A program made the translations under genes and the position numbers. Shown here in pieces: positions 1-64,000 of a stretch of 64,000 nucleotides of DNA. The notes under the pieces are model-generated. The model ran no database searches. It was not told the origin of the DNA and saw only the letters and a list, made by a program, of their open reading frames with translations. How positions within the stretch are numbered: the stretch's first letter is position 1; every line of letters begins with the position of its first letter. The DNA comes from a virus. The DNA is taken from IMG/VR virus record IMGVR_UViG_3300042549_001429, positions 1 through 64,000 of that record. One strand, 5' to 3'.

Positions 1-33
1 ATGTAGTGTTTTGGGTTTATTGGTTAGTAAAAG

Positions 34-65
34 GGAGGCTTAGTTTTAGGTCTCCTTTTCTTTTA
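34..65 (+). terminator. Intrinsic terminator at window start
   Basis: A 9-bp stem (34-42 with 47-55, including G-T pairs) with loop GTTT is followed by a T-rich tract at 56-65. It probably ends a plus-strand gene that lies before the window. Confidence 0.6.
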
Positions 66-74
66 TGCTATTAT

Positions 75-345
75 CGACATTTCTAACACAGTTTTATGTC
101 GTTTTTATGTCGTTTTTATTTTTATAACTTATTGATTATTAATACTTTATTTTTTTAATGTCGAAAATGTCGATTTTAAAGAGAAAATATAGGGGGAAAA
201 AAATAATAAAAGGAGGTAATTATATATAGAGAATAGGGAAAAAAAAATTGTCATTTTCGGTTTTCCGACATCCCCTATTGGTATTCAATTAGTTACCTAA
301 AAACCCTTGACATTGGGTTGACATTTGCCTAAAAAAAACCGACAT
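75..345. other. Non-coding region with ATGTCG iteron-like repeats, upstream of groEL
   Basis: This AT-rich stretch has no credible gene. It holds ATGTCG at 96, 107, 158 and 167 on the plus strand and CGACAT at 75, 266 and 340. The first pair is spaced 11 bp and the second 9 bp. Two TTGACAT motifs lie near 308 and 319. The same spacing pattern occurs at 54995-55072 next to the primase-helicase gene. This suggests a replication origin or a binding region for a phage protein; which of these cannot be told from sequence. Confidence 0.5.
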
Positions 346-359
346 TGTATAAAGGTTTG

Positions 360-393
360 TATATTTGTGAATCTAAAAATTAAATCGAATCAA
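360..393 (+). promoter_or_regulatory. Promoter -7 box and leader of groEL
   Basis: TATATTTG at 360-367 matches the Bacteroidota -7 consensus TAnnTTTG. An AT-rich leader ending in AAATCGAATCAA directly precedes the ATG at 394. Near-identical leaders precede 4246, 18254, 24506, 57008 and 57649. No convincing -33 box is seen. Confidence 0.6.
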
Positions 394-2019
394 ATGGTAG
401 AGACATCAGGGTTAGGCTATTCGCCTAAGCATTTGCAGTTTGGCCAAGACGGCCGCAAGAAATTAATCAATGGTGTTGTTAAGATGTCGAAGGCTGTGAA
501 GTCAACCTTGGGCCCTGCGGGCAACACGGTGTTGATAGAGAGTCCGAGTCACACCCATGGCATTACAGTTACAAAGGATGGTGTTACGGTAGCCAAGTCA
601 ATTGACCTGATTGACCCAAGTGAGAACCTTGCGGTTCGCATGATGAAGGAGGCGGCTGACAAGACTGCTACTTCAGCGGGTGACGGTACGACCACGGCAA
701 TTGTATTGACCGAGGGCTTGGTGCTAGGTGGTCTTGAGTACATTACTGAGGACATGAACAGAACCGAGGTGTTGCGACACATGGTGGACATCAGTAACAA
801 GGTGGTGGACAAGCTTCGCAAGAAGGCCAAGAAAGTTAACAGCAGTATGTTGGTTGACGTGGCGTCTATCAGTGCGAACAATGACAGAGAGATAGGACGC
901 ATTATTGCTGAGGTGTACAAAGACGTGGGCAAGACGGGTGTTGTAACAGTTGAGCGCAGTCAGACTGCTGAGACGTATGCTGAGACGACCAAGGGTCTAA
1001 AGATTGACCGTGGTTATTTGAGCTCGTTGTTCATCAATGACGCCAAGAAGGACGAGTGTGTGTTTGAGGACGTGATGGTCTTGGTTGCTGACATTGAGAT
1101 AGCAAACATTTTGCAGATTGAGAACGTGTTGAAACCGGTGATAAGCGAAGGCAAGAAGCTGTTGATTATATCCCCGTGCAATACGAACGTGGTAAACACG
1201 TTGGCGGCTAACAGCATGAAGGGTAACTTGAAAGTGGTGGCTGTTGCTCCGCCTAATTTTGGTTATAAGCAGCATGAGCTGATGCAAGACATTGCGCTTA
1301 GCGTTGGTGCTACCTACTTCAGTGAGAAGACGGGTGACGACTTGAGCCATATCAACTATGGTGACTTGGGTCATGCAGCGAAAGTGATTGTTGGTAAGGA
1401 CAAAACTGTGTTGATACGCAGTGAGGCCAAATCTGACCAAGGGTCAATTGACGAGAGAGTGGCTCAATTGTGGGAGATGCACAAGTCTGCTACCAAAAAG
1501 GCTGACAAAGACTTCATGTTGGAGCGCATTGCTTCACTTACAGGTGGCATTGGTGTCATTTTCGTGGGTGGTCAGACTGACCTAGAGCAAAAAGAGTTGT
1601 ATGACAGGGTTGATGACGCTGTTTGTGCGGTGAGAAGCGCTCTTGAGGAGGGCATATTGCCGGGGGCCGGCAAGGCATTGGTCGATGAGACGGCTGCATT
1701 GCTCTCTGAGATGGTTGACATCAATATTAGTGACGAGCATGACGCAGCATTGAAGATTGTGGTGAACGCACTTATGGCTCCATTCCAACAAATCCTTGCA
1801 AATGCGGGCCTCAAGCCTAGTGACGTGTATAAAGACGGCACACCGGTGGGTCATGGGTACAATTTGAAGACCGGTAAGATGGGCGACCTAGTTGAGATGG
1901 GTGTTATTGACCCGTTGAAGGTAACGAGAAGCGCACTTCAGAACGCAATCAGCGTGGCTGTAACGATACTAAGTACAAATGCAATCATAACCATGGCTCG
2001 TAGCTATGAGCAACAATAA
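394..2019 (+). CDS. groL: Phage-encoded chaperonin GroEL (Hsp60)
   Basis: A 541-residue group I chaperonin that would form an ATP-driven folding ring with the GroES encoded just downstream. Visible hallmarks are GPAGNTVLIE near the N-terminus, the nucleotide-binding GDGTTTAIVL, and the late VDDAV...EEGILPGAG segment carrying the Asp needed for ATP hydrolysis. The C-terminus lacks the Gly-Met tail of host GroEL. The open frame runs upstream to a TTG at 325, but the ATG at 394 fits the protein N-terminus and the promoter-leader module. Complete GroEL is uncommon in phages of this size. It may fold the capsid or the very large fibre and giant proteins encoded here, which is inference. Confidence 0.95.
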   Translation: MVETSGLGYSPKHLQFGQDGRKKLINGVVKMSKAVKSTLGPAGNTVLIESPSHTHGITVTKDGVTVAKSIDLIDPSENLAVRMMKEAADKTATSAGDGTTTAIVLTEGLVLGGLEYITEDMNRTEVLRHMVDISNKVVDKLRKKAKKVNSSMLVDVASISANNDREIGRIIAEVYKDVGKTGVVTVERSQTAETYAETTKGLKIDRGYLSSLFINDAKKDECVFEDVMVLVADIEIANILQIENVLKPVISEGKKLLIISPCNTNVVNTLAANSMKGNLKVVAVAPPNFGYKQHELMQDIALSVGATYFSEKTGDDLSHINYGDLGHAAKVIVGKDKTVLIRSEAKSDQGSIDERVAQLWEMHKSATKKADKDFMLERIASLTGGIGVIFVGGQTDLEQKELYDRVDDAVCAVRSALEEGILPGAGKALVDETAALLSEMVDINISDEHDAALKIVVNALMAPFQQILANAGLKPSDVYKDGTPVGHGYNLKTGKMGDLVEMGVIDPLKVTRSALQNAISVAVTILSTNAIITMARSYEQQ

Positions 2020-2026
2020 TAAGATT

Positions 2027-2131
2027 ATGACAGAAATTGAATGGATAGTAGTAATTGTTGGTTATATTTTATGGTATTCGGTAGGATATAGTCAAGGTAT
2101 AAAAAATAAAAAAAATGAAACCAATAGGTAA
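2027..2131 (+). CDS. 34-residue putative membrane peptide between groEL and groES
   Basis: A short frame starts 7 nt after the groEL stop and overlaps the groES start by 17 nt. It encodes MTEIEWIVVIVGYILWYSVG followed by a polar, basic tail, which is one hydrophobic helix of about 15 residues. Its position between the chaperonin genes and the overlap suggest translational coupling. It is too short to assign to a family and could be a chance frame. Confidence 0.45.
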   Translation: MTEIEWIVVIVGYILWYSVGYSQGIKNKKNETNR

Positions 2132-2372
2132 ATACATTGTGGTTAAAGACGTTCAAGAGAGCGTTAAGACTGAGAGTGGGTTGATACTATCAGGTGAGGA
2201 TACCAATCAGCTGCGATACAAAAGGGCTGAGGTGATTGCACCGGGTAGTGACGTGAGTGTTATTGACAAGGGTGACGAGCTGTACTACGACAAGGCGCAC
2301 AGCTTTACGATGCTCATCAATGACGAGCAGTTCACGATAATATCGGAAAGAGATGTGGTGGTGGTGATTTAG
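2115..2372 (+). CDS. groS: Phage-encoded co-chaperonin GroES (Hsp10)
   Basis: An 85-residue protein with the GroES beta-barrel pattern: KPIGKYIVVKDV at the N-terminus, a mobile loop with TESGLIL in place of the usual TAGGIVL, AEVIAPG, then KGDELYYDKA and the closing IISERDVVVVI. The length is slightly below that of host GroES (about 95). It follows groEL, so both subunits of the folding machine are phage-supplied. The hydrophobic mobile-loop triplet suggests it can dock on GroEL. The stop codon lies inside a strong terminator hairpin. Confidence 0.93.
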   Translation: MKPIGKYIVVKDVQESVKTESGLILSGEDTNQLRYKRAEVIAPGSDVSVIDKGDELYYDKAHSFTMLINDEQFTIISERDVVVVI

Positions 2373-2389
2373 TCACCACCATTTTTTTT
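2359..2389 (+). terminator. Terminator overlapping the groES stop and the convergent gene end
   Basis: A 9-bp perfect stem (TGGTGGTGA at 2359-2367 with TCACCACCA at 2373-2381) has a 5-nt loop containing the groES stop codon and is followed by eight T residues. The same bases encode the last residues (NGGD) of the minus-strand gene 2369-2818. Confidence 0.85.
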
Positions 2390-2818
2390 GAGTCGCTGCG
2401 CTTTGCAGTACTCGTTCATCTGTATAATCATATTCCTGTAGACCTTGTCTGAGTAAGACACATTTTTGTGGAACATGGGGTTGGCTGATAGGCTTGTTGG
2501 AATCTCTTCACCGTTTAGTTTTCGGTAGATGTCAAGGACCACACGTGTGGCTTTGTAGCTAAGTTGGTAAAGTGCTTTTCCGTCTGCGCCTTTTCTGCGA
2601 AAAGTTTCAATCCATCCATCTCGGTGCAAGTCTTTGAAGCGGTCGGCACTCCAACTTACAATTTCGCAGTATTCATCAAACTTATCTTTGCTAAAGTAAC
2701 TTTCGGAGTAGAGGAACAGGATTATGTCAAGGTCTGCTTGGGTAAGCCCATGCTTCATTTTCATATAGTACCTGATGACTCTCCAAAATTTTAGGTAGTC
2801 ATTTGGTGGTGATTTCAT
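2369..2818 (-). CDS. Winged-helix-like DNA-binding protein
   Basis: A 149-residue protein and the only minus-strand gene in the left 48 kb. It starts MKSPPNDYLKFWRVIRYYMK. Its central segment reads like a winged helix: helix LTQADLDIILFLYSE, a recognition-type helix around FDEYCEIVSWSADRFKDLHR, then a wing (DGWIETFRRKGADGKALYQL) followed by SYKATRVVLDIYRKL. This resembles MarR-type or replication-initiator folds. It is divergent from the gene at 2868 across a 49-nt promoter region and convergent with groES, overlapping its stop by 4 nt. Its isolation and orientation suggest a regulator of the plus-strand genes, but no ligand or target is visible. Confidence 0.6.
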   Translation of the reverse strand: MKSPPNDYLKFWRVIRYYMKMKHGLTQADLDIILFLYSESYFSKDKFDEYCEIVSWSADRFKDLHRDGWIETFRRKGADGKALYQLSYKATRVVLDIYRKLNGEEIPTSLSANPMFHKNVSYSDKVYRNMIIQMNEYCKAQRLKKNGGD

Positions 2819-2833
2819 TTAATTTTATTTTAT

Positions 2834-2841
2834 TACATTTG
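2834..2841 (+). promoter_or_regulatory. -7 box for the 2868 gene (divergent pair)
   Basis: TACATTTG fits TAnnTTTG and lies 26 nt before the ATG at 2868. Confidence 0.45.
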
Positions 2842-2846
2842 TAAAG

Positions 2847-2854
2847 CAAAGTTA
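2847..2854 (-). promoter_or_regulatory. -7 box for the winged-helix gene (divergent pair)
   Basis: CAAAGTTA reads TAACTTTG on the minus strand, 28 nt upstream of the ATG at 2818. The two divergent boxes sit 5 nt apart, so firing of one could block the other. Confidence 0.45.
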
Positions 2855-2867
2855 AAAAATTATAGCT

Positions 2868-3101
2868 ATGGCAGATGAGAAAAACCCAAAGAAAGTCGAG
2901 GAGGAAGTTAAGACGCTTCGTCAGGAGATGGACGCCATAACTTTTAAGAACAAGCAAGCCAAAGAGATTGCTGCCATTCAAGCCGGGAAGGAGAAGTTGA
3001 AAGACAAGCTTTCAAAGAATAGAGAGCGCAGGGTTGGAGCAGCAAGTAAAATCTCAGGCTTGGGCAGATTGCAAGGATTAGCTACATTTAAAACCAAATA
3101 A
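2868..3101 (+). CDS. Small charged coiled-coil protein, unknown function
   Basis: 77 residues, very rich in Lys and Glu. Residues 8-55 are a likely single helix or coiled coil (VEEEVKTLRQEMDAITFKNK and onward), and the C-terminus is basic with small residues (GAASKISGLGRLQGLATF). It is the first gene of a run of tiny proteins transcribed towards the lysis and tail genes. No family is recognised. It could be a virion or nucleoid-associated component. Confidence 0.6.
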   Translation: MADEKNPKKVEEEVKTLRQEMDAITFKNKQAKEIAAIQAGKEKLKDKLSKNRERRVGAASKISGLGRLQGLATFKTK

Positions 3102-3112
3102 AAAAAAGCAAA

Positions 3113-3301
3113 ATGAAAAAATCAGTTCCGAATCTTCCTGCATCTTCTAAGTTGCAGCCTCCTTCAGGTGGTGGACCATCTATCAAAGGAGCATTGAAAG
3201 CAAAGCCATTGGCTATGTCAGGTGGTGTACCTTCTAAGGGTGCTAAGTCTACTGTTGCAAAAGGTGGTGTATCTAAGAACCTTGTTAAAAAAGCAAAGTA
3301 A
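3113..3301 (+). CDS. Small basic Gly/Pro/Ser-rich protein
   Basis: 62 residues of low complexity (PSGGGPSIKGALKAKPLAMS then GGVPSKGAKS) ending in VKKAK, with no predicted fold. It begins 11 nt after the preceding gene and its TAA shares one base with the next ATG. The composition (Lys without acidic residues) fits a DNA-contacting or packaged protein; this is inference only. Confidence 0.55.
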   Translation: MKKSVPNLPASSKLQPPSGGGPSIKGALKAKPLAMSGGVPSKGAKSTVAKGGVSKNLVKKAK

Positions 3302-3429
3302 TGATGAAAGGTAAAATGGATGGCTTAGTTGGCAAGGCCGCTAAAGCTGTAAACAAAGTAGGTAAAGAAGTAAAGCCTGCTGTAAAAGCTATTAAAAAAG
3401 CAGTTAAAGCTGCACCTAAAAAGAAATAA
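3301..3429 (+). CDS. 42-residue Lys/Ala-rich basic peptide
   Basis: It starts at the ATG overlapping the previous stop (TAATG), with an immediate second ATG. The sequence is a Lys-Ala-Val repeat (GKAAKAVNKVGKEVKPAVKA then IKKAVKAAPKKK), like histone H1 tails or small DNA-condensing peptides. Codon-level amino-acid bias matches its neighbours. Its role is unknown; DNA compaction in the capsid is one possibility. Confidence 0.55.
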   Translation: MMKGKMDGLVGKAAKAVNKVGKEVKPAVKAIKKAVKAAPKKK

Positions 3430-3431
3430 TT

Positions 3432-3584
3432 ATGGCAACGTCAAAATTAGTTGAGAAAACTACTGAAGAGGAAGTAAAGCCAACGCAAGTAGTTGTTGAG
3501 CCTACTCCTGTTGTTGAAGAAAAAAAGGAAGAGCAAGAAGTTGTTCAATATCCCGGTAACCCTACTAGAGGATTCCGTCAATAA
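3432..3584 (+). CDS. 50-residue acidic/proline peptide, unknown
   Basis: Starts 3 nt after the preceding stop. The middle is Glu/Val/Pro-rich (EEEVKPTQVVVEPTPVVEEK) and the C-terminus is YPGNPTRGFRQ. It contrasts in charge with the basic peptides either side, so the two kinds could pair. No family is recognised. Confidence 0.5.
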   Translation: MATSKLVEKTTEEEVKPTQVVVEPTPVVEEKKEEQEVVQYPGNPTRGFRQ

Positions 3585-3590
3585 TCTACT

Positions 3591-3881
3591 ATGGCTGACA
3601 AGTCTAAAATGAAATGTAACAGTCCTGTCCCCTCTGATAGAGCGGGAAAGAAAAGGATGGTTAAAGCCTGTTCCGGAGGGGAGGAGAAGCTCCTCCACTT
3701 TGGAGCAAAGGGCTATGGTCATAACTATAGCGCTGAGGCACGTAAGAGTTTTAAGGCACGTCATAGTTGTGACACGGCAACTGACAAGTTAACTCCACGC
3801 TATTGGGCGTGTAAGAACTTATGGGCAGGCCCGGGTGGTTCAACCAAATCATCTCCTAAGGGAAGAAAAGGAAAATACTAA
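3591..3881 (+). CDS. Conserved small phage protein with KSFKARHSC motif
   Basis: 96 residues, rich in Lys, Gly, Cys and aromatic residues. Recognisable segments are RAGKKRMVKACSGGEEKLLHFGAKGYGHNYS and, later, ARKSFKARHSCDTATDKLTP then RYWACKNLW. I recall similar sequences from other phages and large viruses, where they are uncharacterised. The His/Cys spacing could support metal or nucleic-acid binding. It overlaps the next gene by one base (TAATG). Both genes have the same character and probably work together. Confidence 0.65.
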   Translation: MADKSKMKCNSPVPSDRAGKKRMVKACSGGEEKLLHFGAKGYGHNYSAEARKSFKARHSCDTATDKLTPRYWACKNLWAGPGGSTKSSPKGRKGKY

Positions 3882-4216
3882 TGAAAGACGCTTGCTATAA
3901 AAAAGTAAAAGCATCTTATGATGTGTTCCCTTCTGCTAGGGCTTCTCAAGCTATTGCTAAATGTCGTAAGGCATCAGGCAATGTAAGGAAGTCAGAGGAG
4001 GGTACAAGCCTAAAGCGTTGGGAGAAGGAGAAGTGGCAAGACACTAAGAGTGGTAAAGCCTGTGGAGCCGGAGGAAAGAATGAGTACTGTCGTCCAACGA
4101 CACGAGTGTCTTCAAAGACACCAAAGACCAAGAGTGAAATTAGCCCGTCAAAACTTGCAGCAAAAAAGGCTGAGAAGTCACGGGTAGGTATGGGAAATAA
4201 AGTTTCAAAAGTTTAG
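3881..4216 (+). CDS. DUF5872-like small basic protein
   Basis: 111 residues. The N-terminus (CYKKVKASYDVFPSARASQA then IAKCRKASG) matches my memory of DUF5872, found in phages and giant viruses and of unknown function. The remainder is basic, with WEKEKWQDTKSGKACGAGGK then NEYCRPTTRVSSKTP. The VSSKT stretch is encoded by one copy of the dispersed 16-bp palindrome at 4106-4121. The -7 box for the next gene begins immediately after the stop. Confidence 0.65.
   Translation: MKDACYKKVKASYDVFPSARASQAIAKCRKASGNVRKSEEGTSLKRWEKEKWQDTKSGKACGAGGKNEYCRPTTRVSSKTPKTKSEISPSKLAAKKAEKSRVGMGNKVSKV
4106..4121. repeat. Dispersed 16-bp palindrome, copy 1
   Basis: GTGTCTTCAAAGACAC: 7-bp arms around a 2-nt centre, inside the preceding coding sequence and read in frame as VSSKT. 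Confidence 0.85.
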
Positions 4217-4245
4217 TATATTTGTTCAAATTAAAATCAAATCAA
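4217..4245 (+). promoter_or_regulatory. Promoter -7 box plus ATCAAATCAA leader
   Basis: TATATTTG at 4217-4224, then an AT-rich leader ending in AATCAAATCAA directly at the ATG (4246). Confidence 0.6.
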
Positions 4246-4650
4246 ATGGCAACGAAAGTTAACAAATCAAATGCGGAGTTATTGGAATTAGTGCGTGCAC
4301 TGAATATGACTCCTGCAGAAAAGGGTAGCAAAGCTGAAGCTAAGCTCAAGAAGATTGCTGAGAAAATCAAGCCAATCTTTGAAAGTTACAACGAGAAGCG
4401 TGAAGACATTCGTCTTGACCATGCTCACACGGAGTCCAATGGTGTATTGGACCTGAATGAGAAAGGTGAATACAAGTTCACTAAAGATGGAATCAAGGCG
4501 ATGGCTAAGGACATGAAAAAACTTCTTGATGATACTTTTGAGTTTTATCAGTTTACATTTTCAACCGAAGGTATCGAAAGCTTCAAGTTCCTCGCAGGAT
4601 GGGTTGAAGGCATAGAGCCTGAGCAACCTTCCGAAAGCGATGAGCAATAA
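4246..4650 (+). CDS. 134-residue helical protein, unknown
   Basis: The protein begins MATKVNKSNAELLELVRALN. The frame is open further upstream, but this ATG sits on the promoter-leader module. Predicted mostly helical, with a Lys/Glu-rich centre, a moderately hydrophobic block DDTFEFYQFTFSTEGIESFK and an acidic C-terminus (EPEQPSESDEQ). It is monocistronic between its own promoter and a terminator. No family is recognised, and a virion role is possible. Confidence 0.6.
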   Translation: MATKVNKSNAELLELVRALNMTPAEKGSKAEAKLKKIAEKIKPIFESYNEKREDIRLDHAHTESNGVLDLNEKGEYKFTKDGIKAMAKDMKKLLDDTFEFYQFTFSTEGIESFKFLAGWVEGIEPEQPSESDEQ

Positions 4651-4679
4651 AGTAAAAACACAATAGACGTAATAAGCAA

Positions 4680-4705
4680 GGCATCAGCTCTTTTGGGTTG
4701 ATGCC
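4680..4705 (+). terminator. Hairpin terminator after the 4246 gene
   Basis: An 11-bp stem (4680-4690 with 4695-4705, G-T pairs included) with loop TTTT, followed by ATTGTTGTTTA. The T-tract is weak. Confidence 0.55.
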
Positions 4706-4735
4706 ATTGTTGTTTATACACCATAAAAAATAATC

Positions 4736-4900
4736 ATGGAAAAGAGCAAAGGTCTAGGAGATACTATCGAGAAGATAACCACAGCAACCGGAATAAAAAA
4801 AGTAGTTGAAACTGTAGCAAAAGCAACAGGCAAAGATTGTGGCTGCAAAGCACGCAAAGACGCATTAAATAGAGCATTTCCTTATCAAGATAAAAAATAA
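4736..4900 (+). CDS. 54-residue conserved phage protein with CGC motif
   Basis: Sequence includes GLGDTIEKITTATGIKKVVE then ATGKDCGCKARKDALNRAFPY. The CGC pair followed by a short helix ending in FPY is a pattern I recall from small proteins encoded near tail genes of Bacteroidota phages. The function is unknown. It starts after an untranslated gap with the terminator and precedes the next gene by 5 nt. Confidence 0.55.
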   Translation: MEKSKGLGDTIEKITTATGIKKVVETVAKATGKDCGCKARKDALNRAFPYQDKK

Positions 4901-4905
4901 AAAAT

Positions 4906-5391
4906 ATGTCAGTTTTTAAATCACAATTTTCAAGAGCACTCGCAGTTATCAAGAGCGATAACGCTGACGTGCCGTTTCCTGCTCCTGTAAAATCAGGGGA
5001 GAACACAAGTGCCGTAGAGAACGAGCTTGTTGATACTGCAGGCGACTTTATCAATGCAGGTGTAAAGACCGGTGACATTGTTTACAACACTACTGATGGC
5101 TTAGCTGCTACAGTATTGTCTGTGACAAGTGCTACTGTGATTGTGCTTAATGCTGACATCTTCGCTGCCGCTGAAAAGGTTTACACTATCTACCAAGCAA
5201 GTCCTCAGACTACCATTGGCAACACAGGATGTAATCTTTACATTGGTGGAGCGGGTAACGTAAAGGTTACTACAATTGGCGGAGACATTATTACATTCAC
5301 TGCTGTACCTGTTGGCTCAGTATTGCCTGTTCAGGTGATTAAGCTTCACAGCACAGGAACTACAGCTACACTTGTAAATGCTCTTTGGTAA
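4906..5391 (+). CDS. Beta-rich probable virion structural protein
   Basis: 161 residues. An N-terminal helix (SVFKSQFSRALAVIKSD) is followed by a Thr/Val/Gly-rich beta domain with PAPVKSGENTSAVENELVDT, VKTGDIVYNTTDGLAATVLS and a C-terminal strand block VLPVQVIKLHSTGTTATLVN. Such proteins decorate heads or form tail spikes, and GDIVYNT-type barrels are common in phage decoration proteins. The stop is followed directly by the next ATG. Virion membership is inferred from composition and location only. Confidence 0.55.
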   Translation: MSVFKSQFSRALAVIKSDNADVPFPAPVKSGENTSAVENELVDTAGDFINAGVKTGDIVYNTTDGLAATVLSVTSATVIVLNADIFAAAEKVYTIYQASPQTTIGNTGCNLYIGGAGNVKVTTIGGDIITFTAVPVGSVLPVQVIKLHSTGTTATLVNALW

Positions 5392-5679
5392 ATGAATCCT
5401 CAAGAAAACAATAGGCTTGATTATATGGCAGCAGAGTTAGATGCGTTGAAAAATGACGTAGCTGAGGTAAAGGCTATTGTCAAAGATATGCATAACCTTC
5501 TTTCAGGCAACCCTATCGACAAAGACTCAAGCGGAATGATTGGGGATTTGAGGAAGATGAAGCATGAAGTTTATGAGTTGAAATCTGAATTGAAAAAATA
5601 CAAGAACTATTTTTATGCGCTAGTTACCCTAGTGGGGCTTGGCGTATTAAAAGTGATTATTGAAATACTAAAAGGGTAA
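5392..5679 (+). CDS. Holin-like / XhlA-like coiled-coil membrane protein
   Basis: 95 residues: an N-terminal amphipathic coiled coil (LDYMAAELDALKNDVAEVKA then LKSELKKY) and one C-terminal transmembrane segment (YFYALVTLVGLGVLKVIIEI) ending LKG. This topology matches haemolysin XhlA and class III-type holin accessory proteins. It opens the lysis block ahead of the endolysin. The start abuts the preceding stop and its own stop shares a base with the next ATG. Confidence 0.6.
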   Translation: MNPQENNRLDYMAAELDALKNDVAEVKAIVKDMHNLLSGNPIDKDSSGMIGDLRKMKHEVYELKSELKKYKNYFYALVTLVGLGVLKVIIEILKG

Positions 5680-5801
5680 TGGCAAAGTCAGTATCAAGTA
5701 TAAAAAAAGTTAGCTTCGGTAAAAGAAAAACCGGTGTAGCTAAGAAATCATATAACAAACACAGTCCAAAACCAAAAAAATATAGGGGGCAAGGAAGATG
5801 A
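5679..5801 (+). CDS. 40-residue basic peptide with KKYRGQGR end
   Basis: Very basic: VSFGKRKTGVAKKSYNKHSP then KPKKYRGQGR. I recall the same C-terminal signature in tiny proteins of other Bacteroidota phages, always uncharacterised. It overlaps the preceding gene by one base (TAATG) and the next by four (ATGA), so it is translationally coupled within the lysis block. RNA or DNA binding is plausible. Confidence 0.6.
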   Translation: MAKSVSSIKKVSFGKRKTGVAKKSYNKHSPKPKKYRGQGR

Positions 5802-6034
5802 AAAAATTTTTTGAATGGTCAGCAGGATTCTTGTCTGAGAACGGACAAGCTTCAAGTAAAAGATTTGTAGGAGTGTTTAGTGCAATAGCATTGTGCTACA
5901 CTTTGTATGCCAACCATGATTCGGTCAATGAACCTTCAGAGGCTTTGGTGTATTCGGTTGCGGCTTTGTCTGCTGCTGCTCTAGGTATTAGTGCGGCTGA
6001 GAAGATATTTAAAAAGCCGGCTGACAAAGAATGA
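5798..6034 (+). CDS. Two-helix small membrane protein, holin candidate
   Basis: 78 residues. Two hydrophobic helices are visible: RFVGVFSAIALCYTLYAN (about 22-39) and EALVYSVAALSAAALGISAA (about 48-67), followed by a basic, charged tail (EKIFKKPADKE). This fits a class II-type holin that would open the inner membrane for the endolysin. It is coupled to neighbours by ATGA overlaps on both sides. The 5392 protein and the PAS protein are competing holin candidates. Confidence 0.6.
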   Translation: MKKFFEWSAGFLSENGQASSKRFVGVFSAIALCYTLYANHDSVNEPSEALVYSVAALSAAALGISAAEKIFKKPADKE

Positions 6035-6789
6035 AAAATCTTTCCAAGGAGGAGCTACTAAGTAGATTGGAAGCGATTAATCGTAGCAATGCGATTATTT
6101 ACTTTGACCTAAATGGATTTATTCTTGGTATGAATGCGATATTCTTGAAGGCTATGGGGTTTCAAGAAAAGGAACACGATAAAATAATAGGCAAGCATCA
6201 CAGCATTTTTGTGTCCTACGAGTACTCAAAGTCTGATGACTACAAAAAGTTTTGGGAGACCTTAGCAAGTGGTCAATTTTATGAGGGTGAATTTGAAAGG
6301 AGAAAAGTAGACGGAAGCCCAATTTATTTGCAAGCAACCTACAACCCAATCTTTGACGATAGTGGAACAATTACAAAAGTAATGAAGATAGCAACCGACA
6401 TTACTGAAACCGTTGTCAGCAAGAATAAAATTAATGAGCTATCAAAGACCTTGCAGACTGAGTTAGATAATACTAACAAGTTAAAGTTAGCTATTGAAAT
6501 AGAAAAGGACGCAGCGTTAAACGATTTGGATGCAACAATAAAGAAAAGTCAAAACGAGCTGATTAAAACAATTGTTAAATCTGCTTTATTCGTGATTATG
6601 AGCGTAGGCTTTATTACAACCATTATGTACTCGTTTGCAATCTTGTCAAACAAGGACACACAGATTATTGGGTCAACGTGGTCGAATATGTTTTCGGTTT
6701 TATTGACCAATGCATTCTCAATAGTAGGTACCATTATGGGAATTAAATATGCAACACAAGACGATAAAAAAATAAAAAATGAAAATTAG
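6031..6789 (+). CDS. PAS-domain membrane protein in the lysis block
   Basis: 252 residues. Residues about 15-127 are a PAS sensor domain very like those of bacterial aerotaxis/chemotaxis receptors: FDLNGFILGMNAIFLKAMGF, GKHHSIFV, YKKFWETLASGQFYEGEFER, then YNPIFDDSG and IATDITE. Residues 128-180 form a likely coiled coil. Two transmembrane helices follow (about 183-205 and 219-239) with a short basic tail. There is no kinase, HAMP or methyl-accepting output domain. It overlaps the small membrane protein upstream and the endolysin downstream. PAS domains bind haem, FAD or small ligands; here one may sense redox or energy state and act on membrane permeability, which is inference. Confidence 0.8.
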   Translation: MKNLSKEELLSRLEAINRSNAIIYFDLNGFILGMNAIFLKAMGFQEKEHDKIIGKHHSIFVSYEYSKSDDYKKFWETLASGQFYEGEFERRKVDGSPIYLQATYNPIFDDSGTITKVMKIATDITETVVSKNKINELSKTLQTELDNTNKLKLAIEIEKDAALNDLDATIKKSQNELIKTIVKSALFVIMSVGFITTIMYSFAILSNKDTQIIGSTWSNMFSVLLTNAFSIVGTIMGIKYATQDDKKIKNEN

Positions 6790-7246
6790 TAACCACCTAT
6801 CTCTTTCCGAGGTAACAAGAAGCGAAACAGCAAAGCGTAGAGGAATCAGTAACACTCCAACCGCTGAGCATTTAGAGAACTTTAAGAAATTGGCTGAAAA
6901 TATATTTGAGCCTATTCGTGAGCATTTTAAAGTACCTATTCATGTGTCGTCAGGGTACAGAAGCAAGGAGCTCAATTCTGCTATAGGTGGAAGTTTGTCC
7001 TCTCAGCATTGTCAGGGCGAAGCCATTGACATCGACATGGATGGAAGCAGTAGTGGTGTTACCAACGCTGACGTTTACAACTTTATTAAGGACAATCTTG
7101 AGTTTGACCAATTGATTTGGGAATTTGGTACAGACGCTAATCCTGATTGGGTTCACGTTTCTTACGAAAGCACAGGCAAACAACGCAAGCAAAAACTAAA
7201 AGCTGTAAAAACAAATGGTAAGACTTCTTACGTTAATTTGCCTTAG
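6779..7246 (+). CDS. Endolysin, peptidase M15 family
   Basis: 155 residues covering the whole M15A-type (D-Ala-D-Ala carboxypeptidase/endopeptidase) fold. The zinc-binding signature is visible as SSQHCQGEAIDIDMDG (His and Asp ligands) and DWVHVSY (last His). HVSSGYRSKELNSAIGG is the conserved substrate-side segment. There is no signal peptide, so export would need a holin, consistent with its neighbours. It overlaps the PAS gene by 11 nt and the spanin-like gene by 32 nt. It would cut peptidoglycan cross-links at the end of infection. Confidence 0.9.
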   Translation: MKISNHLSLSEVTRSETAKRRGISNTPTAEHLENFKKLAENIFEPIREHFKVPIHVSSGYRSKELNSAIGGSLSSQHCQGEAIDIDMDGSSSGVTNADVYNFIKDNLEFDQLIWEFGTDANPDWVHVSYESTGKQRKQKLKAVKTNGKTSYVNLP

Positions 7247-7670
7247 TCTATCCTTATTTTCTTGCGCAACAAGAAAGGTAGCTATATCTAAGTCTGTAGT
7301 GGAGACACGTACAGACAGTGTTGTCGTGGAGAAAAAAGATAGCGTAGCGGTTCAGCAGAATGCTATTAGCATAAAGGAGGACATTGACGAGATTGAGATT
7401 GTGCCAATAGACACCTCCAAGCCTTTAGTTATTGGAGGCAAAGAGTACTTTAATGCTACGGTCAAAATTAAAAAGACCAAGCGTGAGGTTGTAGATTCTA
7501 CAAAAACAACTGTTGCTGTTAGCGACTATAAGCAGACCGAGGTCAGCAAAGAAGAGACAAAAGAGACTTATGACAAGTCAATAGATAAGAAGCCTAGCTA
7601 CATGAATTTGTGGTGGCTTCTATTGATTCCAATCGCTGTTTTGTCGATTAGATTCTTCCTTAAAAAATAA
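7215..7670 (+). CDS. Unimolecular spanin candidate (lipoprotein with C-terminal membrane helix)
   Basis: 151 residues. The N-terminus is a lipoprotein signal (MVRLLTLICLSLSLFSCATR), with the lipobox LFSC giving Cys17. The middle is a periplasmic beta-rich and charged region, and the C-terminus is a transmembrane helix (YMNLWWLLLIPIAVLSIRFF) ending LKK. Outer-membrane lipid anchor plus inner-membrane helix is the defining topology of u-spanins such as phage T1 gp11, which fuse the two membranes in the last lysis step. The out-of-frame overlap with the endolysin gene supports this. Confidence 0.8.
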   Translation: MVRLLTLICLSLSLFSCATRKVAISKSVVETRTDSVVVEKKDSVAVQQNAISIKEDIDEIEIVPIDTSKPLVIGGKEYFNATVKIKKTKREVVDSTKTTVAVSDYKQTEVSKEETKETYDKSIDKKPSYMNLWWLLLIPIAVLSIRFFLKK

Positions 7671-7683
7671 GGGTTATCTTTAG

Positions 7684-7691
7684 TATATTTG
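7684..7691 (+). promoter_or_regulatory. -7 box for the tail fibre genes
   Basis: TATATTTG, 19 nt before the ATG at 7711 and 14 nt after the spanin stop. Confidence 0.5.
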
Positions 7692-7710
7692 TTTAATTAT
7701 TTGACAGCGA

Positions 7711-10700
7711 ATGGCACGGATAAGTACATACCCAATAATATCTACCCCTACCCTCAACGACTTGTTGATTGGTACAGACGTGGACAACCTCAATAACACT
7801 AAGAATTTTACGATTAGTGAGATTGGTGATTTGATTGGACAAGACTACGTGCCCTATGTTGGAGCTACAGGCAACGTAAATTTAGGCGCTTTTAACATTC
7901 AAGCAGCTGCATTTATTGTGCCGGGAGGTCTTGCGAACCAATTCCTAAAAGCCAATGGTACGCTAGACAGCACCGCATACGTTCCTGAGACAAGAACAAT
8001 TACCATTAATGGTACGACATTTAATCTTTCAGCCAATAGAACTTGGGACCTGCCTACGATTGATAGCTTAACAACTATTGGTACAAGTGGAGCAGCGACA
8101 TACATTGGCAAGGTTTTAAATATCCCTGTCTATCAGGCTCAGGGGAACTATATCACTCAACTTTCGGGAGAGGCTACAGCCTTAGGCCCCGGAAATGCAA
8201 CCGTTACTCTTGATAACACCGCTGTAATTAGCAAGGTATTGTCAGGATTAAATATTACAGGAGGCAACATTGTTGCTTCTGACAATATTTTACAGGCATT
8301 CGGTAAGGTTCAAAACCAAATCAACAGTCTTGTTGGCGGTGTTCAGTACCAAGGTACATGGAATGCAGCAACCAATACTCCATTCTTACAGAGTTCAGTT
8401 GGAACGAAGGGTTACTATTATGTGGTAAGTGTGCCGGGTAATACAAACCTTAACGGCATTACTGATTGGAGACTTGGTGATTGGGCTATATTTAATGGGA
8501 CAACATGGGACAAGGTTGACAATACTGATGCGGTTGTAAGCGTTAATGGATATACCGGAGCCGTAGTATTGACCTTTAGCGATGTCGGTGCTCCTCCTGC
8601 AACAAGAAATCTCACCATCAATGGCGTTGGTTATGACTTGAGTGCAGATAGGTCTTGGACAGTTGGTGACGTAAGAACTGATGGTTCTTATGCGAATCCG
8701 TCTTGGATTACTTCACTTGGTTGGAATAAGATTACAAGCACGCCTACTACGTTAGCCGGATATGGCATTACTGATGGCGCATCAAATACTACCACATTAA
8801 CAATTAATGGAGTAACATTTGACCTTAGCGCCAATAGAACTTGGAATGTAGGGACAGTAACTAGCATTGCTACAAGTGGGCCACTTACAGGTGGAACCAT
8901 TACTACATCAGGTACAATAGGCATTACTCAGGCGGGTCCAACTACGGATGGTTATTTGAGTAGCGCTGATTGGAATGACTTTAATGATAAACTAGATTCG
9001 CTTTCAGCTGCAGCTCCAATTACTTTGGCGGCAGGGGTTATAGGCATTACTCAGTCAGGAGCGTCCTCAAATGGTTATTTGAGTTCAACTGATTGGAATA
9101 CTTTCAACAATAAACAGAATGCGCTTACCAACCCGGTTACGGGTACCGGTACAACATATACGCTTCCAATGTGGAGCGGAGCAACTACGCTTACCAATAG
9201 TCCATTGTCTTATGTATCTGATGCATTTACGTTTCAATACAACAGCAACTCAGGCGGCACGGTAAACTTTACAAACAGTGGATTGACTGCGTACACGTAT
9301 TCAATTCAGATGAACAACTTTGGTTCTCCGAGGTCAACTGTACACAGCTATACTGATGGCATTGTTGTAAACTCAATTGCCGGCACTCAGGTGTCACGAA
9401 TGTTTGCCAATGGTAATTTTATCCTTGGTGATGGCTTTGTTGACAATGGCTATAAGCTTGAGATAGAAGGAAATCTTTATGTTGATACAATTGCAAATGC
9501 AACTGTTGATACTGACAAGTTCCTTGTTTCAGATTCAGGAGTTATTAAGTATAGAACAGGAGCAGAGTTAATTAGCGATATTGGAGCTGTTCCTTCTACT
9601 AGAACGCTTACCATTAATGGTACCGCTTTTGATTTAAGCGCTGACCGTAGTTGGTCAGTTGGTACGGTTACATCTGTAGACATGAGTGTGCCTACAGGGT
9701 TTACCATTTCAGGGAATCCCGTTACATCTAGTGGCACACTTGCTGTAGCATTTGCTTCAGGATACAGTTTGCCTACAAATGCTGTTCAGGCCAATTGGAC
9801 TACAGCGTATAATGATTCAATTGTAAGTGCTTCAGTAACAGGTACTGCTACTAAAACTTTGACATTGAATCAGCAAGATGGCGGTACTGTTACAGCTTCT
9901 TGGACTGACATTGATACAGCCCCGGTTACAAGTGTGTTTGGAAGAACAGGGGCAATTATAGCTCAGTCGGGTGATTACACAACGACCCTTGTTACCGAGG
10001 GCACTAATTTATATTACACAGACGGGCGTGCTCGTTTGGCTATTAGTCTTACTACAACAGGCAGCAGTGGTGCTGCTACATACAATAGTGGTACAGGAGT
10101 ATTTAATATCCCTAATTACGGAAGTGCGTTAACTGCTTACGTTCCTTATTCAGGAGCGACTCAAAGTGTTAACCTTGGAGAGTGGGGATTGACCGCAGGA
10201 TTTGTAGGGTTTGACCTTACTCCTACCGGTACACCATCTGTTCCGGGCACGATGTTTTGGAGTGCTGACGATGAGACTGTAGACCTTGTAATGGATGCAG
10301 GCGTTACTCAGAAGATTGGTCAGGAGACGTTCTACCTTGTAAAGAATCAGACAGGAACAGCTATACCAAAGGGGACTGTTGTTCGTGCTGATGGAACGGT
10401 AGGGTCAAGCGGAAGGATATTGATTGCTCCATTCTTAGCGAATGGCACAGTACCTTCTAAGTTCTGTATCGGTGTAACGGCAGAGACTATTGCTGATGGA
10501 GCAGATGGATTTGTTACTGCATTTGGAAAGATTCGTCAGATTAACACTGCGTCTTTCCCGAATGGTACTGTGCTTTATGCCTCCCCTACTTCAGCGGGTG
10601 GATTCACTGCAACAGCTCCTCAGGCACCGAACAACATTGTAACGGTAGCTATTGTAATTAACTCAAGCACAAGCAATGGAGCAATATTCGTAAGGCCAAC

Positions 10701-12423
10701 TTTTTCCTCAAACATTAATGAGGATGAAGGGGTAAAGATTACTTCTCCTGTAGCGAACGAAGGTTTGTTTTATAATGGTGGCTATTGGGTAAATAAGACT
10801 ATCGCTGCTGCGCTTGGATATACTCCTGCAAATGCAGCAACTACGCTAACTATAAATGGGCAAACTTACGACATCAGTGCCAATCGCACATGGTCAGTAG
10901 GTACTGTTACTAGTGTTGACATGAGCGTGCCTACAGGATTCGGTATAGCAGGTAATCCTATTACAGGCGCAGGCACTCTTGCTTTGACATTTGCAGCAGG
11001 CTACAGCTTGCCGACAAATGCATCTCAAGCGAATTGGGACACAGCATACAGCAATCGAATTACATCTTTGACAACTACAGGTACAAGTGGTGCAGCTACG
11101 TTGGTCTCCAACGTGCTCAACATTCCTCAGTACCAAGCTCAGGGCAACTATATTACTTCACTTACGGGTGAAGCCACAGCAAGTGGACCGGGCGCAGCAA
11201 GTGTCACGCTCACCAACTCTGCTGTTACCGGCAAGGTCCTTACAGGGCTCACTGTAGCGGGTTCTTCTATCGCATCGACAGATAGTATCCTTACAGCATT
11301 TGGTAAGCTCCAAGGTCAAGTAAATGACCTTATCGGTGGCTTGCAATATCAGGGTACTTGGAACGCATCTACAAACACTCCTACCATTACATCAGGTGTT
11401 GGTACTGATGGTCACTTCTACATTGTTAGTGTGGCAGGAAATACCACCATTGATGGAATAAGTGGATGGGAGATTGGGGATTGGATAGTATTCCATGGCA
11501 CTGCTTGGCAAAAGGTGGACAACACTGAGTCTGTAGTTTCTGTGAATGGACTTACGGGAGCAGTTACGCTTACTACTAGCAATATATCTGAGGGAACTAA
11601 TTTGTACTTTACAAACAGCAGGGCTCGTCAGGCTATCAGTTTAACTACTAGCGGCAACAGTGGTGCTGCCACTTATGATAACGGAACAGGGGTATTGAAT
11701 GTGCCTCAGTACAGCTTATCAGGATTAGGTGGGGTGCCAACTACAAGGACATTGACTATTAATGGTACAGCTTTTGATTTGAGCGCTAATAGAAGTTGGA
11801 GCGTAGGTACGGTTACTAGCATTGCTACTAACGGCCCGATTCAAGGAGGGACTATTACAGGAACAGGAACGATAAGCATTACGCAGGCAGGTTCTGCCTC
11901 AGATGGATACTTGAGCAGCACTGATTGGAATACGTTTAACAACAAGCAGGGTACAATAAGCTTGACTACTACAGGAAATAGCGGTTCATCTACATTTATT
12001 TCTAACGTGTTAAACGTGCCTACCTATACTCTTGCAGGATTGGGAGGTGTGCCTACTACTAGAACGCTTAGCATTAACGGTGTAAGTTTTGACTTGAGTG
12101 CAGATAGAAGTTGGAGTGTTGGTACGCTTACAGGCTCAGGTAATACGAACTATGTTCCTAAATGGAACGGCAGCACGTCACTTACTGACAGCTTATTATT
12201 TGATAATGGTAGTGGATTAGGATTGGGTACTGCGAGCATCAATGCTTCAGCGTTGTTCCAAATGGACAGCACGACTAAAGGCTTCTTGCCTCCACGTATG
12301 ACAGCTGCTCAAAGAGGAGCTATCTCAGCACCTGCTCAAGGATTGATAGTTTATCAAACAGATGGCGTAATTGGTTTGTATATTTACGCTAACTCCGTAT
12401 GGAGAACACTTGGAATGATTTAA
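7711..12423 (+). CDS. Giant repeat-rich tail fibre protein
   Basis: 1570 residues. The N-terminus (ISTYPIISTPTLNDLLIGTD then NLNNTKNFTISEIGDL) is probably the baseplate-anchoring module, since the 78-residue protein at 17984 shares it. The shaft contains seven copies of a TINGxxFDLSAxRxWxVG-type repeat and a duplicated segment of about 175 residues. Motifs such as YLSSTDWNTFNNKQ recur. The C-terminus (TTKGFLPPRMTAAQRGAISA then GLIVYQ...GLYIYANSVWRTLG) is the standard tip of Bacteroidota phage fibres. No enzymatic domain is visible. It would contact the host surface, and its length suggests a long fibre. Confidence 0.88.
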   Translation: MARISTYPIISTPTLNDLLIGTDVDNLNNTKNFTISEIGDLIGQDYVPYVGATGNVNLGAFNIQAAAFIVPGGLANQFLKANGTLDSTAYVPETRTITINGTTFNLSANRTWDLPTIDSLTTIGTSGAATYIGKVLNIPVYQAQGNYITQLSGEATALGPGNATVTLDNTAVISKVLSGLNITGGNIVASDNILQAFGKVQNQINSLVGGVQYQGTWNAATNTPFLQSSVGTKGYYYVVSVPGNTNLNGITDWRLGDWAIFNGTTWDKVDNTDAVVSVNGYTGAVVLTFSDVGAPPATRNLTINGVGYDLSADRSWTVGDVRTDGSYANPSWITSLGWNKITSTPTTLAGYGITDGASNTTTLTINGVTFDLSANRTWNVGTVTSIATSGPLTGGTITTSGTIGITQAGPTTDGYLSSADWNDFNDKLDSLSAAAPITLAAGVIGITQSGASSNGYLSSTDWNTFNNKQNALTNPVTGTGTTYTLPMWSGATTLTNSPLSYVSDAFTFQYNSNSGGTVNFTNSGLTAYTYSIQMNNFGSPRSTVHSYTDGIVVNSIAGTQVSRMFANGNFILGDGFVDNGYKLEIEGNLYVDTIANATVDTDKFLVSDSGVIKYRTGAELISDIGAVPSTRTLTINGTAFDLSADRSWSVGTVTSVDMSVPTGFTISGNPVTSSGTLAVAFASGYSLPTNAVQANWTTAYNDSIVSASVTGTATKTLTLNQQDGGTVTASWTDIDTAPVTSVFGRTGAIIAQSGDYTTTLVTEGTNLYYTDGRARLAISLTTTGSSGAATYNSGTGVFNIPNYGSALTAYVPYSGATQSVNLGEWGLTAGFVGFDLTPTGTPSVPGTMFWSADDETVDLVMDAGVTQKIGQETFYLVKNQTGTAIPKGTVVRADGTVGSSGRILIAPFLANGTVPSKFCIGVTAETIADGADGFVTAFGKIRQINTASFPNGTVLYASPTSAGGFTATAPQAPNNIVTVAIVINSSTSNGAIFVRPTFSSNINEDEGVKITSPVANEGLFYNGGYWVNKTIAAALGYTPANAATTLTINGQTYDISANRTWSVGTVTSVDMSVPTGFGIAGNPITGAGTLALTFAAGYSLPTNASQANWDTAYSNRITSLTTTGTSGAATLVSNVLNIPQYQAQGNYITSLTGEATASGPGAASVTLTNSAVTGKVLTGLTVAGSSIASTDSILTAFGKLQGQVNDLIGGLQYQGTWNASTNTPTITSGVGTDGHFYIVSVAGNTTIDGISGWEIGDWIVFHGTAWQKVDNTESVVSVNGLTGAVTLTTSNISEGTNLYFTNSRARQAISLTTSGNSGAATYDNGTGVLNVPQYSLSGLGGVPTTRTLTINGTAFDLSANRSWSVGTVTSIATNGPIQGGTITGTGTISITQAGSASDGYLSSTDWNTFNNKQGTISLTTTGNSGSSTFISNVLNVPTYTLAGLGGVPTTRTLSINGVSFDLSADRSWSVGTLTGSGNTNYVPKWNGSTSLTDSLLFDNGSGLGLGTASINASALFQMDSTTKGFLPPRMTAAQRGAISAPAQGLIVYQTDGVIGLYIYANSVWRTLGMI
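8068..8589 (+). repeat. Fibre segment duplication, copy 1
   Basis: Encodes a block of about 175 residues (from TTIGTSGAATY to VVLTFSDVG) that recurs at 11067-11586 with diverged DNA. Confidence 0.75.
11067..11586 (+). repeat. Fibre segment duplication, copy 2
   Basis: Second copy (from TTTGTSGAATL to VTLTTSNI). It keeps VLNIPxYQAQGNYIT, the GGxQYQGTWNA core and KVDNTxxVVSVNG, so it arose by internal duplication. Confidence 0.75.
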
Positions 12424-12433
12424 AAGATAAGAT

Positions 12434-15400
12434 ATGTCTAATTTAGCAACGATAGTAAACAACATATTAGCAGACAGTGGGATTGACGACATCAATGTTG
12501 TTGTCACCACAGGGTCATATACTAACCCTGCTTGGATAGTCTCATTGCCTTGGACTAAGATTACCGGAACTCCTACTACGCTTGCAGGTTACGGCATAAC
12601 CGATGCCTATACGCAAACGCAGGTAAATAATTTGCTAAATGCTAAGCTATCGTTGAGTGGTGGCACAATGACAGGTGCTATTAATTTGCCAAATGGTATT
12701 GTAGGAATTAATGTCGGAGATGATGCGACTATTTCAGATAGAAATGTTGCTAACACAATGTATGTCGCAGGTATTCAAAATACTGATAGAGGATATATTA
12801 ACTTCAGTGAAACAGGAGGTAATCAACTTGGAGCAATTAATGGTGGTGATTTAACTTGGAGAGGTGTTCCTATTATTACAACATCAAATGTTTCAGGAAC
12901 GGTTGATTATATACCTAAGTTTACTGCTGCTAATTCAGTAGGTAATAGTGCATTGCGTGAAATTTCAGGTAATTTAGGGTTGGGCATTGCACCAAGCAGT
13001 TGGAGTAATGTTAAGGTTCTTCAAATTGGAGCAACAAGCATAGGTGGATATAGCAATACAGGATATTTTAACTCTAATGCTTATTATAATTCAACTACAA
13101 GTTGGACATATGTTAACTCATCATATGCAGCAAGATATGAATTAAACTCAAGTGATGCAGGTATTCATAAATGGTATGTAGCACCAACAGGAACAGCAGG
13201 GGCAACAATATCATTTATTACTGCAATGACTTTGAATAATTCCGGACAACTTGGTATTGGAGTAGACCCTACTCAAATGCTTGATGTTAATGGCAATGGT
13301 AAATTCAGAGGACAGGATTTGTTTCTTGGTAGTGATGTAACTGCTGATAATGTAATCTACATATACTCAAAGAATGGAGCACAGAGTCAGATAAGAACAA
13401 ATGCAGGTGTTTCATCTTCTTATAATGGGATGATGATTGCTTCAAACTATAACCAAGCAGCTTCATTGCCGTCTTGGAGTTTAGATTTAGGTGGGGCATT
13501 AAACTCAACAGGAAATGTAAATACTTTTACAGTCGGATATAAACCATTTGGTGGAGCGTGGGCATCATTAATGATTGTTAATGCAAATGGAGACACCGTT
13601 GTTTCAAATAATTTTACATCAGCAAGTGCTGTATTTAACAATGGAACAAATAGTACAAACGGTATTAAAGTAGTTTCATCCACAACGGCATCTGTATTTA
13701 CAGGAGGTATTGAGTTTATTAGAACAACTGTAGCAGGAGGCTCTAAGATTCAACCATTAAGAGATGCCGCAATAGGTGGTGTTGGATTTGACTTTTTAGT
13801 TACTACCAACAATGCTGCTGAGATAGCCGCTAGTTATACTTCTGCATTAAGTATTTTAAATACAGGTGTAGCTACCTTTTCTAATAATATATTTATTGGA
13901 GCAGGTAAATATTTAGGTTACTCAGCATCTGCGTATGTTACACCTGAAGATAATATTCAAGGTGCAAGAATTAAAACCCCCGGAGGATTTTTAGTAGAAT
14001 CAGCAGGTGCGGTTACTTTCAACAACCTTGCAGGAACGGGAACAAGAATGGTTGTTGTTAATTCAAATGGCGTATTTTCTACACAAGCAATTGGTAGTGG
14101 AAGTATTACAGGAAGTGGAACTACTAACTATGTCCCTAAATTTACAAGTAGTAGTGCTATAGGTAATAGTGTTATTATTGATAGCGGTTCAGATGTAACT
14201 GTTGGTAATGCTCTTCGTGTAAATGCTTTTGGAAACGTAGCAGGTGGAACAATAAGAATGGGTGCTGTAAATGATGGTACAGAGAAGTGGTCTTATTTAG
14301 TAAGCACTCAATACAACAGTTCATCTAATCCACAAGGATTTTCGGTTATAGGAGCATATACTACTGCAACAGCAAATCAAATTGTAATTGGAGGTAGTAT
14401 TTATGAAGCTAATCCTGCTACAGAAATACAATTTTGGACACATACTGCTGTAACTCACGGAACAGGTGGTTCAAAAAGAATGACAATTGATACCAATGGT
14501 AACGTAGGCATAAATACTGCAACACCAACTCAAAAGTTTGAGGTTAGTGGTGGAGCAATTATTGCTTCAGGTTTTGGAAATCGTGCAGCAGGAACAGGTA
14601 AGGCTCTTGAAATTGGAATGGATGGGACAAATGCAGTTTTACAAGCACTTGATAGAACGGCAAATGCATTTATTCCAATTGCTATTAATTCAAGTGGAGC
14701 TACTTTCAACAATAGTGTAACTGCAGTAGGATTGTTTTCAACAACATCAGCAGCAGGAAATTTAGCTGCAAAAATTAGAAATGGGGTTACATCAGGAAGT
14801 GGCAGTACAGGATATGGGTTAGCGATAGAAAGTGAAGCAAGTGCTGCAACAAGTTATGCTTTAACTGTTAGAAACCTTGCAGAGTCAACTACTTATTTTC
14901 ACATTTCAACTGAAACGGGGAAAGTGGGGTATGTTGGAATTGGTACGACATCATCAAATTATAGACTGCAAGTAGGAGACTTAACAAATACATCAGGAGT
15001 TAAAAATGATATTTTTATTACAGGTGATACAGTTAATACAAATGGATTTTATGCAAGATTAATATTTGGTAATTCTAATCAAAGTGGTGGTTCAACTGCA
15101 AGTATTAGAGCGGAAAGAATAACAACTAACTTTGCTACTGAACTTACTTTTTATACTAATGAAGCAGGAAGTGCAGGTAATGGGGCTGAAAGATTACGTA
15201 TAGCCTCTACAGGAAATATTGGAATAAATACTGCAAATCCATTAGCAGGACTTCAAATAGAAAAGTACGGCAGCAAGTTTGATTCAGACGTACAGTATAA
15301 TCAACCTGCAGGTAATGTATTCTTATCTGTAACAGGAGCAGTTGCTGACCAAGTCAATTGGTTTGGTATGAGAGGTAGTTACAACTCAAGTACAGGAAGT

Positions 15401-16834
15401 GCAAATTTACTTTTACAAGCAAACTACAGAGACGTAAATAGTCAGGCAGGTCATTACATTTCATCTAAAGCACAAAGTTTAGGAGTAGCTGATTTTATAA
15501 TAGGTAAATTAGTTACAACAACTTCTGTCTCAACTCCTCCAACATTAGTTCCACAATTAACAATAGCTGCTTCAGGTGCAGTAACAATTTCAAATAATGC
15601 ATCTCCGGGATTAAATATATCCAAAGATGCAAGTTTGGACAATAGATATTTAAGATTAACAAATACTCAAGCATCAAGCGTAAATTGGGATTTAATTAAT
15701 CAACAGAATTCAGGTGGCAATAGCTTTTTAATATATAATGCAACAGCAAGTACAACTTCTGTAGAAATAACTCCAACAGGCAATATGACTGCAAGGGGCG
15801 TTATTGGTTGGTATAGCGGTATAGGTGCTTTATCTTATGGTAGTGGATTTGTTACAATGGAAACAAATACTGCAAATGCTATCCAATTCAAAACTAACGG
15901 TACAACTGCATTAACACTTCAGACTAACCAAAATGGAAGATTTGCTAATCTCTTAGGTATTGGCAGAGACCCTTCTCATGCTCTTGATGCTCTTGGCTCA
16001 ATAAGAGGTTCTGACAGATTGTATTGGAATGGGTTAAGTCAATTGGTTTATATTCTTAATTATGACCAAATAAATAATGCTGATACAACAACTATTTCAG
16101 ACTCAACAGCAACAAATGGGTTTGCACTGAGAAAATCAGGAGGAAGTAGTACATTCTTTTTTGGTAATTACACAAGTTTTCCTCCGGGTAACTATACTGC
16201 ATATTTTAGATTAAAGGTAGCAAGTAATGCTTCAGGTTCGTCTCTTGGCACTCTTGATGTCGTTGGTGGTACTATGATTGGGTTTGCAATTACTTTAAGA
16301 CCAAATATGTTTGCGGCAAGTGATACTTGGCAATACATTAAACTTCCATTTACAGTTACAGGTAGTGGATATATTGAATGGAGATTGGTAGGTTGGACAG
16401 GAATTACTGACACGTTCTTTGACCATATAATGGTTTATCAAGAAGGAGGAGAAGGCAATGTATTTACAAGAAGTGCTTATAGCGTATATGTAAATCAGAA
16501 TACACTTGGAATGCAATTAAATACTTCAGGTGCATTGACAGTAACAAGTAGTGTTACAGCCACTTCGTTTTTTGAAAGTTCAGATGAAAGATTAAAGTCA
16601 AACATAATTGACTTGGACGCTAACGTAAGCAGTATAATTGCAAAGTCTTATTTAAAGAATGGAATGCAAGAGATTGGTTATCTTGCACAAGATGTCGAAA
16701 GGATTCTTCCAAGTGCAATCTCTAAAAGGGATGATGGCTACTTAGATTTATCGTATAGGCAAGTCCACACAGCAAAGATTGCTGCCCTTGAGAAAGAAGT
16801 ATTTGAATTAAAACAACAACTTAAAAACAAATAA
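12434..16834 (+). CDS. Giant tail fibre with C-terminal S74 self-cleaving chaperone
   Basis: 1466 residues. The shaft is Asn/Ser/Thr/Gly-rich with recurrent LGIGxxPSxxLxVxG and NGNVGINTATPTQKFEVSGG units. Residues about 1380-1466 form an intramolecular chaperone (peptidase S74): SSDERLKSNIIDLDANVSSI, GYLAQDVERILPSAI, then a C-terminal coiled coil ending ALEKEVFELKQQLKNK. In this family Ser-Asp autocleavage releases the chaperone after trimerisation; the Ser1383-Asp1384 pair is in place. DNA here is more AT-rich than in the preceding fibre gene, hinting at a separate origin. A receptor-binding role is expected. Confidence 0.88.
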   Translation: MSNLATIVNNILADSGIDDINVVVTTGSYTNPAWIVSLPWTKITGTPTTLAGYGITDAYTQTQVNNLLNAKLSLSGGTMTGAINLPNGIVGINVGDDATISDRNVANTMYVAGIQNTDRGYINFSETGGNQLGAINGGDLTWRGVPIITTSNVSGTVDYIPKFTAANSVGNSALREISGNLGLGIAPSSWSNVKVLQIGATSIGGYSNTGYFNSNAYYNSTTSWTYVNSSYAARYELNSSDAGIHKWYVAPTGTAGATISFITAMTLNNSGQLGIGVDPTQMLDVNGNGKFRGQDLFLGSDVTADNVIYIYSKNGAQSQIRTNAGVSSSYNGMMIASNYNQAASLPSWSLDLGGALNSTGNVNTFTVGYKPFGGAWASLMIVNANGDTVVSNNFTSASAVFNNGTNSTNGIKVVSSTTASVFTGGIEFIRTTVAGGSKIQPLRDAAIGGVGFDFLVTTNNAAEIAASYTSALSILNTGVATFSNNIFIGAGKYLGYSASAYVTPEDNIQGARIKTPGGFLVESAGAVTFNNLAGTGTRMVVVNSNGVFSTQAIGSGSITGSGTTNYVPKFTSSSAIGNSVIIDSGSDVTVGNALRVNAFGNVAGGTIRMGAVNDGTEKWSYLVSTQYNSSSNPQGFSVIGAYTTATANQIVIGGSIYEANPATEIQFWTHTAVTHGTGGSKRMTIDTNGNVGINTATPTQKFEVSGGAIIASGFGNRAAGTGKALEIGMDGTNAVLQALDRTANAFIPIAINSSGATFNNSVTAVGLFSTTSAAGNLAAKIRNGVTSGSGSTGYGLAIESEASAATSYALTVRNLAESTTYFHISTETGKVGYVGIGTTSSNYRLQVGDLTNTSGVKNDIFITGDTVNTNGFYARLIFGNSNQSGGSTASIRAERITTNFATELTFYTNEAGSAGNGAERLRIASTGNIGINTANPLAGLQIEKYGSKFDSDVQYNQPAGNVFLSVTGAVADQVNWFGMRGSYNSSTGSANLLLQANYRDVNSQAGHYISSKAQSLGVADFIIGKLVTTTSVSTPPTLVPQLTIAASGAVTISNNASPGLNISKDASLDNRYLRLTNTQASSVNWDLINQQNSGGNSFLIYNATASTTSVEITPTGNMTARGVIGWYSGIGALSYGSGFVTMETNTANAIQFKTNGTTALTLQTNQNGRFANLLGIGRDPSHALDALGSIRGSDRLYWNGLSQLVYILNYDQINNADTTTISDSTATNGFALRKSGGSSTFFFGNYTSFPPGNYTAYFRLKVASNASGSSLGTLDVVGGTMIGFAITLRPNMFAASDTWQYIKLPFTVTGSGYIEWRLVGWTGITDTFFDHIMVYQEGGEGNVFTRSAYSVYVNQNTLGMQLNTSGALTVTSSVTATSFFESSDERLKSNIIDLDANVSSIIAKSYLKNGMQEIGYLAQDVERILPSAISKRDDGYLDLSYRQVHTAKIAALEKEVFELKQQLKNK

Positions 16835-16835
16835 A

Positions 16836-17207
16836 ATGAAAACAATCGAGCCTGTATCCGTTTGGTTTAACGGTAACGAAGTTCAAGCAACAGTGCTTGC
16901 TTCAAGCAGTAGTAATGACAACCTGTTTAATAGTGCAATTTTTAACTATCAATTGCTTCAGGTTATTGTTAGTCCTGCGAATCCTTATCTTGAGCAATTA
17001 AACATCCTAACAAATGGAACTTTACTTATGGATGGTGAGACTTATCAGAATTGGGAAACAAATGATTATGCTTATGATTGGATTGCTCAGCAACTGAATC
17101 TTACAATCACAGGCAACTATGTACCACCGGTACCTCCTGCTCCTGAGCCCGAGCCAACTCCGACTCCTGAGCCTGAAGTAGAAGAAACTCCTGAAATCGA
17201 AAAATAA
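16836..17207 (+). CDS. Tail-associated protein with proline-rich tail
   Basis: 123 residues. A folded part of about 90 residues (VSVWFNGNEVQATVLASSSS and YQNWETNDYAYDWIAQQLNL) is followed by a Pro/Glu repeat (PPVPPAPEPEPTPTPEPEVE) that probably forms an extended linker. It lies 1 nt after the fibre stop and its stop overlaps the next ATG (TAATG). No family is recognised. It is likely a fibre-linked accessory protein. Confidence 0.6.
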   Translation: MKTIEPVSVWFNGNEVQATVLASSSSNDNLFNSAIFNYQLLQVIVSPANPYLEQLNILTNGTLLMDGETYQNWETNDYAYDWIAQQLNLTITGNYVPPVPPAPEPEPTPTPEPEVEETPEIEK

Positions 17208-17980
17208 TGTCTTGGATAAGCTTAGCAAGTAATCAGACTGTATCGTTTAACAACTTACAGAATGCTGTAAACAATGGTGTGTTTACTGCTAAGACTGCTA
17301 TACCCGTAAGTAACGAGCAGATTACTAAGGCTGATGCGAATACCTACGTAAACATTAATACGTCTTACGGACCGTATGCAGCAAAAGCAAGTAATCAGCT
17401 CGTTGTGAAATCTGATTTGCAGGCTGTCATCACTTCATACGCTCATACGGTGTATTATAATTCTACTTGTTTTTGGGATGGTATTTATATTGAAGCAGGA
17501 GCAGCAAGCGCAACAGCGGCCTGTTCTTTATCTACTAATTCAATTACTCTGTATAGTTCTGACTTTGCACTTGGTAATGGCTCAGTGCTTTACTTTGATA
17601 GTAACCTTTCAAATCCTTGGTATAGCGATGAGTTATGCGGAGGAACTCCCGGATATTACTTAGTAGGAGAGTATTCATTTCGTTATTACACCATAGCTGA
17701 CATTCTAAATATTTCAGAATACACTCTTTGTGCAGGTCAAACATCTTACGCAATTACTAATTGCGGTATAAGTAACTCAAGCGCAGCAGGAGCTTGTTCT
17801 GATGCCGGTACTAATCCAAAAACACTTTACTCAGAATGTGCTACATTATCTGCAGGATGCTCAATACACTTTAATTCAAACCTAACTAATCCTGTAACAG
17901 ACCTATATGTTTTTGCTCAAGCAAGTTGGGACATGGATGGGTATGGTATAATTTCAAATTATTCATCAGTTCAATGTTAA
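17207..17980 (+). CDS. Cysteine-containing tail protein, unknown
   Basis: 257 residues. An N-terminal block (WISLASNQTVSFNNLQNAVN, then PVSNEQITKADANTYVNI) resembles conserved N-termini of Bacteroidota phage tail proteins. Two similar units follow, each with a Ser/Ala/Cys motif and hydrophobic strand pairs (ITLYSSDFALGNGSVLYFDS versus KTLYSECATLSAGCSIHFNS). These look like an internal duplication of a beta-sandwich. It is probably an adhesin-type appendage. Confidence 0.6.
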   Translation: MSWISLASNQTVSFNNLQNAVNNGVFTAKTAIPVSNEQITKADANTYVNINTSYGPYAAKASNQLVVKSDLQAVITSYAHTVYYNSTCFWDGIYIEAGAASATAACSLSTNSITLYSSDFALGNGSVLYFDSNLSNPWYSDELCGGTPGYYLVGEYSFRYYTIADILNISEYTLCAGQTSYAITNCGISNSSAAGACSDAGTNPKTLYSECATLSAGCSIHFNSNLTNPVTDLYVFAQASWDMDGYGIISNYSSVQC

Positions 17981-17983
17981 AAT

Positions 17984-18220
17984 ATGTCAACAATTAGTTC
18001 TTATCCAAACGATGGCAATGTCACTTATAGTGACAAGCTTATTGGCACAGATGCCAATGATTCAAACAAAACAAAGAATTTCACTGTAGGTGATATTCTT
18101 GCGCTACCAATCCCAACTGTTCCTGTTTACGCAAACAATGTTGCGGCTAAAGCGGCAGGTCTTGCGGTTGGCAAGATATATCGCATAACCGGAACCGATA
18201 ATGCGGGAGTAGTTTACTAA
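17984..18220 (+). CDS. Short tail adaptor with the fibre N-terminal module
   Basis: 78 residues. The first 40 (ISSYPNDGNVTYSDKLIGTD then NKTKNFTVGDILAL) match the N-terminus of the 1570-residue fibre. The remainder (VPVYANNVAAKAAGLAVGKI then YRITGTDNAGVVY) is a common phage motif. It is a fibre reduced to its anchor plus a tiny cap, and could be a decapitated fibre or a competitor or plug for the same attachment site. A -7 box begins at its stop codon. Confidence 0.65.
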   Translation: MSTISSYPNDGNVTYSDKLIGTDANDSNKTKNFTVGDILALPIPTVPVYANNVAAKAAGLAVGKIYRITGTDNAGVVY

Positions 18221-18253
18221 CTTTGTGCTGTTAATTAAATTAAATCAAATCAA
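18218..18253 (+). promoter_or_regulatory. -7 box and AAATCAAATCAA leader before 18254
   Basis: TAACTTTG at 18218-18225 overlaps the previous stop. An AT-rich leader ends in AAATCAAATCAA at the ATG. Confidence 0.5.
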
Positions 18254-18481
18254 ATGGACATTAGGAAAATATCTGTGGGGCCTGACTACAAGGGTGGTGC
18301 GATGCACTACATCGTTGGTCAGAAGGTGCTCGGAGATACGAATGAAATACACCTCATTAAACTTGTCCCTGAAACGGGGGCAATAAGGATTTATATTATA
18401 AACGAGAAGCAAGAGGTTGTAATGTGGAAGGAGTTCAACCACACCATTCCTTTGTCCATCGAATATAATATAAACATCTAA
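18254..18481 (+). CDS. Conserved 75-residue phage protein
   Basis: Starts MDIRKISVGPDYKGGAMHYI, followed by VGQKVLGDTNEIHLIKLVPE and a strand-rich end. I recall very similar proteins in crAss-like and related Bacteroidota phages, without known function. It begins a new transcription unit that runs into the packaging genes. Its stop shares a base with the next ATG. Confidence 0.65.
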   Translation: MDIRKISVGPDYKGGAMHYIVGQKVLGDTNEIHLIKLVPETGAIRIYIINEKQEVVMWKEFNHTIPLSIEYNINI

Positions 18482-19044
18482 TGAGGTCACCATTCTATTT
18501 TATAGCGAAGCCCATTAACGGCAAGAGGTACGATAACACCAAAATGATTGGTGGCATAGAGTTTATTGTCAGTACCTCAGAAGAAGACCATAAGTTTTCA
18601 AATCGTTTTGCTGAGGTGATTGAGTTGCCTTTGGGATACAAGGGCCCTATCAGGGTTGGTTACACCCTACTCGTGCACCACAACGTATTTAAGTTTTACA
18701 ACGACATGAAGGGCAGGCAAAAAAGTGGAAAGTCTTTTTTTAGAGACGACCTATTTTTTATTGAGCCCGACCAATTTTTTATGTACAACGATGGTTCCAC
18801 GTGGAATGCTTACGATAGGTACTGCTTTGTAAAGCCAATACCTGCAACTGAGAGTTACATCAAAAAGCCATTTACTGAGGAACCGCTCGTAGGAATAATG
18901 AGATACCCTAATGACTATCTTTACAATAAAGGTATCAGAGAAGGGGACATGGTTTGCTATAGCCCCGACAGCGAGTACGAGTTTACCGTGGACGAGGAGA
19001 AGTTATACCGAATGTACGACCATCAAATAACAATCAAATTATGA
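18481..19044 (+). CDS. Conserved protein, possible tandem GroES-like barrels
   Basis: 187 residues. Two halves each start with an FxxxKPI-type strand: PFYFIAKPINGKRY at the N-terminus, RYCFVKPIPATESY in the middle. Each ends with a barrel-closing pattern: GYTLLVHHNVFKFYNDMKG in the first, GDMVCYSPDSEYEFTVDEEK then LYRMYDHQITI in the second. The second closely mimics the GroES ending (GDxVxYxxxxxxxxxxDxxxYxxxxxxDIxxI). I infer a duplicated GroES-type fold. Homologues are conserved in this phage group near terminase genes. Its coexistence with groEL makes a co-chaperonin role worth testing. Confidence 0.55.
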   Translation: MRSPFYFIAKPINGKRYDNTKMIGGIEFIVSTSEEDHKFSNRFAEVIELPLGYKGPIRVGYTLLVHHNVFKFYNDMKGRQKSGKSFFRDDLFFIEPDQFFMYNDGSTWNAYDRYCFVKPIPATESYIKKPFTEEPLVGIMRYPNDYLYNKGIREGDMVCYSPDSEYEFTVDEEKLYRMYDHQITIKL

Positions 19045-19526
19045 ATCTAATCACATTCGACAACGTATTAAAAGACCCTAAAGAATATGTGGCAGACATA
19101 CACAAGTATGGATTTCAAGACGTGGCAGATGGAGACAACGTATTCCGGAACATACAGCCACGTGACATTTACGATGAGTTTGCCCAATATGTCACTAACG
19201 TATTTGGTGGTTACAAGGTAAGCGTAAACTTTATTCGTAAGTCACCATTGAACCAAGAAGAACCAAACTTTGTACATACTGATGAGATGATGGGAGATAT
19301 TACTTGTATCTTGTATCTCAACGAGGATGCACCAAGTGAGGATGGTACAACTATTTATGACGAACAGGACAAGCCTCTAGCTGTGGTCTACTCTAGGTTC
19401 AACCGAATGATAGCATTCAACTCAGACTTGCCTCATTCAAGAAACCTTTTTGAAAACTTTGGAGAAGGAGAGAATGCTCGATTGATTCAAGTAATATTTT
19501 TGAAAAGAAATGAGAGAAGACACTAA
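19041..19526 (+). CDS. 2OG-Fe(II) oxygenase family protein
   Basis: 161 residues with the double-stranded beta-helix dioxygenase signature. The iron ligands are His79-x-Asp81 in NFVHTDEMMGDITCILYLNE and His132 in SDLPHSRNLF. Arg147 in ENARLIQVIFLK is placed to bind 2-oxoglutarate. The enzyme would hydroxylate a protein, nucleotide or small molecule; the target is unknown. ATGA overlap with the gene before and a 17-nt overlap with the small terminase after place it in the packaging operon. Such enzymes are frequent in aquatic phages. Confidence 0.8.
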   Translation: MNLITFDNVLKDPKEYVADIHKYGFQDVADGDNVFRNIQPRDIYDEFAQYVTNVFGGYKVSVNFIRKSPLNQEEPNFVHTDEMMGDITCILYLNEDAPSEDGTTIYDEQDKPLAVVYSRFNRMIAFNSDLPHSRNLFENFGEGENARLIQVIFLKRNERRH

Positions 19527-19803
19527 AGACATAAAGCTGCGTATTATCAATGCGGGCTATAAGGCTGTGAGTCATTTGATAAAAGTAGCAGAGGAAAACA
19601 TCATCAATAGCGATGATGATAGCGCTGATGTGGCCGCAGATAAAATGAAGAACGCTGCTGCTGCCAAGAAGTTGGCAATCTTTGATGCATTTGAGATACT
19701 CAATCGTATTGAGGCAGAGAAAGAAAACATTGACTCCGCAGAGCGTGGAGTAAGTAAAACAGATACAAAACAAGGATTTGCAGAACGAAGGTCAAAACAA
19801 TAG
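19510..19803 (+). CDS. Small terminase subunit candidate
   Basis: 97 residues, almost entirely helical: DIKLRIINAGYKAVSHLIKV, AADKMKNAAAAKKLAIFDAF, EILNRIEAEKENI, then a basic tail (QGFAERRSKQ). Its place immediately before and overlapping the large terminase gene, its size, and the resemblance to small-subunit candidates I recall from other Bacteroidota phages support the call. There is no clear helix-turn-helix. It would recognise phage DNA and regulate the motor. Confidence 0.6.
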   Translation: MREDTKDIKLRIINAGYKAVSHLIKVAEENIINSDDDSADVAADKMKNAAAAKKLAIFDAFEILNRIEAEKENIDSAERGVSKTDTKQGFAERRSKQ

Positions 19804-22027
19804 CCTGTGCCGGGTAGTAAAAGATTACATACCTGCAGCCGTCATCTCCAAGAAGAATGGGGTGAGGTCGTGGCTTTATGGCTATAACGACCAATATGAC
19901 GTTGTTGTAATATCTAAGACCGGACAGATAGGTGAGATTGTAGAAATCTCAGGGCTAAAGATTGCGCTTCCATTGGCTCCTGAAAAGTGTCTTCAAAGAC
20001 ACAATAATAAAAGCGAGCAGTATTGGGAGCGGCAAGACTTGCCAAAAGACTTGGCCAAGATTCAGTCGATATTCCAATGGAACGAAAAGCCAAAAGAATT
20101 TAAGGACAGGTGGATTGATTACATCGAGCAGGAGTTTGACTGCAGAGAGCAAGGCCTATGGTTTATGAACAATGGAGTTAAGACCTATATCACCGGCTCC
20201 CATTATATGTATCTGCAGTGGTCTAGCATTGACGTTGGGTACCCCGACTTCAGAGAAGCCAATAGAATCTATTGGATATTTTGGGAAGCCTGTCGTGCAG
20301 ACCCAAGAGCATTTGGTATGATATACCTAAAGATTAGACGCTCAGGATTTTCGTTTATGTCATCCTCGGAGTGTGTCAACATAGGCACGCTTGCACGTGA
20401 TGCTCGTATTGGTATCCTGTCTAAGACGGGTGCCGATGCTAAGAAGATGTTCACCGACAAGGTTGTACCTATTAATAGTAGGTTGCCTTTCTTTTTTAAG
20501 CCTGTAATGGATGGTATGGATAGACCTAAGACCGAGTTGGCCTTTAGGGTTCCTGCATCCAAGATTACCAAGAAGAATATGTATGAGTCTGAGGATACTG
20601 AGATTGACGGGCTAGATACCACGATAGATTGGAAGAATACTGAAGACAACTCATACGATGGTGAGAAGCTATTGTTCTTGGCCCATGATGAAAGTGGTAA
20701 GTGGACAAAGCCTGTAAACATCAAGGAGAATTGGCGTGTAACCAAGACCTGTCTTCGACTTGGTAGCAAGATTATCGGCAAGTGTATGATGGGTTCAACG
20801 TCCAATGCGCTAAGCAAAGGAGGTCAGAACTTCAAGGACATTTATGAAGAGTCAAACGTCAAGGTTAGAAATGCCAATGGGCAAACCAAGAGTGGACTGT
20901 ATGCCATATTCATTCCTATGGAGTGGAATATGGAAGGGTTCATTGACAGGTATGGACATCCCGTATTCAGAAAGCCTGAGGAGCCTATTGCAGGTGTTGA
21001 CGGCAATTGGATTAAGAACGGTGCAATTGACTATTGGGAGGCTGAGGTTGATTCATTAAAGAATGACGCTGACGCACTCAATGAGTTTTACCGTCAGTTC
21101 CCAAGAACGGAGTCTCATGCATTCCGTGACGAGAGCAAGCAGGCAATATTTAACTTGACCAAAATCTATCATCAGATTGATTACAACGACTCGATGATTA
21201 AGGAGCACTACATGACTCGTGGAATGTTCTCTTGGAAGGATGGAATAAAGGACACGCAAGTGATTTGGACTCCTGACCCCCGGGGCAGGTTTAATATAAG
21301 TTGGGCCCCTCCTAAGCATTTGCAAAATAATGTACACATCCGTAATGGTATTAGGTACCCCGGCAATGAGCACATTGGCTCATTCGGTTGTGACTCCTAT
21401 GACATCTCAGCGGTCGTTGGTGGTCGTGGTTCTAATGGAGCCCTCCACGGAATGACCAAGTTTCACATGGATGATGCGCCTGTTAATGAGTTTTTCTTGG
21501 AGTACATTGCTCGTCCTCAGACGGCAGAGATATTTTTTGAGGAGGTATTAATGGCGTGCGTATTCTATGGAATGCCTATCTTAGTGGAGAATAACAAACC
21601 AAGACTTTTGTATCACATAAAAAATAGAGGGTACAGAGGCTTCTCGATTAACAGGCCTGATAAGCAGTTGGCTAAGTTGACTAAGACTGAGCGTGAGTTG
21701 GGAGGTATTCCAAACTCATCAGAGGACGTTAAGCAAGCGCACGCATCAGCAATTGAATCTTACATTGAGAAGTTTGTTGGACTTGATTTAGAGGCGAAGT
21801 ACAGAGACCCTGAAGAGATGGGAACGATGCCGTTCACTAGAACACTTGAGGATTGGGCGAAGTTTGATATAAACGACAGGACTAGATTTGATGCTTGTAT
21901 TAGTTCAGGATTGGCGATTATGGCCAATCAAAAGCACCTGTATATCCCTGAGAAAAAAGAATCAAAATTAATTATTAACTTCGCTAAATATAAGAATGAA
22001 GGTACAATAAGTCAATTGATTAGATGA
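19778..22027 (+). CDS. terL: Large terminase subunit (packaging ATPase and nuclease)
   Basis: 749 residues. The N-terminal ATPase has a deviant P-loop (YLKIRRSGFSFMSSSE, about 183-198), a Walker B-like LLFLAHDESGKW and a coupling motif MGSTSNALSKGG. The C-terminal RNase H-like nuclease begins at GSFGCDSYDISAVVGGRGSN, with its first Asp. It cuts concatemers and pumps DNA through the portal. The frame opens with TTG at 19778, overlapping the small subunit gene by 26 nt; there is no ATG before residue 130, so a TTG or the GTG at 19862 must be used. A 16-bp palindrome copy lies at 19987. Confidence 0.92.
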   Translation: MQNEGQNNSLCRVVKDYIPAAVISKKNGVRSWLYGYNDQYDVVVISKTGQIGEIVEISGLKIALPLAPEKCLQRHNNKSEQYWERQDLPKDLAKIQSIFQWNEKPKEFKDRWIDYIEQEFDCREQGLWFMNNGVKTYITGSHYMYLQWSSIDVGYPDFREANRIYWIFWEACRADPRAFGMIYLKIRRSGFSFMSSSECVNIGTLARDARIGILSKTGADAKKMFTDKVVPINSRLPFFFKPVMDGMDRPKTELAFRVPASKITKKNMYESEDTEIDGLDTTIDWKNTEDNSYDGEKLLFLAHDESGKWTKPVNIKENWRVTKTCLRLGSKIIGKCMMGSTSNALSKGGQNFKDIYEESNVKVRNANGQTKSGLYAIFIPMEWNMEGFIDRYGHPVFRKPEEPIAGVDGNWIKNGAIDYWEAEVDSLKNDADALNEFYRQFPRTESHAFRDESKQAIFNLTKIYHQIDYNDSMIKEHYMTRGMFSWKDGIKDTQVIWTPDPRGRFNISWAPPKHLQNNVHIRNGIRYPGNEHIGSFGCDSYDISAVVGGRGSNGALHGMTKFHMDDAPVNEFFLEYIARPQTAEIFFEEVLMACVFYGMPILVENNKPRLLYHIKNRGYRGFSINRPDKQLAKLTKTERELGGIPNSSEDVKQAHASAIESYIEKFVGLDLEAKYRDPEEMGTMPFTRTLEDWAKFDINDRTRFDACISSGLAIMANQKHLYIPEKKESKLIINFAKYKNEGTISQLIR
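19987..20002. repeat. Dispersed 16-bp palindrome, copy 2
   Basis: GTGTCTTCAAAGACAC inside terL, read as CLQRH (a different frame from copies 1 and 4). Confidence 0.85.
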
Positions 22028-24459
22028 AAAATATAACAGTCGAAATAAATGCGGTATCTTTTCCGAGTCAGTTGGCTACTGACGCAGAGAAAGCATCCGA
22101 TACTTTTGGCCTTCAAGTAGGGCAAGCCATTCAATACGAATGGTTTAGAAAAGATGGCAGCTCTTGTAGATACTACGGCCAATGGCAAGACTTCCGTAGG
22201 CTTAGGCTATACGCAAGAGGCGAGCAGCCTATCGGTAAATACAAGAACGAACTAGCCATTGATGGAGACCTATCCTACTTAAACTTGGATTGGACTCCCG
22301 TACCTATTCTCCCTAAGTTTATTGACATCGTTGTAAACGGAATGTCTGATAGACTTTTTAAAGTAAAGGCATACGCACAAGATGCAATGTCTCAGTCTAA
22401 GAGAAGCAAGTATCAGGACATGGTCGAGTCTCAAATGGTTGCAAAGCCTGTGCTTGAGATTATTCAACAAGAGACAGGAGCGAATCCATTTATGACCGAC
22501 CCCGACAATCTTCCGGAAACAGATGAAGAGTTGTCATTGTATATGCAGCTTAACTATAAGCCTGCTATTGAGATTGCCGAAGAAGAAGCCATTAACACAA
22601 TCTTTGAGGAGAATCATTACGATGATACCCGGAAAAGATTGAACTACGATATTGCTACCATTGGTATTGCTATTGCTAAGCACGAGTTTCTTCAGGGAAC
22701 AGGCGTGCAGGTCTCTTATGTAGACCCTGCCAATGTGGTTTACAGTTACACAGAAGACCCATTCTTTAAGGATTGCTTCTATTGGGGTGAGATTAAAACC
22801 ATGCCAATTACTGAGTTGATGAAGATTGACCAATCCCTTACTAAAGAGGACTTGCAGCAAATTACTCAGTACAGCCAAGCATGGTACGACTATTACAACG
22901 TAGCGCAGTTCTACGAGAACAGTATGTTCTTTAGAGATACCTGCACCTTGCTATACTTCAATTACAAGAGCACTAAGAAAATCGTCTACAAGAAAAAGAA
23001 ACTTGATGGCGGTGGTTCTCGTGTTATTGAGAAGGACGACACCTTTAATCCTCCTGCTGAAATGATGGAGGAAGGTAATTTTGAAAAGATTGAGAAGACC
23101 ATTGACGTGTGGTATGATGGTATTATGGTTATGGGTACCAACATTCTTATTCAGTGGAAGCTGTCTGAGAATATGGTGAGACCTAAGTCAGCCTCTCAGC
23201 ACGCATTACCAAACTATGTTGCTTGCGCTCCACGTATGTACAAGGGAGTTATTGAATCACTATGCAGAAGGATGATACCATTTGCTGACTTGATTCAAAT
23301 CACTCACTTAAAACTACAGCAGGTTATTGCACGTACTGTGCCTGATGGTGTATTCATTGATGCCGATGGTCTTAATGAGATTGACTTGGGTACCGGTAAT
23401 GCGTACAATCCTGAGGATGCATTGAGACTATACTTCCAAACGGGTAGTGTTATTGGCCGTAGCTTTACGCAGGACGGTGACTTTAACAATGCTAGAGTTC
23501 CAATTACGCAGCTTACGTCTAACTCAGGAGCAGCCAAGACGCAGATGCTTATCACCAATATGAACCACTACATTGATATGATTAGGTCCGTAACCGGGCT
23601 TAACGAAGCAAGAGATGGTTCAATGCCTGACCCGAACTCATTGGTTGGGTTACAGAAACTAGCAGCACTAAACTCAAATACAGCAACAAGACATATTCTT
23701 GATGCTTCTTTGTATATTTATCGTTCATTGTCTGAAGCATTAACTTACAGGGTGGCAGACATCCTAGAGTATTCTGACTTTAAGGATGAGTTCGCTAACC
23801 AAATTGGCAAGTACAACGTCTCTATCTTGAACGAGATTAAGGACTTGTACATTTACGACTTTGGTATCTTTATCGAGGTTTCTCCGGATGAGGAGCAGAA
23901 AGCTCAGCTTGAAGCCAACATTCAGATGGCATTGTCTAAAGGCGACATTAATCTTGAGGATGCAATTGACATCAGAGAGATTAAGAACATAAAGCTTGCC
24001 AATCAATTGCTCAAGATGAAGCGAGTTAGACTGCAGGAGCGTGAGGAAAAGATGGCTATGCAGAAGCAAGCCATAATTGCTCAGCAGCAAATGCAGGCTC
24101 AGCAATTGGCAGCAGAGACCGCTATGCAAAAGATACAGATGGAGACTCAAGCCAAGATGCAGCTAAAGCAAGCCGAGGTAGCGTTTGATATTGAGAAAGC
24201 TCAGAATGAAGCAACGCTTAAATCTCAACTAATGAGAGAGGAGTTTGAGTATAACCTTCAGCTTCGTGATATTGAGGTGGGTAGCTTGACGGAAAGAGAA
24301 AAAATGAAAGAGGACGCTAAGGCGAAAAGAATTAGTCAACAAAACACCGAGCAATCTAAATTAATTAATCAAAGAAAGAACAATTTACCTCCTTTGAGTT
24401 TTGAATCAAATGAGGATAGTTTGGATGGATTTGATTTGGCAGAATTTGAACCTCGTTAA
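22024..24459 (+). CDS. Portal protein
   Basis: 811 residues. It follows terL with an ATGA overlap. LRLYARGEQPIGKYKNELAI, LNLDWTPVPILPKFIDIVVN and GMSDRLFKVKAYAQDAMSQS are characteristic of crAss-like and related podovirus portals. The C-terminal third is a long Gln/Met/Lys-rich helix region (from about 640), matching the portal crown or barrel helices that project into the head. It forms the dodecameric ring through which DNA enters and leaves. It ends just before a promoter for the capsid genes. Confidence 0.88.
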   Translation: MKNITVEINAVSFPSQLATDAEKASDTFGLQVGQAIQYEWFRKDGSSCRYYGQWQDFRRLRLYARGEQPIGKYKNELAIDGDLSYLNLDWTPVPILPKFIDIVVNGMSDRLFKVKAYAQDAMSQSKRSKYQDMVESQMVAKPVLEIIQQETGANPFMTDPDNLPETDEELSLYMQLNYKPAIEIAEEEAINTIFEENHYDDTRKRLNYDIATIGIAIAKHEFLQGTGVQVSYVDPANVVYSYTEDPFFKDCFYWGEIKTMPITELMKIDQSLTKEDLQQITQYSQAWYDYYNVAQFYENSMFFRDTCTLLYFNYKSTKKIVYKKKKLDGGGSRVIEKDDTFNPPAEMMEEGNFEKIEKTIDVWYDGIMVMGTNILIQWKLSENMVRPKSASQHALPNYVACAPRMYKGVIESLCRRMIPFADLIQITHLKLQQVIARTVPDGVFIDADGLNEIDLGTGNAYNPEDALRLYFQTGSVIGRSFTQDGDFNNARVPITQLTSNSGAAKTQMLITNMNHYIDMIRSVTGLNEARDGSMPDPNSLVGLQKLAALNSNTATRHILDASLYIYRSLSEALTYRVADILEYSDFKDEFANQIGKYNVSILNEIKDLYIYDFGIFIEVSPDEEQKAQLEANIQMALSKGDINLEDAIDIREIKNIKLANQLLKMKRVRLQEREEKMAMQKQAIIAQQQMQAQQLAAETAMQKIQMETQAKMQLKQAEVAFDIEKAQNEATLKSQLMREEFEYNLQLRDIEVGSLTEREKMKEDAKAKRISQQNTEQSKLINQRKNNLPPLSFESNEDSLDGFDLAEFEPR

Positions 24460-24477
24460 AATGTTGAAAAATTTATC

Positions 24478-24505
24478 TAAGTTTGTATAAATTAAATCGA
24501 ATCAA
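24478..24505 (+). promoter_or_regulatory. -7 box and AAATCGAATCAA leader before the scaffold and capsid genes
   Basis: TAAGTTTG at 24478-24485, then an AT-rich leader ending in AAATCGAATCAA at the ATG, identical in its last 12 bases to the groEL leader. Confidence 0.6.
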
Positions 24506-25597
24506 ATGGAATTAAAAGTAAGAGCAGTGGACATTATTGAACCTAAGAGTGTTCAAGAAGTTGAAAAGGAATTGCTTGAAAAGCATGATGAGGCTTTAAA
24601 GCAAGAGAGTAATTCAGGTCAAGACTCAGGTGCAGGCAGCGAACCCGCTCCCGCAACACCACAAGAGTTGAGAGATGAAGACGTTCTTTCATATATTGGG
24701 AAAAGGTACAATAAACAGATTAACTCATTGGATGATTTGGTTGCTGAGCGTAAAGACTCAGAGCCGCTTCCTGATGACGTGTCTGCTTATTTGCAATACA
24801 AGAAGGATACAGGCCGTGGATTCGAGGACTTTCTTAGTTTAAAGAAAGACTTTGATGAAATGAATCCTGACCAACTTCTTAAAGAATACCTGACTGCTAC
24901 GCAGGAGGGTCTCGATAGTGATGACATCGAGGCTTTGATGGATGACTACAGATTTGACGAGGAGTTGGATGATGAGTCAACCGTAAAGAAAGCAAAAATC
25001 GCAAAAAAGAAAGTACTTGCTGAAGCCAAGAAATACTTCAATTCTCAGAAAGAGAAATACAAGATGCCCCTTGAGTCAAGGTCGGTGTCTATCTCTGATG
25101 AAGAGAAGGAGGTTTACGAAAGCTACAAGCAGTATATTCAAGAGGCAAAGACCATAGAGGAAGAGACCAAGCGTAAGCGTCAATGGTTTGACCAAAAGAC
25201 GGACGAGGTTTTTAATGGAGAGTTCAAAGGTTTTGAGTTCAATGTTAATGACAAGAAGATTATGTTTGCTCCCGGGGATGCCAATGAGTTGAAGAAAGTC
25301 CAAGCGACACCACAGAACTTTATCAATAAGTTCTTGGATGACCAAGGATTAATCAAAGACGCAGCAGGTTATCATAGGTCATTGTCAATAGCAATGCATC
25401 CTGAAAAGTTTGCCAAGTTCTTTTATGAACAAGGAATGTCAGACGCAACTGACGATGTTACTCGTAAAATCAAGAACATCAATATGTCAGACCGTAAGAC
25501 TCCTGAGGTTGGCAAGGCAACAGGTAGCGTGCAGGTGAGGGCGGTAAACCCCGATTCAGGTAGAAACCTGAAAATCCGCAGCATAAAAAAAATGTAA
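24506..25597 (+). CDS. Capsid scaffold-like protein
   Basis: 363 residues, highly charged and helical, with an acidic N-terminal half (DSGAGSEPAPATPQELRDED, EALMDDYRFDEELDDESTVK) and a basic C-terminus (SGRNLKIRSIKKM). It lies directly before the major capsid gene. Acidic helical protein plus basic tail is the usual design of scaffolding proteins, whose C-terminus binds capsid protein. No protease domain is visible. The alternative is another internal head protein. Confidence 0.65.
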   Translation: MELKVRAVDIIEPKSVQEVEKELLEKHDEALKQESNSGQDSGAGSEPAPATPQELRDEDVLSYIGKRYNKQINSLDDLVAERKDSEPLPDDVSAYLQYKKDTGRGFEDFLSLKKDFDEMNPDQLLKEYLTATQEGLDSDDIEALMDDYRFDEELDDESTVKKAKIAKKKVLAEAKKYFNSQKEKYKMPLESRSVSISDEEKEVYESYKQYIQEAKTIEEETKRKRQWFDQKTDEVFNGEFKGFEFNVNDKKIMFAPGDANELKKVQATPQNFINKFLDDQGLIKDAAGYHRSLSIAMHPEKFAKFFYEQGMSDATDDVTRKIKNINMSDRKTPEVGKATGSVQVRAVNPDSGRNLKIRSIKKM

Positions 25598-25617
25598 AAA
25601 CTTAAAACTAAAAAACA

Positions 25618-27036
25618 ATGGCAGGTTCATTATTAAGTAATCCTACCTTTCAACTTCAGCCGAGTGCTGAACAGGTAGCGTTACAAACAAACTACATTAC
25701 CAACTTCAACTTCTTGAATCAGTATCTACCTGATACTTACGAGAAGGAATTTGAGCGTTATGGTAATCGCACAATCGCTTCTTTCCTTAGAATGGTAGGA
25801 GCTGAGATGCCTTCTAACTCTGACCAAATTAAGTGGGCAGAACAAGGCCGTCTTCACATCAAGTACACCAACTGTACTTCTGCAGCAGCATTGGCAGCTA
25901 ACACTGCTACTTTCACTGTAGCTGATTCAGGTGTAACTTACATCGCAATCCGTGTAGGTCAGACTGTAATGATTCAGAACAACGCTTCAGGTGTGTTCAA
26001 CAAAGCAATCGTAACTGCTGTACCTTCTGCAACTACTTTCACTGTAGCTTACTATGAGGCAACAGGACAAGCATTCGCAGTTTCTACTCAGTGTACTGTA
26101 TTCATTTACGGTTCTGAGTTCAAGAAAGGAACCAACGGAATGATTGGCTCATTGGAATCTGAAGATGAAATCTTCTCTAACAACCCTATTATCATCAAAG
26201 ATAAGTATGCGGTTAACGGTTCTGATATGGCTCAAATCGGTTGGGTTGAGGTTACCACTGAGAACGGTGCTACCGGTTACTTGTGGTATTTGAAATCAGA
26301 GCACGAGACTCGTCTTCGTTTTGAAGACTATCTTGAGACTTCAATGATTGAAGCAGTACCTGCTGCTACCGGTTCCGGTGCTAAGACTGCAGGTATGATG
26401 GGTTCTGAAGGTATCTTCTACGTTGTTAACAACAGAGGTAACGTATGGGGTGGTGGAACTCCAACTTCTCTTAATGAGTGGGATACTATCGTTTCTCGTC
26501 TTGACAAGCAAGGAGCTATCGAAGAAAACGTAATCTTCGTAAATCGTGGTCTAAGCTTTGACATCGACAATATGTTGGCTACATTGAACGGATACACTTC
26601 AGGTGGTGTTGCTCAGTCTGCATCATTCGGTTTGTTCGACAACGATGTTGACATGGCGTTGAACCTTGGCTTCACAGGTTTCCGTAGAGGTTATGACTTC
26701 TACAAGTCTGATTGGAAGTACTTGAACGACCCAACCATGCGTGGTGGTTTAAACCAAACTGCTGCTACAGCAACCGGTACTATCACAGGTTTGATGGTTC
26801 CTGCAGGTTCTACTTCAGTGTATGACCAAATCATGGGTAAGAACGCTAAGCGTCCATTCTTGCACGTACGTTACAGAGCTTCTGAAGCTGAAGACAGACG
26901 TTACAAGACTTGGATTACAGGTTCTGCCGGTGGTGCTGCTACTAGCGACCTTGATGCAATGGAGGTAAACTTCCTTTCTGAGCGTTGTGTTTGTACCCTT
27001 GGTGCTAACAACTTCGTATTGTTCAGATTTGGATAA
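25618..27036 (+). CDS. Major capsid protein
   Basis: 472 residues. The opening (LLSNPTFQLQPSAEQVALQT, FLNQYLPDTYEKEFERYGNR, TIASFLRMVGAEMPSNSDQI) and closing parts (RRYKTWITGSAGGAATSDLD) match major capsid proteins of crAss-like and related Bacteroidota podoviruses. An inserted beta domain (residues about 85-165) could be a surface decoration. Codon use here is more C-ending (AACAAC, TTC, GTA) than in the fibre genes, typical of a very highly expressed gene. A strong terminator follows. Confidence 0.9.
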   Translation: MAGSLLSNPTFQLQPSAEQVALQTNYITNFNFLNQYLPDTYEKEFERYGNRTIASFLRMVGAEMPSNSDQIKWAEQGRLHIKYTNCTSAAALAANTATFTVADSGVTYIAIRVGQTVMIQNNASGVFNKAIVTAVPSATTFTVAYYEATGQAFAVSTQCTVFIYGSEFKKGTNGMIGSLESEDEIFSNNPIIIKDKYAVNGSDMAQIGWVEVTTENGATGYLWYLKSEHETRLRFEDYLETSMIEAVPAATGSGAKTAGMMGSEGIFYVVNNRGNVWGGGTPTSLNEWDTIVSRLDKQGAIEENVIFVNRGLSFDIDNMLATLNGYTSGGVAQSASFGLFDNDVDMALNLGFTGFRRGYDFYKSDWKYLNDPTMRGGLNQTAATATGTITGLMVPAGSTSVYDQIMGKNAKRPFLHVRYRASEAEDRRYKTWITGSAGGAATSDLDAMEVNFLSERCVCTLGANNFVLFRFG

Positions 27037-27045
27037 AAAATAATT

Positions 27046-27077
27046 GGAGGGTGTCTTTAAAGACACTCTCCTTTTTT
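27046..27077 (+). terminator. Strong terminator after the major capsid gene
   Basis: A stem of at least 10 bp (27046-27055 with 27062-27071) built around the perfect palindrome GTGTCTTTAAAGACAC (27051-27066), followed by a T-run at 27072-27077. It is a variant of the dispersed 16-bp element used as a terminator. Confidence 0.85.
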
Positions 27078-27109
27078 AATTAATTAAATCAAATTAAATT
27101 CAATAATAA

Positions 27110-27853
27110 ATGGCAAAGATTAATACCCCTGTAGACAAGGTCTACAAGTTGAAAAATGGAAGCCCACTTTCATATACATTAGCATCAAGAAACCACCCTA
27201 GATTTCCTTTAATGTGGTTTGATGAGAAGAACAATGTGAATAGAGCTCTTAGATACGCATCCAATCAGAAGTCTCCTTTCGAGGATGAGCAAGATGGAAA
27301 CTCTATCATTGAGCCAATTCTTTTTGAGGATGGATTTTTAAGAGTGCCAAAACAAAACCCGGTATTGCAACAGTTCTTGCACTACCATCCTTTGAATGGA
27401 ATTATCTTCTCAGAGGTTGACAAAGAAAAAGAAGCGGCTGATGAAGTTGCTGATTTGAACTTGGAGGTTGAGGCATTAGTAGAAGCTCGTCAATTAAGTA
27501 TCGACCAAATTGAAACTCTTACAAGAGTAATGTTTGGCAAAGACCCATCAACTGTGTCAACTGCTGAATTGAAGCGTGACATTTTGGTGTTTGCTAAGAC
27601 AGACCCTAAAGAGTTCTTGAACATATTGAATGACCCCGAACTAAAATATCAAGCTAAGATTCGTTTGTTCTTTGAGAACAAGCTGTTAATCTTGAGAAAT
27701 GGAGACAAAGAGGTGTGGTACAATACCCCAACCAATAAGAAGAAAATGCTATCGGTTCCTTATGGCGAAGACCCATACGAAATGGTTGCACACTTCTTAC
27801 AATCAGACGAAGGTATTGACTCATTAAAGATGTTAGAAGCCGTTTTAGCATAG
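27110..27853 (+). CDS. Conserved head-region protein
   Basis: 247 residues. It starts AKINTPVDKVYKLKNGSPLS and contains LPLNG-like NGIIFSEVDKEKEAADEVAD, a long charged helix and a C-terminal mixed domain (YQAKIRLFFENKLLILRNGD). Proteins of this type follow the capsid gene in crAss-like and related phages and are virion components of unresolved function. It lies between two terminators, so it may be read through from capsid transcripts or from an unseen promoter in 27078-27109. Confidence 0.6.
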   Translation: MAKINTPVDKVYKLKNGSPLSYTLASRNHPRFPLMWFDEKNNVNRALRYASNQKSPFEDEQDGNSIIEPILFEDGFLRVPKQNPVLQQFLHYHPLNGIIFSEVDKEKEAADEVADLNLEVEALVEARQLSIDQIETLTRVMFGKDPSTVSTAELKRDILVFAKTDPKEFLNILNDPELKYQAKIRLFFENKLLILRNGDKEVWYNTPTNKKKMLSVPYGEDPYEMVAHFLQSDEGIDSLKMLEAVLA

Positions 27854-27874
27854 ATTGATAGATAGATTGAGTAG

Positions 27875-27905
27875 AAAGGGGGGCATCTTGTGCCCTCTTT
27901 TTTTT
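27875..27905 (+). terminator. Terminator after the 27110 gene
   Basis: An 11-bp stem including G-T pairs (27875-27885 with 27891-27901), core GGGCA/TGCCC, 5-nt loop, followed by a T-run. Confidence 0.8.
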
Positions 27906-27917
27906 TATGTATATTTG
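27888..27917 (+). promoter_or_regulatory. Promoter for ring and tail genes
   Basis: TTG at 27888-27890 lies 19 nt before TATATTTG (27910-27917), a near-ideal Bacteroidota -33/-7 arrangement. AAGGA precedes the ATG at 27932. Confidence 0.65.
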
Positions 27918-27931
27918 TAAAAAAGGAAATA

Positions 27932-28675
27932 ATGATAAACTCAGTTAGAAATACCGTATTATCTGTTCTAAATAAGAACAACTACGGGTACATATCTCCC
28001 TCTGATTTCAACTTGTTTGCTACGCAAGCACAGCTTGAGGTGTTCGAGGAATACTTTTCTGAGTACAATAAGACCATTAACATGGAGAATGCTCGTCAGT
28101 CAGGCACTGAATATGCTGACTTACGAAAACCAATTGAGGAGGCAATGGAAGTATTTGCTTTGACCTCTACATTGACTCAGTTTGCTCCCGCTACAAACAG
28201 GTTCTTATTACCATCGGTAAGCACGACAGGTTTTGACTATTTTATGATTAACAAGATTCTTTGTTATGACGCTTCAGTTAGCCCAAGAGTACTCAAGGGT
28301 GAGGCAGAGAAGGTGCCGCATACAAGAATAACTTTACTGAATAATTCAAACCTTACTGCTCCTACAGAGATGTATCCTGCTTATACGCAGGAGGGCAATG
28401 TGCTTACTGTATATCCCTCTACATTTAACTTGGCAAATGAGGTTGAGGCCAACTACTTTAGATACCCTAAGGTACCAAAGTGGACTTACGTAACTCTTGC
28501 TAATGGCGAGCCTATCTTTAATCAGTCTCAAGCAGACTATCAAGACTTTGAGGTGCCGGCAGAAGATGAGTACAAGTTGGTCACAAAGATTCTTCAGTAT
28601 TGCGGGGTGTCAATTCGTGAAACAGAGGTTACTCAATTTGCTATGGCTCAAGAGCAGATGGAAAAAACTCAATAA
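27932..28675 (+). CDS. Head-tail connector (ring) protein candidate 1
   Basis: 247 residues. It starts MINSVRNTVLSVLNKNNYGY; the ATG with an AAGGA just before is preferred over the upstream in-frame start. ISPSDFNLFATQAQLEVFEE then FSEYNKTINMENARQSGTEY and a later VLTVYPSTF match the conserved pair of genes between capsid and hub in crAss-like and related phages, where the products form rings under the portal. The C-terminal part is helical (QYCGVSIRETEVTQFAMAQE). Confidence 0.65.
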   Translation: MINSVRNTVLSVLNKNNYGYISPSDFNLFATQAQLEVFEEYFSEYNKTINMENARQSGTEYADLRKPIEEAMEVFALTSTLTQFAPATNRFLLPSVSTTGFDYFMINKILCYDASVSPRVLKGEAEKVPHTRITLLNNSNLTAPTEMYPAYTQEGNVLTVYPSTFNLANEVEANYFRYPKVPKWTYVTLANGEPIFNQSQADYQDFEVPAEDEYKLVTKILQYCGVSIRETEVTQFAMAQEQMEKTQ

Positions 28676-28687
28676 AAAATATAGGTT

Positions 28688-29611
28688 ATGTCATATATAT
28701 CGCAGTATCAGTATTATGAGAATGGGGGAGTCAACCCTCAGGATGCCAATTGGGGCTCGTATCAGTACGTTAGTTTGGAAGATGTTGTAAACAATTTCTT
28801 GTTGATGTATGCGGGCAACCATTCATTGGTTAATAATGAGGAACGATATAAGATTTTGTTTCACGCAAAGCGTGCCATTCAAGAATTGAACTACGATGCG
28901 TTCAAAGAAATCAAAGTATTGGAGCTTATGGTTCCTGATACATTGAGATTTATTCTTCCTTCTGACTATGTCAATTGGGTTCGTATTTCACTATACAAAG
29001 ATGGATGGCTTCGTCCATTGTCTGAAAACATTCAGACGCTTTCTGCTAAGGCATATTTGCAAGACCAACAAGGAAAAATATTGTTCGACCAAAACGGCAA
29101 TGCTCTTTCTCCTGAGTTTTCAGATATTGACTTTGACAGATTAACCCATATCAAGAAAAGTATCTACCTTAATCAAGATAATCAATTCGATGGTAATGAG
29201 GGATGGAACTACGATGGGATGTGGTATTTTGAAGGCAACATTGGTGCGGCTTATGGCTTAGATACTGAGACTGCCAACTTCAATCCTACGTTTAATGTAG
29301 ACCGAAAGGCAGGTGTAATTAACTTTGATTCACCGATGACCGGTCAGCAGTGTATTCTTGAGTACGTATCAGATGGTATGGAGCAAGGAGACAATTCAAA
29401 AATTACTGTAAACAAGTTATTTGAGAAGTACATTTATGCTTACATTCAGTATGAAATTCTGAACAGCAAGTTAGGTGTGCAAGAATATATTGTCGCTCGT
29501 GCTCGTAAAGAAAAATCTGCGCTATTAAGAAACGCAAAGATTAGAATAAGCAACATTCATCCCGGAAGACTCTTGATGAACTTGAGAGGATTGGACAAGC
29601 AAATTAAATAA
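28688..29611 (+). CDS. Head-tail connector (ring) protein candidate 2
   Basis: 307 residues. An N-terminal Tyr/Gln-rich segment (YISQYQYYENGGVNPQDANW) and a helix with NEERYKILFHAKRAIQELNY are followed by VLELMVPDTLRFILPSDYVN and a C-terminal helical block (KLFEKYIYAYIQYEILNSKL). Order and motifs match the second connector or ring gene of the crAss-like module. It is separated from its neighbours by 12 and 1 nt. Confidence 0.65.
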   Translation: MSYISQYQYYENGGVNPQDANWGSYQYVSLEDVVNNFLLMYAGNHSLVNNEERYKILFHAKRAIQELNYDAFKEIKVLELMVPDTLRFILPSDYVNWVRISLYKDGWLRPLSENIQTLSAKAYLQDQQGKILFDQNGNALSPEFSDIDFDRLTHIKKSIYLNQDNQFDGNEGWNYDGMWYFEGNIGAAYGLDTETANFNPTFNVDRKAGVINFDSPMTGQQCILEYVSDGMEQGDNSKITVNKLFEKYIYAYIQYEILNSKLGVQEYIVARARKEKSALLRNAKIRISNIHPGRLLMNLRGLDKQIK

Positions 29612-29612
29612 G

Positions 29613-32600
29613 ATGACAAAACTTACAAGAAACTTCGTAGCGGGCAGGATGAACAAGGTCGTTGATGAACGACTGCTTCCTGAAGGAGAGTACATTGACG
29701 CTATGAATGTAAGAATGGGTTCTACCGAGAACTCAGAGGTTGGGGTTATTGAGAATACAAAGGGCAATTTGCCCCTTACTAATTTAACGTACACTAACGG
29801 AACTTTGCTTAGTACCAATGCAAAATGTATTGGAGCTATCGAAGATAGTGCCAATGAGGCTATATATTGGTTTGTTCACGACCCTACCTTTAGTGTAGGT
29901 GCGACAGGCAAACTTGATATGATTGTGTCTTTTAATGTAAGCACAGGCATATTGACCTACCACGTTATTTCAATTAACGATGGGAGCAATGTGAATACCA
30001 CATTGAATTTTAATCCAAGCTACCTTATTACGGGAGTAGACTTGTTGGACAACAAGTTGTTGTTTTTTACAGACGACTATAATGCCCCAAGGGTTATTGA
30101 TATTACTACCAATTACCCTAATCCTGTTGCAAACATTGACGCTGTATCTGCAGAGTCATTGCTAGTTATAAAGAAGCCTCCTGTGCAGTCACCGGGCGTT
30201 CAACCTATTATAACCAATGGGCAAGAAAATTATTTAGATACACGATTTATTTGTTTTGCATACAGGTATAAGTACGCAAACGGAGAGTACAGTGCCACAT
30301 CTCAGTGGTCTGCTCCTGCGTTTGTGCCAAGACCTTTTAGCTTTAGCATTGAGAGTTACCTAAATGAAGGTATGACCAACTTCTGTAACTCAGCCATCAT
30401 CACCTATAACTCAGGTGGCCCGCTTGTTGTGGGCATTGACCTGTTATTTAAAAAGGCTGATGGAAATATCATTAGAGTTATTGAGAAGCTTGATAAGGCT
30501 ATTTTAGGTATCCCTAATAATACCAATCAGCAATACACTTTTACCAATAGCAAAATCTTTACAGTACTATCAGAGGCTGAGCTTCTTAGATTGTACGACA
30601 ATGTACCAAGATTTGCTAAAGCCCAAACTATTATGGGCAACAGATTGATGTATGGTAACTATGTAGAGGGCTATGATTTGGTTGACTCTACGGGAGCACC
30701 TGTTAAGTTTGAGTACACTACTCAGTTGGTGTCCCTACCGATAGGTGTAACTAACATTGACGATGGTCTTCAGTCAGGTAACTATACCATTAATGGTAGC
30801 GTTAACGTAGCCAACTCAGTTGTAACAATTGATTTGGCAGGTCAAAGTTTGGTTGCAGGTTCAGCCATAAACCTAGACCTTGTAATAGCACACGCTCAGT
30901 TTACAGGGCAATCACCATTTCCTACTGAGACTACTGACGATGTAAGATTAAACTTTGCGTTTTTCTTATCGACTAACTATACTTCTGTTTACCAATTAGC
31001 AACGAGCATTGAGTTTCAAAACGCTATTGGTACCGCTGCAAATATTCAACCTATTGCTAACGCTTGTAATGGTACAACCTTTACTGATGCGTTCAACTGT
31101 GCTATCCCTCAGAACCTAAATACGCTTATCAAAAGTGGTAGTGGTATTAGTGCGGTTGGGCAGCCGTTTGGTATTGTAACAAGCCCTGCTAGTAGTGTAA
31201 TTGGACTTCAGTTGCCCGCTATGCGCTATGTCAATAACTTGACTACTCCGACACAAACTGTCTTTGAGTACTATGACGTGTCATTGGCAGAGGCTACATT
31301 CCAAGAGATAGCAAACACGCAAAGCTTGCACAGCAATAGAGACTATGAGATTGGTATTGTTTACATGGATGATTATAACAGGGCTACAACTGCCTTGGTT
31401 AGTCCAAACAATACTGAGCATATCCCTTGCGGTTTATCTGCTAGTAAGAACTCTCTTCAAGTTACAATACCTGCAACACAAAAGCCACCGGCTTGGGCTA
31501 AGAGATACAAGTTTGTAATAAAGCCCGACCAAGAGAACTATGAGACAATCTATTGTAGCATTTTCTTTGAAGACCCTGAGACCAACAATGCTTACTTCTT
31601 GCTTGAGGGCGAGAATGCACGTAAGGTTGAGCCGGGAGATAGACTCATTGTAAAGGCCGATTCAAGTGGGCCAACTACAACTTGTGTTTATGCTACCATC
31701 CTTGAGAAGTCAGCACAGGCTTCAGGTTTTATTGAAATACCAAGTGAGTTAGACCCTGATGTCCTTATCCCTGTACCTGCGGGAGTGTATGCAAAGATTA
31801 ATCCAAACAGCTTTAACATTGTTCAGGATGAGTTGGCAATTATAGCACCGGGCAAGATTACGGTTACCTCACCAAGAGGCGGTACCTACCCTAAGTTGTA
31901 CTATCCAATGAACCGATTTGATACGGCTACTTCTGCGTGGGTTGATTACGATGTACCTGCAGGTAGTCGAATTGTATTAAGCATTAAGCAGAGCAGGGGT
32001 GGTGTAGGAGATGCTTGTGAGGAGAGAAGAAACTTCTTGGAGAAAACATTAATATCAAGCAATGCATACGACAATATGTATGATTGGTTTGTTGGTGAAA
32101 ATGTAGAGCAGTTTCTAAATGATGGGTCAAGATTTGCAGGAGCAGGCGCTTGTATCCCGGATAACGAGTTTGTTCCGGGCATTACTAACATTGTAGGCAA
32201 TCTTCCTACTGACCTATGTGTTAACTACTATAGGTTTTATAGAAATAGTTCTACCAATCAATTGCAGTTGATGGTTACGGGCACATTGCCTTGTACAGGT
32301 ATTGGGTACCCTAACTCTCGTGCATCAGTGGTTGAGGTAAACATTACCGTATTCCGTTCTGACAAGACCATTATATTTGAGACAGAGCCTTCTGACGCTT
32401 TGCCTGACGTATTCTTTGAGAATGAGATGTCATTTGCAATTGTGAATGGAAACCATCAAGGAAACATTCAGAATCAAAACGTATCCACAGGCACACCTGC
32501 TATTATTGACACCAAGTTCTTTAACTGCTTTGCATTCGGTAACGGAGCAGAGAGTTACAAAATTCGTGACTCAATTGTAGGCGCATCGTTTAATCTTGGT

Positions 32601-34031
32601 AACAGGGTAACAAGCGTATCTGCTCAAGATTACAAAGAGGCTGATAGATTCGCTGACATTACTTACAGTGGTATTTATAGCGCAGAATCAAACGTCAATA
32701 AACTCAACGAGTTTAATTTAGGCTTGCTTAACTATAAGGTTTGTGAGCCATCCTTTGGGGATATTAACTTAATGGATGGAAGACAGACTGATATTTTAGT
32801 TCTTCAAGAAGATAAAATCTCTTACGTACTTTCAAGCAAGAATCTTATTTCAGACTCTACAGGTGGAGGCGTTATTGCCTCTGTGCCTGAGGTGTTGGGT
32901 AATCAGATTGCTAGGGTTGAGAAGTATGGCATCAGTTTTAATCCTGAGAGTTATGTACAGTGGGGATACGACAGGTTCTTTACTGACGTGAAGCGTGGAG
33001 CTGTACTTCAACTTAGAGGCGACTCAGCAGGCAGCGACCAATTGATTGTTATTTCTGAATCAGGTATGAGAACTTGGTTTAGAGATACGTTTAACGCTTC
33101 GTACGATACTCAGAAGCTTGGTGGCTTTGACCCTTACATGAATGAGTACGTTTTATCAAGCAACGAAAGAGAGTTACCTCTCAATCCTGAGTGTTTGAAT
33201 TGCGGAATCTCTCAGACGTTTAATCTGTCTACCGTTGGTGAAGAAGAAGGCTCAGTTGAGTATTGCGTTGACTTGGGTCCAAACGTAGGTTCTACTAATG
33301 TGGTGTACACTGTTAACGCTATTAGCGCAGGAGCATCATTTGAGATAGAGGTTGAGTATGACGGAAACACTGTAACCACAGGTGAGGTGAGTGCAAGTGG
33401 TGTATTGACTTTTAACAAGGATAATGTATCAGTAGAAACTTCAAACATTACTATCACCTATACGGGAGATATTACATTGACCGTGCTTGCTGAATGTTGT
33501 GGCGCTATTCCTCTTACTATCGTTCAAGTAGTAGTGACGAATGATTTTGATAGTGGCGATACCATCCATACTGAGTACAGATTTGTGGATGGCACATACA
33601 CGTCTCCTTTGCAGTCTGCTCTTACAATATTCTCTTCAGGCACTAATAACCCACTCGTGTCAAGATATGGTGTTACAGTGGGCCCTATAGGCGCAGGAGC
33701 ATTCCCGCCTGCAGGTAGTACGCTGAGAATGATTGCAAACAAGCTATCGACTGATACGTTTGTATTTAATCCTGCAACAGACAAGTTTAAATATTATACT
33801 TCAGACACGTTGTATGCAAACAATAGTGGAGCAATTTCTACCTTGTTAGGGTTGGCAACAACTGCTACTCCTAATCAGGGAACAGCGGGTAATAACTACG
33901 CTGAATTTACGGTTCCTGCTTTACAAGATTACTTATATTTGATTTGGGATTTTAGAGCCTCCACTTCTGTTACGCTTTGCTACTCAGATGAGAGTACTGT
34001 TGATGCGTGCTGCGGATGTGAGGTAACTTAA
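29613..34031 (+). CDS. Large tail hub / stabilisation protein
   Basis: 1472 residues. The N-terminus (KLTRNFVAGRMNKVVDERLL then PEGEYIDAMNVRMGSTENSE) is a well-conserved signature of the stabilisation or hub protein in crAss-like and related phages. The body is beta-rich; FNLGLLNYK, GDINLMDGRQTDILVLQEDK and YVQWGYDRFFTDVKRGAVLQ suggest a beta-propeller-like core. The C-terminus (about 1190 on) has Cys-containing Ig-like domains (LSVEECCGAI-type pairs, DACCGCEVT). It would form the centre of the short tail. Confidence 0.75.
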   Translation: MTKLTRNFVAGRMNKVVDERLLPEGEYIDAMNVRMGSTENSEVGVIENTKGNLPLTNLTYTNGTLLSTNAKCIGAIEDSANEAIYWFVHDPTFSVGATGKLDMIVSFNVSTGILTYHVISINDGSNVNTTLNFNPSYLITGVDLLDNKLLFFTDDYNAPRVIDITTNYPNPVANIDAVSAESLLVIKKPPVQSPGVQPIITNGQENYLDTRFICFAYRYKYANGEYSATSQWSAPAFVPRPFSFSIESYLNEGMTNFCNSAIITYNSGGPLVVGIDLLFKKADGNIIRVIEKLDKAILGIPNNTNQQYTFTNSKIFTVLSEAELLRLYDNVPRFAKAQTIMGNRLMYGNYVEGYDLVDSTGAPVKFEYTTQLVSLPIGVTNIDDGLQSGNYTINGSVNVANSVVTIDLAGQSLVAGSAINLDLVIAHAQFTGQSPFPTETTDDVRLNFAFFLSTNYTSVYQLATSIEFQNAIGTAANIQPIANACNGTTFTDAFNCAIPQNLNTLIKSGSGISAVGQPFGIVTSPASSVIGLQLPAMRYVNNLTTPTQTVFEYYDVSLAEATFQEIANTQSLHSNRDYEIGIVYMDDYNRATTALVSPNNTEHIPCGLSASKNSLQVTIPATQKPPAWAKRYKFVIKPDQENYETIYCSIFFEDPETNNAYFLLEGENARKVEPGDRLIVKADSSGPTTTCVYATILEKSAQASGFIEIPSELDPDVLIPVPAGVYAKINPNSFNIVQDELAIIAPGKITVTSPRGGTYPKLYYPMNRFDTATSAWVDYDVPAGSRIVLSIKQSRGGVGDACEERRNFLEKTLISSNAYDNMYDWFVGENVEQFLNDGSRFAGAGACIPDNEFVPGITNIVGNLPTDLCVNYYRFYRNSSTNQLQLMVTGTLPCTGIGYPNSRASVVEVNITVFRSDKTIIFETEPSDALPDVFFENEMSFAIVNGNHQGNIQNQNVSTGTPAIIDTKFFNCFAFGNGAESYKIRDSIVGASFNLGNRVTSVSAQDYKEADRFADITYSGIYSAESNVNKLNEFNLGLLNYKVCEPSFGDINLMDGRQTDILVLQEDKISYVLSSKNLISDSTGGGVIASVPEVLGNQIARVEKYGISFNPESYVQWGYDRFFTDVKRGAVLQLRGDSAGSDQLIVISESGMRTWFRDTFNASYDTQKLGGFDPYMNEYVLSSNERELPLNPECLNCGISQTFNLSTVGEEEGSVEYCVDLGPNVGSTNVVYTVNAISAGASFEIEVEYDGNTVTTGEVSASGVLTFNKDNVSVETSNITITYTGDITLTVLAECCGAIPLTIVQVVVTNDFDSGDTIHTEYRFVDGTYTSPLQSALTIFSSGTNNPLVSRYGVTVGPIGAGAFPPAGSTLRMIANKLSTDTFVFNPATDKFKYYTSDTLYANNSGAISTLLGLATTATPNQGTAGNNYAEFTVPALQDYLYLIWDFRASTSVTLCYSDESTVDACCGCEVT

Positions 34032-34043
34032 AAAATAAAAACA

Positions 34044-35408
34044 ATGGCGACAAGTTCATCATACTATTTAAACGCACCTTCTCTTGGGTCTGCTACTGCA
34101 GTGTTTACGAACGCAGCATTGTCTGTATGTGCTGCTGACGGCTTTTACTCGGATGGTGTAATAGTAAGAGAGCAAGTAGGATGCGTATTATTACCTCAGC
34201 AAACGTGTCCGGCTTGTGCTACACCTTGCGGAACAACTATTAATGCGAGTGGTGGTCAAGGAATTTATTTGCTTGATTTGGAAACGGGCACAACCGTATC
34301 GGATATAGGTGCTGTTATCATTAGATTTAATCCACAAGGAGTACCTGATGGTATCAGAGCTACTCTTGGTGCTAACGTCTATAATAAATTAACCTCACCG
34401 GTAGATGGGCTCCATCAATCATCAAATGCAGGAGCGCTTACTTTTGTTGGGCAAACTTCTGCTGACTGTGGAATATCAGGAACTACTTACCCTACTTTGG
34501 CAGAGTTTGAGTATAATGGTACAGCCTTCGTTGCTACAGGGGACACACAGAGTGTTACTGTTGCAGCAGGAGACGTCTCGCTAGGGGCTTCAGCACCGGG
34601 CAATACGATGATGGTTATTCCTAAGCTTACACCATCCCCATCAATTATAAACTTTGAGGTGGTTGGTCCTTGTTCAGGTACAGCGTGGTCTATGTCAGTT
34701 GCTTGTCCTGTATTGCTTACAGGATTTAGCTCAAGCGTTATGGCGGCCACATCAAATGCGGCTTGCTTATTGGCTGAGACTACAACATATTACAATGCAT
34801 CATTGGCTAATACTCCGGGCACTGTAGGCTTGTATGATTTTGTTTTTGCGGATGCTTATGGAAATACTCCATTGGCTGCAGGATTCTATTACGCAGCAGG
34901 TTCTATTACCGGTAGTAATGAGTGGTTCCAAGTAAACGCAAGCGGTGTTGTTATTGTATTAGGAGTTTGTGCCGCACCTGTTTCTTATAATTGTGTGAGT
35001 GGAACTTGCGTAAACCCGGGTGACGGTACAGGAACTTATGCTACATTGGGAGAATGTGAGGCAGCTTGTAGTTCTCCTAGCGTGATTGGTGTTTTTGGAT
35101 ACATGGAGCCTTGCATTGGCGGTACTATTGACGACTATATGGGGGCTTCAGTCTCCCTTGATGAGGCTGTAGACGTTATTACTACCTTTGGGGTAGACGT
35201 GTTTTATGTAACAGGAGGAGGGACTTGTGGAGGCACTACATCAACTCAGTCTTTTACGATAGAGATAAATGAGGGAGAAACCTCATCTGCATTTAACGCT
35301 TGTTTGTTCGGTGCTTATTTCTCATCGGGAGCAACAATATGTGGGGCTTGTATAACAAGCTGCGATAATCCAAATGTAGATTTAGGCGCATCTGAGTGCG
35401 TTTATTAA
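34044..35408 (+). CDS. Cysteine-rich tail appendage protein
   Basis: 454 residues with about 25 Cys, unusual for a phage virion protein. Pairs such as CPACATPCG, YNCVSGTCVNPGDGTGTYAT then LGECEAAC (an EGF- or chitin-binding-like spacing), GGTCGGTT and GATICGACITSCDNPN recur. Sequence between them is Ala/Gly/Ser/Thr beta-rich. Disulfides would only form outside the host, so this is likely an exposed fibre or adhesin. The hub protein upstream also ends in a Cys cluster. Confidence 0.6.
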   Translation: MATSSSYYLNAPSLGSATAVFTNAALSVCAADGFYSDGVIVREQVGCVLLPQQTCPACATPCGTTINASGGQGIYLLDLETGTTVSDIGAVIIRFNPQGVPDGIRATLGANVYNKLTSPVDGLHQSSNAGALTFVGQTSADCGISGTTYPTLAEFEYNGTAFVATGDTQSVTVAAGDVSLGASAPGNTMMVIPKLTPSPSIINFEVVGPCSGTAWSMSVACPVLLTGFSSSVMAATSNAACLLAETTTYYNASLANTPGTVGLYDFVFADAYGNTPLAAGFYYAAGSITGSNEWFQVNASGVVIVLGVCAAPVSYNCVSGTCVNPGDGTGTYATLGECEAACSSPSVIGVFGYMEPCIGGTIDDYMGASVSLDEAVDVITTFGVDVFYVTGGGTCGGTTSTQSFTIEINEGETSSAFNACLFGAYFSSGATICGACITSCDNPNVDLGASECVY

Positions 35409-35419
35409 AATAAAAAACT

Positions 35420-36223
35420 ATGGCAAATTACACGCTAACATTTAGTGATATGGCTCAGGGATGGGTATCGTTCTATTCCTACTATCCTGACTATATGATT
35501 GGGATGAACAACTTCTTCTATTCATTCAAGGGAGGCAATATCTATCGTCATAACACAAACGAGAACAGAAACACGTTCTATGGTCCTTGGTTTGTTAGGA
35601 TAGGAAATCCTGCGGGGGCTTTTACCAATACCACTTTACAGAGTGTGTTTAATACCGGTGCCCTTGAAAGCAAACTTTTTAAAACCATTAGCCTAGAGGG
35701 TGATGCCAAGTGGGCAGCACAATTGACTACTGACCTTCAGTTCTCAGGGTTTATCGAGGCCAATTGGTTTGAGAAAAAAGAAGCGTCATTCTTTGCGTTT
35801 ATTAGGAACAACAAGGTGGGTGAGCTTGCACTACGAAGTGTGAATGGTATAGGACAAAGCAATGTTGTGACCGGTGGCAACGTAGTAAACTTTGCTCCGA
35901 CAGTTGAAATCGGCAGCATCATTAGTATTGGCGACTTGCTGTACTTTGCATTGCCGCCATACACTGCACCTGTGCTTGCGGGTAGAGTTACTGCTATTAC
36001 AGTGAATCTTCCTGCGGGAATAAACCGATTAACAATTGACACTACAATACCGGGCACTACTCCGATACCAATTCAAAATGCATTTTTCTTGTACATCAAG
36101 GACTCTGTTGCTGAATCTCATGGAGTATTAGGTCATTATTGCACATTCAATATACAGAACACTTCAAACAGTAAGATTGAGTTGTTTGCAGTTCAGTCTG
36201 AGGTGATGAAAAGTTACCCTTAA
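35420..36223 (+). CDS. Conserved tail structural protein
   Basis: 267 residues. FSDMAQGWVSFYSYYPDYMI then GMNNFFYSFKGGNIYRHNTN is a signature I know from short-tail proteins of crAss-like and related phages. The region around KLFKTISLEGDAKWAAQLTT continues the match. The C-terminal half is a beta-barrel-like region. It follows the Cys-rich gene by 11 nt. Exact tail position unknown. Confidence 0.65.
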   Translation: MANYTLTFSDMAQGWVSFYSYYPDYMIGMNNFFYSFKGGNIYRHNTNENRNTFYGPWFVRIGNPAGAFTNTTLQSVFNTGALESKLFKTISLEGDAKWAAQLTTDLQFSGFIEANWFEKKEASFFAFIRNNKVGELALRSVNGIGQSNVVTGGNVVNFAPTVEIGSIISIGDLLYFALPPYTAPVLAGRVTAITVNLPAGINRLTIDTTIPGTTPIPIQNAFFLYIKDSVAESHGVLGHYCTFNIQNTSNSKIELFAVQSEVMKSYP

Positions 36224-36229
36224 ATTTAA

Positions 36230-36237
36230 TATCTTTG
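36230..36237 (+). promoter_or_regulatory. -7 box before the GNAT gene
   Basis: TATCTTTG, 7 nt before the ATG at 36245, so any transcript would be nearly leaderless. Confidence 0.4.
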
Positions 36238-36244
36238 TTAGAGT

Positions 36245-36655
36245 ATGGGACTATATATACGAGAACTGCAGGACACGGACTACGAGAATATTCTTGTTGG
36301 TTGGTGGCAGCAGTGGGGATGGGAGCCTCCACAAAAAGACTTCCTTCCTAATGATGGCAAAGGTGGTATCATAGTCTATGACGATGAGACCCCGGTGTGC
36401 GCAGGATATATGTACCTTACTAATTCTAAAGTGGCTTGGGTTGATTGGATAATATCGAACAAGGAATACACAAAAAAGCCACAAAGAAAAGACGCCATTA
36501 AGTTATTGGTGTCAGCGTTGACTGAGATATGCAAAAACACAGGAAGTAAGTATGTCTACGCTTTGATAAAAAACCAAAGCCTTATAGGAACCTATGAGGA
36601 ACTTGGATACCTTAAAGGTGATTCATACACAAGTGAAATGATAAAAGCATTATAA
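36245..36655 (+). CDS. GNAT-family N-acetyltransferase
   Basis: 136 residues. The GNAT fold is visible: LYIRELQDTDYENILVGWWQ at the start, a strand pair GGIIVYDDETPVCAGYMYLT, AWVDWIISNKEY, then a helix with KRDA-type KDAIKLLVSALTEICKNTGS, and finally VYALIKNQSLIGTYEELGYL, whose GYL is the usual end of the acetyl-CoA fold. It would acetylate a protein or small molecule using acetyl-CoA. It lies amid structural genes, 2 nt from the next; a host-protein or virion-protein target is possible. Confidence 0.75.
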   Translation: MGLYIRELQDTDYENILVGWWQQWGWEPPQKDFLPNDGKGGIIVYDDETPVCAGYMYLTNSKVAWVDWIISNKEYTKKPQRKDAIKLLVSALTEICKNTGSKYVYALIKNQSLIGTYEELGYLKGDSYTSEMIKAL

Positions 36656-36656
36656 T

Positions 36657-37484
36657 ATGGCAGTTACAACAGCAGCAGTAGTAGGAATAGCGGCAACAGC
36701 CGCAACTACCGGTATGTCATTTGCCCAAGCAGGCAAACAAAAGAAAGCTATGCGTCAAGCAGAGCGAGATGCCGATGAGGCTATGCAGGCGGCAAGAAAA
36801 AAATTAGAGGTCAATGTGTTTGACCAACTATCTATTCAGAAAGAACCATTTGAATTGGAGCGAGAAGCTCTACTCTCTCAGGGAGCTCAGGCTATTCAAG
36901 CCGGAGTCGAAAGTGAGAGAGGCGCTGCAGCTACTGCAGGTCGTGTTCAGATGGCACAGCAAGAAGGACAAGGAGCCGTTAGAACCGCAATGGGTCAGGA
37001 GTTGCAAGGTCTTGAAAGATTGAGTGCACAAGAAGAAGGAAGGCTAAGAGACATTGGCGTTCAGCTAGACCTTGAAGAAGTTGCCGGGGCACAACTTGCT
37101 GCTGCAAATGCGCAAGAGTTACAAGCTCAAGCAATGCAACAGGGTATGGAAGGGGTAGTAAGTCTTGCAGGTCAGGTCGCTTCTACAGCTCCTTTATTTC
37201 AAAGAAATCGTGCTGCTGAAAAAGCAGCCATTGGTCAAATGAGTTTTACTACTGAGGATTTTCAAAAGTTTGGCAATGTTGCTGAAAAAGGGGGTTTAGG
37301 AGCTCCGGGGACTGATGGGTTTACAAATTTAGACTTTAGTGCTGTAAGCGGAATGAGTAATCAACAGTACAACAAGTTTTTGAAAGCGCTTACACCTCAG
37401 CAAAGAATGATGTTGTTTACTAACCCACAATTTGCAAAAGCTTCTGAGTTAATAAATCCTACAGCTGCACGCCTTATTAGATAA
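36657..37484 (+). CDS. Internal virion (ejection) protein, T7 gp14-like
   Basis: 275 residues. An N-terminal Ala/Thr-rich hydrophobic helix (VTTAAVVGIAATAATTGMSF) is followed by a long Gln/Ala/Glu-rich coiled coil to about residue 165. This layout matches gp14-type ejection proteins that insert in the outer membrane on infection. The remainder is less ordered, with a conserved-looking NLDFSAVSGMSNQQYNKFLK. It is the first of three consecutive genes of the ejection type (with 37512 and 39261). Confidence 0.65.
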   Translation: MAVTTAAVVGIAATAATTGMSFAQAGKQKKAMRQAERDADEAMQAARKKLEVNVFDQLSIQKEPFELEREALLSQGAQAIQAGVESERGAAATAGRVQMAQQEGQGAVRTAMGQELQGLERLSAQEEGRLRDIGVQLDLEEVAGAQLAAANAQELQAQAMQQGMEGVVSLAGQVASTAPLFQRNRAAEKAAIGQMSFTTEDFQKFGNVAEKGGLGAPGTDGFTNLDFSAVSGMSNQQYNKFLKALTPQQRMMLFTNPQFAKASELINPTAARLIR

Positions 37485-37511
37485 TTGGTAAATAATATAA
37501 AAGTTTAATTG

Positions 37512-39242
37512 ATGGCAACATACTATAAATATGCAGAGCGGAGCGCTGAGTCTCAGATAAATTGGGCTGAGATAGGCAAGAACATGACGGATATGCTTCA
37601 GAACGAAGTGGCTATCCGTGAAGAAAAAAAAGCCGCTATAGATGCTGCATCAAGAGAGTTTGGTGAGAAGCTTGCTAACCCTCCTCAGGGAGAGCATAAG
37701 TCAGCAAACCAATGGGCATTGGAATATGGAGACAATGCTTCTCAGTATATGTTGATGCAGGATAGACTTTTGAAGCAAGGTTTATTGAAACCTAAAGACT
37801 ATATGGTTACTCGTCAAAATTTAATGGACGGAACCAAGCAAGCGTTTAATTTGACTAAAGAGTTTCAAGAAACTTTTAAAATGAAAATGGACCGTTATAA
37901 AAAAGGTGAGTCTCAAGACTTAGAACTTTTTCTTAACGCTCAGGCTGAAAAATTTGGAGACTTCACAAAGTCTCAGCTATACATCAACCCTACTGATGGC
38001 TCCGTTAACGTGGCTATGAAAGAAAAGAAAGTGATTGATGGCAAAGAGGTTTTTGTAATGAACCAAAACCCAAACGAGTTTACTACCATCAGTTCATTGA
38101 GGAATACTATTGCCGGTACCTACGATAAGTTTGATACCAATGCTGTATCAACTGCGTTCGCTGAATCTTTAGGTAAAGAAGAAACGGCAAGCATTGTATT
38201 TGGTACGCTATCACAAGGTGGTGCTATTACAACCGTTGAAGATATTACAAGCAGAACAGACTTGGATGCTGATGGCAAAACTGTCATGTTCAAATTTATT
38301 GATGCGGAGAATCAAATGATTACTGCCGCTCTTGAGAATCCATACAACAGATTGTCTGTTCTTACTAATACAAAGAAGTTCGCTCCTAATGGGAAGCAGT
38401 ACACATTTACTTACGATGAGGCTGATGCAAAAGCAAATCCTGAGAAGGTATTATTGAAGGTTGATTCTACTACAGGTCAGCCTACTCCTCAGTTTAGTGA
38501 TGAGCAAATGAAAGTGTCTAACGAAGCCATGCGTATAGAAGTTCGTTCTAAGTATGACTATAAGAAAGGCATTGACGCAACAGCACAAGCACAGCTACAG
38601 GAAAGAAGACCTAGAACTGAAGGTGAAATGGGAAGAGCTGATAAATTAAAAGATGCTGAAAACTTTGGTAAGAATTTAGGTATGGCATTAAAGTCTCAAA
38701 ACGCAGAAGAGCGTGGCAATGCGGTTAAATACTTGGGCCAAAAGGCAGGTCGACAGGTTATTATAAAAGATGGTAAGTTTGTTGTTAAAGACCTAGACGG
38801 GAAAGGGGAATCTTCTTATAACTTAAATGCTGACCCTGATAAATTAGCAAGTAGTTTAGTTAGTGCATTTGGAGTAGACCTTCCTGAAGATACTATTCTT
38901 AAATTTGCTAAATCAACATTGAAAGGAAATAAAACCAATACTCTTGGAGAAGCAAGCGCAATTAACGTGCAACCTCCTGCTCCTGAAAAAATAACCATAC
39001 CTTTAGGGGGGATAACTCAACCTTCTCAAAAGGCGATTAAACTTCTTCAAGGAGCATTAGGCCCTAATTTTATTGTTAAAGAGGTAGGTCTTAATCCTTT
39101 TGGAAATGACATTGAAATCACGACAAAAGATGGCAAACAGACATATCCATTTACTTCAGGTAAGTCAGAAGCTGCTGCAGGTGCAATTCAAAAAGACCTT
39201 CAGGATTGGGTACAAAAGTATGGAGGACCTAAAGAGTTATAA
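37512..39242 (+). CDS. Internal virion protein candidate, unknown
   Basis: 576 residues. The ATG is preceded in frame by a TTG; the ATG is preferred. It opens TYYKYAERSAESQINWAEIG then KNMTDMLQNEVAIREEKKAA and is helical with charged segments to about residue 400. This resembles the middle ejection proteins of podoviruses, which form a channel together with gp14- and gp16-like partners. No enzymatic motif is recognised. It is placed between the gp14-like and the giant protein genes. Confidence 0.55.
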   Translation: MATYYKYAERSAESQINWAEIGKNMTDMLQNEVAIREEKKAAIDAASREFGEKLANPPQGEHKSANQWALEYGDNASQYMLMQDRLLKQGLLKPKDYMVTRQNLMDGTKQAFNLTKEFQETFKMKMDRYKKGESQDLELFLNAQAEKFGDFTKSQLYINPTDGSVNVAMKEKKVIDGKEVFVMNQNPNEFTTISSLRNTIAGTYDKFDTNAVSTAFAESLGKEETASIVFGTLSQGGAITTVEDITSRTDLDADGKTVMFKFIDAENQMITAALENPYNRLSVLTNTKKFAPNGKQYTFTYDEADAKANPEKVLLKVDSTTGQPTPQFSDEQMKVSNEAMRIEVRSKYDYKKGIDATAQAQLQERRPRTEGEMGRADKLKDAENFGKNLGMALKSQNAEERGNAVKYLGQKAGRQVIIKDGKFVVKDLDGKGESSYNLNADPDKLASSLVSAFGVDLPEDTILKFAKSTLKGNKTNTLGEASAINVQPPAPEKITIPLGGITQPSQKAIKLLQGALGPNFIVKEVGLNPFGNDIEITTKDGKQTYPFTSGKSEAAAGAIQKDLQDWVQKYGGPKEL

Positions 39243-39260
39243 TACTTATAAAAAACAAAA

Positions 39261-42200
39261 ATGAACGAGTTAGAGAAATTGTATAACGTATTGTTTCGTG
39301 AAGGAAAGACATCAAAGTCATTCCAAGAATTTCAAACTCAATACGCTAATGATAATGCGTATAGAGAGAAGGTTTATGAAGTTGTTCTTAGAGATGGATT
39401 TACCGATAAAGACAAAGAAACTTTCTTCTCAGTGTACAAACCATCGTCTAGTGTTCAGTCACCTGCTGCTCAGTTGCCTGTTGCTGAGGAAATAAAAAAA
39501 AAAGAAAGTACTACGGCATTACCATCGGCAGATGGTGGATTGGCGCAACAAGGGCCTAAAAACCGTGCTCCATTATTTAAGCCTGAAGGATTTGATAAAC
39601 AAATGCCTACTGCTGCAGACGCAACCTTCGTCAAGAAACCTAAGTTAGATTTAGTAGAAAAGAAAGTAGCAACAGCTGTAGATGATAGAGCTCTTGAGGT
39701 AGAAAAAAGAAAAGCCGAAGACCTATTTGATAAGCAGACTGTAAAGCCACGAGTAGACCAAAGCGTTTACTTGAAAGAAAGGCTTTCTAATATCAACAAG
39801 AACCTTATTAACAGGGAGGAAGAATACGTTGTCCCTGAAATGCAGTATCAATTCGGAGACTTAGGATTTAAGTTTGAAGAGACAGGTGCGACCGGTGACT
39901 TTATGAAAGTGGTTGCCCCTAATGGTAAAACAATAGAAGTGTCTTTAGATAACTTCCTTGACTCATCATCTGAAGCAGAGGCAAACAAGCTACAAAGTTT
40001 TATCAAAAACAATACTCCTCAAAAGGGATTGTTTGTGCTTGAAAAAACAATGAGAGAACAGGACAAAAAGTTCAACTCTCAAAAGCAAGTCGATGATGAG
40101 ATTAAAAAAATCAACGCAGATGTAACTGCTTTGAATCAAAAGCAGAAGAACTTTTTATTAAAGAAGACTGCATACGAAAACGAGATAGCAGAGTTAGAAA
40201 AGACACCTGCTTCACAAAGGAATACCGAGCAATTTAATGCCAAGCTAAATCAGTTAGAGCAGCGAAGAGCTGCAATGACCGAAGAGGTTCAGTCTATTCT
40301 TGGTGAAGAGGAAGCAATAAAAAATAAAGGCAAGGCACTAGATACTTCTGTAGGTAAGTACACTATCGCAAAATCAAAGCAAGGGACTTGGGGTGGAGGT
40401 ATATGGGATTCGTTTCTTGGTGGTATTGGCAAGATGGCATCTGCCGCTGCGAGCACCACTATTGATATAATGACAGAGATAGCCCCTGCAGGTTTCGGAA
40501 TGAGTCCTCAGGATGTTAAAAATGTAACCATTGAAAAGGCTGCTAAGATTGGCGTTGCTCCTCCTACAGCAAATCAAAATATTGAAGATTGGAAAAAGAC
40601 ATTGACCCCTCAGCAATTGAATGATTGGGAGGATGAGATGGATGATTACATAAAAAAATCTTTGAAGAAGGAGGTTCTACCTTCTACTCGTGTTGGTTTA
40701 AAAACATTGGCAGGAGACCCTGATACCACGCTTGAATGGGAGAACCTAAAGAAGCAGGGATTTTGGGGTGGTGCTTTTCTAGGATTAGCAGAATCACTTC
40801 CTGCCATGATAGGCGGCTCCGGTCCTGCAGGATGGGCTCAGAGAACAGCACAGATGTATGGTCAAGTGTCAGATGGATTGGCTCAAGAGATGGAGAACGA
40901 CCCTGAGTTTGCAGACATATCAGAGAATGAAAAGTTAGCAATCACTTTACCAATTGGTATTACCTCTGCTGTGTTAGAAGCTTACGGTTTAAAAAATGTG
41001 TTAGCAAGCACCGGTATAATCAACAAAATTACAATGTCCGCTTTAGGTAAAGCGGGGAGAGGTGTTGGTGCAAAGTCATTTAGAGAGCTAGTAGAGAACG
41101 AGGTTCAGAGTAGATTACTAAAAGGAACATTGATTTTAGGGGCAGCAGGTCTTGCTGAAGGTGAGACAGGTGCGCTTCAAGAAGTTTCTGAAACCACATT
41201 CAAAGCAATCTACAATGAAATTAAGGGGAAGGATATGTTTGAAACCCCTGAATCAGCGTTGGATTTTGTAGAGAATGTTGTTGTGGCAGGAGCGCAAGAA
41301 GCCGTTGGTGGATTCGTGTTGGGAGTGCCGTCTTCTGTAAGTGCCGCTTATAGTGAGAAAGGATTTCTCAAAATGGACGATAATGTCTTCAGGACATTTG
41401 AGCTCATGGCTAATGATGAGACACTGCAAAGTGCTTATATAGCCAAGCTGAAAGAGAAGATTGCGAATGGCGAAATAACCGTAGAAGAAGGTAAGAATAA
41501 GTTAAATGACTATCGTAATTCAGTTGGCTTATTCAGACAACTACCTGATGGCTTAACCACTCAGCAGAAGAAAGAGGCGATGAATCTTTTGAAAGAGAAA
41601 AGAGATTTAGAGCAGTACGTAAACGGTAAAGATGCTTCTTTAGTTAGCCGTCAGAAGAATAGAATCAATGCTATCAATGAAGAGCTTACAAAAATATCTG
41701 AGCAAGATGGTGGGCAGGTTCAATCAGAGACAACTCCTGAGGCTACAAAAAGAAGAGAAAGAATTGTAGAGTTACTCAAGGTGCTCGAAGATGACAATAC
41801 TGCCATCGAATACGATACCTCAAATAAATTGCCTTTAGAAGAAAGGAACAAAGTAATTGAAGAAATAAAAACCCTTAAAGCAGAAGAAGATGCCGTTCAA
41901 AAGCAAGCAACAAGTCAAGTACCTGTACAGTCAGGAGCCGGAGTTAGCCAAGAAGTGGCGCAAGGAGAACCCCAAGCAGAACCTCAAGTCGCTACCCAAG
42001 AAGGTGTCCAAGAAGAAGTAGTGTCTTCAAAGACACGGGTCAACATTGCCCCGTTCTTTAATACAAAAGTTGAGACAGTACAAGAGGCTGAGCAATTAAG
42101 ACAGGCTCCTGAATACAAGGCGTATAAGGAGACCTTGGTTAAACTTGCTGAGCAACTTGGTATCCCGGGTATAATTATTGACGATGTTATCGGTGGTTAC

Positions 42201-45200
42201 AAGAATGAGTCGGGTGAAGAGATTGTAGAAATTTCAAATCAGATTACGTTTGAGAATGCTACCTTAGACCAAGTCGAAGAATATGCGGCTATGATAGCTG
42301 CCCTTGCTCCTGAGGTTCAAGAGGCTTCTATTGCCGCTCAGTATGTAAACGAAGGTGATGCCACGCACAATGCAAACGAGTACCGATTTAAAGTAAACAA
42401 CATTGACAATGCAATAAAAGCATTGAAGGGGGCAGGTATAACTGACTTTAGCATAAACGAAAACGATAGCACTGTAACATTTACTGATGTTTTTGACTTC
42501 GCAGATGCTCAACTTCAAGATAAAATCGGTAAGTTTGCAGAGTTATTAGACGAAAATAATACAACTTATGAACAACAGCAATTTAGACCAACCGAATCAA
42601 GGTATGTCGACAAGGGAAAGAGGAAAGAAATTATTAGAAGAGTTAAGAGCGATGGGGCCCGACCTGAGTCTCGTGGGCAAGGTTTCAATGAGGCCGTTGA
42701 GCAGGCAATCCAACGTGACGCAGCCTTCCAAGGAACAACCTATGAAGAATACTCAGGAGCCAAACCAAAAGGCCCTGCAGCAGGAAACAGACTCTTCAAT
42801 GAGCCAATCAAGGCAGTTGCGGAAATTGCGAATAGATATTATCAACGAGCGTTCGGAACTAAGAGACCTGATTTCAAAGGGACAAGACAGCTCGACAAAG
42901 CAAGAGCCAAAAGGATAAGCGATGCCTTTGATGCAATGAAGCATTCGCCAAACGACCCTCAGGTTCGTGCGGCATACAATGCTTTGGCTAAAGAAACCAT
43001 TGCTCAATACCAAGCATTTTTAGATGCAGGCTATGTTGTTGAGATAAACAATCAAGAGCCTTATGCAAATTCTCAAGAGATGATTGATGACTTGAGAAAC
43101 AACAAGCGTATCAAAATATTCTCTACAGAGTCAGGATTCGGAGATACTCCAATCACTGCTAAGCAAAGAAAAGAAAACCCACTTCTAGCTAAGACTAAGT
43201 TTACTGATGTGAACGGGCAGCCTATGCTCGTTAATGACTTGTTCCGTGCGGTTCACGACTTCTTTGGACACGCTGAGTTAGGCAACTCATTTGGTCCACT
43301 AGGAGAAGAGAATGCTTGGAACGTGCACGCACGTATGTATTCTCCGTTGGCAAGAAGAGCAATGACCACTGAGACACGTGGTCAAAACTCATACGTAAAC
43401 TTCTCAGGAATTAACGAAGAGGCTGACAAGATAAGAGAGCAATCAAGAAAACTTCGTGAAGAAGGTAAGCTTGAGGAGGCTCTAAAATTAACAGATGAGA
43501 TTTACGAGAAGACTTCTTTCGCAGACCAAAAGGTAGGATTACTACCTGAAGAGTTCTCTCAGATAGATGAAGAGGTTGTTGCTGAACCTGTGGCAGAACC
43601 GGTGGTAGAAGAAGAGGTAACAGAAGAGTTTGTTCCTATATCATACGGAGACATTACCGGGGCTGCATTTACCAAGGAAAATGCAATTGACTACGAGGAG
43701 GATACTAGAGAAGATACTAACGGAAGACAGTACACTTATTTATCATCAATAACCATGGAGGTTGTGGATGGTAATGGGGAAACTGTTGGCACAATCACCA
43801 AGCTATCTGATGGAGAGGGATTACTTTCATTCACAGCAGAAGACTTAAATGGTCGTACTGTTTTAAAAGGAAAGGAGTTCCCTACACTAAGAGATGCTAA
43901 AGTTGCTCTTGCTGAAGTCACCAATAAGATTCGTCAGAAAGAATTTGATAAGCAGCAGAAGGCTGTTACCAAAGAAAGAGAAGCAGCTAAGTCTAAAGCT
44001 GACAAGGCTAAGGCTCGTGAGAAGGCTAAGCAAAAAGCAAAGGAGCCACAGGTTGAAGAGGAAGTAGTTGAGGAAGTACAAGGCAAGATGGACGAACTTC
44101 TTGAGCTTGACCCTAAGCAAAAAGGCACCGGTCAAAAGATTCTCGATGGTCTTGACAGCATGATTAAAGACATTGAGAAGTTCGAGAAAGGAACTCTTGG
44201 TGTCAACATTGCTCTTCCAATAATGAAGGGTATCCTTCAAACTATTAGAGCCTTGGTTCAAGCCGGGATGACTTTGCAAGAAGCCATAAAGAAAGCAGCG
44301 AAGGACAGCGGTACAACCGTTAAGCAGGTTGTAAATGGTATCAATGCCATTGGACAGATTGCTCCTATACAAGAAGCATACGATGCGCTGATGGCTAAAG
44401 CGGATGCATTAATCGCCCGTCAGAAGTCAAGGGGTATTGCTGACAAGAAGATTGTGTCCAACTTGGATACAATGATTCGTAACTCAGATGTCTACAAGAA
44501 TGCCACTGATGCACAGCGTAAGATTATGGAGCGTGAGGCACGAGTGAAGATGGGTGTCGGTCCACGTAAGGCCGCATCAATCGGACGTGTTATTGGTGTT
44601 CTGAAAGACATTACAAACGTATCAAGACAAGAGAAGCTACAAATCATATCAAGGATTCGTGAGCTGTCAAGAGATGTAGCAAAGGATTTGGCTCAGGAGA
44701 TTAAAGACCTAGCTAAAGAAGGCAAGATTACTGCTGTTCAAGCGGCTAATGTTATTGCTAGATTTGGTAATGTCAATCTATTAAATGAGATGTCTGTGTC
44801 CAATTTTGTGGACTACATGGCTAAGGTTTTTGCTGATGCTGATTACGATAATAAAATTAAGGGGGCTAGAAGTAAGATTGCAAAAGCAAGAAATAACATA
44901 GCCACTAAGATTGGTATCGCTGATGGGCTAATGCTTCCATTACAGAAACTATTTTCAATTAACCCTGAGCTTATACCGGACGCACAACTTGAGCGCTACC
45001 TAGAGCTTCTTAAAATGTTTTCTGCAAGTGACGCTGTTCTCACGCTTGAAAATAAGGTTGCTGTCAAGAAAGATGTAGACGCTATCCTTAAAGATATTGA
45101 CGCAGAGCAATCAAAGGCTGATGAGTTGGCTGAGATATTTAGTAATTCTAAGAACCAAGTATTTAATGATGAGGGTGATTTAGATTACGCTGCATCATTA

Positions 45201-48200
45201 AAGAAGATGGTTAAGGAAGGAGATATAACAGAAGAGGATGCTGAACTTATGCGTAAGTATAAGCAAGATATAATCCCTCAGGTTGAACCTACTCCATTGA
45301 GTGACGAAGAGATTGCAAAAAAGAAAGAAGAGCAAATTGCTGATTTGAAAAAAGCCAAGGTAGTAACCGATGGCCTTCCATCAAGAGATGAGAATAGACT
45401 AGCAAAGAGATTGGCTGATTTGATTGCAAATACTTCAAAGGAAGACTTAATGAAGTTGAGTCTTACTGACCTAAAGAATTTGTTGAAAGTAGTTAACAAC
45501 ATAAACAATGGATACCTCCCTCACTATGCACAAATAATGGTGGAGAAAATCAATGCCATTAAATACGGTAAAATTCTTGCAGCTGCAATTAAAGCGGCCA
45601 AGCCTTTAAAGTTCTCTGAACTATACTCAAGGTTTAAGGCTGCTATTATTCGTAGTCAGAAGGGTGGTATTGCTGAGATGGTTAGAAGAAACCCTCTCTA
45701 CTATATTGACCAAGTATTCGGTGACTTCAAAACTAAAAACATATTTGAGGCACTGTTTGAGCAGACCGCAGAAGCTGAAGCGAACTTCAAAGCTGAACTT
45801 AAAAAGGTTCAAACCATATTGGAAAAGGCTGAAGCAAAAGTTGCCAAGTCTTTCAATCTAAACCCTGACGAGACTTTGATGTCTAAGTTCAAGATGATGA
45901 CCTATATGATTCAGCTTGAGTATGAGTCAAACAAAGGTAGCGAACAGGTTAACCCTGCTGCCGCTTACCTTAGGGAGACCATCAAACATATTGACGGAGG
46001 TAAGTCAAGATTCGGTGAGCGTGATGCCAATATGCTCCAAGATATACTTACCAATTATTCTAAAGATGGAGAGATAGATAATGAAAAACTATTCAACTCT
46101 TTCAACCAAGCCGAGAAGGATGCTATCAGTGATATTAGGAAGGTCAACGAGTCTTTGAAAGATAAGGCTCAGTACACTGCTGCGATTATTCGTGGTGATG
46201 CTATCGACCCATTAAATAACTACGTACACTTGAATGTGCTTCACGATACGGAGCCGCTCGATGTAAGTGCTGCTACTGACTTCTTGAACCAAGCAAACAA
46301 CTCACGTAGACCATCAACAAAAGCTAAGTCTTTAATATCAAGAACTAAAGGCGCTAAGCCTTTGAACTTCGATGTATTTGCTTCTGCTCAGCGTGGCGCT
46401 AAGTTTGTCATATTGGATTACAACTTGACCGAGCCTATCCGTACTGCACGCAGAACAATGAATCAGGCTACTGCTGAATTAGAAGAGCAGGGAAGAATAC
46501 CTAAGATGCAGAGGGATGTTAAGAACGCAATTGACGGAGCGTTTGAGGAAGCAGTAAGCAATCTACTTACTAACTCTATACTTCAGAACTCACTTGCTGA
46601 CGAGGCGATTGACTTTATAAGCAAGCAAGGGTATCGTGCAGTTCTTGCAGGTACAGGAAGGTTTGCTGCGGAATTAACCTCAAACATTTCTTATGCGATA
46701 TTAGCAGACCCGAAGGCATTCACTACAGGTGCAAAGTATAAAGGTTTGATTATGTCAACGCTTGCTCCTGCTATCATGGAGAATGTAGGAAGCAAGCAGA
46801 CCAACAGGATATTCCCTAACACCACATTGTCAGGAAGTTTTGTTGATACCTCTATCCTAAGCCAAGCAACAGGCATTCAAGGCACGAGCTCAAAGAATCC
46901 TGTGCTCAACAAGATGCAGCAGATATACAACCTTACAGGTAAAAAGTATCAGAATGTTATCGAGTTGACTGCAGATACTTTAATCTCTACTCCGGATAAA
47001 CTCGTGATGAGACCGATGTGGTTTGGTGCATTTGCTAATGAGTTTAAAAAGGCATCAGGCAGTGAGGTTGACTTCGATAAGATAGCAGCAAACGACAAGG
47101 CTTATATGGATGCCAATCAAGATGCAATCCAAAAGGCCAAGAGAGCAGCAGACCAAAAGTCAGTGATGACAGGTGCTACAGACAATGCCTTTATGGGAAT
47201 CCTAAAAGGAACTGTAAAGCCTAATCAAAGTTTCTCATCAAGAGCGTTCAATAACTTCAACAACTACATGACTCGCTTCTTGATATTTGAATATGTTACT
47301 GCACGTACAGCCATTTATGCAATGGTTGGAGACGGCTCATTATCTAAGCGTCAGGGAGCCGCAATGCTCGCTGCTGTAGCCACACGTATGACTGTGTACA
47401 CATTGCTTTCTCAGATGATGGCAAATGGTATCATGGGATTGTTTGGAATAGGAGACGATGAAGAGGAGGATGAAAAATCATTGATGCAAAAAATCGGTCA
47501 GTCTCTTACAGGTACATTTACTTCGCTATTGATTGGTCGTGACTTTGGTAATGCCACTAAGTTGGTAATCAACTATGGTCTTGAGGAAATCAATGAGAAG
47601 CACCTTGACTTCCTAAGAGAAGGAGAGTACGACCCATACAAAGATGGAATCGCTTACTCAATAATTCCAAGAGAGGACAGACCTGATGATAACTTGGGCA
47701 ACCTTCTTATGAATATGACCGGTTCACTTGGCCCGGCATACAACACCGCTAATCTTATTTACAAAAACAGAAATAGGATTGTAACGGGAGAGACAGAGAA
47801 GAAAGAACTTGATGCTATTGAAAGAGAAGACCGAACAGTTAAAGAACGTATCCCACTAGAACTCTTAGGAAACTTTGGTTTGATTCCTTTTTACAAGGAT
47901 GTAAAGAAGATGGTAAATAAATCAATCTACGCAAGCATCAAAGAAGCAGAGAGAGTAGCAGAGAGAAACAAGCGAAGAGATACTGACTTGCTTGGTGGAT
48001 ACGAGAATAAGACTGACCTCAAACGCTATAATCCTGAGCTATACGAGAAGAACTTTGGTGAAGGGTCAGAATGGTACGAGTCAACCAAAGAAGAGCGTGA
48101 GGCTAAAGAAAAAGAGGCCAAGGAGGAACAGAAGATAAAAGACAGGATGAACAACTATACTCCTGAAGGTGAAGGTGGCTTTGGCTCCGCAGGATTTGGA

Positions 48201-48266
48201 AAAAAGAAAAGCAAGAAGAAAGGTTCAGGTGGAGGCTTTAAGGCTAAGAAGTTTGGAGGCGACTAA
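39261..48266 (+). CDS. 3001-residue giant virion/polyvalent protein
   Basis: The longest gene in the window. Residues 1-450 are charged helices, and about 480-760 carry hydrophobic segments (GAFLGLAESLPAMIGGSGPA). A central domain (about 1140-1400) contains GFNEAVEQAI, then FRAVHDFFGHAELGNSFGPL with EENAWNVHARMYSPLARRAM. I recall this domain from large polyvalent phage proteins; HDFFGH (1332-1337) is a plausible metal site. Long coiled coils and a conserved helical C-terminal half follow, then a Gly/Lys tail. By position it is the gp16-like injected protein. Convergent with the 48263 gene (4-nt overlap). No RNA polymerase signature was seen. Confidence 0.7.
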   Translation: MNELEKLYNVLFREGKTSKSFQEFQTQYANDNAYREKVYEVVLRDGFTDKDKETFFSVYKPSSSVQSPAAQLPVAEEIKKKESTTALPSADGGLAQQGPKNRAPLFKPEGFDKQMPTAADATFVKKPKLDLVEKKVATAVDDRALEVEKRKAEDLFDKQTVKPRVDQSVYLKERLSNINKNLINREEEYVVPEMQYQFGDLGFKFEETGATGDFMKVVAPNGKTIEVSLDNFLDSSSEAEANKLQSFIKNNTPQKGLFVLEKTMREQDKKFNSQKQVDDEIKKINADVTALNQKQKNFLLKKTAYENEIAELEKTPASQRNTEQFNAKLNQLEQRRAAMTEEVQSILGEEEAIKNKGKALDTSVGKYTIAKSKQGTWGGGIWDSFLGGIGKMASAAASTTIDIMTEIAPAGFGMSPQDVKNVTIEKAAKIGVAPPTANQNIEDWKKTLTPQQLNDWEDEMDDYIKKSLKKEVLPSTRVGLKTLAGDPDTTLEWENLKKQGFWGGAFLGLAESLPAMIGGSGPAGWAQRTAQMYGQVSDGLAQEMENDPEFADISENEKLAITLPIGITSAVLEAYGLKNVLASTGIINKITMSALGKAGRGVGAKSFRELVENEVQSRLLKGTLILGAAGLAEGETGALQEVSETTFKAIYNEIKGKDMFETPESALDFVENVVVAGAQEAVGGFVLGVPSSVSAAYSEKGFLKMDDNVFRTFELMANDETLQSAYIAKLKEKIANGEITVEEGKNKLNDYRNSVGLFRQLPDGLTTQQKKEAMNLLKEKRDLEQYVNGKDASLVSRQKNRINAINEELTKISEQDGGQVQSETTPEATKRRERIVELLKVLEDDNTAIEYDTSNKLPLEERNKVIEEIKTLKAEEDAVQKQATSQVPVQSGAGVSQEVAQGEPQAEPQVATQEGVQEEVVSSKTRVNIAPFFNTKVETVQEAEQLRQAPEYKAYKETLVKLAEQLGIPGIIIDDVIGGYKNESGEEIVEISNQITFENATLDQVEEYAAMIAALAPEVQEASIAAQYVNEGDATHNANEYRFKVNNIDNAIKALKGAGITDFSINENDSTVTFTDVFDFADAQLQDKIGKFAELLDENNTTYEQQQFRPTESRYVDKGKRKEIIRRVKSDGARPESRGQGFNEAVEQAIQRDAAFQGTTYEEYSGAKPKGPAAGNRLFNEPIKAVAEIANRYYQRAFGTKRPDFKGTRQLDKARAKRISDAFDAMKHSPNDPQVRAAYNALAKETIAQYQAFLDAGYVVEINNQEPYANSQEMIDDLRNNKRIKIFSTESGFGDTPITAKQRKENPLLAKTKFTDVNGQPMLVNDLFRAVHDFFGHAELGNSFGPLGEENAWNVHARMYSPLARRAMTTETRGQNSYVNFSGINEEADKIREQSRKLREEGKLEEALKLTDEIYEKTSFADQKVGLLPEEFSQIDEEVVAEPVAEPVVEEEVTEEFVPISYGDITGAAFTKENAIDYEEDTREDTNGRQYTYLSSITMEVVDGNGETVGTITKLSDGEGLLSFTAEDLNGRTVLKGKEFPTLRDAKVALAEVTNKIRQKEFDKQQKAVTKEREAAKSKADKAKAREKAKQKAKEPQVEEEVVEEVQGKMDELLELDPKQKGTGQKILDGLDSMIKDIEKFEKGTLGVNIALPIMKGILQTIRALVQAGMTLQEAIKKAAKDSGTTVKQVVNGINAIGQIAPIQEAYDALMAKADALIARQKSRGIADKKIVSNLDTMIRNSDVYKNATDAQRKIMEREARVKMGVGPRKAASIGRVIGVLKDITNVSRQEKLQIISRIRELSRDVAKDLAQEIKDLAKEGKITAVQAANVIARFGNVNLLNEMSVSNFVDYMAKVFADADYDNKIKGARSKIAKARNNIATKIGIADGLMLPLQKLFSINPELIPDAQLERYLELLKMFSASDAVLTLENKVAVKKDVDAILKDIDAEQSKADELAEIFSNSKNQVFNDEGDLDYAASLKKMVKEGDITEEDAELMRKYKQDIIPQVEPTPLSDEEIAKKKEEQIADLKKAKVVTDGLPSRDENRLAKRLADLIANTSKEDLMKLSLTDLKNLLKVVNNINNGYLPHYAQIMVEKINAIKYGKILAAAIKAAKPLKFSELYSRFKAAIIRSQKGGIAEMVRRNPLYYIDQVFGDFKTKNIFEALFEQTAEAEANFKAELKKVQTILEKAEAKVAKSFNLNPDETLMSKFKMMTYMIQLEYESNKGSEQVNPAAAYLRETIKHIDGGKSRFGERDANMLQDILTNYSKDGEIDNEKLFNSFNQAEKDAISDIRKVNESLKDKAQYTAAIIRGDAIDPLNNYVHLNVLHDTEPLDVSAATDFLNQANNSRRPSTKAKSLISRTKGAKPLNFDVFASAQRGAKFVILDYNLTEPIRTARRTMNQATAELEEQGRIPKMQRDVKNAIDGAFEEAVSNLLTNSILQNSLADEAIDFISKQGYRAVLAGTGRFAAELTSNISYAILADPKAFTTGAKYKGLIMSTLAPAIMENVGSKQTNRIFPNTTLSGSFVDTSILSQATGIQGTSSKNPVLNKMQQIYNLTGKKYQNVIELTADTLISTPDKLVMRPMWFGAFANEFKKASGSEVDFDKIAANDKAYMDANQDAIQKAKRAADQKSVMTGATDNAFMGILKGTVKPNQSFSSRAFNNFNNYMTRFLIFEYVTARTAIYAMVGDGSLSKRQGAAMLAAVATRMTVYTLLSQMMANGIMGLFGIGDDEEEDEKSLMQKIGQSLTGTFTSLLIGRDFGNATKLVINYGLEEINEKHLDFLREGEYDPYKDGIAYSIIPREDRPDDNLGNLLMNMTGSLGPAYNTANLIYKNRNRIVTGETEKKELDAIEREDRTVKERIPLELLGNFGLIPFYKDVKKMVNKSIYASIKEAERVAERNKRRDTDLLGGYENKTDLKRYNPELYEKNFGEGSEWYESTKEEREAKEKEAKEEQKIKDRMNNYTPEGEGGFGSAGFGKKKSKKKGSGGGFKAKKFGGD
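42021..42036. repeat. Dispersed 16-bp palindrome, copy 4
   Basis: GTGTCTTCAAAGACAC inside the giant gene, read as VSSKT in the same frame as copy 1, in a Gln/Glu/Pro low-complexity linker. Confidence 0.85.
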
Positions 48267-48676
48267 ACGTGCCTCACATACTTCATCTCCTTCTGCTTAT
48301 CATAGTAGACCATTAACTCAGCGTCATTAAACGAACCATCACGGGGAGGGCGACCTCCCCATTTAACTTCTCCTCTTAGTTTGTTGGCCTGACCGTATAT
48401 GATTCCATCATCACAAGCCCATATCAAAACAGGAGTAATCCTTTTGTCTATTAGTTTGACCAACTTCCTTGCCGATACAGGCAGAGGGTATGCCAACTTC
48501 ATTGACCTGAGTCTGCCCTTTACTTCTGCGTATGCTATCAAGTTGTTGTCCTTGTCGAACACTTTGTAGTCGATGTCCTGAGGGTCTAGTTTTTTGTAAG
48601 ACCCTCCAAAAATACTGACGAACAACTCGATTGCTTTCTTCTCTCTTAATAAGTCTGTTTCTGTTTCAAAAATCAT
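48263..48676 (-). CDS. PD-(D/E)XK-type nuclease candidate
   Basis: 137 residues. The core IDYKVFDKDNNLIAYAEVKGRL has Asp then Glu-x-Lys in the spacing of PD-(D/E)XK nucleases, followed by a helix and two strands (ITPVLIWACDDGIIYGQANK). The size is that of a minimal Holliday-junction resolvase or restriction-like nuclease. It is the last gene of the minus-strand replication arm and overlaps the giant gene tail to tail. Repair or junction resolution is likely. Confidence 0.6.
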   Translation of the reverse strand: MIFETETDLLREKKAIELFVSIFGGSYKKLDPQDIDYKVFDKDNNLIAYAEVKGRLRSMKLAYPLPVSARKLVKLIDKRITPVLIWACDDGIIYGQANKLRGEVKWGGRPPRDGSFNDAELMVYYDKQKEMKYVRHV

Positions 48677-48860
48677 CTTCTTCTATTGACTTTAAAATTA
48701 AACGTAGGTCTACGATTATGTCTCTGATGTCCTTTTCTGCGGGCTTAAAGTCCCTGTCCACAAGGTTCTCGTAGATGTTTGCTAACAACAAATGGTTTTG
48801 ATTTATTCTAAAAGATATACGCTCCGCCCGGGCGTTCTCTTTCTTCAGGTAGTTCTCCAT
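48666..48860 (-). CDS. Small helical protein, unknown
   Basis: 64 residues, helical: NYLKKENARAERISFRINQN then HLLLANIYENLVDRDFKPAE. It overlaps the genes on both sides (11 and 53 nt), consistent with coupled translation in the arm. No family is recognised. Confidence 0.55.
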   Translation of the reverse strand: MENYLKKENARAERISFRINQNHLLLANIYENLVDRDFKPAEKDIRDIIVDLRLILKSIEEDDF

Positions 48861-49356
48861 AGTCTATCATTCCGTTAAACATTAAATTTATTTTCTTGTA
48901 GACGAGGAACTCTTTACCAATCGGTGTGCGATAATCAATCATGTCAATTATGTTTTTAATTCTCTCGTACTTTTCTATCTTTTTATTTAGCCTTTCTCTG
49001 TCCAAAAGTAGTTCATCAATCCTTACTTTTAGACTAACAATGTTCTTATTTTCTTCATCAATGGTTTCAGTGACTACATTACCAAAGGCATTCTTACAAT
49101 GGACATACTTCTCTGCCATTCCATCTGTGTATTTAATCATGTCGTCCACGTCATACATATAGTGCACTATTGATGAGTGGTCTTTCTTCAAGTACCTTCC
49201 TATCTCTGAGCGAGTATATCCTCTGTCGCTAAGTATCTTGGAAAATATCTTACGAGCGTTTACCGCTTCTCTCTTGTTTGTTTTCTTTACTATCTCTACT
49301 TTAAATGCTTCTGAAACAATAGTCCTTAACACATCCATTTCGTATGTACTATTCAT
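48808..49356 (-). CDS. DnaA domain IV-like DNA-binding protein
   Basis: 182 residues from the ATG at 49356, which has AAGGAG just before it; an earlier in-frame start lies at 49392. Residues about 35-75 (NARKIFSKILSDRGYTRSEI then GRYLKKDHSSIVHYMYDVDD) carry the DnaA domain IV signature, where DHSSIVH corresponds to the DnaA-box recognition DHxTVxH. The rest is a charged helix and has no AAA+ ATPase. It could compete for or read DnaA-like sites in host or phage DNA. A second such protein is at 57043. Confidence 0.7.
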   Translation of the reverse strand: MNSTYEMDVLRTIVSEAFKVEIVKKTNKREAVNARKIFSKILSDRGYTRSEIGRYLKKDHSSIVHYMYDVDDMIKYTDGMAEKYVHCKNAFGNVVTETIDEENKNIVSLKVRIDELLLDRERLNKKIEKYERIKNIIDMIDYRTPIGKEFLVYKKINLMFNGMIDYGELPEERERPGGAYIF

Positions 49357-49600
49357 GTTTTTCTCCTTTATAGATTTCAACTTTAATTCCATGAGCTCCT
49401 AGCTCTTTTAATCGGTACTCCTGCAGCTTAGAAACTTTCCCTGTTGGTCTCTTGACTTCAATGAATATAACGTCAGAGTCCTTTGGTATGGCTATCAGGT
49501 CAGGGATGCCATTCTTGTTGGTGTTAATCAACTTGATTACGTAATATCCCTGAGCCTCTAACTCTTTAATTTTCTTTGTCTGTATCTGCTGCTCTGTCAT
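49349..49600 (-). CDS. VRR-NUC domain nuclease
   Basis: 83 residues from the ATG that overlaps the previous stop (ATGA). It contains a complete VRR-NUC fold: NKNGIPDLIAIPKDSDVIFI then EVKRPTGKVSKLQEYRLKEL, giving the PD...ExK catalytic set, and HGIKVEIYKG. Single-domain versions are common in phages and act on branched DNA. The frame continues upstream to 49660 but would overlap the neighbour by 64 nt. Confidence 0.8.
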   Translation of the reverse strand: MTEQQIQTKKIKELEAQGYYVIKLINTNKNGIPDLIAIPKDSDVIFIEVKRPTGKVSKLQEYRLKELGAHGIKVEIYKGEKHE

Positions 49601-49905
49601 ACCTCTATTGACTTTGTTTCTTTCAACAACTCTTTGATTGACATATTCACCTGAGTACATTCTTTAATGAACTCTATAAGCCGCTCTAGGTCCTCAGCCC
49701 TGAAGGCAAACCTATTTGCTAAAAAGAAACCATAAGGCTTACAGCTTTCGTCCAAATCAATCTCGTCAATTTGAACGGCCAATTGTTTTTGTGGTAGAAC
49801 AACCAATGTGAATATCACGGTGTACTCCTTCCCTTCCTTTATCCACTTGTGTGCAGGGATTCTGCTTGGTTTTTCTTTGTCATTGATGCAGATACACTTA
49901 ATCAT
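49597..49905 (-). CDS. Conserved phage protein, unknown
   Basis: 102 residues. A small beta-domain (KCICINDKEKPSRIPAHKWI, KEGKEYTVIFTLVVLPQKQL) is followed by GFFLANRFAFRAEDLERLIE. This arrangement is frequent in phages of many hosts as an unassigned small protein. ATGA overlaps on both sides bind it to the nuclease operon. Confidence 0.6.
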   Translation of the reverse strand: MIKCICINDKEKPSRIPAHKWIKEGKEYTVIFTLVVLPQKQLAVQIDEIDLDESCKPYGFFLANRFAFRAEDLERLIEFIKECTQVNMSIKELLKETKSIEV

Positions 49906-50552
49906 TTTTCCGTTTCGTTTATTTCGTTTATGTCATAGTAAAAAGAATTTCCGTTTGCGCTAACCCACCGGTCGCTTTCTGCCTCCACGCACTGCAGCTC
50001 TGTGTCCACCTTGAACTCTTTAGGTTCCACGGGAAACGTATTGGTTATGAAGTTAGAGTCCTTCCAATAAATCCTGTTGTTCGGTTGGCACAGCAGGTAC
50101 CCCTCGTCAGCCAATAGGATGTGGCCACACTTGTAGTCGGTAGGCTCGTCAGAGTACGGATTGTTGAACCAATCCACGGTGAGCAGGTACGTTGCCCACA
50201 CGAGCGTCTTGTCCTTGAGTATCACCTTGCATCGTTTCTCTGCTAGATATAAGTACTCAATCACGCTCACGTTCTCGCTGAAGCAATCCCACAACTGCTT
50301 GAAGTCGCTCGGGATGTCGTTGGTTGGCTCGTGGAAGAACAACTCTGAGATAGGCACACGGCTCCTGAGCATCCCATAGTCGGTCATAATGTGGAAGGTT
50401 AGAATCTTCCCCGCCACACTCTGAATAGCGAATGCGTAGCAGTTGTCGTAGGTCTTGTGGTCTTCCTCTTTCTTGGTCAACCAACTCCTGCGAACTTTTA
50501 ACTTTAGGTTGGGGATGTTGGCATTCAAAACATTCTGTTCGTTAGTTATCAT
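49902..50552 (-). CDS. Conserved phage protein, unknown
   Basis: 216 residues, mixed alpha/beta with many aromatic residues. Distinct pieces are TFHIMTDYGMLRSRVPISEL, FDCFSENVSVIEYLYLAEKR-type and GHILLADEGYLLCQPNNRIY then WKDSNFITNTFPV. I recall similar proteins in aquatic phages without a function. Its DNA is distinctly richer in G+C than its neighbours (frequent CTC, GTC, GCC), which may mark recent acquisition. Confidence 0.6.
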   Translation of the reverse strand: MITNEQNVLNANIPNLKLKVRRSWLTKKEEDHKTYDNCYAFAIQSVAGKILTFHIMTDYGMLRSRVPISELFFHEPTNDIPSDFKQLWDCFSENVSVIEYLYLAEKRCKVILKDKTLVWATYLLTVDWFNNPYSDEPTDYKCGHILLADEGYLLCQPNNRIYWKDSNFITNTFPVEPKEFKVDTELQCVEAESDRWVSANGNSFYYDINEINETEK

Positions 50553-50779
50553 AGTTTCTCTAGTTCTTGTTTAACTTCTTCCCAATATCTCCATTGTTTA
50601 TCTAATGGATAAATATGCCAATCAATACAGCGTTTTATCTCACCTAATGCTATCAGTGCACATTGTTTGGCATTATAATTAAGTTGATTTACAAATAACA
50701 CATCATCATTTGTTGTTGGATAATAAGAATACTTTTTAAACTTATGTACCAACTCTTCTGCTTTTTCTTTAGGTGTCAT
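50549..50779 (-). CDS. Small helical protein, unknown
   Basis: 76 residues: TPKEKAEELVHKFKKYSYYP, NAKQCALIALGEIKRCIDWH, YWEEVKQELEKL. The KEKAxELVxKF start and AKQCALIAxxEI motif recur in small proteins of Bacteroidota phages. It overlaps the helicase gene by 11 nt and the next gene by 4 nt. Role unknown. Confidence 0.6.
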   Translation of the reverse strand: MTPKEKAEELVHKFKKYSYYPTTNDDVLFVNQLNYNAKQCALIALGEIKRCIDWHIYPLDKQWRYWEEVKQELEKL

Positions 50780-52232
50780 AAAAATCTTTTTTAAAATGGT
50801 TGATAGTGTAGTCTTTCTTTTTGGTCACTGCTTTATAAATTTCGTACTCAATTCCGTCCTTGGCAAATACCCAATAAACTTTATTCTCAAGCCTATCCTT
50901 GGTCGTCATCCTATCCTTGCTCTGCCAATAACTCGTAGCACTGAAGTCAATGTTATAGTACACCAAGAAGTCAGCGTCACGCAAAGATATTCCCTCTCTA
51001 CCTGATACAATCTGAAGGGCAATGCTCTTGTCAGTGTCTTCAAAGACACTCAATTCTGTAGTCAGGGTGTCACCAAATACACTCTTCAGTGCAGCCAACT
51101 CCTCCTTGAACTTGTAGAAGATTCCAATCTTGGACGTACAGAAGTTGTCGTAAATGAACTGAGCCTTAGTCAGGTCAAGCACCATACTGTTACCGCTCTC
51201 GAACTTTATCGTTCCACTGCACAACTGATGAACCTTCATCATCAACTTGACCGGGGTGTCTGCAAGGATGGTCTCCTCTTTCCCCTCGATAACCAAGTCA
51301 CGCTTTAGTTTCTTAATCATTGAGTAAGTCCTGTCGCTCATCTGTACCTCAAGCACCTCCTCAATGGTCTCTGCTTTGAACCCTGCCTCCGCTTGCGTGT
51401 AGTTAATCGTGTACGGCTCCATGGCTTTGACTATCGTATCCAAGCCACCGCTGTAGTCCTTGATAAACATCCCGTTGATTTTCTTTTGCGTCACGTTCAC
51501 GTACTTATCACAGAATCTGTAAAAGTTTCTGAACTCATCGAACGGATTTTTTGGGATAGCATAGACCTGATGGTACATCTGAGAGTAAGACTCAGGGGTT
51601 GGTGTCCCTGATAGCAGTATTACCTTTGGCCTGTACTTTTGAATCACGCTCGCTACCAACTCTGCCCTGCCACTTGGCTTAGGGAATGCTCCCATGCTGT
51701 GAGCCTCATCGCAAACTATTAAATCCCATCTCTCATTGTTCATTACCAAGTGGAGGCTCTCGTAGTTGATTACCGTAATTTGATAGGATGGCATAAGAAG
51801 ATTATAGTCAGCCTCAATTGTGCTGATGGCTTTCTTCTTGGTAATAAATAGCACACGCTGTGCGTGTATTCTATCGGCAATACCTAGACTCGTAAGAGTC
51901 TTGCCTGTCCTCACCTCCATGGCAAGGTACAGGAACCCATGCTTCTCAAGTATCTGAGAGCCTTTCTCGATTATGTCTGTCTGATAATCTCTGAATGTTA
52001 CGCCTCCTTTCTTTTCCATCTCGTGTAGGTTTTTGTAGTACTCGCAGCTCCTGATTATTCTGTCTACAGTTTCTTTGTCGGTAGTGTGTTTAGGCACTTT
52101 GAGTATCTCTACATTACGACCTCTACCTACTTTTACATCTTTGGTTTGTGTGACAACTGATTTAAGAATCTCGCATTGCCTCCACATCATCTCGTTACTG
52201 TAACAGGGTATGCGTGGTACTATGTCTATCAT
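50769..52232 (-). CDS. DEAH-box SNF2-type helicase
   Basis: 487 residues. Motif I is AMEVRTGKTLTSLG (108-112 RTGKT), motif II is VCDEAHS (175-178), motif III is LLSGTPTPES (208-211). The C-terminal motifs are QIVSGREGISLRDADFLVYY then YWQSKDRMTTKDR. It belongs to superfamily 2 and resembles phage DNA helicases that remodel replication or recombination intermediates. A 16-bp palindrome copy sits inside it. ATGA overlap with the upstream gene indicates coupled expression in the replication arm. Confidence 0.88.
   Translation of the reverse strand: MIDIVPRIPCYSNEMMWRQCEILKSVVTQTKDVKVGRGRNVEILKVPKHTTDKETVDRIIRSCEYYKNLHEMEKKGGVTFRDYQTDIIEKGSQILEKHGFLYLAMEVRTGKTLTSLGIADRIHAQRVLFITKKKAISTIEADYNLLMPSYQITVINYESLHLVMNNERWDLIVCDEAHSMGAFPKPSGRAELVASVIQKYRPKVILLSGTPTPESYSQMYHQVYAIPKNPFDEFRNFYRFCDKYVNVTQKKINGMFIKDYSGGLDTIVKAMEPYTINYTQAEAGFKAETIEEVLEVQMSDRTYSMIKKLKRDLVIEGKEETILADTPVKLMMKVHQLCSGTIKFESGNSMVLDLTKAQFIYDNFCTSKIGIFYKFKEELAALKSVFGDTLTTELSVFEDTDKSIALQIVSGREGISLRDADFLVYYNIDFSATSYWQSKDRMTTKDRLENKVYWVFAKDGIEYEIYKAVTKKKDYTINHFKKDFYDT
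51034..51049. repeat. Dispersed 16-bp palindrome, copy 5
   Basis: GTGTCTTCAAAGACAC on the plus strand within the helicase gene. In the gene's own sense it reads GTGTCTTTGAAGACAC (VFEDT), opposite to the other copies relative to transcription. Confidence 0.85.
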
Positions 52233-52564
52233 TTTTTCAATCTCTTTTTACAATTACCGCAGAACATCTTTCTGCTGTACTCGGTGATTAATGGTTGGGT
52301 GCACTCGCATCCTATTTCTTTTCTCGTTCCGTCCCTGTTGAAGTTCTCTTCCATTACTAAGACTATCTCAACACACTTCTCGAACATCTCGAATGCAGAA
52401 AAATAATCTATCATCATCTCGAACAACTCAAACGGTGGGTCTTGGTCAGGTGCGTGAGCAAACAGGCTTACATCTGAATTAAGTATCTCATCCATTGTAT
52501 TCTTACCTGTTATTACATTGAATGAATTAATCATTCCAATGTGAATCATTTGTTCTTGTGTCAT
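52229..52564 (-). CDS. Small protein with C-terminal zinc-finger-like end
   Basis: 111 residues. An acidic, helical N-terminal part (DPPFELFEMMIDYFSAFEMF, EKCVEIVLVMEENFNRDG) precedes a C-terminal CECTQ...MFCGNCKKRLKK that could bind one zinc ion. It lies between primase-helicase and helicase genes, which suggests a nucleic-acid accessory role. No family recognised. Confidence 0.55.
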   Translation of the reverse strand: MTQEQMIHIGMINSFNVITGKNTMDEILNSDVSLFAHAPDQDPPFELFEMMIDYFSAFEMFEKCVEIVLVMEENFNRDGTRKEIGCECTQPLITEYSRKMFCGNCKKRLKK

Positions 52565-52570
52565 AATTTT

Positions 52571-54991
52571 TTAAAATGGTGGTTCCTCATTTGTTGTCTT
52601 CTTGCTTCTGATAATTATCCATCTACCTTGTTGGTCTCTGTCCTCCTCAGGCATCGTGCCCTCCTTGTAAATAGCGTAGGCTATCAACCACTTGTAGAAC
52701 TTTGTCCTGCTGATTGTCATCCTACCCCTCGGGCCGTAGTCAGGATACTCATCAATGAAGTTGGAATACAATTCGTTCTTGTATAGTCTCGTGTCCGTCT
52801 GCAGTGCTACGTTCCTTTCGTTGTTGTCAACAAGTCCACACCACTCTATAAACTCGTGGCAAGTCTCTGCTGATAACTGACGAATCTTTAGGTTGACAAA
52901 CTTACTCTTCACAAGTCCTGTCCTCAGGTAGTTGGTCAGACATCCAATCATGTAGTTGTCGAACTCACACCAATCGTCATCGTTCCAATCACCGAACATC
53001 AACTTACCAAACTCATCTAGTGGGGTAAACTCTTTCGTGTAGTACTGATGCAACTCCAACTCCCACTTACGTCTTGCGAATGAATTACCTGCCCCCTTGA
53101 TAGCATAGTTGGTAGTTATCGCAATCTTAGGTGACTTGCTGAATGGTATCTTGATAGCGTCCTTGTTCTTCTTCTCTAGTGTCAAACCCTCGGTCACTAC
53201 ACTGAACAGTCGCTCGAAGTCGAAGTGCTTTCTCACATCATCGAAGCAAAGTATCTGCGTGTCTGCAGACACCAACTGATAAGCGAAGCTGCGCTCGAAT
53301 GCGAATGACTTACCGTCAATCACCACAAGTTTTTTCATCTTACTCAGGGCATTCATCAATAATCCTTTGCCCGTTCCTCCTTCAGGGTTGTCACTGATTA
53401 CCTCATCGTTCAGAATCACAGCAGGGCAGAAGCTCAGGTTCTTGTAGCCATGGAGTAGGAATCCAATCGTACTCTCCATCGTCCTGACTCTGTTATCATC
53501 ACCCCCGTTGATATTGCTCACGAACTTTTTGAAGTCACATTTTTGAGTCACACCACACAACGTGAAGTTTCTGTCTATCACGTGGTCTTTCCATACGTAA
53601 CCACCCAAGTCCAAATAGTCTAGCGTGGTAACGCCATCCTTGGTAATTTTTATTGCGCAGTTTTTGTAGTACAGGTATGACGACTCCTTGTTGTCAGCGA
53701 TAAAGTAAATGTCAATCGTAGACAGAAGCGACAAGAACTCTTCCTTGAAGAATCTAGTTTGGTCAGCGAAGTAATTGTACACAGCCACATCGTCCAACTC
53801 CAATAGGTGCGTAAGCACGAAGTCCTTAATCTCTTTCTCACTCGTGTGGTCAATCAAGTTGTTGGTGACCTTAACGAATATGTAATTCTTGCCACCCTCA
53901 GGGCAGTACTTGTAGAAGCCATTGTCCTCAAGGAACTGCTTGAACTGAATGTGGATTATCTTGATGACCCCCTTATCGTTTCTGTCCCAAAAAGTTTGTT
54001 TGGAATTTTCCTCCTCAACTTTTGTGAGCACTGATTCGATGGTCTCGCTATCCAAGTTGGAGTCTTGCAATTGGATGCGTATCTCTTTTTTTGATACGCC
54101 TCTTCTCAGTTTGGCTTTGATTGAATTGATTCTCTCCTCGTCCTCGTAGTACTTGGTACCGAAGTTAGCAGTGTGTCTGTAGGCTGAGTCAATTGTTGTA
54201 CCAATCTCCCTAAGTGAGAAGTCGTCTGAAGCGAACTGATTAAGCACGTAGGAGGCAAGGCTTTTGTTGATACCGAAGTCGTTGAACGCCATCGCTAGAA
54301 CGTATGCGTTCTGATTACGCTGACCCTCACTCATCGGATACTTTTTCTCCCACCACTTTACAAGTATCTCTACAATCTTATTCTCATCTGTGATAGGGAT
54401 GGTAGCCTTGTCTCTCGTTCTACTCACCTCCGTGTACTCAGGCTCCTCAATTACATCCCAAATGGATGAGTTGTCATTAACGTAAATTAAGGGGTCGTAG
54501 GACTCGTAACATACTCGGCTAAGGTTCTTGCTCGTCTTATCGAAATAAGCGCTGTTAAAGTACTTTTCTAGGCTATTAAAGAAACTTGTATGGTTGTCTG
54601 CATCTGCAGGAATCTTAACCAATACTTTCAGGCCATTGCCTGATGGTGAAATGAATACTGAGAAGACATATTTGTTCTTGCTCAGGTTCTCTTTGTCCTG
54701 CAGTAATTCTTTCTGCTTGGTGTAGCCATCAAAGTCCAAGCATATCAATCCTGAATGCTGAAGCAATGAAGCGTCTGTCCTCTTGTTGAATGTACCGCTG
54801 AAGCAAATTGCAGGCAGCTGTTTCTTGAGCTCCTGTCTCTCGGGCTTGTTTTTTTCCAAGCGTATTTTCTTTACCAACTCCTTAGTCGCACCTGAGCCAT
54901 CCTTAATCCTCTCAAGGATTACGTGTACATCACGGAAGAAAGGTGTGTCGGTGTCTCTAATGCTTTGGAATATAGTTACAGTATGTGTCAT
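52571..54991 (-). CDS. Primase-helicase: BT4734-like primase plus SF3 helicase
   Basis: 806 residues. The N-terminal about 170 residues are BT4734/VirE-N-like (FSGTFNKRTDASLLQHSGLI, CLDFDGYTKQKEL, VFSVFISPSGNGLKVLVKIP), a prim-pol-type primase fold with its acidic pair in LDFD. After a linker, an SF3 helicase carries Walker A PEGGTGKGLLMNAL (about 535), Walker B ILCFDDVRKHFD (about 580) and KSPKIAITTNYAI. It would synthesise primers and unwind DNA as the core initiator, since no DNA polymerase is seen in the window. Its start codon lies beside an ATGTCG repeat array, a candidate origin. Confidence 0.85.
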   Translation of the reverse strand: MTHTVTIFQSIRDTDTPFFRDVHVILERIKDGSGATKELVKKIRLEKNKPERQELKKQLPAICFSGTFNKRTDASLLQHSGLICLDFDGYTKQKELLQDKENLSKNKYVFSVFISPSGNGLKVLVKIPADADNHTSFFNSLEKYFNSAYFDKTSKNLSRVCYESYDPLIYVNDNSSIWDVIEEPEYTEVSRTRDKATIPITDENKIVEILVKWWEKKYPMSEGQRNQNAYVLAMAFNDFGINKSLASYVLNQFASDDFSLREIGTTIDSAYRHTANFGTKYYEDEERINSIKAKLRRGVSKKEIRIQLQDSNLDSETIESVLTKVEEENSKQTFWDRNDKGVIKIIHIQFKQFLEDNGFYKYCPEGGKNYIFVKVTNNLIDHTSEKEIKDFVLTHLLELDDVAVYNYFADQTRFFKEEFLSLLSTIDIYFIADNKESSYLYYKNCAIKITKDGVTTLDYLDLGGYVWKDHVIDRNFTLCGVTQKCDFKKFVSNINGGDDNRVRTMESTIGFLLHGYKNLSFCPAVILNDEVISDNPEGGTGKGLLMNALSKMKKLVVIDGKSFAFERSFAYQLVSADTQILCFDDVRKHFDFERLFSVVTEGLTLEKKNKDAIKIPFSKSPKIAITTNYAIKGAGNSFARRKWELELHQYYTKEFTPLDEFGKLMFGDWNDDDWCEFDNYMIGCLTNYLRTGLVKSKFVNLKIRQLSAETCHEFIEWCGLVDNNERNVALQTDTRLYKNELYSNFIDEYPDYGPRGRMTISRTKFYKWLIAYAIYKEGTMPEEDRDQQGRWIIIRSKKTTNEEPPF

Positions 54992-54994
54992 TCT

Positions 54995-55154
54995 ATGTCG
55001 TTTTAATGTCGATTCTATGTCGCTTATTGATAGTTAACTATCTGATTACTAGAACTAATGTCGATAATGTCAATTTTATTCTTAAAATATAATTTAAAAA
55101 AAATAAGAAGAATAGATACACACATATAGAAATATGGGAGAAACGTCTTGACAT
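54995..55154. other. Candidate origin: ATGTCG repeat array by the primase gene
   Basis: ATGTCG at 54995, 55006 and 55017 (11-bp spacing), then ATGTCG at 55058 and ATGTCA at 55067 (9-bp spacing), followed by an AT-rich, A-run region and TTGACAT at 55148. This repeats the layout at 96-172. The whole gap 54992-55226 has no gene. It may combine origin and primase promoter functions. Confidence 0.55.
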
Positions 55155-55226
55155 TTTCGTCACGCATTGGAGGTAAAAAAAGGGGAAGTTTACACTCCCC
55201 CGATTCTTATTCCTAAATGGGTTAGA

Positions 55227-55532
55227 TTAGAACGGAAGGTCTCCGTCCTCCTCAGGCTCAGGCACAACTGCTTTTGGCTCTGCCTTTGGCTTTGCCTCTG
55301 CCTGTGGCTTAGCGCCACCCTGTGTCGGCTCGTAGGTATCCAACTCAACATAGTGATTGCCACTGCGGGCAGTCTTAATGTTGAGGTTTACCCATCCATT
55401 TTTCTCGTGTTCCCTGATGAATGCTACCGCATCGTCAGCCTTGATTGACATTCTCCCCACCACGAAGTCGGGAGCCTTTTCGTTTCTCTTGAATGAGAAA
55501 CCATCTGCAAAGATTTTTTCGTCTTGTGCCAT
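55227..55532 (-). CDS. Single-stranded-DNA-binding-like protein
   Basis: 101 residues. A compact N-terminal domain (DEKIFADGFSFKRNEKAPDF, VVGRMSIKADDAVAFIREHE, NGWVNLNIKTARSGNHYVEL) is followed by a Pro/Ala/Lys linker and the acidic end EEDGDLPF, which copies the DDDIPF tail by which SSB proteins recruit partners. I recall the same N-terminal domain in aquatic phages. It sits between primase and recombination genes. Its leader holds a predicted pseudoknot. Confidence 0.65.
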   Translation of the reverse strand: MAQDEKIFADGFSFKRNEKAPDFVVGRMSIKADDAVAFIREHEKNGWVNLNIKTARSGNHYVELDTYEPTQGGAKPQAEAKPKAEPKAVVPEPEEDGDLPF

Positions 55533-55552
55533 TGTGAATTGATTTTAAATGT

Positions 55553-55607
55553 GCCTCAGTCTATTTGAACCAACCACCCACCTCTGAGGCTAAGTGGATG
55601 ATTGGTT
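55553..55607 (-). ncRNA. Predicted H-type pseudoknot in the leader of the SSB-like gene
   Basis: On the minus strand a 14-bp stem (55607-55594 with 55581-55568, two G-U pairs) has a 12-nt loop. Seven bases of the loop, GCCUCAG (55590-55584), match CUGAGGC at 55559-55553 exactly. The second stem ends 20 nt before the ATG. A metabolite- or protein-sensing leader, or a translational operator for the SSB-like protein, is possible. Confidence 0.5.
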
Positions 55608-55614
55608 TGTCTTT

Positions 55615-55630
55615 GTGTCTTTGAAGACAC
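55615..55630. repeat. Dispersed 16-bp palindrome, copy 6
   Basis: GTGTCTTTGAAGACAC begins 8 nt upstream (on the minus strand) of the pseudoknot and touches the stop codon of the exonuclease gene. Confidence 0.85.
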
Positions 55631-56364
55631 TATAAAAGATACTCGTCAATATAGTAATTGACAATGTCATCTGATGGATTCTTGCCGAAGTACTTATCGT
55701 AAACCTCGATGGCTCTGCCAACCTTGGCTTCGCCTGACTTAACAAAGTCCTCCGTAGGTCTAAAGATTCCTAGCACTCCCGTGCCCTTGTCGATTACATA
55801 GAACACCAAAGGCTTACCAAACAACTCCTGATAAATGTAGCACTGTGAGTCGTAGTTATAAGACTTGGCCGACCATTTGAACTTATGAATGTCACTCGTA
55901 GTCTTCAGGTCAATCACCGCATTGTCTGTTACAATGTCGGCCTTACCCTTCCACATCATGCCTTGGATTTCTCCAACCGCAGGCGTCTCATACTGATTGC
56001 CATCTTTGTAAATCTCATCGTAGAAGGCAATGTTGCCGTTGATGATATTGACTAGCGATTGAATCTCCTCCTGCTCTTTCTTGAGCATACAGAACGGTAA
56101 GTTGTTGGTCTCACAGAACGCTTTGTACTCCTTGGTAGTACGTGTGCTCACGTCCACCGAAGGCACATCCTTGGCCTTCTCAGGCTCAAGGATTAACTGA
56201 TGGAAGTAACGGCCATCCATGAAGGCTTTGTTGTCCTCCCTCGGCTTGCCAAAGTCCTGAGGGTTCGAGAGTAGCGTGCCAATGTCTGAGTTGGATAGGT
56301 AGTTCTTACCGACTCCATTGTAGTACTCATTGTCGTCACGTAGTTTTGAAATGATATTGTCCAT
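55630..56364 (-). CDS. RecE-like PD-(D/E)XK exonuclease
   Basis: 244 residues. Catalytic motifs appear in GMMWKGKADIVTDNAVIDLK then TTSDIHKFKWSAKSYNYDSQ and CYIYQELFG: Asp, Asp-x-Lys and the QxxxY of the exodeoxyribonuclease VIII / PDDEXK_1 group. It would resect double-stranded ends to give 3' tails. The paired annealing protein is encoded immediately upstream, with a one-base overlap, completing a RecET-type recombination pair. Confidence 0.82.
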   Translation of the reverse strand: MDNIISKLRDDNEYYNGVGKNYLSNSDIGTLLSNPQDFGKPREDNKAFMDGRYFHQLILEPEKAKDVPSVDVSTRTTKEYKAFCETNNLPFCMLKKEQEEIQSLVNIINGNIAFYDEIYKDGNQYETPAVGEIQGMMWKGKADIVTDNAVIDLKTTSDIHKFKWSAKSYNYDSQCYIYQELFGKPLVFYVIDKGTGVLGIFRPTEDFVKSGEAKVGRAIEVYDKYFGKNPSDDIVNYYIDEYLL

Positions 56365-57008
56365 TACTTTGCGTTTATTAGGTTAGCGATTTCTTTCTTT
56401 AATGCAGGACTGATTTTGTACTTGCGTGTAAGTTGCGCACCAATCTTCTCAATGCCTGAGGCTTTGTTGGTAGTCACATACTTGACAACCGCATTCCAAT
56501 TGTCAGTGTCTTTCTTCAACTCAATCAAGCCATCACCTACTGCAGGTGCTGCTTTCTTTGGAGCCTCAGCCTTCGCTGTAGACTCACCCTCAGGTAAATC
56601 CTCGCCTGCATAAATGTAAATCCCCAATCCAAACATCGCTAGGTTCTTAACCAAGCAACGCATAAGTGTTTTGTTAATGTCGAACGTAGTAGCCGCATCC
56701 ACCTGCTTGTCACCGAATCGGGTGCTGTAGGTGTAAGCAACTTTTCTCATTGACTTGTTCTTGCCGTCCATTACAGGAAGCCACATCTCAAGGGTCTCAC
56801 CCTCGATAGTCACAGTGGTGTGACACATGAATCCAAGTACCTCATCGTACTCTGTCTCTAGGATTTTGTAGGTAGCGTCAGGACACGCTCTCTTAGTTTC
56901 TGACCAAGCCCACGCCCATGACAGGTACGTAAGGTTGTCTTTCTTTTCAACGTGCTCATTCACATTGATAGCCGATAGTCTTTCAAAGACAGTTTGCTTT
57001 TTTTCCAT
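56364..57008 (-). CDS. Single-strand annealing protein (DUF1071/Sak3-like)
   Basis: 214 residues from the ATG at 57008, preceded by an ATCAAATCAA leader. LTYLSWAWAWSETKRACPDA then TYKILETEYDEVLGFMCHTT and WLPVMDGKNKSMRKV are the DUF1071 signature. It continues with FDINKTLMRCLVKNLAMFGL then GIYIYAGEDLP and a C-terminal helical tail. It promotes annealing of the 3' tails produced by the exonuclease. An upstream in-frame start at 57086 would overlap the DnaA-like gene and is rejected. Confidence 0.8.
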   Translation of the reverse strand: MEKKQTVFERLSAINVNEHVEKKDNLTYLSWAWAWSETKRACPDATYKILETEYDEVLGFMCHTTVTIEGETLEMWLPVMDGKNKSMRKVAYTYSTRFGDKQVDAATTFDINKTLMRCLVKNLAMFGLGIYIYAGEDLPEGESTAKAEAPKKAAPAVGDGLIELKKDTDNWNAVVKYVTTNKASGIEKIGAQLTRKYKISPALKKEIANLINAK

Positions 57009-57042
57009 TTGATTTGATTTGATTAGATTGATAAATGATTGA

Positions 57043-57345
57043 CTAGATAAATACTGAACGCTCCAATTCTTTAACGATTGACACATAGTCCCTATCCTCC
57101 GCTATCCTGCGCTCGACTGATGCGATGCCATGGATGATTGTTGTATGGGTAATTTGGTAGCCCGCCTCACACATATAGCGCTCAATGTACGTCACCTGCA
57201 TTGGCCTCTTTGAGCATAGGTAATAAATTAAGTGCCTAGCGTCCACGTACTTTCTCTTCTTAGATTTGGAGAAGAGCTCCTCCTTTGTGATGCCAAACAG
57301 GTCGATAACCCGTTCTACATACTGATTAAAAACATCATGCTTCAT
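57043..57345 (-). CDS. DnaA domain IV-like small protein
   Basis: 100 residues. SKSKKRKYVDARHLIYYLCS then KRPMQVTYIERYMCEAGYQI and THTTIIHGIASVERRI show the DnaA C-terminal pattern, here with THTTIIH in place of DHSTVLH. There is no ATPase. It stands at the start of a promoter-driven unit ahead of the recombination genes, which suggests an early regulator or origin-binding protein. Confidence 0.7.
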   Translation of the reverse strand: MKHDVFNQYVERVIDLFGITKEELFSKSKKRKYVDARHLIYYLCSKRPMQVTYIERYMCEAGYQITHTTIIHGIASVERRIAEDRDYVSIVKELERSVFI

Positions 57346-57367
57346 AAGTAGATTTGATTATAAGAAA

Positions 57368-57375
57368 CAAATATA
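57368..57375 (-). promoter_or_regulatory. -7 box for the recombination genes
   Basis: CAAATATA reads TATATTTG on the minus strand, 22 nt before the ATG at 57345. Confidence 0.55.
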
Positions 57376-57400
57376 GTGAATATGTTGATTCTTGGTACAA

Positions 57401-57649
57401 TTATTTTTCAGAAATTTTTGAAAAGATTTTAGCCTCAACATCGTCAAGCACGAACCCACGGATATTGTCATTGTAATAAAACTCCCCTGTGCTTAGCACC
57501 TGAATGGTTTGTTCTAGTACAGAATATACAATAACATCCGTACAACTGCTGATTAATACTGACTCAGGATACTTGTCTAAGAAATTTTGCCTGCTCATAA
57601 ATCGACCTGAGTCGATGAATACTTCTAACGGTGATTGATTTTTTTTCAT
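57401..57649 (-). CDS. 82-residue protein, unknown
   Basis: Starts at the ATG next to the ATCAAATCAA leader. QSPLEVFIDSGRFMSRQNFL then DKYPESVLISSCTDVIVYSV and a C-terminal NIRGFVLDDVEAKIFSKISE suggest a small alpha/beta fold. The longer frame upstream to 57793 overlaps the next gene and its promoter and is rejected. It is the first gene after a promoter and hairpin leader. No family recognised. Confidence 0.55.
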   Translation of the reverse strand: MKKNQSPLEVFIDSGRFMSRQNFLDKYPESVLISSCTDVIVYSVLEQTIQVLSTGEFYYNDNIRGFVLDDVEAKIFSKISEK

Positions 57650-57664
57650 TTGATTTGATTTTAT

Positions 57665-57680
57665 GGGAGCCGAGGCTCCC
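57665..57680 (-). other. Leader hairpin GGGAGCC/GGCTCCC
   Basis: A GC-rich palindrome with 7-nt arms and a 2-nt centre, the same geometry as the dispersed 16-bp element but a different sequence. It lies between the promoter and the ATG at 57649, with no T-run. Confidence 0.6.
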
Positions 57681-57702
57681 GTTACTTTGTATAAATTTCG
57701 TA

Positions 57703-57734
57703 CAAATATAGTACAATTTATTTGTAAAAACAAA
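57703..57734 (-). promoter_or_regulatory. Promoter upstream of 57649 gene
   Basis: TATATTTG (57710-57703) lies 20 nt after TTTG (57734-57731) on the minus strand, a good -33/-7 pair. It overlaps the end of the gene upstream. Confidence 0.65.
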
Positions 57735-58020
57735 GGTCTGTAAATTTCACATAGACATACCCATCGTGTGTGATTTTGTCGGCACTGTCCCACGACTCCT
57801 TGGTGATTACGTGACCGTCAGGATACCTTGGATTCTGCTGCTCCAACTCAGACTTTAGTTTCTGAATGTACAGCGTAGCGTCCATCAACTCCTCCTGTAA
57901 ATGGTTTAACCACTCAATAAGCGGAAGTGTATTACCCTCCAAGGTAGTCCCGTATTTGGTGACGCCAACCTCAGACCTCTGTGCGTACTTGTCTACCACA
58001 TCTTTAACTATCTTATCCAT
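57718..58020 (-). CDS. MazG-like nucleotide pyrophosphohydrolase candidate
   Basis: 100 residues. The helix pair SEVGVTKYGTTLEGNTLPLI then EWLNHLQEELMDATLYIQKL has the EExxD pattern of all-alpha NTP pyrophosphatases, in a minimal form seen in many phages. The C-terminal part (YPDGHVITKESWDSADKITH) is a small extra domain. It may cleanse modified nucleotides or lower ppGpp-related signals; with so small a domain the activity is uncertain. Confidence 0.6.
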   Translation of the reverse strand: MDKIVKDVVDKYAQRSEVGVTKYGTTLEGNTLPLIEWLNHLQEELMDATLYIQKLKSELEQQNPRYPDGHVITKESWDSADKITHDGYVYVKFTDLCFYK

Positions 58021-58402
58021 ATACCACCTCCCCCATAGTTAAGTGTTGAAAAACTATGTCAGCATCGTTCGCATCTCCTGAGCCACCAACGAAATTGTAA
58101 ATGGCGTACCGCTCGCTAGACTGAACCAACTTGCTTAGCCTGTCCTGCATAGTGGTTGCGCTTATCGTCCCGATTACATCCTCCTCATTCTCCACGTCAT
58201 TGATTGGTACCTCAACACCATGGTCAAGGATTGCTTTGAGGATTGCTGTCGATATGTACGGGTCTTCCTCTTTAGGAACCGCCTTCCTGATTCTCTCGAT
58301 GGCATCATCGCTCAGGAAGTACCAATAATTACTGCCACCCTCGATGGCTGTGACGAACACATCTTCTAGGACGTCACGACTGATTTCGATTTCAACTTTC
58401 AT
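58013..58402 (-). CDS. Conserved phage protein, unknown
   Basis: 129 residues from the ATG at 58402, with a TTG two codons earlier. KVEIEISRDVLEDVFVTAIE then GGSNYWYFLSDDAIERIRKA and a later FVGGSGDANDADIVFQHLTM recur in small proteins of aquatic phages. The function is unknown. It overlaps both neighbours by about 8-11 nt. Confidence 0.6.
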   Translation of the reverse strand: MKVEIEISRDVLEDVFVTAIEGGSNYWYFLSDDAIERIRKAVPKEEDPYISTAILKAILDHGVEVPINDVENEEDVIGTISATTMQDRLSKLVQSSERYAIYNFVGGSGDANDADIVFQHLTMGEVVYG

Positions 58403-58637
58403 TGTCAATTGTTTTATAGTTTAAAGATTTCTTTCCGTAGTAGTGGCAGTACTCCTCCACATCGTGCCAAACATCTGTGACCCCATATTGAAGCCCATCC
58501 GACCCACTGTTTAACGAGTAAGCGAAGTCCTCTGCCTCCTGCTTGGTGATGAATGCGTAAACGTGCCCTGAATTGTATCCATCGCAGTCAACTCCATCGG
58601 CAAGCACCCAATGCGTAGCGTATTCTTTCTTTGCCAT
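58392..58637 (-). CDS. 81-residue protein, unknown
   Basis: Aromatic-rich: YATHWVLADGVDCDGYNSGH then VYAFITKQEAEDFAYSLNSG. ITKQEAEDFAY resembles a common small fold in which a data strand is followed by a helix (as in the 61088 protein TKQEANEIANEW). It is preceded by an ATCAAATCAA-type leader. Confidence 0.5.
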   Translation of the reverse strand: MAKKEYATHWVLADGVDCDGYNSGHVYAFITKQEAEDFAYSLNSGSDGLQYGVTDVWHDVEEYCHYYGKKSLNYKTIDNES

Positions 58638-58638
58638 G

Positions 58639-58953
58639 TTAATCTTCTTTTGATTTGATTTCTAATGTGTCACACGCATCCTCGATAGCCAACCATATTT
58701 GCTCCATCGTAGCCTCATTGGTCAACGCCATCTCAAGTACCTGCTGTGCCTGCTCTTCTGAGCAATGGTGACCTTCCATTACATCGTCAACGTGCCACAG
58801 GTTCTCCATGAAGTAGCCTCGGGATTTTAGTGTTTGTCTCGCTGTTAAGACATCTTTTAATTGTCTCTTTGCTTGATTCAATTGGTCTCTAAGATAGTCA
58901 ATTTCAAGTTGAGCAGTACCTGCTGCCGTCATTTGGTAGTGATTCTTTGACAT
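58639..58953 (-). CDS. 104-residue helical protein, unknown
   Basis: A coiled-coil-like first half (AQLEIDYLRDQLNQAKRQLK) and an acidic second half with His residues (NLWHVDDVMEGHHCSEEQAQ). No family is recognised. It overlaps the small membrane gene upstream by 25 nt. Confidence 0.5.
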   Translation of the reverse strand: MSKNHYQMTAAGTAQLEIDYLRDQLNQAKRQLKDVLTARQTLKSRGYFMENLWHVDDVMEGHHCSEEQAQQVLEMALTNEATMEQIWLAIEDACDTLEIKSKED

Positions 58954-59087
58954 AGTGATTTGATTTGTTTATAGATTACGTAAATGAAAAGACCCACGTG
59001 CAAGACAATATAAATTGTGATTGCAAGTGGAACGGACAGGAAAAAGAAGTACATCAATTGTCCTGTGATGGATAAGATTTTTTTCAT
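58929..59087 (-). CDS. 52-residue membrane peptide
   Basis: One or two hydrophobic helices spanning residues about 9-40 (TGQLMYFFFLSVPLAITIYI then VLHVGLFIYVIYK) and a basic end. The ATG at 59087 follows the gene at 59107 by 19 nt, and its end overlaps the next gene by 25 nt. Codons and topology look real despite the small size. A second small membrane protein lies at 62148. Confidence 0.6.
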   Translation of the reverse strand: MKKILSITGQLMYFFFLSVPLAITIYIVLHVGLFIYVIYKQIKSLCQRITTK

Positions 59088-59106
59088 GCCATATATTTTT
59101 GGTTTG

Positions 59107-59307
59107 TTAAGTGTTTATAAATCCTCCTTCAATTGCTATAGTCCGTCCCTTCTCAAGGGCTCTGTTTAATGATTCGTAGTCCTCAATTAATCCTTCAGAG
59201 CCATCATCGTAGACAACGAACAACTCGAATAGACCTGAACTGAATACCTCTTTTGCTTTGTCGGTTACCACGAACCACACGAAGCCGTCAATAATTTTTA
59301 CTTCCAT
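59107..59307 (-). CDS. 66-residue protein downstream of ribozyme A
   Basis: EVKIIDGFVWFVVTDKAKEV then FSSGLFELFVVYDDGSEGLI is a small beta/alpha domain known to me only as a hypothetical phage protein. It is the first gene after hammerhead ribozyme A (27 nt leader), so after self-cleavage its mRNA would begin with a 5'-hydroxyl end. Confidence 0.55.
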   Translation of the reverse strand: MEVKIIDGFVWFVVTDKAKEVFSSGLFELFVVYDDGSEGLIEDYESLNRALEKGRTIAIEGGFINT

Positions 59308-59334
59308 GATTAAATTGATTTGATTGATTAATTT

Positions 59335-59385
59335 TCCGTTTCATCCTTTCGGAATCGTCAGTCAGGACACCCATCCTGATACGGA
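59335..59385 (-). ncRNA. Hammerhead ribozyme A (type III)
   Basis: On the minus strand: stem III UCCG (59385-59382) with CGGA (59338-59335), cleavage site GUA after 59380, stem I UCAGGA/UCCUGA with loop UGGGUG, core CUGACGA (59361-59355), stem II UUCC-GAAA-GGAU, then GAAA. All invariant core bases are present. Stem II has a U-U mismatch at the core end, so it may be slower. Confidence 0.88.
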
Positions 59386-59390
59386 GGGCA

Positions 59391-59406
59391 GTGTCTTTGA
59401 AGACAC
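59391..59406. repeat. Dispersed 16-bp palindrome, copy 7
   Basis: Lies between the stop of the amidotransferase gene and ribozyme A (5 nt from it), in a position to be the 3'-terminal hairpin of the upstream mRNA. Confidence 0.88.
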
Positions 59407-59420
59407 CACCCCTGAGGATG

Positions 59421-60512
59421 CTAGGCTTGGAACCTGAGCACCTCACTCTCACTGAACCACTCACCGCAACCACTACAGTGGTAGTTCGAGAACCCGTCAT
59501 GCTCCAAGTCATGGAAGCACTCCACACACACAGGCTTCTCATTGAGTACATCAAAGTCGCAGTCATCGCAGTCATCATCAATGAAGTCTAGCAAACTCAA
59601 TTGGTATTTGTTAGCCACATACTTTGTCTCCTTCAAGTCCTCCTCCTCGTAGTACCATGCCCTGCTTGTCTCCTGAATATACGAAGTGTGAAACATCTCA
59701 CCCGCACTCGTCTCCTTGATATTGAAGTAAATCCAACAGGTCAAAGACTTACCCTTCACAACAATTGGCACCTGCTTTCTCCTGTACCAAGTCGGGTGAC
59801 CCTCCAACCTGTCAAGGTTTGCCAACACCGTACCACTCACCTTGAACACGTCCACCTCCACATTGTAACCTTTTCCACTCTCGTCAATCAAGTAGGGAAG
59901 TCCCCTGATTATAAGCGGATACTTGTTTAAGGTCTTGCCCTTACCCACGTGCTTGGAACTTGTCAGGTAGCGATTGTAATTGTTGTAGCCCTTCTTGAGC
60001 GTACCATACACCGCAACCAAGTTATCCTCCAACACATTGTCTTTGCTGTACCACACACCGTCACGCTGTGTCCACAACTCTTTGTTGTAAATCTGATACG
60101 TCCTGCTGTGCGTGTTGATAGTCACGAACCTGCACTCATGCTGCTCCAATTCTTTTTTCCACTTGTGGCGGGGCACTCTCCCGAGGCTCTCAGCCAATAC
60201 ACGTGAGTCACTCTTGTTGACATTACCCAAGCCACGTATCGTGCCATTCATCATAAGCCACTCATGCTTGTTGTCACCGCATCTGAATGGGTGCGTGTTC
60301 TCTTTGTTGATGGCACCCACAGTGGCGTACCTGAAGTGAGCAATGAAAGGGCGCTCTGTATCTAGCACCTTGTACTCTGCTGATTTGTGATAGGTCACCT
60401 CAAAGGTATCCAACCATATTACCCCCAAGCCATGAGGATTGATTCGTGCTGAAGTCTTTGCGACCTCCTTGGACATTTGCTTGCCCTTCTGTTTGATAAT
60501 GATTACACACAT
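59421..60512 (-). CDS. Class II glutamine amidotransferase / gamma-glutamyl cyclotransferase / zinc ribbon fusion
   Basis: 363 residues from the ATG at 60512, which places the catalytic Cys at position 2 (MCVIIIKQKG), as Ntn-type amidotransferases require. Longer upstream starts are therefore wrong. Domain 1 (1-160) has HFRYATVG (59-66), NTHPF (72-76) and MMNGTIRG, the class II set that hydrolyses glutamine or a related amide. Domain 2 (about 165-270) is a gamma-glutamyl(amine) cyclotransferase/AIG2-like fold with VYGTLKKGYNNYNRYL and LDRLEGHPTWYRR, including the likely catalytic Glu. Domain 3 (310-363) has three CxxC pairs, a zinc ribbon. It is flanked by palindrome copies 7 and 8. With the amidoligase at 62472 it suggests an amide or peptide-forming pathway. 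Confidence 0.85.
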   Translation of the reverse strand: MCVIIIKQKGKQMSKEVAKTSARINPHGLGVIWLDTFEVTYHKSAEYKVLDTERPFIAHFRYATVGAINKENTHPFRCGDNKHEWLMMNGTIRGLGNVNKSDSRVLAESLGRVPRHKWKKELEQHECRFVTINTHSRTYQIYNKELWTQRDGVWYSKDNVLEDNLVAVYGTLKKGYNNYNRYLTSSKHVGKGKTLNKYPLIIRGLPYLIDESGKGYNVEVDVFKVSGTVLANLDRLEGHPTWYRRKQVPIVVKGKSLTCWIYFNIKETSAGEMFHTSYIQETSRAWYYEEEDLKETKYVANKYQLSLLDFIDDDCDDCDFDVLNEKPVCVECFHDLEHDGFSNYHCSGCGEWFSESEVLRFQA

Positions 60513-60534
60513 AGATAGATTTGGTTTGTGGGCA

Positions 60535-60550
60535 GTGTCTTTGAAGACAC
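60535..60550. repeat. Dispersed 16-bp palindrome, copy 8
   Basis: In the leader between the promoter at 60579 and the ATG at 60512. Confidence 0.87.
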
Positions 60551-60578
60551 AGAACCCGATTAATAAACGAGTAATAGA

Positions 60579-60610
60579 CAAAGATAATACATAGAATGTA
60601 CATATCCAAA
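60579..60610 (-). promoter_or_regulatory. Promoter of the amidotransferase fusion gene
   Basis: TATCTTTG (60586-60579) is 20 nt after TTTG (60610-60607) on the minus strand, a good Bacteroidota -33/-7 pair. Confidence 0.65.
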
Positions 60611-60618
60611 TTTATTTT

Positions 60619-60780
60619 TTAGTAGACCTTCTTTGCCTTGAACTTTGAGCGCTCAAGATTCGGTCGGTCTCCAATGAATTTGTAGTAGGCTTTGTCAACC
60701 GCCTCCCACTTTGTGTGGGCTGTTACGTTCAGCACGTAGACAGTCCCGTAGTAGATTTTAAAGTAGTGTAAACTCTCCAT
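60619..60780 (-). CDS. 53-residue basic protein
   Basis: MESLHYFKIYYGTVYVLNVT then AHTKWEAVDKAYYKFIGDRP and a basic end (RSKFKAKKVY). It starts 1 nt after the gene upstream. The YYKFxGxRPxxxRSKFKAKKV pattern looks genuine and may be a small nucleic-acid-binding fold. No family known. Confidence 0.55.
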   Translation of the reverse strand: MESLHYFKIYYGTVYVLNVTAHTKWEAVDKAYYKFIGDRPNLERSKFKAKKVY

Positions 60781-60781
60781 G

Positions 60782-60967
60782 CTATTTGATTTTAGTTAGG
60801 TTAAAAGGGATGGCATCCAAGCCATACTCAAACGTGTAGCCCTCAGCCTCACACCTGCTAAGCAGGTCAGCGCAAGCCTCATACGTGTTGTCATCCTCAG
60901 CGAACTCGCTCAGGATTAATTGTACCTTGTAAGGTAGCGTCTCGATTACTTCAAATAAGTCTTCCAT
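60782..60967 (-). CDS. 61-residue acidic protein downstream of ribozyme B
   Basis: DLFEVIETLPYKVQLILSEF then AEDDNTYEACADLLSRCEAE is helical with a strongly acidic character. It is the first gene after hammerhead B (47-nt leader, which contains a further hairpin, UUUCAA..CCC with GGGUUGAAA). Its function is unknown; such small acidic proteins in accessory regions are sometimes inhibitors of host enzymes. Confidence 0.55.
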   Translation of the reverse strand: MEDLFEVIETLPYKVQLILSEFAEDDNTYEACADLLSRCEAEGYTFEYGLDAIPFNLTKIK

Positions 60968-61014
60968 TTTAATTTTGTTTTGTGGAGGGTTTCAACCCCC
61001 TCGGGTTTGAAATT

Positions 61015-61063
61015 CTGTTTCGTTCTTTAGAACTCATCAGCCCGGGCACACACCCGGGGACAG
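61015..61063 (-). ncRNA. Hammerhead ribozyme B (type III)
   Basis: Minus strand: stem III CUG/CAG (61063-61061 with 61017-61015), cleavage site GUC after 61059, stem I CCCGGG/CCCGGG with loop UGUGUG, core CUGAUGA (61040-61034), stem II GUUC-UAAA-GAAC, then GAAA (61021-61018). Textbook core. Stem III is short (3 bp), with a G-A pair beyond. Confidence 0.92.
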
Positions 61064-61083
61064 CCGGGAGCCGAAGCCCCCGG
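61064..61083 (-). other. GC-rich UUCG-tetraloop hairpin before ribozyme B
   Basis: CCGGGGGC-UUCG-GCUCCCGG, 8 bp with one G-U, directly abutting ribozyme B and 4 nt after a stop codon. No U-tract follows, so this is more likely a 3'-end protecting hairpin than a terminator. Confidence 0.8.
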
Positions 61084-61087
61084 ATTA

Positions 61088-61297
61088 TTACCTACCAACC
61101 ATAAACTCTTGCTCGATAGCGAAATTTTTCAGGTCACTCTTGGTGACCTCACCTATGATTAGGTGCACGTTGCTCTCCTCCGTACTCCTAGCAATGAATT
61201 GATTGGTTTTAAGCAACACGTTCCACTCATTGGCAATCTCATTTGCCTCCTGTTTTGTGCCTACAAAGTAGGTCTTCACTGAAGTAGTCTTTTCCAT
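61088..61297 (-). CDS. 69-residue protein, unknown
   Basis: SVKTYFVGTKQEANEIANEW then NVLLKTNQFIARSTEESNVH: a small alpha/beta protein. It ends just before hairpin B, so it would be the last gene of one cleaved mRNA segment. No family is recognised. Confidence 0.55.
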   Translation of the reverse strand: MEKTTSVKTYFVGTKQEANEIANEWNVLLKTNQFIARSTEESNVHLIIGEVTKSDLKNFAIEQEFMVGR

Positions 61298-61302
61298 TTT
61301 GA

Positions 61303-61845
61303 TTATTGATTGATAGTTGTCAACACTCGATTGAAGTCCTCAGGTCGCACGACCACGAAGTAATTCGGTCTATACACCCCGTCCGTATCACTCTCCCACC
61401 TTCTGTAAGGCACACCCAACGCCATCAAGCCTATCTCAATGGGCACAAGCGTGCCAAGGTCATTGCTATGCCACACCGAATACAGGGGCTTGCTATAGCC
61501 ACCCTCAGGAATCCACACGCTAGACAGGTCGAACTCAGGCTCTGCCTCAGGGATGAAGTCACCCACAAAACTTTCCACGTGCACCCACTCACCGTTCCAA
61601 GCGTGCCCGTTCAAATACCACTGCCCTTTCTTTTGCACTATGCTCACGTCAGGGATGCCGTTCAACCGCTCCTTTGTTGTTGGAGTAGGCCAACCCGCAT
61701 TGGTTATCCAAAGGCCGTCCGTCCTGAACTCAGCAATTGAATGGCCATGCAGCCAAATAGTTCGGCCATCCGTCCACGTGTTGCCGATTCGTCTGTACTC
61801 GTTGCGCAAAAAAGCGCTCACAATTTTTTCAGTTACTTGTCTCAT
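61303..61845 (-). CDS. Conserved hypothetical protein, 180 residues
   Basis: An N-terminal helix and strand set (IVSAFLRNEYRRIGNTWTDG then RTIWLHGHSIAEFRTDGLWI) is followed by GWPTPTTKERLNGIPDVSIV, QKKGQWYLNGHAWNGEWVHV and a C-terminal VWHSNDLGTLVPIEIGLMAL. I recall the TKERLNGIP...QKKGQWYLNG stretch from proteins of phages and plasmids with no function. It starts 4 nt after the neighbouring gene. Aromatic-rich domains of this sort may bind nucleic acid or glycan; not assigned. Confidence 0.6.
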   Translation of the reverse strand: MRQVTEKIVSAFLRNEYRRIGNTWTDGRTIWLHGHSIAEFRTDGLWITNAGWPTPTTKERLNGIPDVSIVQKKGQWYLNGHAWNGEWVHVESFVGDFIPEAEPEFDLSSVWIPEGGYSKPLYSVWHSNDLGTLVPIEIGLMALGVPYRRWESDTDGVYRPNYFVVVRPEDFNRVLTTINQ

Positions 61846-61849
61846 TTTG

Positions 61850-62044
61850 TTATTGGTTTTTGGTTGCTGAATAAATTCTTAATCCGTTTACTTTTTGCAC
61901 GCTCACTTGGAACTTGCTGTGAATAGCCTCAAGGCTTGCCTTGTACTTTGCCACCTGCTCGGGGGTCAAGTAAAGCAGGCGGTCGATTACGTCCTGAACT
62001 ATCTCAGCACGCTCATTGATTGGGTCTTGGTCTTTGGTTTGCAT
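61850..62044 (-). CDS. 64-residue protein downstream of ribozyme C
   Basis: QTKDQDPINERAEIVQDVID then RLLYLTPEQVAKYKASLEAI: helical, with an LTPEQ start typical of small helical bundles. The upstream in-frame start at 62104 lies within ribozyme C and is rejected. The leader after the ribozyme is 24 nt and begins AAACCA. Confidence 0.55.
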   Translation of the reverse strand: MQTKDQDPINERAEIVQDVIDRLLYLTPEQVAKYKASLEAIHSKFQVSVQKVNGLRIYSATKNQ

Positions 62045-62068
62045 AAAATAAAATTTGAAATGTGGTTT

Positions 62069-62119
62069 GCTGTTTCGTTCTTTTGAACTCATCAGGGAGG
62101 GCACTCACCCACCGACAGC
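62069..62119 (-). ncRNA. Hammerhead ribozyme C (type III)
   Basis: Minus strand: stem III GCUG/CAGC (62119-62116 with 62072-62069), cleavage site GUC after 62114, stem I GGUGGG/CCCUCC (one U-U mismatch) with loop UGAGUG, core CUGAUGA (62095-62089), stem II GUUC-AAAA-GAAC, then GAAA (62076-62073). Confidence 0.93.
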
Positions 62120-62120
62120 A

Positions 62121-62136
62121 GTGTCTTTGAAGACAC
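62121..62136. repeat. Dispersed 16-bp palindrome, copy 9
   Basis: One base upstream (transcript sense) of ribozyme C and 11 nt after the stop of the membrane gene; the predicted 3'-end hairpin for that mRNA. Confidence 0.88.
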
Positions 62137-62147
62137 CACTGCCACGC

Positions 62148-62366
62148 CTAGAACCTCTCAGGCTTGTTGCGCTCGGGCTTGCTGAAAAGCAGCACCCCCG
62201 CAACAAAAAGCAGGGATAACTCAGCCAAGAAAAACACAGCCAAGTAAAGCAGGCTAATAAAATTGAACTCAGGTAAATCCTGCACAAGGGCAACACTAAC
62301 TCTGAAGAGGGACACAGCCACAAAAATGTAGCAAAGGGTAAGGGTAATTTTCTCGAACTTTTTCAT
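62148..62366 (-). CDS. Two-helix small membrane protein, downstream of ribozyme D
   Basis: 72 residues. Helices are ITLTLCYIFVAVSLFRVSVA and FISLLYLAVFFLAELSLLFV with AGVLLF, and a charged end (SKPERNKPERF). It lies between ribozymes D and C, so it would be released as a single-gene mRNA. No family is recognised; a role in the host envelope is possible. Confidence 0.6.
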   Translation of the reverse strand: MKKFEKITLTLCYIFVAVSLFRVSVALVQDLPEFNFISLLYLAVFFLAELSLLFVAGVLLFSKPERNKPERF

Positions 62367-62390
62367 TGTAATATGGTTTTAAATTGGTTT

Positions 62391-62442
62391 GCTGTTTCGC
62401 CCTTTGGGGCTCATCAGGCGGGGCAACACACCCCGCTACAGC
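62391..62442 (-). ncRNA. Hammerhead ribozyme D (type III)
   Basis: Minus strand: stem III GCUG/CAGC (62442-62439 with 62394-62391), cleavage site GUA after 62437, stem I GCGGGG/CCCCGC with loop UGUGUUG, core CUGAUGA (62417-62411), stem II GCCC with loop CAAA and GGGC, then GAAA (62398-62395). All invariant bases are present. Confidence 0.94.
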
Positions 62443-62464
62443 GGAGGGGGATTGAGCCCCCTCC
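62443..62464 (-). other. GC-rich hairpin before ribozyme D
   Basis: GGAGGGGG-CUCAAU-CCCCCUCC, 8 perfect pairs, directly abutting ribozyme D and 7 nt after the amidoligase stop. No U-tract. Confidence 0.8.
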
Positions 62465-62471
62465 CTTTGCA

Positions 62472-63332
62472 TTACCGCAGGAATCCTCGGATGCTATCGC
62501 CCTCCTCGCCTGTGTTTATGTAGGCTTGGAACGCCTTTGCTAGTTTTAGCACCTCCTCAGCCTTTTGGGCGTCCCCGTTGTACATGGAAAGGATAACAGG
62601 GCGCACACGCTTGATAAATGAATCGAAAGAGCCTGTGGGATTATTTACCGAAAAGTCAACCAAGTGGTAAAACAATTCGTAGCGTCTCATTACCTGCTTT
62701 ACGCTCTCAAAGCGGGACGGCAAGCGGAACTCAAGGCAAGAGCCCTTCACCAAGGCAACTTGGTAGCGGTCACCGTAGTGCAACGGGTCTAGGCGCTTGT
62801 TGCTCCCGCAGTACCTGTTTGTTAGCCTGTTTCTGAAGAGGGCAAGCACCACGCCTGCATTTTTGCGCACCTTGCAAAGTAAATCCGTCCCATCCAAGCC
62901 CTCGCAGGCAATTGTGATGTGACCCCCGCAACGTCTATCTGAGGGGCTGTAGCGGTCATCAATGATTTTTTCCGCTTTGTAAATCATATCGTACACCTTT
63001 GTCCTCCATTGCCCCGCAGGGAGCAAAGGGAGCACATGGGTCACCGCCTCATAGCCGCAGGATGCATCCCGCTCAAAGCCGCAAAACAATTCGTACTCCC
63101 GCACCGCATTGCGGCTCAATTGATTTTTCTCAATTTCAAAGCCTATGGTGAACCTTGAGGCGTATTCGACCCCGTCAAACTTTATGGCTTTTTGGTCGGC
63201 TTTTTTAAGCCCCGCAACGTCCACGCTGTATTTGGACTTATTCAAAAACAAGGGCTGTGGCTTTCTGTGATAGCCCGCTACTTCGCCTCTTTCTAGTTCG
63301 CCTGTGATTTTGTACTCGATACCTTTTTGCAT
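62472..63332 (-). CDS. Amidoligase (COOH-NH2 ligase) family protein
   Basis: 286 residues. The glutamine synthetase-like amidoligase signature is visible: FTIGFEIEKN (61-70, metal-binding Glu pair), RDASCGYEAVTHVLPL (88-103), CGGHITIA (135-142, in place of the usual GGHxH) and SCLEFRLPSRFESVKQ. These enzymes are predicted to ligate a carboxylate and an amine, using ATP. The ends of the protein are basic. It has palindrome copy 10 in its leader and ribozyme D after its stop. The nearby class II amidotransferase/cyclotransferase fusion at 59421 is the kind of partner known for this family, so a joint pathway on peptides, cell-wall or nucleotide amides is likely. Confidence 0.82.
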   Translation of the reverse strand: MQKGIEYKITGELERGEVAGYHRKPQPLFLNKSKYSVDVAGLKKADQKAIKFDGVEYASRFTIGFEIEKNQLSRNAVREYELFCGFERDASCGYEAVTHVLPLLPAGQWRTKVYDMIYKAEKIIDDRYSPSDRRCGGHITIACEGLDGTDLLCKVRKNAGVVLALFRNRLTNRYCGSNKRLDPLHYGDRYQVALVKGSCLEFRLPSRFESVKQVMRRYELFYHLVDFSVNNPTGSFDSFIKRVRPVILSMYNGDAQKAEEVLKLAKAFQAYINTGEEGDSIRGFLR

Positions 63333-63349
63333 GATTTCTGTGGTTTAAA

Positions 63350-63365
63350 GTGTCTTTGAAGACAC
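63350..63365. repeat. Dispersed 16-bp palindrome, copy 10
   Basis: Between the stop of the 63370 gene (4 nt away) and the amidoligase ATG (17 nt away). No recognisable hammerhead follows. Confidence 0.88.
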
Positions 63366-63369
63366 AGGA

Positions 63370-64000
63370 TTAAAGTTGATTATTTTGAGAATTTTGATTA
63401 TTGATTGAACGATACAGGAACTCGATTGCATCCACTACAGCGGAACTTTCGCCCCCTGTGATTTTTACACGTCCTTCAGTGTCTACTTTTACGCTTAGGC
63501 TTTGCCCGTCTACTTTGTAGGATAAGGAAAGAACCACCTGTGAACGTGTTTCGACCTGTGGGGCGTTCTCTTCGCCTTCGCCTTCACCTTCACCGCCTTC
63601 ACCTTGTCCACCGCCTTCAGGGGCATTTTCCACCTGCTTTGCAAACTTCAAAAGTCCTTCTAGCGACCTGTTTGGCTCTTCGCCTTGCGCCTCCAATTCA
63701 TCGCATTTTGCTTTGAACGTGTCAACAACTTCATCCTTCAACTTGGATGCCTTCACTACTTTGTAGAAAAAGGATTTTTGCCACCCGAAGACCTTCAAGC
63801 CTATTTGCTCATTAGTCCACGAAATGCCTTCTTCAGCGCAAAGCCTTTGCCCGTCCTCAGAGCCGAACCACTGCACCACCGACCCAACCAACTTGGAAAG
63901 GGTCAATGTCTGTTCAAACTTCTTTTTCTTGGCGTTGGTGATAGTACGCTGCACCGCCCTTATTTCCTGTAGGTTCAAAGCCTGTTTGACCTGTGGGAGG
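63370..64000 (-). CDS. Partial helical protein, cut by the window edge
   Basis: At least 209 residues. The frame is open to the window end (...LPQVKQALNLQEIRAVQR), so the TTG at 63978 need not be the start. A helical region (KKKKFEQTLTLSKLVGSVVQ then SWTNEQIGLKVFGWQKSFFY) could be a DNA-binding helix set. A Gly/Glu low-complexity linker (GGQGEGGEGEGEGEENAPQV) and a C-terminal beta domain (VVLSLSYKVDGQSLSVKVDT) follow. No family is recognised. It heads the amidoligase-containing segment. Confidence 0.6.
   Translation of the reverse strand, partial: LPQVKQALNLQEIRAVQRTITNAKKKKFEQTLTLSKLVGSVVQWFGSEDGQRLCAEEGISWTNEQIGLKVFGWQKSFFYKVVKASKLKDEVVDTFKAKCDELEAQGEEPNRSLEGLLKFAKQVENAPEGGGQGEGGEGEGEGEENAPQVETRSQVVLSLSYKVDGQSLSVKVDTEGRVKITGGESSAVVDAIEFLYRSINNQNSQNNQL

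Follow-up and report, generated by a model that had tools for sequence, protein, structure and literature searches.

Clusters of hammerhead ribozymes (HHRs) in phage genomes were described in 2011 by Perreault et al., who found several HHRs around individual genes or short gene blocks in prophages and proposed a role in transcript processing; cleavage is shown there for other examples, a precedent for clustered phage HHRs being active in vivo (PMC3088659). The locus analyzed here resembles those clusters in that at least two HHRs border individual genes or short gene blocks of one phage transcript, but it comprises four copies, all of type III and each directly preceded by a hairpin, and belongs to a podovirus that is related to phages of Flavobacterium and Cellulophaga; no adjacent hairpin or terminator is discussed in the searched text of the 2011 report. 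The contention of an initial sequence-only reading of this DNA that a multi-copy HHR series in a phage operon is undescribed is therefore wrong. Such clusters were already known; the arrangement for which we found no description, in an open literature that misses most subscription papers, is that of a hairpin abutting the ribozyme.

A ribozyme and a hairpin are also combined in the synthetic RiboJ-type insulators, in which an HHR and an added hairpin are placed in the 5′ leader, raising transcript levels approximately twofold and protein levels two- to tenfold (PMC6206723). In RiboJ, the hairpin follows the ribozyme and the RNA upstream of the cut is lost, whereas in the present locus the hairpin lies upstream and both cleavage products would be messages. 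Intrinsic terminators are alike in that a stable hairpin 4 to 9 nt past the stop codon forms the 3′ end of the message, but the U-tract is absent here, and the 3′ end would come from RNA cleavage, so that, unlike at an intrinsic terminator, transcription could continue. In metazoan histone mRNAs, a stem-loop is kept a few nucleotides before the endonucleolytic cut that forms the 3′ end; this is an analogy only, the histone process being protein-catalyzed and eukaryotic, and no shared ancestry is implied.

Four Predicted Type III Hammerhead Ribozymes in a Phage Operon

The window, a stretch of 64,000 nucleotides (positions 1 to 64,000 of IMG/VR record IMGVR_UViG_3300042549_001429), contains four predicted type III HHRs, all on the minus strand and between genes of a bacterial-virus operon, with no tRNAs found within the window. 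The gene upstream of HHR4 (62472–63332, this and all following features being on the minus strand unless indicated) is called amidoligase-like, a tentative name that rests on conserved motifs and the gene neighborhood in phage C75C1; no match to Pfam was obtained, even with ten homologues. It is followed by HHR4 (62391–62442; GUA cleavage site, G10.1-C11.1 pair, predicted cut 62437/62436), an open reading frame (ORF) of 72 aa (62148–62366), HHR3 (62069–62119; GUC, predicted cut 62114/62113), and a small ORF (61850–62044), the listed ATG of which, at 62092, falls within HHR3, the next in-frame ATG, at 62044, being the likelier start. Further downstream are a 180-aa ORF (61303–61845), the N terminus of which matches Pfam Kyano_Gp96, and a 69-aa ORF (61088–61297) directly upstream of HHR2 (61015–61063; GUC, predicted cut 61059/61058), which is followed by a 61-aa ORF (60782–60967). 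HHR1 (59335–59385; GUA, U10.1-U11.1 mismatch, predicted cut 59380/59379) is located directly downstream of a gene encoding a class-II glutamine amidotransferase/gamma-glutamyl cyclotransferase fusion (59421–60512; Pfam matches GGACT, 2.4e-22, and GATase_4, 1.4e-4) and upstream of a 66-aa ORF (59107–59307).

Both a covariance search (cmscan, Rfam RF00008) and a separate scan of the two strands with a structural descriptor recovered these motifs at the coordinates, on the strand and in the type III order given by the sequence-only reading, and the cleavage positions that it had predicted (59380, 61059, 62114, and 62437) are correctly placed, as judged by sequence. The RF00008 matches (E 2e-7 to 3e-4) cover 62389–62444 for HHR4 (43.6 bits, E 1.9e-7), 62067–62121 for HHR3 (43.4 bits, E 2.3e-7), 61012–61066 for HHR2 (35.0 bits, E 5.2e-5), and 59333–59387 for HHR1 (32.5 bits, E 2.6e-4). 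These four are the only RF00008 matches in the whole 64.9-kb record (E 8e-10 to 1e-6), and the descriptor scan added one much weaker, chance-like match. The core, helix order, GUH cleavage site, and stem I and II loops are those of RF00008 (Hammerhead_3): C3 U4 G5 A6 N7 G8 A9 / G12 A13 A14, A15.1-U16.1, and H17 are complete in all four copies, with stems I and II loop-closed and stem III open, which is the type III order. Pairing and loop sizes, described in the initial reading as kept among the copies, are imperfectly conserved. The standard N10.1-N11.1 pair at the base of stem II is present in HHR2–4, and the loop positions that may make the loop I–loop II tertiary contact are near-invariant across HHRs; the exceptions to conserved pairing and loop size are the U-U at 10.1/11.1 of HHR1, which also sets it apart from RF00008, one U-U mismatch in stem I of HHR3, a loop I in HHR4 that is 1 nt longer than in the other three, and a stem III of only 3 bp, plus A15.1-U16.1, in HHR2.

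Because all four scores lie below the RF00008 gathering cut-off of 48.5 bits, which is a database convention and not a ribozyme property, a default Rfam scan of the window lists no HHR; the covariance search suggested in the sequence-only reading gave no hit above the curated threshold, which, taken literally, is an outcome that this reading had named as refuting it. When 32 HHRs of this phage and its relatives are aligned, 95.4% of the cells pair (71.0% after shuffling), double-changed cells number 127 versus 36.8, and the covariation score is 0.711 versus 0.229 (≤0.14 with partners slid). This formal test upholds the stem covariation noted in the sequence-only reading. Together with the E-values, this covariation indicates that the gathering cut-off is too strict for this HHR subgroup. 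Structure and covariation identify all four as type III HHRs, for which cleavage is predicted. That they are inactive remnants is extremely improbable: scores under the cut-off would be expected of remnants, as would the imperfect folding of two copies, HHR2 and HHR3, the isolated minimum free energy (MFE) folds of which lack the full hammerhead, but the core nucleotides are intact, the helices covary across phages, and all four junction positions are conserved in L319, which, among the relatives recovered with the GGCT protein, is the closest. The MFE fold of the hairpin plus HHR4 RNA is the exact hammerhead.

The same arrangement recurs in related phages: 13 of 14 related viral contigs have one to four HHRs, as do related records, and the HHR at the 3′ junction of the amidoligase-like gene is kept; a pattern scan of IMG/VR yielded at least 120 matching stretches. 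No HHR was found in MW202828.1, the nearest named relative, and a BLAST search of named phages with HHR3 plus its hairpin returned chance matches only. Among cultured phages, Cellulophaga phage phi18:3 has a type I HHR and Flavobacterium phage elemoF an HHR in a leader.

The HHR1 subfamily was encountered repeatedly, and a U·U or A·A mismatch at 10.1/11.1, which many type III HHRs of phages have, covaries with the cleavage-site nucleotide 17. An absolute rule by which 10.1/11.1 fixes nucleotide 17 (GC-C, UU-A, AA-U) was upheld in part by held-out scans: the avoidance of C by UU persisted, C17 being present in 2 of 44 UU type III HHRs, but AA-U was broken, nucleotide 17 of the AA HHRs being U in six and C in four. 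Given that AA-U does not hold, we claim only that the 10.1/11.1 state appears to bias nucleotide 17 strongly, not absolutely. The U-U exception at 10.1/11.1 is reported to be natural and active in the 2011 paper (PMC3088659), and no report of the 10.1-17 link was found in the open literature, which misses most subscription papers.

A Strong Hairpin Abuts Each Ribozyme

In all four modules, the stop codon is followed by a strong hairpin that adjoins the HHR and lacks a U-tract, the order being stop codon, 4 to 9 nt, hairpin, 0 to 1 nt, HHR, approximately 24 to 47 nt, and start codon, with predicted cleavage a few nucleotides 3′ of the hairpin. The HHR4 hairpin (62443–62464), GGAGGGGG-CUCAAU-CCCCCUCC, is located 7 nt past the UAA of the amidoligase-like gene. 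The HHR3 hairpin (62120–62144) has the core GUGUCUUCAAAGACAC (62136–62121) with an extended stem and is able to pair with the stem III strand, invading stem III in the isolated MFE fold. The hairpins of HHR2 (61064–61083) and HHR1 (59386–59411) are CCGGGGGC-UUCG-GCUCCCGG and GGGUGGUGUCU-UCAA-AGACACUGCCC, respectively. GTGTC palindromes have 4.3 extra stem pairs if an HHR comes next and 0.67 otherwise (p 4e-24); the reading of GTGTCTTCAAAGACAC as purely an RNA hairpin was abandoned because several copies lie within ORFs.

The strength and position of the hairpins are terminator-like, and a copy of the same core with an extended stem and a U-tract, GUGUCUUUAAAGACAC (27046–27077, plus strand), located after a structural gene, looks like an intrinsic terminator; the extended hairpin with the U-tract is also found in L054 and L343. 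Nevertheless, it is very unlikely that the four hairpins are ordinary intrinsic terminators, with the ribozymes trimming ends or being passengers, given that the 8 nt after hairpins of this kind contain on average 2.7 T and form no U-tract, that a terminator scan of the coding strand called none of the four, with a real-looking terminator at 55201–55182, and that termination at the hairpins would leave the downstream genes untranscribed.

The Hairpin Accompanies Type III, Not Type I, Hammerheads

The survey covered 108 non-redundant viral type III HHRs and 181 type I HHRs, with no type II candidate among the contigs examined. The 40 nt just 5′ of the type III HHRs have a mean MFE of -13.6 kcal/mol, compared with -7.6 for shuffled sequences and -5.8 for the deeper upstream sequence, and 82% reach -8 or below, whereas the corresponding region of type I HHRs is at background (-6.2 versus -5.3 shuffled). 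A hairpin at most 1 nt from the ribozyme is present in 74 of 108 type III HHRs but only 10 of 181 type I HHRs (p 5e-31), so in the sequences surveyed the association is specific to type III. The signal recurred in a separate set of 81 type III HHRs with the UU/AA variant, none of them in the first set (-11.7 versus -6.1 shuffled), and a weaker form of it was seen in 105 HHRs of genome contigs (61% versus 40% background). The hairpin also tracks the upstream gene, being present in 67 of 74 type III HHRs after a co-directional gene and in two of seven without a gene within 400 nt (p 6e-4), a comparison based on crude gene calls and a small no-gene class. At one orthologous junction in ten phages, the stop-hairpin-HHR order is kept while the hairpin sequences are quite different.

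The median distance from stop codon to ribozyme is 1 nt for type I and 31 nt for type III. In all four copies of the present locus, the hairpin lies between the two, as would be expected if it shielded the ribozyme from ribosomes translating the upstream gene or kept it from misfolding with that coding sequence; yet type I HHRs lack a hairpin despite an equal need, and we consider this role improbable.

The hairpin typically has 8 to 12 bp, its end lies 5 to 7 nt from the cut in 73 of 86 type III HHRs, and in 64 of 90 it adjoins stem III with a gap of 0 nt. Such abutment would also suit a structural part of the ribozyme that forms a coaxial stack with the short, open stem III and steadies the active fold, with no role after cleavage, and stem III is slightly longer in type III HHRs without the hairpin (4.8 versus 4.1 bp; p 0.009). 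This explanation is a real contender but on balance rather unlikely: the hairpin is mostly missing from HHRs that have no gene upstream, even though their stem III is also only 4 to 5 bp, the size of the hairpins far exceeds stacking needs, and the same type of hairpin occurs with a U-tract in place of the HHR.

A Proposed Self-Cleaving Module for mRNA 3′ Ends

We regard as probable, with some reserve, a module in which the HHR cuts the polycistronic mRNA between cistrons, giving the upstream message a 3′ end that is capped by a hairpin and resembles that made by a terminator, while transcription continues. The four type III HHRs would cut the phage mRNA into upstream products ending in a stable hairpin plus a 5- to 7-nt tail with a 2′,3′-cyclic phosphate and downstream messages with a 5′-OH and a structured 5′ end (stems I and II); the predicted internal pieces are 323, 1055, and 1679 nt. 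The job of the hairpin would be to protect the new 3′ end against exonucleases. From this anatomy we infer cleavage in the cell, 3′ protection, and an effect on expression. Under the capping model, type I HHRs would need no extra hairpin, as stem III is closed in them and itself ends 2 nt short of the cut. Several observations count against capping: the 0-nt gap is tighter than 3′ protection requires and fits coaxial stacking too, and the longer stem III of hairpin-less HHRs, the weaker effect in genome contigs, the pairing between the HHR3 hairpin and stem III, and the imperfect isolated folds of HHR2 and HHR3 weigh in the same direction.

More tentatively, and with slightly less than even confidence, the phage type III HHR plus hairpin may be a general mRNA 3′-end-forming element, equivalent to an intrinsic terminator but acting by self-cleavage, with type I HHRs using their own stem III hairpin likewise. 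If so, the module would be a natural synthetic-biology part for splitting polycistronic messages, and the hairpin could serve as a contextual clue to weakly scoring ribozyme candidates under database thresholds. Why phages carry series of HHRs has been a question since 2011; the presence of the hairpin with type III HHRs, its absence from type I, and its association with an upstream gene offer a concrete, testable answer, namely that the ribozymes may provide defined, protected 3′ ends within operons.

Four type III hammerhead ribozymes in an early phage operon

Four hammerhead ribozymes (HHRs) reside on the minus strand of the early/replication module of the window phage, at 59335-59385 (HHR1), 61015-61063 (HHR2), 62069-62119 (HHR3), and 62391-62442 (HHR4). 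Although an Rfam scan of the window at default settings listed no entries, a permissive scan of the region yielded four matches to RF00008 (Hammerhead_3; E values of 1.9e-7 to 2.6e-4), exactly where the sequence-only reading had placed them, with no further RF00008 matches across the entire 64,932-base virus record. A separate descriptor scan recovered the identical four elements and one poor additional match; therefore, the four elements are real HHRs of the type III order, not chance matches.

The TerL, portal, and structural genes identify a tailed phage. For its terminase, identity reaches 83% with MW202828.1 (Podoviridae sp., Manatee Spring) and about 47% with the Flavobacterium elemo phages, and Cellulophaga phages are also among the matches; we infer a host from the Bacteroidota. 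The HHR series is bounded on one side by an amidoligase-like gene (62472-63332, minus strand) and extends to the genes downstream of a glutamine amidotransferase/gamma-glutamyl cyclotransferase (GGCT) fusion (59421-60512, minus strand), with SSAP, exonuclease, primase, and helicase genes located further downstream. The amidoligase-like and GGCT-fusion genes form a pair conserved in phages, which suggests a peptide or metabolite modification pathway. The phage also encodes its own GroEL-like chaperonin (394-2019) and a 3001-aa ORF (39261-48266), of exceptional length for a 65-kb phage.

The same arrangement recurs in related phages: of the 14 related loci retrieved with the GGCT-fusion protein as the query, 13 carry one to four HHRs, and in the closest of these, L319 (82% identical in this protein), all four HHR junctions match those of the window. 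Among 32 distinct HHRs, 95.4% of the cells in the hammerhead helices pair, and the covariation score is 0.711 vs 0.229 in shuffles, in agreement with the covariation previously claimed for the window copies, with the caveat that these HHRs were gathered by a descriptor that requires pairing, which inflates the figure; the window copies were found independently by Rfam's model.

A hairpin precedes most type III ribozymes

Upstream of every HHR in the window, a stop codon is followed, after a few nucleotides, by a strong hairpin that abuts stem III with zero gap. In two cases, the 16-mer GTGTCTTCAAAGACAC forms the hairpin core and the stem is extended; the other two hairpins are unrelated. Four scans of viral contigs produced 192 HHRs of type III (108 non-redundant) and 307 of type I (181 non-redundant). 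Immediately 5' of type III HHRs, the 40-nt segment folded at a mean of -13.6 kcal/mol vs -7.6 for shuffled sequences (n=108), whereas folding of the same segment in type I HHRs (n=181) was at background only; a hairpin ending within 1 nt of the ribozyme was found in 74/108 type III vs 10/181 type I HHRs. The pattern was first seen on the initial scan and tested on the enlarged set, the two being not fully independent. Later independent sets behaved similarly, namely, 81 mismatch-variant type III HHRs not previously counted (-11.7 vs -6.1) and 105 type III HHRs from bacterial genome contigs (-10.4 vs -6.2, with a higher background). Many Patescibacteria (CPR) genome contigs (L333-L441) carry type III HHRs, up to four per 8 kb, and a boxA-like GTTCTTT lies within 40 nt after 39/126 type III HHRs in these contigs vs 0/206 in viral contigs.

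In a type I HHR, stem III is itself a hairpin, which after cleavage would lie 2 nt from the 3' end of the upstream piece. In a type III HHR, only a bare stem III strand would remain there if no separate hairpin stood before it. On this view, the extra hairpin occurs exactly where capping of the 3' end needs one. The median distance from stop codon to ribozyme is 1 nt for type I vs 31 nt for type III. The hairpin depends on the presence of an upstream message, being found in 67 of the 74 type III HHRs that have the 3' end of a co-directional gene no more than 100 nt upstream and in 2 of the 7 with no gene within 400 nt. Anecdotally consistent with this trend, in the cultured Flavobacterium phage elemoF, where the HHR lies in an operon leader and the neighboring gene is divergent, no strong hairpin before the ribozyme was evident by eye. 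A serious rival to 3'-end capping, or else a second benefit, would be coaxial stacking between the hairpin and stem III. The zero gap between the two fits such stacking, but the dependence of the hairpin on an upstream cistron argues against it. In the predicted fold at 62113-62144, the hairpin before HHR3 may lengthen by pairing with the stem III strand, which would hide the cleavage site, and because of this pairing HHR3 may be a slower, regulated, or switchable copy.

The hairpin is shared with putative terminators

The near-palindrome GTGTCTTCAAAGACAC (16 bp) is present in ten copies, far above chance, at window positions 4106, 19987, 27051, 42021, 51034, 55615, 59391, 60535, 62121, and 63350, mostly oriented with transcription, at gene junctions and also within ORFs; one copy contains TTTAAA. 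In the corresponding region of MW202828.1, GTGTCGTTAACGACAC occurs 14 times. Possibly, GTGTCTTCAAAGACAC is a phage repressor operator recruited as a hairpin before HHRs. In GTGTC palindromes, the stem is longer by a mean of 4.3 pairs if an HHR follows vs 0.67 without one, and three or more extra pairs occur in 45/58 HHR-linked vs 17/196 other cases. At window 27046-27077, the same extended-stem hairpin is followed by TTTTTT and, judging from sequence, looks like an intrinsic terminator; two compared loci, L054 and L343, likewise combine the extended-stem hairpin with a T-run. The HHR-linked hairpins have no U-tract. Thus, one hairpin type is placed before either an HHR or a U-tract and appears to accompany two different routes to an RNA end.

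Variation in the ribozyme core

HHR1 (59335-59385) contains a U10.1-U11.1 mismatch at the base of stem II, previously reported to be natural and active (PMC3088659). Phage type III HHRs often carry such mismatches: a scan that left 10.1/11.1 unconstrained found U-U in 30/75 and A-A in another 5. A-A was found in 32 contigs; U-A, C-G, U-G, or C-A patterns were found in 8 stretches, with a hammerhead fold in 1 of 7 newly fetched. By far the strongest coupling to 10.1/11.1 is that of the cleavage-site nucleotide 17 (mutual information 0.71), the next best, all within stem II, reaching 0.28. In held-out loci, U-U is accompanied by A or U at position 17, with C in only 2/44 type III HHRs, and the rule is weaker for A-A (6 U vs 4 C). 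Shared ancestry could contribute to this coupling, but many genomes carry both 10.1/11.1 states.

Comparison with known systems and proposed function

The multi-copy phage HHR series, thought from sequence alone to be undescribed, has a precedent in clustered prophage HHRs, published in 2011 together with the processing idea (PMC3088659). Clustering and the proposed processing are shared, whereas the hairpin module is a feature of the present set; the text of PMC3088659 does not discuss a terminator or stem-loop around the ribozymes. What is new is a variant, comprising a module whose architecture is conserved and a hypothesis on function derived from the type I/type III contrast. Unannotated type I hammerheads were also observed in the cultured Cellulophaga phage phi18:3 (NC_021794.1), between two small genes and upstream of ardA, a gene that also adjoins HHRs in PMC3088659, and in Xanthomonas phage RiverRider (NC_048703.1), flanked by a terminator-like hairpin on one side and a tRNA cluster on the other.

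RiboJ provides a precedent for an HHR at the 5' end raising the message level (PMC6206723). The best reading of the window series is co-transcriptional cutting with hairpin-capped 3' ends: the ribozymes would cut the operon transcript during its synthesis, yielding products with hairpin-capped 3' ends and structured 5' ends bearing a 5'-OH.
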